Below, in pieces: positions 1 through 24,000 of a stretch of 24,000 nucleotides of DNA (position 1 is the first letter of the stretch; each line of letters begins with the position of its first letter). The position numbers and the translations under genes were made by a program. This DNA comes from a virus. The notes under the pieces are model-generated. The model was not told where the DNA came from. It saw nothing but the letters and a program-made list of their open reading frames with translations, and did no database searches. The stretch lies in the IMG/VR virus record IMGVR_UViG_3300031227_002958, positions 1 through 24,000 of that record; one strand, given 5' to 3'.

Positions 1-476
1 GCCCTCTGACGTGGGTAATCATCCTCTAACAAGCCAGAGATGATTGAGGTAATATTCCCCATCCCAGGATTGATGTCTCGACAGTATTCGTCGCCTTCAT
101 GGCCATGGCAGAACAGAAAACGACGCTTATCGATCACCTTCACGAAGTATTCTTCCTGTCGATCGATCAGCGCCATCCTGACTATTGCATCCAGTTCGCC
201 CGTCTTGATCCACTCTAGGAAGGCATTGTCGTGATTGCCAACGACATATCTTGCTCCCATTCTTTCCAGTCGTTCCAAGAGCGGGTAGTAATGTTCGACG
301 GATGCGGCAATATTTACTTGCCACCATTCCATCAAGTCTCCGAGGATGTAGAGTTTGTCGCCATCCTCCTCAACCCGATCGAGGAATGACTCGAAGAGAT
401 GCTGATTCTTCTTGAAATTGTCTCTCGGACCTCCATCGCCAAGATGTAGGTCTGACACAGCAATTATGTCACTCAT
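1..476 (-). CDS. Calcineurin-like metallophosphoesterase, partial (3' end beyond window)
   Basis: The reading frame starts with ATG at 476, coupled by an ATGA overlap to the stop of the upstream small gene, and stays open to the window edge (158 codons visible). The visible protein carries the metal-binding blocks of calcineurin-like phosphoesterases in order: SDLHLGD at residues 8-14, LGDLMEWW at about 46-53, GNHD at about 79-82 and a CHGHEGD block near 131-137. The pattern with a Trp-rich segment after GD is closest to the LpxH (UDP-2,3-diacylglucosamine hydrolase) type, but phages use this fold widely for phosphatases and nucleases, so the substrate is not decided. The last GHxH-type metal block lies beyond the window. 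It is the second such enzyme here; the other is at 2991-4058 and is not closely similar. Family assignment is firm, function is inference. Confidence 0.85.
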   Translation of the reverse strand, partial: MSDIIAVSDLHLGDGGPRDNFKKNQHLFESFLDRVEEDGDKLYILGDLMEWWQVNIAASVEHYYPLLERLERMGARYVVGNHDNAFLEWIKTGELDAIVRMALIDRQEEYFVKVIDKRRFLFCHGHEGDEYCRDINPGMGNITSIISGLLEDDYPRQR

Positions 477-682
477 GATTCTGATTCTGTTCCTGGGCGT
501 CTAGGTGTTTCCTTCGTGTCAAAGCATTCCAAGATAGAGATGCCTGTTGGCTGTTCATTGGTTCGTATTCCACCGGAAGAGGGTAGAGTAATCTTGTCCC
601 CGCAGTGGAGGCAGTGTGCCAAATCATTTCCTCGCGGGAAATGCAGGACCTCAATCGTCATATGCTTACAGACTTTCTTCAT
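473..682 (-). CDS. Small hypothetical protein with CxxC
   Basis: A 69-residue protein. Its ATG at 682 overlaps the stop of the upstream membrane-protein gene (ATGA), and its own stop overlaps the start of the downstream phosphoesterase in the same way, which supports it as a real member of the operon. It has Cys5, then a CLHC pair at about residues 24-27, with histidines between, so a small zinc-binding knuckle is possible but the full set of four ligands is not obvious. The C-terminal third is polar and probably disordered. I do not recognise a family. A shorter internal frame on the same strand is a shadow. Confidence 0.6.
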   Translation of the reverse strand: MKKVCKHMTIEVLHFPRGNDLAHCLHCGDKITLPSSGGIRTNEQPTGISILECFDTKETPRRPGTESES

Positions 683-996
683 TGATCGGCCTCTGCTGAG
701 ATGACTCGCCGGATGAACTTCCTTGCTGTCTTGAAGCGTAAGACAACGGCCCCACCGAGTAGCGTACCAATTGCTATGCCAACACCGTTAATGACTCCGG
801 AAGCCATTTGCGTCAACAGGGCAGGCCTCTCGAATACCATTTTAATAGACAGTCCAATTACGAACGTGATCATCAATACTGCGAGTGCCCCAGTGACGTA
901 CCCGGCGGCACGCCGCATAAATTCCCTTAGGTGCTCCATCCTCGTTGTCTTATGCAGCCAGTACTCCGTGCCGTATACTCTCTCTTCGTCTTTCAT
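679..996 (-). CDS. Small two-TM membrane protein
   Basis: A 105-residue protein. I chose ATG at 996 because a strong GGAGGGG Shine-Dalgarno lies just upstream and the start overlaps the stop of the preceding zinc-ribbon gene (ATGA); an in-frame extension to 1095 would run through that gene. The N-terminal 30 residues are charged and cytoplasmic-looking, followed by hydrophobic segments at about 32-54 and 65-87, then a basic tail (RFKTARKFIRR). Two helices with a short polar loop and basic ends also fit a holin or small channel, but it sits far from the other envelope genes, among nucleotide-metabolism genes, so no function is claimed. Its stop is coupled (ATGA) to the next gene. Confidence 0.65.
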   Translation of the reverse strand: MKDEERVYGTEYWLHKTTRMEHLREFMRRAAGYVTGALAVLMITFVIGLSIKMVFERPALLTQMASGVINGVGIAIGTLLGGAVVLRFKTARKFIRRVISAEADQ

Positions 997-1166
997 CCTT
1001 TTCCCCTCCCTATGCGACTTGGGTGTGGTTTCTTGATGACGAATGCCGGTGCTGTCCAGATCCGCTTCGTAATGAGGTAATGGCACGCCGGGCATGGTGG
1101 CATTGCAGTCTGATTTTCAGACTCGAATACCTTGTGGCAACGCATGCATTCATGGTCTGCTGTCAT
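993..1166 (-). CDS. Small zinc-ribbon protein
   Basis: A 57-residue protein read directly from the minus strand. Its ATG at 1166 overlaps the stop of the deoxyribosyltransferase-like gene (ATGA), and its TGA at 993-995 overlaps the ATG of the membrane-protein gene, so the gene fits exactly between its neighbours. It has two CxxC knuckles, CMRC at about residues 7-10 and CPAC at 25-28, the spacing expected for a rubredoxin-like or zinc-ribbon fold, and a basic tail. Such phage proteins often bind nucleic acid or another protein; nothing here says which. The motif and the perfect couplings at both ends make it likely real despite its size. Confidence 0.7.
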   Translation of the reverse strand: MTADHECMRCHKVFESENQTAMPPCPACHYLITKRIWTAPAFVIKKPHPSRIGRGKG

Positions 1167-1624
1167 GCGTCTTCCCCGATAATGGTCCGGGCGATCGCAA
1201 TGGCCACATCAAGGTCAGCAACTGCATAGTCTATCGCTTCGTCGAGCATGTCATGTTGATGGATATTCAGGACAGCAACAGGAAGTACTACGACGATCGG
1301 AATCCTCCGTTCGTAGGCCCATGCTATCTCCATAACTGTGCCAATACTGATTTTTTCAGCCTCTTTGAAATTAACGAGCAGGACGCTGGCGTTAACGCAG
1401 TCGTTATGGTCACGGCATAGAATACCACGGGCACTCGCCATCGGGCTGGACAATCCTGAATTATCGACGATCTCGTCAGGTGCCCAGAAGTTCTTAGTAC
1501 GCATTGGACTCTTACATTTGGTCGTTTCAGAATCTAGGCACCTCTGGGCATATTCACGCCAGCCGGTACAACCGCGATATGTACACCCAGTGATCGGGCC
1601 CGCTAGGTAAACTGAATGCTTCAT
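1163..1624 (-). CDS. Nucleoside 2-deoxyribosyltransferase-like protein
   Basis: A 153-residue protein starting at ATG 1624, overlapping the deoC stop (ATGA). It has the family pattern of nucleoside 2-deoxyribosyltransferases and the related DNPH1/Rcl deoxynucleotide N-hydrolases: an N-terminal strand and loop VYLAGPITG (5-13), an RDHNDC block (71-76) leading into ASVLLVNF, and the catalytic-Glu segment GTVMEIAWAY (95-104, Glu99). Members either exchange bases between deoxynucleosides or hydrolyse deoxynucleoside monophosphates to free base and deoxyribose-5-phosphate. Placement directly after a deoxyribose-phosphate aldolase favours an activity that yields or uses deoxyribose-5-phosphate, which is inference. 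The insertion between residues 14 and 60, with several Cys, is longer than I expect for the family. The family call is good; the choice between transferase and hydrolase is open. Confidence 0.8.
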   Translation of the reverse strand: MKHSVYLAGPITGCTYRGCTGWREYAQRCLDSETTKCKSPMRTKNFWAPDEIVDNSGLSSPMASARGILCRDHNDCVNASVLLVNFKEAEKISIGTVMEIAWAYERRIPIVVVLPVAVLNIHQHDMLDEAIDYAVADLDVAIAIARTIIGEDA

Positions 1625-2391
1625 TGCTTTGCTCCTGGGTCTAAGACTGAGATGTGAGATGTTCCGACAATACTTGCTCCGCAAGCTAACAAATGGCATG
1701 CCTGTCCGTAGGTATGGATTCCGCCGGCAGCCTTCACGCCGCAGCGAGTGCCCTTTGTGGCCTCAACCAGGAGCTTGACGTTGCCAGGGTGAGTCATATC
1801 CTGGTTGGCATACCCAGTCCCGGTTTTAACGTAGTCTACACCCTCTCTCGCGGCCTTATGGGCAATCTCCGACAATTGATGCGAATCCCAGTAGACGGCC
1901 TCTAGGATAATCTTCAGGACGGCATTGCGGCTATGGCAGAGGTCGACAAGCAGTGGAAGTTCTCCGCCTTCGCCCGTTAGGATCTCACGATCGCCCCCAA
2001 GATACCGTCCATAATTCAAGACAATGTCAAGTTCCCGGGCACCTTGTTCAATAGCGATCCGACCTTCATGGAGTTTGATCATCCTGAGATTCGTGCCATG
2101 TGGATACCCCACTGCAACGCTAACCGATTCAGCATGGTCCGCCGCGAACGAGACATTGATTGGGGCCACACAGATGGAGCGCATGTTATGCTTCTCGACA
2201 AGAGCGCAAGCATCCTTGATATCCCAAATCGAGGCCGTAGGCTTGAGGCATGCGAAGTCGATCTTCGTCGCCAGTTCTTCGGGATCGATCTTCGGTATGT
2301 TAACCTCATTGGGGTTAGGATCAAGCTTACTGGCCGGCCCGAACGGGGTCATTGCCGCCGGGTCGTAGGGAAGTGGCTCATTAGGATTCAT
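1621..2391 (-). CDS. deoC: Deoxyribose-phosphate aldolase
   Basis: A 256-residue class I aldolase that would cleave 2-deoxyribose-5-phosphate to glyceraldehyde-3-phosphate and acetaldehyde, reversibly. The DeoC signatures are all present: the KIDFACLKP start of the barrel (43-51), VAVGYPHG (92-99), ELDIVLNYG with Asp122 (120-128), LKIILEAV with Lys160, the Schiff-base lysine block VDYVKTGTGYA with Lys189, and GVKAAGGI with Lys220. Nothing catalytic is missing. ATG at 2391 gives an 11-base overlap with the upstream gene; ATGs at 2433 and 2418 are possible but lack a better ribosome site. About 40 residues before the barrel are rich in Pro and Asn and look like a non-catalytic extension, so a later start (ATG at about 2352) is also possible. 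It lies between a MazG-like dNTP hydrolase and a deoxyribosyltransferase-like gene. DeoC is unusual in phage genomes as far as I know. Confidence 0.92.
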   Translation of the reverse strand: MNPNEPLPYDPAAMTPFGPASKLDPNPNEVNIPKIDPEELATKIDFACLKPTASIWDIKDACALVEKHNMRSICVAPINVSFAADHAESVSVAVGYPHGTNLRMIKLHEGRIAIEQGARELDIVLNYGRYLGGDREILTGEGGELPLLVDLCHSRNAVLKIILEAVYWDSHQLSEIAHKAAREGVDYVKTGTGYANQDMTHPGNVKLLVEATKGTRCGVKAAGGIHTYGQACHLLACGASIVGTSHISVLDPGAKQ

Positions 2392-2815
2392 ATTCTGCGG
2401 TACTCTCTTCTGGGTCATAGGTTGGCATGTCATTGAGACAGTCGGGAAGGACGCCGCTCTTCTCCATTTCCTCGAAATGAATTATGCTCATGGCATTGAA
2501 GCAAACGGCCGCTAGATGATCTTCGTTTCTCATGCCCATCATATATTCTAACACATGGCGGAACATGGAAGCTACGCAGCGGGAATGCGACATCCCCTTC
2601 TCCCAGTTACGTTCCTGGTATTTCTTCGCCCCCTTCCTGTATAGTTCACCAATCCGCCAGAGAGCGAATGGCGAAATTAGATCTGGACGGGGCTTGTTCA
2701 CGGCTGAGTCTCGAACTGCCATGTCCTCGCCTTGCGATTCTACCGTATCGCCGCACTCTAGTCCGAATTCATTGCCTAGCCGTGCAGTTCTGACTTCGTC
2801 TCTGGTTTCATCCAT
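2381..2815 (-). CDS. MazG-like dATP/dGTP diphosphohydrolase family protein
   Basis: A 144-residue protein. ATG at 2815 is preferred over ATG 2833 because an AGAGGAA ribosome site lies 6 bases before it. After a polar N-terminal 40 residues comes the phage dATP/dGTP diphosphohydrolase domain (formerly DUF5664): KPRPDLIS (41-48), KGAKKYQERNW (61-71), a conserved Arg-His pair (86-87), and EDHLAAVCFNA (98-108). All-alpha MazG-type enzymes convert dNTPs to dNMP and pyrophosphate. The MazZ enzyme of 2-aminoadenine (Z) phages is a related pyrophosphatase, but no PurZ is visible in this window, so a Z-genome cannot be claimed. The acidic C-terminal 25 residues look unstructured. The neighbouring DeoC and deoxyribosyltransferase-like genes suggest it feeds dNMP into a breakdown or exchange route. 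Confidence 0.75.
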   Translation of the reverse strand: MDETRDEVRTARLGNEFGLECGDTVESQGEDMAVRDSAVNKPRPDLISPFALWRIGELYRKGAKKYQERNWEKGMSHSRCVASMFRHVLEYMMGMRNEDHLAAVCFNAMSIIHFEEMEKSGVLPDCLNDMPTYDPEESTAEYES

Positions 2816-2835
2816 TGGGTTCCTCTCTTTCATTT

Positions 2836-2991
2836 TTACTTGGCCCTGGTACGTCGATAAAGCTCCAGGCGAATGAGCGTCAAGCACTTCCTACAGATTA
2901 TCTGCCTCCCGTCATCTGCTCCGATGCTTCGATTGAATTCCCCAACCCGAAGGGTACGCAGGCATTCCGGACATTTCTTCATTTTGTTCAT
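2836..2991 (-). CDS. Small zinc-ribbon protein
   Basis: A 51-residue protein read from the minus strand. ATG at 2991 shares its A with the stop codon of the phosphoesterase gene (TGATG) and is preceded by a GGGAAGGA ribosome site. Two knuckles, CPEC (7-10) and CRKC (33-36), separated by 22 residues with a GADDGRQIIC turn, are typical of a zinc ribbon; the C-terminus is basic (YRRTRAK). It fills the gap between two well-supported genes with no wasted sequence. A role in binding DNA, RNA or a polymerase is possible, but nothing in the sequence decides it. Confidence 0.7.
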   Translation of the reverse strand: MNKMKKCPECLRTLRVGEFNRSIGADDGRQIICRKCLTLIRLELYRRTRAK

Positions 2992-4058
2992 CAGTCCTTC
3001 CCTTTATCCCGGTAAGGGCTGGTAACAAAGATGGGTGTCGCAAGCGTCACGCCGTAGCCCCGGTCGATTGTAATGAAGGTCTGTGTCGGGTGCTGGAATT
3101 CTGCCTTGATTGACAAAGCAAAGTCGTTGTAGCCCATTACACTGCCGCAGCTCACCCATTTACTGTGATGGTACAGGAAAGTGTGGAAGTGGCCGAAGAT
3201 ATCCAGGTCAACGGCGTTGGCCTTGTCCCAGGCTGCAACGGCCTTATTGACGGGAATCGTCAAGCCGCCGACACCACCACCGTAACGCATACCGTCGCCA
3301 TGATGAAAGCGAACCTTACGGCCCATAATCGTTTGAATGTTATGGTATCCGTCTGCAATGCGAAATTCCACGCGTGAATTTCGCTTATAGATTCGAGCCA
3401 TATTCTGGTACATGCCCCACTCGAAACTGTTGCGAGTGCTAGTTTTAATCCGACGCTTAGCGGTAGTGCGTCCATGATTGCCGACGCAACAAGGAAGGAT
3501 GACAGGGAGCCTAGTAGCCTTCCGAACATAATCTACCCCAGAGCATACAAGGTCAGTCACAAGGTCACATGCCTCGACTGGCGAGCAGCCGTTAGTTTCC
3601 ATCAGTTCTTCATGAATAAAGCCGGTGATTAAGTCGCCAAGTAACGGATGCCACATTTCCTTAACTGGAGCCCACTTACGGTAATGCTGCGTGAGTTCCA
3701 CGACCTTCTTGTAGTATCGTTTGATGCGCTTTTGGGCGATGTCTAAGTTATATTCGTTCTTTCCGTTTACACCTTCAGGAAAGACAGTTTCCTCGATATG
3801 CCAGTCCGTAGCGGGACAGATCACGGCGACGCCCTTAGAGGAAGCCGGCCGAGCAGCTTCTGAGAAGTCAACCTTACTGGGTTTCCTGGATAAGGCTTCA
3901 ATGAAATCAAGGCGAGCCTTGTAATGATCGATCAAGGCGGTCTGTTCGTCATACTTACCTTTCCAAGCCGACGACTCAGCCTTGGCTCTTGCTAATTCGG
4001 CACTCTTAGCGTTAGACTTGGCTGCTTCAATAAAATTTCTGGCATTACGTTCAGCCAT
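2991..4058 (-). CDS. Calcineurin-like metallophosphoesterase with N-terminal coiled coil
   Basis: A 355-residue protein whose ATG at 4058 overlaps the preceding stop by one base (TAATG). Residues 1-60 are helical and charged, probably a coiled coil. The phosphoesterase domain has the dinuclear metal ligands in order: DWH (Asp85, His87), LLGDLITG (Asp142), CVGNHGRTT (Asn194, His195), RFHHGDG (His253) and FGHFHT (His290, His292). The GNHGR form in place of GNHD, and the domain's length, match phage phosphoesterases placed in replication clusters and often annotated as Mre11/SbcD-like exonuclease or DNA repair enzymes. Lying just after RusA and Prim-Pol, it probably acts on DNA ends or nucleotides, but no partner ATPase (SbcC/Rad50) is visible here, so nuclease activity is inference. 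A second, shorter member of the fold is at 1-476. Confidence 0.85.
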   Translation of the reverse strand: MAERNARNFIEAAKSNAKSAELARAKAESSAWKGKYDEQTALIDHYKARLDFIEALSRKPSKVDFSEAARPASSKGVAVICPATDWHIEETVFPEGVNGKNEYNLDIAQKRIKRYYKKVVELTQHYRKWAPVKEMWHPLLGDLITGFIHEELMETNGCSPVEACDLVTDLVCSGVDYVRKATRLPVILPCCVGNHGRTTAKRRIKTSTRNSFEWGMYQNMARIYKRNSRVEFRIADGYHNIQTIMGRKVRFHHGDGMRYGGGVGGLTIPVNKAVAAWDKANAVDLDIFGHFHTFLYHHSKWVSCGSVMGYNDFALSIKAEFQHPTQTFITIDRGYGVTLATPIFVTSPYRDKGKD

Positions 4059-4267
4059 TATCTATATTCCCTCATGATTGAATTCAGACCTTCTCGGACG
4101 GTTCGGTTAGCTACATCTAGCTTCAATTCCTGGATCAAATCATCAGCGACACTCATGATTGGCACTGTAGGATCTTTAACCAGTTCCTTGGTAATCGCTC
4201 TGACAAAGGTCTGATCGGCCGGCCGCAGCCGGTGAAACCATGACCTATTTTGTTTAGTCCGTTTCAT
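4058..4267 (-). CDS. Small hypothetical protein, possible helix-turn-helix
   Basis: A 69-residue basic protein. ATG at 4267 overlaps the RusA stop (ATGA) and its stop overlaps the next start (TAATG). The second half, from about residue 37 to 69, is predicted helical with a short helix, a turn and an NRTVREGLNSIMREY helix, which could be a helix-turn-helix, while the N-terminus is Arg/Lys rich. I do not recognise a family. The tight couplings on both sides argue that it is translated. A DNA-binding accessory or transcription factor role is possible but unproven. Confidence 0.55.
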   Translation of the reverse strand: MKRTKQNRSWFHRLRPADQTFVRAITKELVKDPTVPIMSVADDLIQELKLDVANRTVREGLNSIMREYR

Positions 4268-4656
4268 TCGGTCCTCTGTAAGTATATAGTGATCCTAGGG
4301 GCGCTTTTGTCAATGAAAAAATTTGGTTGTTTTCTTTCCATGTACTCTGGGGTGTCATCTCTAACGATCCCAGCGTCTACGATACCGTCGTACACGGCCT
4401 TCAGCATAGCCATTGCATTGTCTTGGTCTCTACGTCGCTTCTGGGCGTGATAGTATTTCGGGTCGACCGCAACCCTCCCCCAGGGTAAACTGTCCAACTG
4501 TAGGGCCTCGCACGCCTCCTTGGACAGTCTTCGGAGCTTCTTTGAGGCCGCTGCTTTCATCATCCGCCCACCGATCGAGCCTGTCATCACATTCGGAGAC
4601 AGGACCGGGTTCGGAAGTGGAAGGATAATAGTAGCATCCTCTGGTTTATTGCTCAT
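4264..4656 (-). CDS. rusA: RusA-family Holliday junction resolvase
   Basis: A 130-residue endonuclease that would cut four-way DNA junctions before packaging. ATG at 4656 is chosen because GGAGGG lies 5 bases upstream; it overlaps the Prim-Pol stop by 11 bases. The RusA signature is clear: LPLPNPVLSPN at the N-terminus (12-22), then RRRDQDN (74-80) with acidic residues Asp77 and Asp79, Lys86, a YDGIVDAGI helix (89-97) and the closing RDD with Asp101. These correspond to the catalytic Asp and Lys residues of E. coli RusA, with the three-residue-longer spacing between DN and K seen in many phage members. Length is usual (about 120-140). It belongs to the recombination and replication block. Confidence 0.9.
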   Translation of the reverse strand: MSNKPEDATIILPLPNPVLSPNVMTGSIGGRMMKAAASKKLRRLSKEACEALQLDSLPWGRVAVDPKYYHAQKRRRDQDNAMAMLKAVYDGIVDAGIVRDDTPEYMERKQPNFFIDKSAPRITIYLQRTE

Positions 4657-6970
4657 CGATTCCCTCCAAGGCAAACTCCTGGTGAACAATCTGAAGAGTT
4701 GGTCGCCCCTTGCCCTTGATCTTTTGTGTCGTAATCAAGCCTGATTGTTCAAGATCGAGGAGAATGTCCTTCCTCTGGCCTGCAGTAAGCCATTGTGATT
4801 TTCGACTCAGTGGCATAAGTGCGACACCTTTACGGCCAGCAGCGTGAATAATGCGAAGCAGCTTCTGCTTCTGCTTCATGACTGGATTCTCGGCTACATT
4901 GGCACTGCAGTCTTCACCGACATTCTGCAGAAGATATCGTACGAGGTTGCAAGCATATTCAGCGACGACAGTGTCAATGGTTGGATTTTCAAAGGAAACC
5001 CCGCCGCAGACAATTGTCGCAATTCTAAAAGCATTTTCGACAGCCTTAAGCCAGAGCGGAGCGTATGCCTCGTGCATGACAGCGGCCTTGCAACAGTCTC
5101 GATCGAAATCTCTGAAGACCTTTAGGGCGCTGTCCGTGAGGCTGGCCCTGCGAGGCTTCGGCCCGAGGTTAATTAGTTCGGTGTCTTCTATTTCCGATAT
5201 TCTCTTGAGGTCACTCGCGTCGGCATGCCGGAGGACCTTAGCCTTGAACCATTTTCGCACATTCTCGACGATATGTTGTGATGGTCCCACTTCCCCATCG
5301 ACTTCCCATCGTTTTATATGGGGATACCCAGCCTTGAAGACTAGGCACCTACTGAGCCACCCATTGCTAATAGAAGCTTGGTCCAGGCTCTCATAGAATC
5401 CGTCGGGAGCAGTGGTCCCGTAGAGGCTAAGGCACGGCTGAACAAGCTTGCGAGGCTCCTGCGTAGCATACTCCTGAGAAATGTATGTCGTCCCAGAAGA
5501 AGAGTATAGCGTCATTAACACAGGGCGGATACCAGCACGAGAGGACCCAATGGCATTAGCGTCCTTCAGGAGGAAACCTATTTCATCGCATGGACAAAAT
5601 TGAACTGGATCGCGTGCTAACATGACTTCAATCGAAGATGCACTAGCAAAGTTACTTCCACCTAGGATGCCAGAACATCCAGCAAGTGAACAGAGGTTGC
5701 GAATTAGAGTTACACCGTGTTGCTTCCCGCAGGAAGAATCCCCCACTCCCATACAGTAAATATTGGTACGCATGTTGCGAGGGCCGGCAAGCTTCTGACC
5801 GAGCAAGGCACCATAAAATGCCAGGACGGCAGCGACAGACAGGAGTGGCTGGTAGACAAGTGCCGTGTTATTGATCCATTTGCACATATCACCAGTGACG
5901 CCAGGAGGGATGAGGATCCCTGAATCACCCAGCTCGTCTTTCTTGGGGGCCTCCCACACTGGCTCCGGAGAGGCTGCTACTTTCTCTGCAGGTAGTTCCA
6001 AGTGTGTACTTCCGAGTACCGAAACCGTGCTATCTTCGATCCATTGATCCACGACACTGTCCGGTATCGTAGGCAAGCTGGCGAGATCAATACTGTCTAG
6101 CTCGTTGAGCAGCCAGCCTTGCGGTTGATTTGGCGGATTGGCTGTGGCTTGCCCCACCTTACGGGCGAAATCGCGGTGGTCTTTCGGACTCCGCATATTC
6201 CAGGGCGGCTCACAGCGTGGATTGTAGTGTCCAAGGAGAAGCCTCATGGTGTCAGCTTCTGACAGTAGGAAACCATGGATCATCGCCGAGGCAGCCCACA
6301 GGAGCTTATTGTGACCGCATTGCCCCTGCACTGCCGGATCGCACTGTCGCAGATATTTAATGGCCCTGGTCTCAACGTCAGATGTCAGCTTCTGCCTACG
6401 TTGGACAGTCTCAGTCGCTTCTTTTATATGTGCCTCGGGCCGTAGACAGTCAGGGAATAAAACCGGCACGATATCCCACGGCTTCTCGCTAGCCCACGAA
6501 TATAGCTTGCCATTCGGATGCACTGACGGTGCCAGTATGACGTAGTACCCGTCGCCACGGATATCAACACCAGGCAGGAAGCTATTCTTGTTAGCCGGTG
6601 CAAGCGGAGAGCTGAAGAAGAGGTGCGCTCCACCAGATGGTGTTTCTTGCCTCAGTGTCCCTGGGATGTCGAGGTCCTTGATAGAATCGAAGCCGCTAGC
6701 GTTGTCTTTGACGTCAATGTCAGCTACATACAAACCTCCAGCACCGCTATTAGGCCCACAAGCCACACCGATATTGGCATGCGGCCACTTTTTCCACCAC
6801 TTTTCGATCTGTTTAGCGTCCACGGTGGCGTCACGACACCCATGTTTTGTTAGGGGCTCCTTCCCTTTCTGCTTGCATGGAAAGACCTTCCAACCTATTG
6901 AAGCATATTGTAGAGCAGCATCGATATGCAACCACCTTCTAGGAGGCTGGTTGGTTGAATCCGATGACAT
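4646..6970 (-). CDS. Bifunctional primase-polymerase/helicase (Prim-Pol plus DUF3987-like ATPase)
   Basis: A 774-residue replication protein. The N-terminal Prim-Pol (AEP) domain, about 15-190, shows the family pattern: YASIGWKVFPC (22-32), ATVDAKQIEKWW (48-59), GLYVADIDV with metal-binding Asp84 and Asp86, TPSGGAHLFF (110-119, His116), and GYYVILAPSV (141-150). Residues about 190-290 resemble a primase C-terminal helical linker. From about 355 follows a DUF3987-like ATPase with a P-loop at 408-416 ending GK, where the usual Ser/Thr after the Lys is Gln417, and a Walker-B-like CPCDEIG (459-465). The C-terminal 80 residues look like a winged helix (MPLSRKSQW...). ATG at 6970 overlaps the helicase gene by 32 bases; a TTG at 6931 is a weaker alternative. 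It would prime and unwind at the fork. No separate family-A or -B polymerase is in the window. Confidence 0.88.
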   Translation of the reverse strand: MSSDSTNQPPRRWLHIDAALQYASIGWKVFPCKQKGKEPLTKHGCRDATVDAKQIEKWWKKWPHANIGVACGPNSGAGGLYVADIDVKDNASGFDSIKDLDIPGTLRQETPSGGAHLFFSSPLAPANKNSFLPGVDIRGDGYYVILAPSVHPNGKLYSWASEKPWDIVPVLFPDCLRPEAHIKEATETVQRRQKLTSDVETRAIKYLRQCDPAVQGQCGHNKLLWAASAMIHGFLLSEADTMRLLLGHYNPRCEPPWNMRSPKDHRDFARKVGQATANPPNQPQGWLLNELDSIDLASLPTIPDSVVDQWIEDSTVSVLGSTHLELPAEKVAASPEPVWEAPKKDELGDSGILIPPGVTGDMCKWINNTALVYQPLLSVAAVLAFYGALLGQKLAGPRNMRTNIYCMGVGDSSCGKQHGVTLIRNLCSLAGCSGILGGSNFASASSIEVMLARDPVQFCPCDEIGFLLKDANAIGSSRAGIRPVLMTLYSSSGTTYISQEYATQEPRKLVQPCLSLYGTTAPDGFYESLDQASISNGWLSRCLVFKAGYPHIKRWEVDGEVGPSQHIVENVRKWFKAKVLRHADASDLKRISEIEDTELINLGPKPRRASLTDSALKVFRDFDRDCCKAAVMHEAYAPLWLKAVENAFRIATIVCGGVSFENPTIDTVVAEYACNLVRYLLQNVGEDCSANVAENPVMKQKQKLLRIIHAAGRKGVALMPLSRKSQWLTAGQRKDILLDLEQSGLITTQKIKGKGRPTLQIVHQEFALEGIDEQ

Positions 6971-8543
6971 CGTAGTACTTTCCTTTCTTGATTACGGTCA
7001 CAGTCCTTGTGTAGTCGTTCAGGGCCTGCGGGAGTAGAAGGTCCTGTAATGCTTCGTTCACTGACATGAGGACTCCACGCTTAAGCGAGAAGCGTTTACG
7101 CCACCAGTGCTGGCCATTCGTCCCGGCCATGCCATCATGGTCTAGGCATACCCATTCCGCGAACGTCGATACACCACAGCGATACTGGATCCTAAGGGAA
7201 TCCTTCGAGTCAGGTTTTCTATGTCGTGTAACAAAGACCTCGTCAACTTCGAATGTTTCTGGGTCTATAGAAAGAATCGACCTCTTTGAAGGCTTGGCGT
7301 CGTGCAGTCGCTTCTCTCGTTCTTCGGCGGCAAGTCGCTCCACCTCAACCTTAGAGATGACCCAACCGCATCCAGGACACACCCGGATTGCCCGACTGAA
7401 AACCTCACGACAGGCATCACATTTTGCCAGCACTGTTGGCTGTCCACCGAGCAGATCAATGGGCCCATGCTCTTCGATGCACCTAGCGAAATCCAGTACA
7501 AGACAGTCACGCTTCCCTGGCCATAGGCGAAGTCCACGTCCCACCATCTGGGAATAAAGTCCAGGAGATAGCGTGGGACGCAGTAGAACGATGCAATCAA
7601 CGCTTCTAGCGTTGAAGCCTTCGGTGTAGACGTTAACATTACAAATTGCTCTGAGCTTTCCACTCTTGAATTCCTTTACTATTTGCGTACGCTTAAAGGG
7701 AGGCGTTTTTGCTGTGACAACTGGCGCTTCGATCCCCACTGCCGACAGAACCTTAGAGACTTTCTCGCAATGTTCTACATCCACACAGAAAAAAACTACC
7801 GACTTACGTTCCTCGGCCATGATGATCGTAGCTGCCTCAGTAACGGCAGCAATGATTAGCTTGTCGTCGTTTGTGCGCTTGGAGAGTTCCTTGAGGACAT
7901 AGTCCCCCTTAGACTTCCTTCGGATCCCGGTCAACACCGGCTGGGCAACGCCAACCTTGGTCCTTAACGGGGAAAGGAAGCCATCACCTATGAGGTCACG
8001 CACGTTAGCTTCATAGCATACCTCATTGAGGATATGGTCAGCATGGCAGAGGGTGCCACCGTGCATCCTGAACGGGGTAGCAGTCCAACCTATGACGCGG
8101 AGATCCCCGTTAAATTTCGTACAACCGTTTATGAAGGTTCGATATTTCCCTTCCCCGGCAAATGGAATCCTGTGGGCTTCATCCACCATGATGACGTCGA
8201 ACGGAGGGAACTCTCCGAATCGACGGAATACTGAGTCGATAGAAGCAAAGGTAATGGAGTTATCAACGTCACGCCGGCCGAGCCCTGCTGAATACACACC
8301 AATGTCCGCATTGGGATAGACCTCAGCAAGTTCTTCTGCATTCTGCTCGACTAGCTCCTTTCGGTGTGCTAATACGATACAACGAAACCATGGACACTGC
8401 GCCTTCCACCGCTGAATCGACCACGCCAGCATGACGGACTTTCCACCGCCTGTCGGAATGACAACGCACGGATTCCCTGGCTCAGTACACACGTACTGAT
8501 GCAGGGCATCCGCTGCTTCTTGCTGATATGGCCGAGGTTCCAA
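6939..8543 (-). CDS. SF2 DEAH-type DNA helicase with zinc finger
   Basis: A superfamily 2 helicase of 534 residues. No ATG is near the N-terminus; TTG at 8543 is chosen because an AAGGAA ribosome site precedes it and it begins 1 base after the nuclease stop, while TTG at 8561 would add 6 residues and overlap. Motifs: RPYQ (4-7), Walker A PTGGGKS (30-36), DEAH (121-124), motif III TATP (154-157), motif V YTEGFNA (306-312) and motif VI QMVGRGLR (332-339). This layout is that of RAD25/UvsW-like helicases used in recombination-dependent replication. After it come CDAC (375-378) and CPGCG (389-393), a four-Cys zinc finger, then a polar region and an unassigned C-terminal domain. It lies between the Cas4-like nuclease and the primase, as in many phage replication blocks. 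Confidence 0.93.
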   Translation of the reverse strand: MEPRPYQQEAADALHQYVCTEPGNPCVVIPTGGGKSVMLAWSIQRWKAQCPWFRCIVLAHRKELVEQNAEELAEVYPNADIGVYSAGLGRRDVDNSITFASIDSVFRRFGEFPPFDVIMVDEAHRIPFAGEGKYRTFINGCTKFNGDLRVIGWTATPFRMHGGTLCHADHILNEVCYEANVRDLIGDGFLSPLRTKVGVAQPVLTGIRRKSKGDYVLKELSKRTNDDKLIIAAVTEAATIIMAEERKSVVFFCVDVEHCEKVSKVLSAVGIEAPVVTAKTPPFKRTQIVKEFKSGKLRAICNVNVYTEGFNARSVDCIVLLRPTLSPGLYSQMVGRGLRLWPGKRDCLVLDFARCIEEHGPIDLLGGQPTVLAKCDACREVFSRAIRVCPGCGWVISKVEVERLAAEEREKRLHDAKPSKRSILSIDPETFEVDEVFVTRHRKPDSKDSLRIQYRCGVSTFAEWVCLDHDGMAGTNGQHWWRKRFSLKRGVLMSVNEALQDLLLPQALNDYTRTVTVIKKGKYYDVIGFNQPAS

Positions 8544-8544
8544 G

Positions 8545-9894
8545 CTATTCCTTCCCTTCAATTATCATGGCGTTCCAAGTTATCTGGTTTGGGTATACTA
8601 TAGCAACACGCCCGCCTTCGTACTCGACTGCAATGTGACCGAGGGTGTCGCACTTATTGATGGGAGCCTCTTCCGAGACCGGATCCTTTCCGTAGAGCTT
8701 CTTCCATTCGGCTGCCAGGTCTTCCTTGCGGCCTTGCCACTTAATGCAGCAGTCTGGTATTGGGTATCGATCCATGATATCCCTATCGACTACCTCTACT
8801 TCAGCTTCCATTTCCTCCTGGGCGGTAGCGACAAGGCCATTAGCGATCACAGCGATAGGTGTCGTCATAAGCACAGCGTGAGTATGGCAGCCCTTGGCAG
8901 TTCCATACTTCCAGGTAACGCCACTTTCCTTGTTGTGAATCTTAACCCATTCCGTGCCGTCCTTATTTTCCTTGTGCTCGCTGACCTCACCATAGGCGTC
9001 GAGCAAGCTAGGGAGCATCAAGAACTTCGGACAATCCTTTCCGCATCCAGTATCAGTAATGGTCTTCGAGTACTTTTCGCAGCACCAGCTAGCTTCCGTG
9101 CGTTTATCGTCGTCGGTGTTCATCGGTGTCGCCCAGCAGCACTGACGGCAGCTTAGAGAAGCGATTGGCACTGCCGGCTCGGGAGCCTCAGTCCCCCAGC
9201 AAAGCCCTCTGGCATCGCACCACTTGCATTCATAGTAGTCCTTCTTCGTCGAGCCTCGCTCCGGTGCGTTGGACGATTCAATAATCCTCTTGGCCCGCTG
9301 CTTCAAAGTCCCGGCGTACGCAGGGTCAAACTTACTCCGCTCCGCGTAGAGTTCATCAGTATCCTTGTTCTTGGCAAGATACAGGGCACGCTTCATCCCG
9401 GTCCCGAGCATGTAAACCTGCATTTGGGCATGGTGTTTAATTTTCGACTCCTGGACTCCGTGCAGTTTGAGCTGGCCGAAGGACTTCTTATTGTGAGTCT
9501 TAAATTCTAAGACATGCCACGCCTTGGGAGCCTCGGGAATACCTAATCCGGCACCGTCCATGTGGCCTTTGAAGTGCCCGCCAAGGAAAGAGATCTCGAA
9601 CTGTTCGCCGGCATCATCGACGTCGTGGATTTCGCATCCAATACCGCGAAGATCCGCAACCATTCGAGCCTCTTCGAGGTCTCCAGTCTCGAAGAGGCGA
9701 TACATGCGGCCGCTGAAAGGGCTTTGAACACAGTGGCGGAATTCATACCAGAGATATCGATCGCAGAAGTGACCGATATTGGAGGCCCCTAAGTAACCGC
9801 GACGCCCCGGAGAATCCCCACGCATTTTATATACGTCGTAGATATCCGCTACAGTCCTTGATTCACCGAGGATTTCAGGGGCTATCTTGGTCAT
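8545..9894 (-). CDS. PD-(D/E)XK exonuclease, Cas4/RecB-like, with iron-sulfur cysteines
   Basis: A 449-residue nuclease starting at ATG 9894, coupled to the preceding stop (ATGA). The catalytic core shows GHMDG (Asp113), HVLEFKTH (Glu130-x-Lys132) and a downstream AQMQVYML helix with the Gln-Tyr motif (157-163). Cys44 (GHFCDR) and a distal CKWCDARGLC (Cys223, Cys226, Cys232) match the four-Cys 4Fe-4S arrangement of Cas4/AddB-type nucleases. A second Cys cluster follows at about 249-288 (SCRQCC, WCC, GCGKDC), as in many phage RecB-like nucleases, and probably binds zinc. The last 120 residues, Glu/Lys rich and beta-like, are unassigned. Next to an SF2 helicase, a Sak4 ATPase and an ssDNA-binding-type protein it most likely resects DNA ends for recombination. 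Confidence 0.9.
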   Translation of the reverse strand: MTKIAPEILGESRTVADIYDVYKMRGDSPGRRGYLGASNIGHFCDRYLWYEFRHCVQSPFSGRMYRLFETGDLEEARMVADLRGIGCEIHDVDDAGEQFEISFLGGHFKGHMDGAGLGIPEAPKAWHVLEFKTHNKKSFGQLKLHGVQESKIKHHAQMQVYMLGTGMKRALYLAKNKDTDELYAERSKFDPAYAGTLKQRAKRIIESSNAPERGSTKKDYYECKWCDARGLCWGTEAPEPAVPIASLSCRQCCWATPMNTDDDKRTEASWCCEKYSKTITDTGCGKDCPKFLMLPSLLDAYGEVSEHKENKDGTEWVKIHNKESGVTWKYGTAKGCHTHAVLMTTPIAVIANGLVATAQEEMEAEVEVVDRDIMDRYPIPDCCIKWQGRKEDLAAEWKKLYGKDPVSEEAPINKCDTLGHIAVEYEGGRVAIVYPNQITWNAMIIEGKE

Positions 9895-10472
9895 TGCGGG
9901 TTCCCCCAAGGGACGCCACCAGCAGCTGGAAGACCAGTAGCAGGCACAGCAGGAGCCGGAACAAAGGGAGTTTGCGTAGCTGGTTGATTTCGCTGATCCG
10001 GGGCAGCAGGCGGAACCGCATGGTTCTGAGACCCTCCAGCGTTGCCGAAGCTCGGTGCCTCAGCAACCTGCCCCACCGGCAACGAGGTATACTTCCGTAC
10101 GGCGTTGTAGACACCCTCGACCTTCAGGGAGGCAATGACTGTCTTCTGGACTAGCTCATTGATCGACGACAGGGTTTGAATGCCAACTGCCTTACCCAGG
10201 CCAGCTAGTTGGCCGCGTCCAATCGCCTCAGCTTTCTCGCTGGGGTTCTTGATGTTGAAGCGGTCCCAGATTTTCCGACCGGCGTACTTATCGCCGACAA
10301 TCAACAGCACTACCTCAAGATAGCAGCCGTCGCCGGCCTTCGTCTGCTTAATCTCGGCCTGTTGGATGGTTACTGGGTAGTCGCCAGGCGGGACAGGGTC
10401 GAAGTCCGGCTGTTCGTAGGCATTAGTATCAAAGGGAGTGGCTCCAAAAACATCATTGAGATCGTAACTCAT
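9891..10472 (-). CDS. DUF669-family ssDNA-binding-type protein
   Basis: A 193-residue protein. ATG at 10472 is supported by GAGGAC just upstream and lies 1 base after the SPFH gene stop; a longer in-frame reading up to 10628 lies inside that gene and is rejected. It begins with MSYDLNDVFG and carries the DUF669 pattern PPGDYPVTIQQAEIKQT (28-44), YLEVVLLIV, AGRKIWDRFNI (64-74) and a helical GRGQLAGLGKAVG segment (86-98). DUF669 proteins occur in phage recombination clusters and are regarded as single-stranded DNA-binding or annealing accessories. From about residue 135 the chain is Pro/Ala/Gln rich and disordered, ending in PWGNPQ, not in the acidic tail of cellular SSB. It is coupled by ATGA to the Cas4-like nuclease. 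Confidence 0.82.
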   Translation of the reverse strand: MSYDLNDVFGATPFDTNAYEQPDFDPVPPGDYPVTIQQAEIKQTKAGDGCYLEVVLLIVGDKYAGRKIWDRFNIKNPSEKAEAIGRGQLAGLGKAVGIQTLSSINELVQKTVIASLKVEGVYNAVRKYTSLPVGQVAEAPSFGNAGGSQNHAVPPAAPDQRNQPATQTPFVPAPAVPATGLPAAGGVPWGNPQ

Positions 10473-10473
10473 T

Positions 10474-11043
10474 CTAGTCCTCTTCAGTGTTAGCGGGGAT
10501 GATTTCAAGCGGCGTTCCGTCAGACATAGTCCTAATGACTTGGCAGTTTGCGAAGTCTGTGAGCCCTGCGATATGCACCGAGACGCCATACCGACGCAGC
10601 TTCCTTCTCGTCTCGTCTGTAAGGGCATCCTGAAAGTGCCCAGTTAAGTGGGTTAGTACATCGTCGAAAGCGTGCTTCGACACGATTGTAGTGAGTGCCA
10701 GCATAGACACGTCGCTGATTGTATCGTCGACATCCCAAGTGCGAGCGACAGCCTTAAGGATATCTGTAATACTGTAGACCACAACGCCACTGCAGCCAAC
10801 AGTGTGACGGTCAAGCGTAGTGAGCGATTGCGTCGGGAGATTGAGCGTCTGGCGTGCGACAGGTTGAATTACGGTCTCAGTAACCAGTGGCCAGTAAACA
10901 CGCAATCCAGGAAGCATCTTCCCCGGGCTCTTACCGTTCCTAAATCGAACGCCACGGTGCGTTGACCGTATGATTACTAACCGGGGGAAGAATTTAGCAA
11001 CCCACTGAGCGAGTTCTCCGATCCAAGAAAAGGCACCGGTCAT
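10474..11043 (-). CDS. SPFH/band-7 domain protein (prohibitin/stomatin-like)
   Basis: A 189-residue protein starting with ATG 11043, coupled (ATGA) to a small membrane-protein gene. After an amphipathic hydrophobic N-terminus (FSWIGELAQWVAKFF), the chain follows the SPFH pattern: HRGVRFRNG (29-37), MLPGLRVYWPLVTETV (43-58), RQTLNLPTQSLTTLDR (64-79), a VVVYSITD strand (87-94), a helical segment with ISDVSML (109-115), and LRRYGVSVHIAGLTDF (149-164). SPFH proteins such as HflK/HflC and prohibitin form membrane-bound rings or microdomains and regulate FtsH. There is no strong transmembrane helix of its own, so the coupled 55-residue membrane protein may act as anchor (inference). Its place between the Sak4 ATPase and the ssDNA-binding gene is unexpected. 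The family call is good; function is unknown. Confidence 0.8.
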   Translation of the reverse strand: MTGAFSWIGELAQWVAKFFPRLVIIRSTHRGVRFRNGKSPGKMLPGLRVYWPLVTETVIQPVARQTLNLPTQSLTTLDRHTVGCSGVVVYSITDILKAVARTWDVDDTISDVSMLALTTIVSKHAFDDVLTHLTGHFQDALTDETRRKLRRYGVSVHIAGLTDFANCQVIRTMSDGTPLEIIPANTEED

Positions 11044-11207
11044 TTTCGCTTTCCTAGATAACCAAACAATCCAAATACCACAACGCCAAGGATAACTAAA
11101 GCGGCAGCCTGGGCAGTAGGAGTGATCGCTTCGAGAACGCCTTGTGCTATCTCGTGGCGAGTCCGTTCCATTTGCTCTAAAACTAGCCGCGTTATGAAGT
11201 CACGCAT
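11040..11207 (-). CDS. Small membrane protein coupled to SPFH gene
   Basis: A 55-residue protein. ATG at 11207 (after AAGGT) is preferred to the in-frame 11240 because the latter lies deep inside the Sak4 gene; the chosen start overlaps the Sak4 stop by 8 bases. Residues 1-30 are charged and helical (FITRLVLEQMERTRHEI), followed by a single transmembrane helix at about 33-52 and a KRK end, which suggests the C-terminus is in the cytoplasm-facing basic position. The stop is coupled (ATGA) to the SPFH gene. No family is recognised; a membrane anchor or small partner for the SPFH protein fits the arrangement. Confidence 0.6.
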   Translation of the reverse strand: MRDFITRLVLEQMERTRHEIAQGVLEAITPTAQAAALVILGVVVFGLFGYLGKRK

Positions 11208-12027
11208 GCACGACCTTACTTGCTGCGTTGACAGCCGCAATAAAGTGTTCCCATCCTAGTGGAATCTCATACGGAAGATGTCCATAGACACCTCGGCCTC
11301 CACCTGGATGCGATAGACGGTGCTGCGTATACAGGAAGCGTTGGTTCGGAGCAATTTCGATTCCCCTGCCTTGCTGCTTATTGAAGCCGATATCTTCCTT
11401 GGTAACAGCCCCTTTGTAATTACAGAAGAGAATGCAGTCTGCCCATCGTGACAGAAGGTCGGCAGCCTTATGGTGGATGTCAAAGACGAACGCATCGTAG
11501 GGCCCGAGTAATGGGTCGACCACCTGCTTCGTCTTGACATGCCCGATGATAATCGACGCCATGTTCCGCTCAGAGCGGAGCCTGTCAAGGGCAGCCAGGT
11601 AGGTACGCCATTCCAGCGTAGCCTCGTCATAGCCCTTTGAATAGCCACCGTGGACGCCGTCAATCGAATGAGCCTCGGGCTCCTTGGATGTCCTGGTCGC
11701 ATTGTAGCGGCGGATTGTCGTCTCCCAGAGCAGTGGCTCTAGTGAGCTGGCGGAGTCCGTCACGACGGTCGCATGGTTATGCTCTGCAGTCCTCAAAGTT
11801 TCTAGCCATCCAAGAGAGTCCTCAAGGGAATCACATACAGGCGTGGCTTGCATGTCGTTGTATCCAATGAGATCGTCGATGCCCTCCTCATTCTTGATCG
11901 GCAAGAAGATCGGCCCTGGGGCCCCTGCCGCAGTTCTTGACTTGCCAACCTTATGGATACCGAGTAACAGGATCCGGGGCGGTCGCATTACTGGAGTGGT
12001 CTGTAGTGACGTAAGATCGTATGCCAT
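11200..12027 (-). CDS. Sak4-type RecA-like ATPase (phage AAA_24 nucleotide-binding protein)
   Basis: A 275-residue protein. ATG at 12027 overlaps the preceding stop by one base (TAATG). It has a Walker A motif GIHKVGKS (23-30), a KNEEGIDDL segment (45-53), a Walker-B-like strand TVVTDSAS (87-94), and a later ASIIIGHVKTKQV strand and LSRWADCILF region, the usual layout of the phage P-loop family AAA_24. That family includes Sak4, a RecA-fold single-strand annealing protein that works with a phage SSB. The DUF669 protein, Cas4-like nuclease and SF2 helicase downstream make up the rest of such a recombination set. The N-terminal 15 residues and C-terminal tail show nothing special. The alternative is a generic phage NTPase; the gene context supports the recombinase reading. 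Confidence 0.85.
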   Translation of the reverse strand: MAYDLTSLQTTPVMRPPRILLLGIHKVGKSRTAAGAPGPIFLPIKNEEGIDDLIGYNDMQATPVCDSLEDSLGWLETLRTAEHNHATVVTDSASSLEPLLWETTIRRYNATRTSKEPEAHSIDGVHGGYSKGYDEATLEWRTYLAALDRLRSERNMASIIIGHVKTKQVVDPLLGPYDAFVFDIHHKAADLLSRWADCILFCNYKGAVTKEDIGFNKQQGRGIEIAPNQRFLYTQHRLSHPGGGRGVYGHLPYEIPLGWEHFIAAVNAASKVVHA

Positions 12028-12215
12028 TAGTTATCCCTTAATTGAACGTATAGTGGTCGTTCTCTGTCTCCGCTGTATTCCATGTCGTCCACGAGATCCT
12101 CGATAAAGGACATCACGAACGGGGCAAGGGAGCACTTCCCGGCAGCCGTTCGGATCGATTCGACATGCCCAATGAAGACTTCGTCTTTTCCGAATCTCAG
12201 ATAGATGTTTGACAT
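12027..12215 (-). CDS. Small hypothetical protein
   Basis: A 62-residue acidic protein. ATG at 12215 comes 1 base after the metallopeptidase stop, while a longer reading to 12263 would run back into that gene. Its stop is coupled (TAATG) to the Sak4 gene. It starts with a beta-like stretch (NIYLRFGKDEVFIGHV) followed by a helix (FVMSFIEDLVDDM). I do not recognise a family. Being tied to Sak4 translation, it may be a small accessory of the recombination block, but this is only position-based. Confidence 0.5.
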   Translation of the reverse strand: MSNIYLRFGKDEVFIGHVESIRTAAGKCSLAPFVMSFIEDLVDDMEYSGDRERPLYVQLRDN

Positions 12216-12216
12216 G

Positions 12217-12993
12217 CTAGAACCCCAACACTTTTCTTGTCCAAGCCTTGCCGTACCAGGCACGCATAGACTCGCGTAGCTTCATTGCGTCCTTAGAAGT
12301 ACGAAGACGCTGCAGATATGCTTCATTCGTATTGCGAGTATTCGACTTCTTATAGACAAGCATCGCCCGCTCGATCGACCACTTCATAAAGGTCTTGTAC
12401 TCTTTATCCTTCCACTGCTCCGCTTGAGCATGTCTAGTGTCACAAATGAAAACACAAGATGAGTAGACGATGAATTCAAGCGTGAACGCAACTGTATCTC
12501 GCCTGTCCGTACGCCCCATTTGGTTTCTTGCGATCGAGCCATTCGTGTAGGCCGTAAACTCATCAATAATGTGCGACGGGTCATAGTACCACCAGTGTCC
12601 AGGCTGCATGTACCAGTAACAGCCGCCCCGAAGCGAGGCCGGCACAAATTCCTTGGCTCGGTAAAGATTCTTAGAGAGAAGCGGCTCGAAAACAAATGCC
12701 TTACCATTCAAAACGTAGAACGCTTTCTTGCCGGTGCTATTACGAAGAAGTCCGTTAATGCCGTGCGTGCCTTCATGAGCGTGCGTAGAGGTATCGCGAT
12801 CGGCATAGGGGTGACCGTTCCAAAGGTGGGACTCGATGTCAATCAAGATCGGGAGACGGTAGGACGGGGTGCTCTGCCGTGTCGGTTGGACGGTTATCCA
12901 GCCGGCATTAGCAAGAGCGACCATGCAGAGTAAGATACCCCCGGCTAAAACAGCCAATAGGAGCAATTCACAGACAATTCGGCAGATACGCAT
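12217..12993 (-). CDS. Membrane-anchored HExxH metallopeptidase candidate
   Basis: A 258-residue protein starting at ATG 12993 after a GAGAGGAAGAGAG ribosome site. Residues 8-29 form a signal anchor or signal peptide ending ANA, so the rest is probably outside the inner membrane. The centre contains HAHEGTHGINGLL (71-83), an HExxH zinc site with His73, Glu74 and His77, and a later IIDEFTAY segment (142-149) whose Glu145 would be the third ligand of a gluzincin such as the anthrax-lethal-factor-like group. Between them are Trp/Tyr-rich stretches (YWYMQPGHWWYY, 126-137). The C-terminal 70 residues are helical and basic. No named family is certain. It lies at the end of the envelope block, next to a holin-like gene. 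Either lysis/envelope cleavage or surface modification of the host is possible. Confidence 0.6.
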   Translation of the reverse strand: MRICRIVCELLLLAVLAGGILLCMVALANAGWITVQPTRQSTPSYRLPILIDIESHLWNGHPYADRDTSTHAHEGTHGINGLLRNSTGKKAFYVLNGKAFVFEPLLSKNLYRAKEFVPASLRGGCYWYMQPGHWWYYDPSHIIDEFTAYTNGSIARNQMGRTDRRDTVAFTLEFIVYSSCVFICDTRHAQAEQWKDKEYKTFMKWSIERAMLVYKKSNTRNTNEAYLQRLRTSKDAMKLRESMRAWYGKAWTRKVLGF

Positions 12994-13020
12994 TCTCTCT
13001 TCCTCTCTTCCAGGACAGAG

Positions 13021-13284
13021 CTATTCGCTCATGGCGTCAATGATATTCTTGGTAAATTTCTTGAACGCCTTTCGCATTCTCTTCTGTTCTTTCATGAATG
13101 CATCCCTCTCCTCCTTACGTTCCGCCCGATGCTCTGGCAGAACCCTCGTGAAAAGGATCCACAGTGTCGCAGACAGGACACCTAAAGCACTGAGCTGGAT
13201 ATATGGCTGGTAGCCTAGTGGGAAGGATGTAGACGCACATAGCGTTGAGTAACCCGAGATAATTCCAAAAACTACCGTACGCAT
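13021..13284 (-). CDS. Holin-like small membrane protein
   Basis: An 87-residue protein overlapping the end of the thioredoxin gene by 13 bases; AAGGT lies upstream of ATG 13284. A mildly hydrophobic N-terminus is followed by one strong membrane helix at about residues 27-48 (IQLSALGVLSATLWILF), then a highly charged helical tail with repeated Glu/Lys/Arg (about 50-80). This build, one or two helices plus a charged cytoplasmic tail, is common among phage holins, and neighbours in the block are peptidases that would need access to the envelope. No sequence family is certain, so holin is a context-based suggestion. Confidence 0.5.
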   Translation of the reverse strand: MRTVVFGIISGYSTLCASTSFPLGYQPYIQLSALGVLSATLWILFTRVLPEHRAERKEERDAFMKEQKRMRKAFKKFTKNIIDAMSE

Positions 13285-13685
13285 TTCTTGACCTTCTCTA
13301 TGCGGTGTGTCCTAGCGATTTCCTTCCAGCCATTCTTAGAGAGTGCCAGGACGCGGTACGTCGGCAAATACTTAATGTTATGCCTTACGGCATACGCCGC
13401 ACCATGTCGGGTGCCAGTGTCAAAAAACTCGATAGTGACACACGGGTTCCCGTCTGGGTTGTCAAGCTCATTGAGTACAGGTTTATCTTTCTGGCATTGT
13501 GGGCACCACGACGCCGTGCATGCCTCCACCCAGTATACTCTCTGAGTATCCGGCGAATCAGAGGGTGCGGGGCTAATGACCAGTGAACCGACAAGCACTG
13601 CGAACGCTGCGATCACAGAGAACCATAATACAGACACGGTAAAGGCTCCGATATTTGCAAGGATTCTCTTGTATCTCTGTTTCAT
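13272..13685 (-). CDS. Membrane-anchored thioredoxin-like protein (CPQC)
   Basis: A 137-residue protein; ATG 13685 follows AAAGGAAG at good spacing. A membrane helix at about 11-37 is followed by a short Pro/Ser linker and a thioredoxin fold facing outward. The active-site block is ASWCPQCQKDKPVL (58-71) with Cys61 and Cys64, and the cis-proline loop is YLPTYRV (Pro108). Two further Cys (Cys82, Cys135) may pair with each other. Thioredoxins of this type reduce or form disulfides in the periplasm or cell wall; several neighbours (the C39-like peptidase, the metallopeptidase) are Cys-containing exported proteins and could be clients. A long 99-base gap with a hairpin lies just upstream. Confidence 0.82.
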   Translation of the reverse strand: MKQRYKRILANIGAFTVSVLWFSVIAAFAVLVGSLVISPAPSDSPDTQRVYWVEACTASWCPQCQKDKPVLNELDNPDGNPCVTIEFFDTGTRHGAAYAVRHNIKYLPTYRVLALSKNGWKEIARTHRIEKVKKCVR

Positions 13686-13784
13686 GTACCACTTCCTTTA
13701 CTTATGTACACCCGCCCCTCCCCCTGAGTCGCAGACCAGCCTGCAGCCTGGAGGCCACTCAGGGGAGAAGCAAGGCGTTTCTGG
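13686..13784 (-). promoter_or_regulatory. Intergenic gap with 9-bp perfect hairpin
   Basis: No gene fits in this 99-base gap. It contains a perfect inverted repeat: CCCCTGAGT at 13721-13729 and ACTCAGGGG at 13757-13765, with a 27-base loop. The loop itself has a CCAG/CTGG mini-stem and a 7-base direct repeat (CAGCCTG twice, at about 13737-13750). On the transcribed strand the hairpin is followed by GGGGAGGGGCGGG, not a U-tract, so it is not a standard intrinsic terminator. It could be an RNA processing site, an mRNA-stabilising element for the genes upstream or downstream, or a protein-binding site. The gap ends with the ribosome site of the thioredoxin gene. The structure is seen; the role is unknown. 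Confidence 0.55.
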
Positions 13785-14195
13785 TTACTGCACGACAGCT
13801 CTAGGAGCCTTTGCTACGATCGATGGGTCTGTTACTTCCACGGCTTCAGCCAGCTTGGCAGCGACAACAATGCGGCCGGGCTCGGTCAGTAACTTACGTG
13901 TCAGGACCTTATCGAAGACGTCGTCGAATTCTTTCAGTACGATATCAGGGTTGCCGTTCAGGAGCTGCACTGCATTTAGAACAGTACTGACGTAGGAACT
14001 TTTATCACCAACAGCGAAGTCCATAAGGAACTTCGGCAGGATACTAAGCCCATACGACCGGAGCGTTCCGGAAAGCTCAACGGCATTCCTCTTGGCCTCT
14101 TCGATTCGTGTGTCAATCTTGTACACGAATCTCGACCCAAAGAAACCAACGGCAGCAACTGCCAGCAATACGAGCAGTGAGGTCATAATGGTCAT
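13785..14195 (-). CDS. Small membrane protein with helical tail
   Basis: A 136-residue protein. ATG at 14195 is chosen because AAGGAGAGAG precedes it in a 13-base gap; in-frame codons further up (to 14417) lie inside the neighbouring gene. A single hydrophobic helix at residues 4-22 forms a signal anchor, followed by an amphipathic, mostly alpha-helical domain with alternating charged residues (IDTRIEEAKRNAVELSG, DIVLKEFDDVFDKVLTRKLL). There is no recognised family. It sits between two thioredoxin-fold membrane proteins and may be part of the same envelope complex, which is position-based inference. Downstream is the hairpin-containing gap. Confidence 0.6.
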   Translation of the reverse strand: MTIMTSLLVLLAVAAVGFFGSRFVYKIDTRIEEAKRNAVELSGTLRSYGLSILPKFLMDFAVGDKSSYVSTVLNAVQLLNGNPDIVLKEFDDVFDKVLTRKLLTEPGRIVVAAKLAEAVEVTDPSIVAKAPRAVVQ

Positions 14196-14208
14196 GTCTC
14201 TCTCCTTG

Positions 14209-14904
14209 TTATTTCCCGAGGAATTTTTCCTTGGCATACTGGGTGGCTGCACCAGCCACGCACGATAGTACAAGTACACCAAGGCAGATACCGATGAAAA
14301 CGTAATTAACGTCAGGCACCGTTGGACTGTCCAAGACGGGGGCTTTGCCGTCGTCAATGGGGACTGGGTCTGGATCGACCGGGGGTTTCGGGTCCGGCTT
14401 GGGACGTTTGCGGTCACGCCATGGGCAGCTAGCGTCAGTCTTAGAGGAGTTCACTGCCGATGCGACAGCCGAATATAGTCCGCTGGACGTGTACGGGATT
14501 TGATCGCCATGTGCTTCGTAGATTACAGCAGCCTTTGCGTTCTGAAGGCGTATCATTGGAGTACCTTCCACACCAGGGGCATAACGTTCCTTAAAGGTCG
14601 GTGAATCAATATCCAGCGTTGCGAAATGAACTTGACCCCTCAATTTCTTAAGGCCGGCATGCTCCCTAGTCCACTTCAGGACTTCCATTGTCTTGGGGTC
14701 GCCTTTTGAGCCGAAGACACTCAAGTACCATTTACTACCATCCTCAGGAAGCTCTATAATATGCTCCTCTGTAATGACGCCAAACCCCTGTCCATTCGCT
14801 TCGCTGAAGGCACCGATACAAAGCAGAATTAGAAATACCAACAGCAGGCAAGCTGCTACTGGAATCGCAACGCTGAAAAGCAGTGCTTTGAAGAAGTCTC
14901 TCAT
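14209..14904 (-). CDS. Two-TM thioredoxin-fold protein lacking CxxC
   Basis: A 231-residue protein; AGGAGAG precedes ATG 14904. A membrane helix at about 8-32 is followed by a domain at 57-150 that reads as a thioredoxin fold: strand KWYLSVFG, helix MEVLKWTREH, strand QVHFATLDID (91-100), then a cis-Pro-like GVEGTPMIRL (111-120, Pro116) and VIYEAHGDQI (127-136). Where CxxC should stand there is FGSKGDP, so it has no redox centre; such proteins usually act as adaptors or chaperones. A Pro/Asp-rich linker (164-190) leads to a second membrane helix (201-221) and a short basic end. This topology places the domain outside the membrane between two anchors. It stands close to a CPQC thioredoxin gene at 13272-13685. 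Confidence 0.65.
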   Translation of the reverse strand: MRDFFKALLFSVAIPVAACLLLVFLILLCIGAFSEANGQGFGVITEEHIIELPEDGSKWYLSVFGSKGDPKTMEVLKWTREHAGLKKLRGQVHFATLDIDSPTFKERYAPGVEGTPMIRLQNAKAAVIYEAHGDQIPYTSSGLYSAVASAVNSSKTDASCPWRDRKRPKPDPKPPVDPDPVPIDDGKAPVLDSPTVPDVNYVFIGICLGVLVLSCVAGAATQYAKEKFLGK

Positions 14905-14913
14905 ATTTCTCTC

Positions 14914-15501
14914 CTAGGCTTTAGGTTTTAGCGGGGCACATGGGGCATAGATTACCGCCACAGCCCAACCGTTACTGTTGTGCCATTCCGACATAAATCT
15001 CTTACGTGACATCCACTGGATCCTATCGATGTGGTTATTGTCAATGATGGCCGCATGCTCATTGTCAAAATGTACAAGGGCAACCATATGCTTTCCGCCC
15101 CTACAGGTGACTGCACAGCCTCGCCGTGTTCTACACGCCCATTCAAGGAACTTGGCATCCCCATTGACAGTGTATGCATAGCGCACACCCTCTTCGTCCA
15201 TTTTCTGGTGAAGTCCATTAGCCGATTCTCCACCGGTGTATGTCTTACGCCAGTACCATGCCAATGCATGCCGATTTTGCCAACGCATGAGAGCCACTAC
15301 CGAGGCATGGACGCATGAGCCACCTCCCCAGTTAGCTTCCCGGTTACACATGGGGATGTTAATGACTGGACGCTCGGCAACGACCGGCGTAATAGGATTA
15401 ACAGGTAGTTCTAATCCATTACTAACAGTGGTGGCCTCATGCAGGATCGGGGCACCTGCCAGGCAAAGCAAGAGTACGGCAGCGAATACTGAGAACTTCA
15501 T
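14914..15501 (-). CDS. Secreted papain-like cysteine peptidase, C39-like
   Basis: A 195-residue protein starting at ATG 15501, coupled (ATGA) to the stop of the NlpC/P60-type gene; the longer frame from 15570 lies inside that gene. Residues 1-18 form a signal peptide (KFSVFAAVLLLCLAG). The catalytic Cys is Cys63 in WGGGSCVHASVVALMRW (58-74), the His is His138 in GGKHMVALVHF (135-145), and Asp154/Asn155 in AAIIDNNHID follow, which is the papain-like order Cys-His-Asp/Asn. The pattern fits the peptidase C39-like group. C39 proper cleaves double-glycine leader peptides, but the stand-alone secreted forms are uncharacterised and may cut peptidoglycan peptides or proteins. Extra Cys residues suggest disulfides. 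It lies next to another amidase-type enzyme and thioredoxin-fold proteins. Confidence 0.75.
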   Translation of the reverse strand: MKFSVFAAVLLLCLAGAPILHEATTVSNGLELPVNPITPVVAERPVINIPMCNREANWGGGSCVHASVVALMRWQNRHALAWYWRKTYTGGESANGLHQKMDEEGVRYAYTVNGDAKFLEWACRTRRGCAVTCRGGKHMVALVHFDNEHAAIIDNNHIDRIQWMSRKRFMSEWHNSNGWAVAVIYAPCAPLKPKA

Positions 15502-16085
15502 TTGATCCTCCGTGCTGGATAGACAAGGCCATATAATTGAAGCCGTCGTATAAGTTTGTTCGGGGACCACCGAGCCGGCTTTGTCGTAGGAAATATACCG
15601 ATGTTGGAGAGTGCCGCAGCAACTAGCTCGGAGCAGAAGACAGCCGATAGATCTTCTCTACTCCATAGCGATTTGATCCATGGAAAAATAAGGCCAGCCG
15701 ATCCCGCTGCCCCGACAGGATCGTACTGGGTATAGATCATATGTATAAGGAAGGACGTTAGTCGTCTATTTTCATGCGAATAGAGCGGGCGATGCAGGCG
15801 ATAGTAATAGATTTTGCCATCGTATGCGGCCACTGCCGAATCAAAGTCATGGGCTTGAACACCGGGGGTAATATCTTTGGTGACCTTACATGGCTCATTG
15901 CAAAGCGTCGTTGACTCGTACAAGTGACTTTCCTGAGAGCTGGTCTCACCGATGATTCCGATATGACTCAAGCTGCTCTGTGGCCAGCCGTAGGTCGCCA
16001 GGTTCACGGCAGCACTCATTAAGCCGTGCCCGCTGAAGCCGATAACGTCACCCGGCCAAGGCTCTCTGGTCAATTCCTGTATCAT
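15498..16085 (-). CDS. Permuted NlpC/P60-type amidase (YiiX/YaeF-like)
   Basis: A 195-residue protein, the first gene after the long gap at 16086-16185. It shows the permuted papain order: PGDVIGFSG (11-19), His41 in SLSHIGII (38-45), Glu57 in LYEST, and the nucleophile Cys151 in AVFCSELVAAAL (148-159), with SPNKLI (174-179) near the end. This is the layout of YiiX/YaeF and phage orthopoxvirus-G6R-like proteins, cysteine amidases of the NlpC/P60 superfamily. No signal peptide or membrane segment is seen, so it either acts in the virion or in the cytoplasm, or is released by a holin. Its stop overlaps the start of the C39-like peptidase. It may be an endolysin or a tail-tip hydrolase, and the substrate could be peptidoglycan, a lipid or a protein conjugate. 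Confidence 0.8.
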   Translation of the reverse strand: MIQELTREPWPGDVIGFSGHGLMSAAVNLATYGWPQSSLSHIGIIGETSSQESHLYESTTLCNEPCKVTKDITPGVQAHDFDSAVAAYDGKIYYYRLHRPLYSHENRRLTSFLIHMIYTQYDPVGAAGSAGLIFPWIKSLWSREDLSAVFCSELVAAALSNIGIFPTTKPARWSPNKLIRRLQLYGLVYPARRIK

Positions 16086-16105
16086 GTGTCGTTTTCCTCT
16101 ATCAC

Positions 16106-16135
16106 CATATACATGCCACCGGACTTATCTGTCAA
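16106..16135 (-). promoter_or_regulatory. Sigma70-like promoter candidate before envelope block
   Basis: On the minus strand a perfect -35 box TTGACA (16130-16135) is followed by an 18-base spacer and TATATG (16106-16111), which matches the -10 consensus in four of six positions. It lies in one of the two longest gene-free gaps of the window, just before the NlpC/P60-type gene and just after a terminator-like hairpin. The -10 box is imperfect, so the call is tentative. If real, it would start transcription of the lysis/envelope block separately from the virion genes. Confidence 0.4.
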
Positions 16136-16137
16136 CT

Positions 16138-16164
16138 AAAAAAGTGACTGTCTCATGTAAGTCA
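16138..16164 (-). terminator. Weak intrinsic terminator candidate after virion block
   Basis: On the minus strand a 5-bp stem, TGACT (16160-16164) and AGTCA (16145-16149), with a 10-base loop, is followed by C and six T residues (16138-16143). The stem is short and not GC rich, so efficiency would be low. It lies 22 bases after the stop at 16186 and right before a promoter-like sequence, which is where a transcription boundary would be expected. Confidence 0.35.
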
Positions 16165-16185
16165 ATGCTAGGCTGGGAGTTATAA

Positions 16186-16662
16186 TTATTCCTTCTCCTC
16201 AAGGTTAGCCTGCTCTTTACGAGCTGCAACCTCCCACCAGACGGCCAACTTAGCGCGAAGCATAGATGCATGCTCCCTGGCACGGGCCAGCTTAGGTCGT
16301 TGCTGAGCTGACAGAAACTTGTACTCGAACTCCCATTCTTCCTGGTCACTAAGGGTAGTAGCAATAGGATCCATACGACCCAGGAAAGACCTGAACTTCG
16401 TGAAGCTTTTCGGGCCCCCATATTTCTTTACGAAAGGTTTCTGCCATTCCTCAAAGGCCTCCTGGTTATCGGCATTGGCTGCGTCACGAGCTTGCTTGTA
16501 CTCGGAAACCGGCCAGACCCCTGCGCGGTATTTCCCTTTCGACTTCAGAAACCTACGGCGTAGATCATAAATCTCACCGAGTGCCGCACCGTTCGGATCT
16601 GAGACTCCAACAAAGTACCGCATGAAGTAGTGGCGACGTGCTCGATCTCCGGTTCCTAGCAT
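16186..16662 (-). CDS. Helical virion-associated protein, possibly -1-frame extension of the 1229-aa gene
   Basis: As a separate gene it starts at ATG 16662 after AAAGGG and codes 158 residues, 38 bases after the stop of the large virion protein. It is almost entirely helical and charged, with Arg/Lys and Glu alternating (GEIYDLRRRFLKSKGK, ARAREHASMLRAKLAVWW), ending NLEEKE. However, the same frame stays open upstream to 16767, overlapping the last 22 codons of the large gene in the -1 frame, and that part (GEYAASADVVGLGDEYKQI) reads like normal protein. So it may be the C-terminal part of the large protein reached by frameshifting, or a gene split by a single-base change or assembly error. 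No family is recognised. Confidence 0.65.
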   Translation of the reverse strand: MLGTGDRARRHYFMRYFVGVSDPNGAALGEIYDLRRRFLKSKGKYRAGVWPVSEYKQARDAANADNQEAFEEWQKPFVKKYGGPKSFTKFRSFLGRMDPIATTLSDQEEWEFEYKFLSAQQRPKLARAREHASMLRAKLAVWWEVAARKEQANLEEKE

Positions 16663-16700
16663 CCAGCCCTTTATCTGCTTGTACTCATCACCTAGGCCGA

Positions 16701-19700
16701 CTACGTCAGCGGACGCAGCATATTCACCATCTTTTCGATCCAGGCAGTACTCATCTCCTTGCCGATGTCAGAGAGATTGAGCTGTCCGTTCTTGTACTTA
16801 GGGAGCATCCCAATTGCTTCGTTAATGCCGAACCACTCCAGTAAGTCGCCGAGGGCTCCGACATTACGAAAAATCCTTACGGTCCCATCAGAATTATGGC
16901 CAAGATTGATATGAGGGTTGGCCTTGTCATATGTCCCTAAGTTCTCTTCATCATCCTCGCCAGTTATTGCCGGCATGATTACGTTATTCCAGGCCCAAAA
17001 TACTCCATACCAGGCACCAATTCTAGCCGTTGCAGCAGAAGCTGCAACTATTGGGGCCACGGCCATAGTGACACCAGTTCTGACCCCAGCACCTCTCTTT
17101 CCGGACAGGATGGCATTTCTAACGAGCCTCGGATAGCGTTTAAGATTGATCTCCTGGAAGGCATAGAAGTAAAAGAGATGCTTACGGAGGTAGTCACCCA
17201 TGATTGTTAGATTGCCATAGTCGCCAAGTAGATTGCGTGCGAGGTGAGCTGCAGCCGCGTCATCACCCAAGGACTCCTGGACGTTCTCGACGATGCGCTG
17301 CAGCGATGTGCCGTAATGCTTAAGGCTGCCTTCAGCTATCTGCTTGCGATAGCGCAGAAAGGCAGCATGACGTAACAGACTCTCGCGGAATTCAGTACAG
17401 GACCTAGCAAGTCGCATATATGTCATCGGATTGGCACCGAACTTCTTCCATCCAGTTTTGAATCGCCTGAAGAGTGGGAGGTCCCCTACATTTTCCAGCT
17501 CAGTGGCAGCAAAACCAGAGGTCAGTACGCCATTATCACGAGACGCTCGCAGCGCAGGAGATAGCGCAGCATTTGAACCGAAGAACAGTCTTATATCTTT
17601 CCATGCTTCAGCTAATTCAAGGAAGATCGCCGGATCGGCCGCGAAGACTGGCGACAAGTCGCCAGTGGCATTGCGTACATTATAAGGTATGACGTTCATC
17701 GGCTGCATAAGCGTCCAAGCTTTCCAGCCCTTCGCTAACGCGGCATTCATCTGCGTTATGACGTGTGGATCTAGCGTCTTTTCGGCTTCCTGGAGCTGCT
17801 CCATAAGTTTTGTCGGTATCGCCACCTGGCGACCGCCCTTAGTGGCCCTCAGCACCTGCTTCAGTTCAGCATCTGTGAGTTCAATCTCATCGATAATGTC
17901 TTCCTGGAGCTTATCGGCCAATCTTTCAGAGATATTTACTGACGGACTAATCATACCTGAAGGCACATTATACAAAACGTGGCCCTCACGCTTAGCAACT
18001 TCCTTGAGGCTGATGCCTTCGGCCTTAGCGACGTCCCCGAAGTCCTTTATCTTGTCATAGCGATTAAACAGTTTAGTGTAAAGCTTTTTGCGAGCCAGGA
18101 GTGTAAATGCATTACTCATCCACGCAACTTCTGGCTCAATATATGACGTATTATAGTCATACTCCTCCCCCAATTCCGTATCCCTGGAGCGAGCTTTTTG
18201 AAACGGCTTCTTACCTGGGCCGGCCGTCCTATCCCTACTCCTCTTGATAACTCCGCGATGCTGCAATACCTGCTGGTGGACATAGCCGTCTATATCTTCC
18301 AGGTCTTCTTGTTCTAGCATCCCTTCATTGACTAGCTCATGCACGAGATCGTCACGTATCACAGAACGATTCCTGAGGGCCTCCTGAATCTCTGGGGTTC
18401 CATCCACGAGAACCTGGAGCTTATCACGGTATTCTGTAACGGCCTCACGGCTCTTTGCACCATGCCTGAGCCCCTGCCCCATATCTAGAGCACGTAGTTG
18501 GTTTTGCATAAGTAAATATCGCTCAAAAACCTTGAGCTGCGTTGGGCCTAACGGGTGAGTAATGGCGAATACCGTACGCACGCTTTCATCGAGTGACGAA
18601 CTCTGTATCACGTCAGTAATTCTCATCACTTCCCTGGCGGAATCAAACTGCTCTGTATTAGGCAAGTACTCATGGACCTGACGAGTATACTTCCAGGCAG
18701 TCGAGAGCTTACTCTTCATTTTACTCCATCGACTCTCCTTGGGGTTATGCGACTTCACGATTGCAGCCTCACGCCCAGGGTCCTTCGAATCCTTAAGCGC
18801 CTCAAGGGCTGCCTCGTTGGACAGTCCAGCTACAATATCCGTGCGTACGGGCTCGGTGAGTCTGCCCTCAAGTGGGACACTGCCCTCCTCGCCACTTACG
18901 AGCCCTTCCCTTTTAGGTTTGGCGGCGTCGGCCTTTTCTTGTACTTCAGTCCGAGCGCCGGCAGACTCCTCGACGATAGCATCGACTCGCTGCCGTAGAC
19001 TTTCTAGCGATGCAATCTTATGCTCTAGCTTCGGGTCAGTTGGCTTTTCTACTGGTCCCTTCTGTTCTTCTTGCTCTATTGCCTCGATATCGTCTTGGAG
19101 CGCCACTATATTCTTGACGCCTTCTTTACGTTTAACCTTGCTCATGCCAGACTCAGGTGTGAATCCCCACTTCGCCCAGTCCTTGCGAGACGGAACCTTT
19201 CCTTCTTTCAGCACCTTACGCATCTGCCCCATCTTTACGTCAGCATCAACGCCACGCCCGACCTGCATGCCACCGCCCAGTATAGAGACAGGGAGCATTG
19301 GCCCCGCCGCCTGTCCGACACCCTCCAGGCCGGCTCCAACGATATCCATAGGCCCCCTGCCTTCGGCCGTCCCTGATAGCTTGGCACCGATAAATCCAGC
19401 AGCCTCTTCTATGGAACCCTGAACGCCTTCCTCGAATCCCACTTCGCCAAGGTACGCTCCAGCCGCCTCGCCTGCTGTTCCGACAGCTTTAGTAATGCCT
19501 TTACCGATCCCCTTCCCTGCAACTTGCCTTGGTAAGAACTTCCTGACTGCTGCTGTCCCGATTGAACGCCCAGTGGCGCCAAGTGCGCCCGTCTTTAGGC
19601 CGGCCACCGGCACTGGAATTGCAGCCTCGACCCGGCCAACAGCAGTTGCCGCGATGATCGACAGTGGCGTCGCCCACTTTTCGTCGACACCCTCGATAAT

Positions 19701-20390
19701 CATCTTCTCTCGCATCGGAGCTACTGAGTGGGCTGCGCCCATAGCCGTTATGCCAGCAGTGCTGGCCACCTTACCAGCAAGACCGATCCCTGACATGGTC
19801 GGCACTAAGCCAGCGCCAGCCTCAAGCTGCCGCCAGGCCCAGTTCTCACTCTTCTTTGCCGTAGGCAACCCGGAGCTATAAGCAGCCTCCACGCCTTCCC
19901 TGAAAGCCAACTCAGAGCGATCCTTGTCGCCTCCAGCCAGCATGCGGCCGAGGCCATGGAACCTTTCGAAGAGGCTGTCCAAGTCACCGGCGGCAGCAAG
20001 CGGTAGATCCTGAAGGCGTTCTGCGGCTCGACGGAGCTTCGACTTCCCTTCCTGCCCCTTCTGATACGTTATACCCTCTTGCCTCGAAATGTCATGAACC
20101 CTCTTTATAATATGCAGGGCATGCGCAGGATTCTTGACGATCCTAGCGAGCTTGCGAGCATTAGCCTTACGAACGAGGATACGCTTATCAAGTAACCCCG
20201 GAAGAAACTCTTCTTCGAGCAGAGCAAGCTCCTCCCTTGATTGAATGTCGTCTGCCTGTATCTCAGCGAAGTCGTCGCCCAAACCTTCAGGCGGAACCGA
20301 GCCAGTGGCCTGTGACTCAAACGCCTGTATCTCAGCAAAGTCATCTTCTAGGCCTTCTAGTGGGGCCATGCCGTTATTGCTTAGTGGCAT
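16701..20390 (-). CDS. Large internal virion / polyvalent protein with LPD38-like region
   Basis: A 1229-residue protein; AAGGAAG precedes ATG 20390, which overlaps the upstream gene by 17 bases. The N-terminus has a duplicated acidic motif, EGLxDDFAEIQ, at about 12-22 and 35-45. Residues about 190-390 are Gly/Ala rich with several weakly hydrophobic stretches that could insert into a membrane. A charged helical part follows (400-560). From about 880 the pattern TLMQPMNVIPYNVRNATGD and, near 1060, YLRKHLFYFYAFQEINLKR resembles the large polyvalent protein-associated domain LPD38, found in very long phage proteins packaged with the genome. A hydrophobic segment lies near 1100-1140. It probably sits inside the head and is ejected with DNA, like internal core proteins of podoviruses. 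No enzymatic motif was recognised. See the adjacent 16186-16662 entry for its possible extension. Confidence 0.75.
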   Translation of the reverse strand: MPLSNNGMAPLEGLEDDFAEIQAFESQATGSVPPEGLGDDFAEIQADDIQSREELALLEEEFLPGLLDKRILVRKANARKLARIVKNPAHALHIIKRVHDISRQEGITYQKGQEGKSKLRRAAERLQDLPLAAAGDLDSLFERFHGLGRMLAGGDKDRSELAFREGVEAAYSSGLPTAKKSENWAWRQLEAGAGLVPTMSGIGLAGKVASTAGITAMGAAHSVAPMREKMIIEGVDEKWATPLSIIAATAVGRVEAAIPVPVAGLKTGALGATGRSIGTAAVRKFLPRQVAGKGIGKGITKAVGTAGEAAGAYLGEVGFEEGVQGSIEEAAGFIGAKLSGTAEGRGPMDIVGAGLEGVGQAAGPMLPVSILGGGMQVGRGVDADVKMGQMRKVLKEGKVPSRKDWAKWGFTPESGMSKVKRKEGVKNIVALQDDIEAIEQEEQKGPVEKPTDPKLEHKIASLESLRQRVDAIVEESAGARTEVQEKADAAKPKREGLVSGEEGSVPLEGRLTEPVRTDIVAGLSNEAALEALKDSKDPGREAAIVKSHNPKESRWSKMKSKLSTAWKYTRQVHEYLPNTEQFDSAREVMRITDVIQSSSLDESVRTVFAITHPLGPTQLKVFERYLLMQNQLRALDMGQGLRHGAKSREAVTEYRDKLQVLVDGTPEIQEALRNRSVIRDDLVHELVNEGMLEQEDLEDIDGYVHQQVLQHRGVIKRSRDRTAGPGKKPFQKARSRDTELGEEYDYNTSYIEPEVAWMSNAFTLLARKKLYTKLFNRYDKIKDFGDVAKAEGISLKEVAKREGHVLYNVPSGMISPSVNISERLADKLQEDIIDEIELTDAELKQVLRATKGGRQVAIPTKLMEQLQEAEKTLDPHVITQMNAALAKGWKAWTLMQPMNVIPYNVRNATGDLSPVFAADPAIFLELAEAWKDIRLFFGSNAALSPALRASRDNGVLTSGFAATELENVGDLPLFRRFKTGWKKFGANPMTYMRLARSCTEFRESLLRHAAFLRYRKQIAEGSLKHYGTSLQRIVENVQESLGDDAAAAHLARNLLGDYGNLTIMGDYLRKHLFYFYAFQEINLKRYPRLVRNAILSGKRGAGVRTGVTMAVAPIVAASAATARIGAWYGVFWAWNNVIMPAITGEDDEENLGTYDKANPHINLGHNSDGTVRIFRNVGALGDLLEWFGINEAIGMLPKYKNGQLNLSDIGKEMSTAWIEKMVNMLRPLT

Positions 20391-21480
20391 AATGCTTCCT
20401 TAGTTTCTTGACTGCTTCCACAAAAATGGGTTTCATCTCTGGGGGAACATTACCGAAGCTACCATACTTGAGCTTCATGGCTCGGTATGTAAACTGAGCA
20501 TAGCCAAGATCACCTGGCATCTGCTGCTCTTCTGGTGTCATGGTTAGCCCGAGAACAGCTAGCGGCTTGAAGGCATCGGGCATAGTTCGCTGCTGCGGCG
20601 CATTCTGTGGAGGACCGAGCATGTCATTCTCCTGCTTCTGTCTCGCAGCAGCAGCATCCGACTCCGCCTTCGTTGCGGCCGCAGCCTCATCAGCCTCAAA
20701 CTTATCCATAGCATGGATATGACTGGCGATCAGCTTCGGATCCATGAAGACTTCGCTTTCGGATATCCCCGCTGCTGTCGTTGTCTTTTTCTTAACTAGC
20801 GTAGACCAGACAGCCTGCCTGTCCTTCATCTTCGCTAGTTCTATTGCCTGATTATGTTTAAGCTCTGCGCCTTTAGGGGTATCCTTGAAGGCCGTGATCC
20901 GTGTTGGCACTCGGTCCCCATTCCTTTCGACGCCCCAACCCATAACGTCGCCGCTCTCGTTAGTCCAAGTCCCATCCTTTGGCTTGCCTTCTGCGAACTT
21001 CTCCACGTTAGGATTAACAGGCACAGCAGACGGCTCATTGCTGGCCCGACCGAGCATATACTGCCTTGCCTCTGTCTTCTTCTCTTCGGGAGTAAAAAGA
21101 TCCGATTTCTGGATCCTCTGGTGATCGGCCTCGGCACGGGCCATGTCCATGCGCTGCTTACCAGTGAACTTATACTCCCACATGCCCGCTTGCTGCTTCG
21201 CGGCTTCCTTGGCTCCTTCGATTTCGTTCTCAAACTTCTGCTGAACGAGCTGCTCTTGTAGGCCACCGCGCATGGCGGCAATTTCGAAGGCATGCTCTGA
21301 TGCCTGCTTCTGGCGATCAGCCTGGGCATCAATTTGCATTTGCGTACGCTCTTTCATGGCCTGTAACTGGTTGGCCTGATCGACAGAGCGTTGCGTCCTG
21401 TTCAGGCTAGCAATGCCAGACTGAGCAAGTATTTGGCCGGCACTACCGAAGTCCGAGCCATGTTCTACTTTGATACCCAT
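20374..21480 (-). CDS. Coiled-coil virion protein, hypothetical
   Basis: A 368-residue protein; GGTGAAGC precedes ATG 21480, 8 bases after the preceding stop. The first 150 residues are strongly helical and rich in Gln, Ala, Lys and Glu (LQAMKERTQMQIDAQADRQ), a long coiled coil. A beta-like middle follows (WTNESGDVMGWGVERNGDR, 186-204), then a second Ala/Glu helix at about 260-290, and a basic C-terminal helix (IFVEAVKKLRKHYATKQ). Such proteins directly before the giant internal protein are usually internal virion or ejection proteins. No named family is recognised. Confidence 0.65.
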   Translation of the reverse strand: MGIKVEHGSDFGSAGQILAQSGIASLNRTQRSVDQANQLQAMKERTQMQIDAQADRQKQASEHAFEIAAMRGGLQEQLVQQKFENEIEGAKEAAKQQAGMWEYKFTGKQRMDMARAEADHQRIQKSDLFTPEEKKTEARQYMLGRASNEPSAVPVNPNVEKFAEGKPKDGTWTNESGDVMGWGVERNGDRVPTRITAFKDTPKGAELKHNQAIELAKMKDRQAVWSTLVKKKTTTAAGISESEVFMDPKLIASHIHAMDKFEADEAAAATKAESDAAAARQKQENDMLGPPQNAPQQRTMPDAFKPLAVLGLTMTPEEQQMPGDLGYAQFTYRAMKLKYGSFGNVPPEMKPIFVEAVKKLRKHYATKQ

Positions 21481-21488
21481 GCTTCACC

Positions 21489-21965
21489 TTATCCTTGTTG
21501 CAATCCACTGAGTGCCTTGAACAGTGCCGGCAGTCCCTGCCCCTGTCCATACTGAGAAGCCGCACCAGAAAGTAGATTCACGAGGGAACCTTGATCTGGA
21601 TACTTGTCCTCGCGCCGTTCTATAATACCTAGCTTTGTCTGCTGCATCTGATCCGCCAGTCTATTAAGCGAGGACTCCTCCTCGCGCATGGACCCCCTGT
21701 CGAGAGTCGACCCGACCGTGGTGCCGCTCATCCCTAACCGTCCAAGCTTCTGGCTCGAAGCGGCACGGGCGTCAGAGAACGACGAGCGAACGTCGGTGGC
21801 TCGCTGCTGAGTGGTCTGGTCTGCGATACCTAGCATCTGTTGGTAGCGCGACTCGTTCGCGGCCCTGGCTTCTCCGTAAGCTTTGTTGTAGTTTTCGACG
21901 AGTGCATCCCAGCCGCTCCTCACGCCCGAGCTAGGAGTGAGCCAAGTTGTGTAAGTCTGTGCCAT
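21489..21965 (-). CDS. Helical virion protein, hypothetical
   Basis: A 158-residue protein; AGGAG lies 6 bases before ATG 21965, an ideal ribosome site. It begins with TTWLTPSSGV and is then helical, with many Gln, Arg and Ala (YNKAYGEARAANESRYQQM). A GLGRLGMSGTT-like turn around residue 78 is followed by another helical stretch (SLNRLADQMQQTKLGIIERRED) and a Gly/Gln-rich end. The Arg-Leu-Gly-Met-Ser-Gly-Thr turn is typical of phage internal or head-completion-type proteins with an N-terminal coiled coil. With the next two genes it probably makes the ejection or internal core set. No family name is certain. Confidence 0.6.
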   Translation of the reverse strand: MAQTYTTWLTPSSGVRSGWDALVENYNKAYGEARAANESRYQQMLGIADQTTQQRATDVRSSFSDARAASSQKLGRLGMSGTTVGSTLDRGSMREEESSLNRLADQMQQTKLGIIERREDKYPDQGSLVNLLSGAASQYGQGQGLPALFKALSGLQQG

Positions 21966-22009
21966 ATTAAGCTCCTATATGTTGATGGCATTTTGTATGT
22001 GTTCTGCAT
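21920..22009 (-). other. Possible 29-codon leader ORF
   Basis: In the 79-base gap between two virion genes an ATG at 22009 is preceded by AGGAG at 6-base spacing and opens a 29-codon frame ending TGA at 21920, inside the next gene in another frame. The ribosome site is as good as that of the real genes. A leader peptide that tunes translation of the following gene is conceivable, but the codons are partly shared with that gene, and chance is a fair explanation. Confidence 0.2.
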
Positions 22010-22044
22010 CGGTTTCTCCTGTGTTAGGCTCCTTTCCAGTAGCC

Positions 22045-23406
22045 CTATATCGGCAGTCCAGTATCTCGATCGAAATAGATTCTGTTACTGTCAGTGTTCT
22101 GGGTGGTGTAGTCAACAAAAAGGTTGCCGCCATGAGTGTCTAGCAGCACTCCGTTCTTGTAGACATCCCATGATACGGAAGCAGTGTATGCTCCTACCCA
22201 AGATCCATAGATCTTAAGTCCGATAAGCTTGTTGCTGGAACGGGTCTCGCCTTCCGTTAAATCGGAGCAAGTCACTAGGATCGAATTGTCAGTCGGCCGG
22301 CTTGCCGTGTACCAATCCGAGTCGTATGCCGTGATATGATCCCAGTACCATGATGGAGGGAACGCATCCGATTTATACCACGTTCGCATGTCGTTAATTA
22401 TCGATCCAGCCATGAAGCCGATCGTTTCCGATCCGGCCCATGTATATCCAGGCTTCAGGGTAGGGGTATTCCATGAGGCCGAATAGGAGACCGATATTAC
22501 ATCGCGGCATACCCTAGTGGAGCATACCTTAACGTGTCCAGTCGATGCAGTAACTGTTACAACGACATCATCTCCACCATCGCCCAGGCTTAGATTTAGG
22601 AAAAGCCAGGCGTTCACTCCCCAACATGCCCCCTCCCAACTTTCACCCTTCGATGCTGCGAGAGATTCGACAGTAAAGGCACTTAATTCTCCCATGTCAA
22701 AGGAGCAGCTATCCGTCCATGGATCCTCCGTGCCTGACCGCACTTGCACTGCAGATCCATTAACAGTGGCAGTTACCGTGAAGTCCGCCCCCTCGGGAGG
22801 CGTCGGATGAGGTTCCGTCCCGTCCGAGGATCGGTACAATAATGCCAATTCCAAAAACTGTTCTGAGACAGCGACTTTTCCGTACCACCCCAAACCGAAA
22901 ATGGAATTGTATGTTCCATACGAATCACCATCTATCACCACTACTGGGATTCCTATTTCTTTAGTTCCAACAACTGCCGTCTCATGCCACACTGTCGATG
23001 TCGCGGTAAGTGTCAGGGTCTCGCCGCAATCATCTTCTGTGGTTTCAAATTCAAGTGATGGCGTAGCCCCCCAGAAGTCACCGCCCATCGCAATGTAATT
23101 CGATGACACGCTGCCGGTATAACTAGGGTCGCCAGCGAAGCGCAATTGAACAGTATCGCCGCCGATTGAAGCTGTCCATACGATCACATAGGCTGCTGGT
23201 TCCCTGGTGGCGTACGTTACGTGGTCATAGAGTGTCACTGAGGCATCGAACGGGCCATCGATATAGTCACCTCCAGTAATCCCGATCGAATACACTGGAC
23301 TGTAGCCAGGCGGAAACGCCCCAGGAAACGGCCAGTCTACATCCCAGCCGTCTGGGACGTCAGGTGTATCGTCTGCTTCAGGTTTTGCTGTGTATGCTCC
23401 AGCCAT
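22045..23406 (-). CDS. Beta-rich virion or fibre-associated protein, hypothetical
   Basis: A 453-residue protein. ATG at 23406 shares its A with the TAA of the upstream fibre gene (TAATG), which favours it over the in-frame start at 23445. It begins with an acidic Pro/Asp/Trp segment (PDVPDGWDVDWPFPGAFPPG), followed by Ser/Thr/Gly/Tyr-rich beta strands, many with alternating hydrophobic residues (ADFTVTATVNGSAVQV, DDVVVTVTAST), consistent with several Ig-like sandwiches. Eight or so Cys occur in the middle third (DDCGETL, WTDSCSF, WEGACWG, KVCSTRVC), unusual for a cytoplasmically assembled fibre. No enzymatic motif is seen. Next to a fibre gene it could be a receptor-binding or decoration protein. 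Confidence 0.55.
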   Translation of the reverse strand: MAGAYTAKPEADDTPDVPDGWDVDWPFPGAFPPGYSPVYSIGITGGDYIDGPFDASVTLYDHVTYATREPAAYVIVWTASIGGDTVQLRFAGDPSYTGSVSSNYIAMGGDFWGATPSLEFETTEDDCGETLTLTATSTVWHETAVVGTKEIGIPVVVIDGDSYGTYNSIFGLGWYGKVAVSEQFLELALLYRSSDGTEPHPTPPEGADFTVTATVNGSAVQVRSGTEDPWTDSCSFDMGELSAFTVESLAASKGESWEGACWGVNAWLFLNLSLGDGGDDVVVTVTASTGHVKVCSTRVCRDVISVSYSASWNTPTLKPGYTWAGSETIGFMAGSIINDMRTWYKSDAFPPSWYWDHITAYDSDWYTASRPTDNSILVTCSDLTEGETRSSNKLIGLKIYGSWVGAYTASVSWDVYKNGVLLDTHGGNLFVDYTTQNTDSNRIYFDRDTGLPI

Positions 23407-24000
23407 TAGCCCGTTGTCTGCACGAGATGGATACTTGCCACCCAATTTATATCAATACCTGCCGCGCCGGTAGCTAGTAACTTGAGCGATTGATTGGCCG
23501 TGTCAGCGCTCACTACGAAATCCCAGGTCGAGCCTTCAGTGTCCCAGTCTGTCTGTGCCTGAATAATGATTCCGGCATTACCGGCATCCCTAGAAATTAT
23601 TCCTGTGGTGAGATACCCATTAACGGCGAAACCGCCATTCGTTTGGCGGGCAATAACCCTGATTTCAAAGAGCCAGGACGTTGAAACTGGAATGACAAGC
23701 CTATCGTCCACACCATCTAGGAAAAGTTCTGCTGGCGTTGCGTCGGTTGTTAGTATACGCGCTGTGAGATCGCTTCTCTGCGCGTCACCAGCAGCACTGA
23801 ATCGCCCGCTAGCCTGCGCAGCCTGCCCATATAAAGATGCCACGGCATACAAGCCGCCACCAATAGTGGCGTAGGTCCCGCTAGCAGTATTGTAGTTTCC
23901 GCCACCAATTACTGCACTATTAGCAGTCACTTCATTTCCATATCCGCCGCCGATTGTTCCGTATGCTAATCCAGCGGCGAGTGTTATGTTATTGTCACAC
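23406..24000 (-). CDS. Tail fibre-like protein, C-terminal part (5' end beyond window)
   Basis: The frame is open to the window edge, so only the last 198 residues are visible; a GTG at 23930 is internal. The first 60 visible residues hold repeats of the form AxGxxATIGGGxxN (at least three turns: LAYGTIGGG, NSAVIGGG, TYATIGGG), the left-handed beta-roll type of YadA/Hia head domains that trimerise. The rest begins GDAQRSDLTARILTTDATP, followed by LDGVDDRLVIPVSTSWLFEI, IARQTNG, a GIISRD turn and DINWVASIHLVQT, a domain often found at the C-terminus of phage fibres and tail-associated proteins. It therefore looks like a trimeric fibre whose end binds a receptor. The stop TAA overlaps the next start by one base. 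Confidence 0.8.
   Translation of the reverse strand, partial: CDNNITLAAGLAYGTIGGGYGNEVTANSAVIGGGNYNTASGTYATIGGGLYAVASLYGQAAQASGRFSAAGDAQRSDLTARILTTDATPAELFLDGVDDRLVIPVSTSWLFEIRVIARQTNGGFAVNGYLTTGIISRDAGNAGIIIQAQTDWDTEGSTWDFVVSADTANQSLKLLATGAAGIDINWVASIHLVQTTG

Follow-up and report, generated by a model that had tools for sequence, protein, structure and literature searches.

Phages are expected to conserve deoxynucleotides, and the question raised by this locus is why a virus would carry three overlapping genes that appear suited to taking them apart. The window, i.e., the whole stretch of DNA analyzed here, is a 24,000-base IMG/VR virus record, a fragment in which genes continue beyond either end. 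In it, a PF18909 (DUF5664) gene, deoC and a gene of the nucleoside 2-deoxyribosyltransferase (NDT) superfamily follow one another in this order on the minus strand. A preliminary description of this DNA had reported three consecutive overlapping genes, and its coordinates, order and overlaps all proved correct:

2381..2815, minus strand: PF18909/DUF5664 gene, 144 aa, ATG start, assigned by Pfam match
1621..2391, minus strand: deoC, 256 aa from the ATG at 2391 or 270 aa from the ATG at 2433
1163..1624, minus strand: NDT/DNPH1-superfamily gene of family N1, 153 aa, ATG at 1624, assigned by structural model and residues
1621..1624, minus strand: ATGA stop/start overlap of deoC and the NDT gene, 4 bases, read from the sequence
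2381..2391, minus strand: overlap of the 3' end of the PF18909 gene with the start of deoC, from the ORF coordinates

The ATGA overlap likely couples the translation of deoC and the NDT gene. We consider it reasonably probable that, in a tailed phage, these genes work together as a cassette for dismantling nucleotides, its likeliest use being to control or clean the dNTP pool. A viral pair predicted to burn deoxynucleotides past recovery points to a poorly understood selection on this pool.

A complete deoxyribose-phosphate aldolase

The deoC product passes the NCBIfam TIGR00126 deoC equivalog model (124.1 bits, cut-off 117.3) and matches solved DeoC structures in the PDB with E-values down to 1e-30. 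The residue roles tested, namely the Schiff-base lysine, the second lysine and the aspartate, are all filled in the window protein, and D136, K174, K203 and K234 (270-aa numbering) are kept in 66/66 non-redundant viral DeoCs. These are the Asp122, Lys160, Lys189 and Lys220 on which the enzyme had been called complete, numbers that are valid with the start at ATG 2391, and that assessment stands. The protein is thus predicted to split deoxyribose 5-phosphate (dR5P) into glyceraldehyde-3-phosphate and acetaldehyde.

The equivalog match and the full set of catalytic residues are shared with the bacterial DeoC of deo operons. Unlike the latter, viral DeoC has no nucleoside phosphorylase partner: PF01048 was found in 0/38 viral records with DeoC, which means that these phages do not carry the classical deo route. 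Whereas deo-operon DeoC is fed from deoxyribose-1-phosphate, the feed of the viral enzyme, if any, would be dNMP by way of an N-glycosidase.

Searches at the DNA level and with single proteins failed to find anything related to the cassette or to DeoC, and family alignments were needed. A DeoC profile search then gave 80 viral loci, or 81 counting the window, and the viral DeoCs tested have no family in PHROGs. No isolated phage with a DeoC–NDT pair was found. The rarity in phages claimed earlier thus holds for isolated phages and fails for uncultivated ones. Most DeoC matches in "phage" GenBank records, mostly unannotated, look like contamination by bacterial DNA; in one of these records (L005), DeoC sits among ordinary bacterial genes.

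A candidate deoxynucleotide N-glycosidase

Against Pfam, the third protein falls below the gathering scores of both PF05014 (E 4e-5, 24.1 bits against 28.8) and PF15891 (21.9 bits against 30), and a relative (L255:2908-3498) scores 32.3 bits in the same test. An AlphaFold model built on a 58-sequence alignment has a pLDDT of 92 and a pTM of 0.88, and Foldseek matches it to NDT, MilB and DNPH1 structures in the PDB with E-values down to 2e-6. According to this model, the window protein has the alpha/beta NDT/MilB/DNPH1 fold, and is overall at least as close to transferases as to DNPH1. The best PDB profile matches of family N1 are YtoQ, BlsM, Enterococcus NDT and the CMP N-glycosidases BcmB and MilB.

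Y6, D75 and E99 are invariant in 71/71 N1 sequences, which bears out the catalytic Glu99 noted previously, and S93 is present in 70/71. DNPH1 uses a Y24-D80-E104 triad, with S98 holding the phosphate, and MilB has S97 at the phosphate-binding place and Phe17 where DNPH1 has Tyr (PMC10603095). At that site Tyr goes with deoxyribose and Phe with ribose, and the F17Y change shifts MilB toward deoxyribose (PMC10603095). The N1 spacings equal those of DNPH1 (24 residues from Asp to Glu and 6 from Ser to Glu). A Ser rather than an Asp at the 5'-phosphate/5'-OH site, six residues before the Glu, is a DNPH1-type feature, and S93 occupies this place. From Tyr6, Ser93 and the triad spacing, N1 is predicted to act on 2'-deoxynucleoside 5'-monophosphates, as a 2'-deoxynucleoside 5'-phosphate N-glycosidase converting dNMP to base and dR5P.

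Human and rat DNPH1, a sanitizer of the nucleotide pool, thus resembles N1 in the Tyr-Asp-Glu triad, the Ser at the 5'-phosphate and the fold. The window protein differs from it in being only about 14% identical, in lying in an operon with an aldolase and in having a substrate assigned by prediction. The CMP (hydroxymethyl-CMP) N-glycosidases MilB, BlsM and BcmB share the SxGTxxEIxWA motif with N1, but the Tyr of N1 is replaced by Phe in MilB and BlsM, which marks a preference for ribose over deoxyribose. Speaking against a simple hydrolase is P40, likewise invariant in N1, a possible counterpart of the transferase-type proline under discussion in DmtZ. The seven NDT genes tested from positions downstream of viral DeoC all match PHROG 19940, the match being weak for one (E 0.016); PHROGs annotates this family as of unknown function. 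A likely function can be offered for phrog_19940 proteins and for the viral DeoCs that have no PHROGs family.

The neighborhood of N1 points in the same direction. Its commonest metabolic neighbor, a cluster present at 11 loci, is deoxynucleotide monophosphate kinase, and PF18909, DeoC, ThyX and ribonucleotide reductase were also seen, a company that places N1 at the dNMP level.

Linkage and origin of the DeoC-NDT pair

The firm finding of this analysis is the DeoC-NDT module. An NDT-superfamily gene lies directly downstream and on the same strand in 57/81 viral DeoC loci, a count that becomes 44/62 once near-copies are removed, and the two genes overlap by 1–4 nt in 40 of the 57 pairs. Three kinds of downstream gene occur: N1, a second family termed N2, and a marine variant. 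Among cellular DeoC loci, the 80 closest have neither an NDT gene nor a PF18909 gene within 5 kb. The DeoC-NDT coupling is real, and since the pairing recurs in viruses and is not seen beside bacterial DeoC, it looks like a genuine, undescribed viral device; no publication on DeoC together with NDT in phages was found in the open-license literature.

In the DeoC tree, 31 NDT-linked viral DeoCs, that of the window among them, group together (SH-aLRT 89), the exact place of the window protein within the group being unsure because its own branch is long. This group stands beside DeoCs of Planctomycetota, Verrucomicrobiota, Kiritimatiellota and some Bacteroidota (99), and the marine T4-like group and the L154 group fall elsewhere in the tree. 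As separate DeoC clades carry the pair, it was probably assembled independently at least three times. The sister position to DeoCs of Planctomycetota and Verrucomicrobiota suggests that the gene of the window's clade was probably acquired from a host catabolic gene; judged by this tree, the host of the phage probably belongs to Planctomycetota or a related group. Most N1 phages lack DeoC (48/50 records), which counts against the cassette.

Two variations on the arrangement were seen among the viral loci. In L124 and L011/L125, DeoC is followed by two NDT-superfamily genes, N1 and then N2, in one run. In LR756501, a 735-kb uncultivated phage, DeoC and NDT are both present and unlinked.

The PF18909 protein and its precedent in 2-aminoadenine phages

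The upstream protein matches Pfam dGTP_diPhyd_N with an E-value of 7.8e-19 (67.9 bits, cut-off 27). It had been described as a "MazG-like" hydrolase of the dATP/dGTP diphosphohydrolase family; it belongs to this family (PF18909, DUF5664), and kinship with MazG was not confirmed. The model is all-helical (pLDDT 82), and its matches to S-2L MazZ and to MazG are not significant (E > 2, the best MazZ match being at 2.4). MazG itself (PF03819) is rare, occurring in 3/38 records, and a search for DUF550 (PF04447) gave no match, the control likewise matching nowhere.

Within the subfamily, K41, R43, Y66, N70, W71, R86, H87, H100 and N107 are invariant and E98 is nearly so, E98 and H100 being conserved within the window protein's own large subfamily. 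The acidic motif, GExxD...HL in most of the NDT-adjoining relatives, is shortened to GMRNEDHL in the window protein. A first step from dNTP to dNMP is likely for this protein, though less secure than the DeoC-NDT module itself, and with the shortened motif it is the weakest of the three predicted steps.

Precedent for such a step comes from phages with 2-aminoadenine DNA. The DUF5664 enzyme of phage Wayne converts dATP, dUTP and dGTP to the corresponding dNMPs in vitro, and DmtZ, a phage enzyme of the NDT superfamily, cleaves dAMP into adenine and dR5P and also transfers dR5P onto 2-aminoadenine (Poubanne et al., 2026; PMC12884076). The DmtZ-DutZ/DUF5664 system of the PurZ0 phages, described in Gordonia phage Ghobes and Arthrobacter phage Wayne (PMC12884076), resembles the locus studied here in combining a PF18909/DUF5664 dNTP diphosphohydrolase with a dNMP-acting NDT-superfamily enzyme of the same fold. 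It differs in that PurZ is not among the proteins scanned in the window, a 24-kb fragment with the rest of the genome outside it, and in that the window adds a tightly linked DeoC. E. coli DeoC served as the coupling enzyme in the DmtZ assay (PMC12884076), whereas the window phage encodes a DeoC of its own. DmtZ has Thr97 and Asn77, while the window protein, from another subfamily, has the phosphate-site Ser and Asp75. The viral Foldseek matches of the NDT model include the Ghobes protein. Judged by Y6, D12, P57, N77 and E103, gp53 of Gordonia phage Ghobes (L169:42692-43177) is the DmtZ of that study (PMC12884076); its GenBank annotation reads deoxyuridine triphosphatase.

The association of PF18909 with the other two genes is looser than that between DeoC and NDT. 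All three co-occur in about 20 other viral genomes, and the possibility that they are never found together elsewhere is thereby dismissed. In G031, the one genome examined closely and a member of the main DeoC clade, all are present and the PF18909 protein is 57% identical to that of the window, but the gene lies about 25 kb from DeoC-NDT. Window-type PF18909 accompanies DeoC in 19/23 contigs of at least 50 kb and distant PF18909 in 0/29, and PF18909 is found in 22/35 DeoC-bearing records against 7/45 other N1 records, counts that are inflated by kinship among the phages and, in the main clade, confounded by common descent. In several further contigs PF18909 lies immediately next to N1, and in the marine phages searched it was not found. 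Two viral proteins in BFVD (A0A6J5LQ71 and A0A6J5S4N9) whose names refer to the PF18909 domain were matched by the NDT model, which suggests PF18909-NDT fusion proteins; neither this fusion nor one of DeoC with NDT was found in our own contig set. In L008, a HAD-like protein (L008:15081-15680) with no Pfam match at 0.001 follows the PF18909 gene where the window has DeoC-NDT.

Proposed pathway and alternative explanations

From the observed gene order, protein families, active-site residues, fold and recurrent linkage, we infer the enzyme activities, direction of flux, target base and purpose of the cassette as follows. The PF18909 enzyme would convert dNTP to dNMP and pyrophosphate, the NDT-superfamily enzyme would cut the N-glycosidic bond of the dNMP to release the free base and dR5P, and DeoC would split the latter into glyceraldehyde-3-phosphate and acetaldehyde, a cleavage that would make the loss of the nucleotide irreversible and remove a reactive aldehyde. 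The likeliest use of such a pathway would be to control or clean the dNTP pool during replication by removing selected or unwanted deoxynucleotides. The same chain had been proposed in the preliminary description. It is the favored explanation, in keeping with the Tyr, the Ser and the triad spacing, with the recurrent DeoC-NDT coupling and with activities published for phage enzymes related to two of the three products (PMC12884076). It would extend the route from dATP through dAMP to adenine of the Z-genome phages to many phages without PurZ. A bolder form, which we regard as unlikely, is that DeoC and an NDT-superfamily N-glycosidase are a virus-specific module, put together independently three or more times, which irreversibly destroys deoxynucleotides, and that large marine phages may inject it from the virion as infection begins, to purge or detoxify nucleotides or a defense based on them.

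It is also conceivable, if rather unlikely, that the locus serves base exchange, with the NDT-like enzyme carrying dR5P over from a dNMP to a different base and DeoC supplying or draining dR5P, so that a special nucleotide is made or salvaged as DmtZ does with 2-aminoadenine. DmtZ carries out both hydrolysis and transfer (PMC12884076), and the dNMP kinases encoded beside N1 could phosphorylate an exchanged dNMP. One of the relatives, contig G049 (IMGVR_UViG_3300019458_000027, loci L160 and L345), provides an example that suits this explanation: a PurA-family gene (72992-74134, minus strand) lies about 2.5 kb upstream of its DeoC and NDT genes on the same strand, and the encoded protein has GGQYGSEGKG with Ser for the catalytic Asp, which is the PurZ signature, so that G049 is likely a 2-aminoadenine phage with a DeoC-NDT pair. 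However, PurZ/PurA (PF00709) is missing from 49/50 DeoC/NDT records and the thymidylate-synthase/hydroxymethylase family from 39/40. A known modified base thus fails as a general explanation, 2-aminoadenine and hydroxymethyl-pyrimidine DNA were both rejected in that role, and the suggestion that the cassette generally removes competitors of a modified base is not upheld. Moreover, DeoC would destroy the sugar donor, and free dR5P is not known as a donor in the NDT family.

The remaining explanations are weaker than base exchange. That the cassette removes a dNMP or other nucleotide signal of host defense, with DeoC clearing the product, seems quite improbable to us, and what speaks for it comes from a marine group. 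In marine T4-like contigs (L144-L167, e.g., L145:2749-7189), as well as in L154 and L004, DeoC and NDT adjoin structural genes and carry short N-terminal peptides (such as MRELIKKILKEG and MLNEEIKRIKSLM) similar to those of neighboring enzymes, namely superoxide dismutase, an AAA kinase and a HAD phosphatase. These peptides look similar to the capsid-targeting sequences found on packaged phage proteins. Such a resemblance would suggest delivery together with the DNA, and hints at packaging of DeoC and NDT in the virion in the marine group. Yet the window proteins carry no such peptide, and there is no defense gene or signal to which the cassette could be tied. Scavenging of carbon or energy, in which NDT makes dR5P and DeoC feeds the sugar of host DNA to glycolysis as an auxiliary metabolic gene, we hold to be very improbable. 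The products of DeoC do enter central metabolism, the probable origin of the window's DeoC clade in a host catabolic gene is compatible with such a role, and close cellular relatives of the protein lie among dehydrogenase genes. Phages normally reuse host nucleotides, however, and neither nucleoside phosphorylases nor further families of sugar catabolism were seen alongside; the earlier idea that carbon is drawn from host DNA finds no support.

A chance grouping of unrelated genes in an accessory region is scarcely credible for the locus as a whole. The region is indeed mosaic, as is the window phage over positions 3-24000: the primase, RadD-like helicase, RusA and exonuclease match L008/L017/L075, and it is to G031/G002 that the metallophosphoesterase, DeoC, PF18909 and the genes at 14914-16085 correspond. 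Three or more separately derived clades nevertheless show the order, strand and overlap of DeoC and NDT, and the absence of the pair from the cellular loci leads us to reject chance adjacency for this pair; such a grouping is thus largely refuted for DeoC-NDT, and possible for PF18909. With replication genes drawn from another lineage than its accessory genes, the window phage constitutes a useful independent case of PF18909 occurring together with DeoC, better than the main clade.

Two further observations concern other genes. G043 (L250-L255), a contig with a DeoC-N1-N2 run, encodes two ParB-domain proteins, an Amidoligase_2 protein, a radical SAM protein and a DNA methylase, possibly a set of base hypermodification genes; no thymidylate-synthase homologue was found in this contig. 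In the window itself, the protein encoded at 10474-11043 matches an HflK model (E 1.6e-10) and has a homologue in G002.
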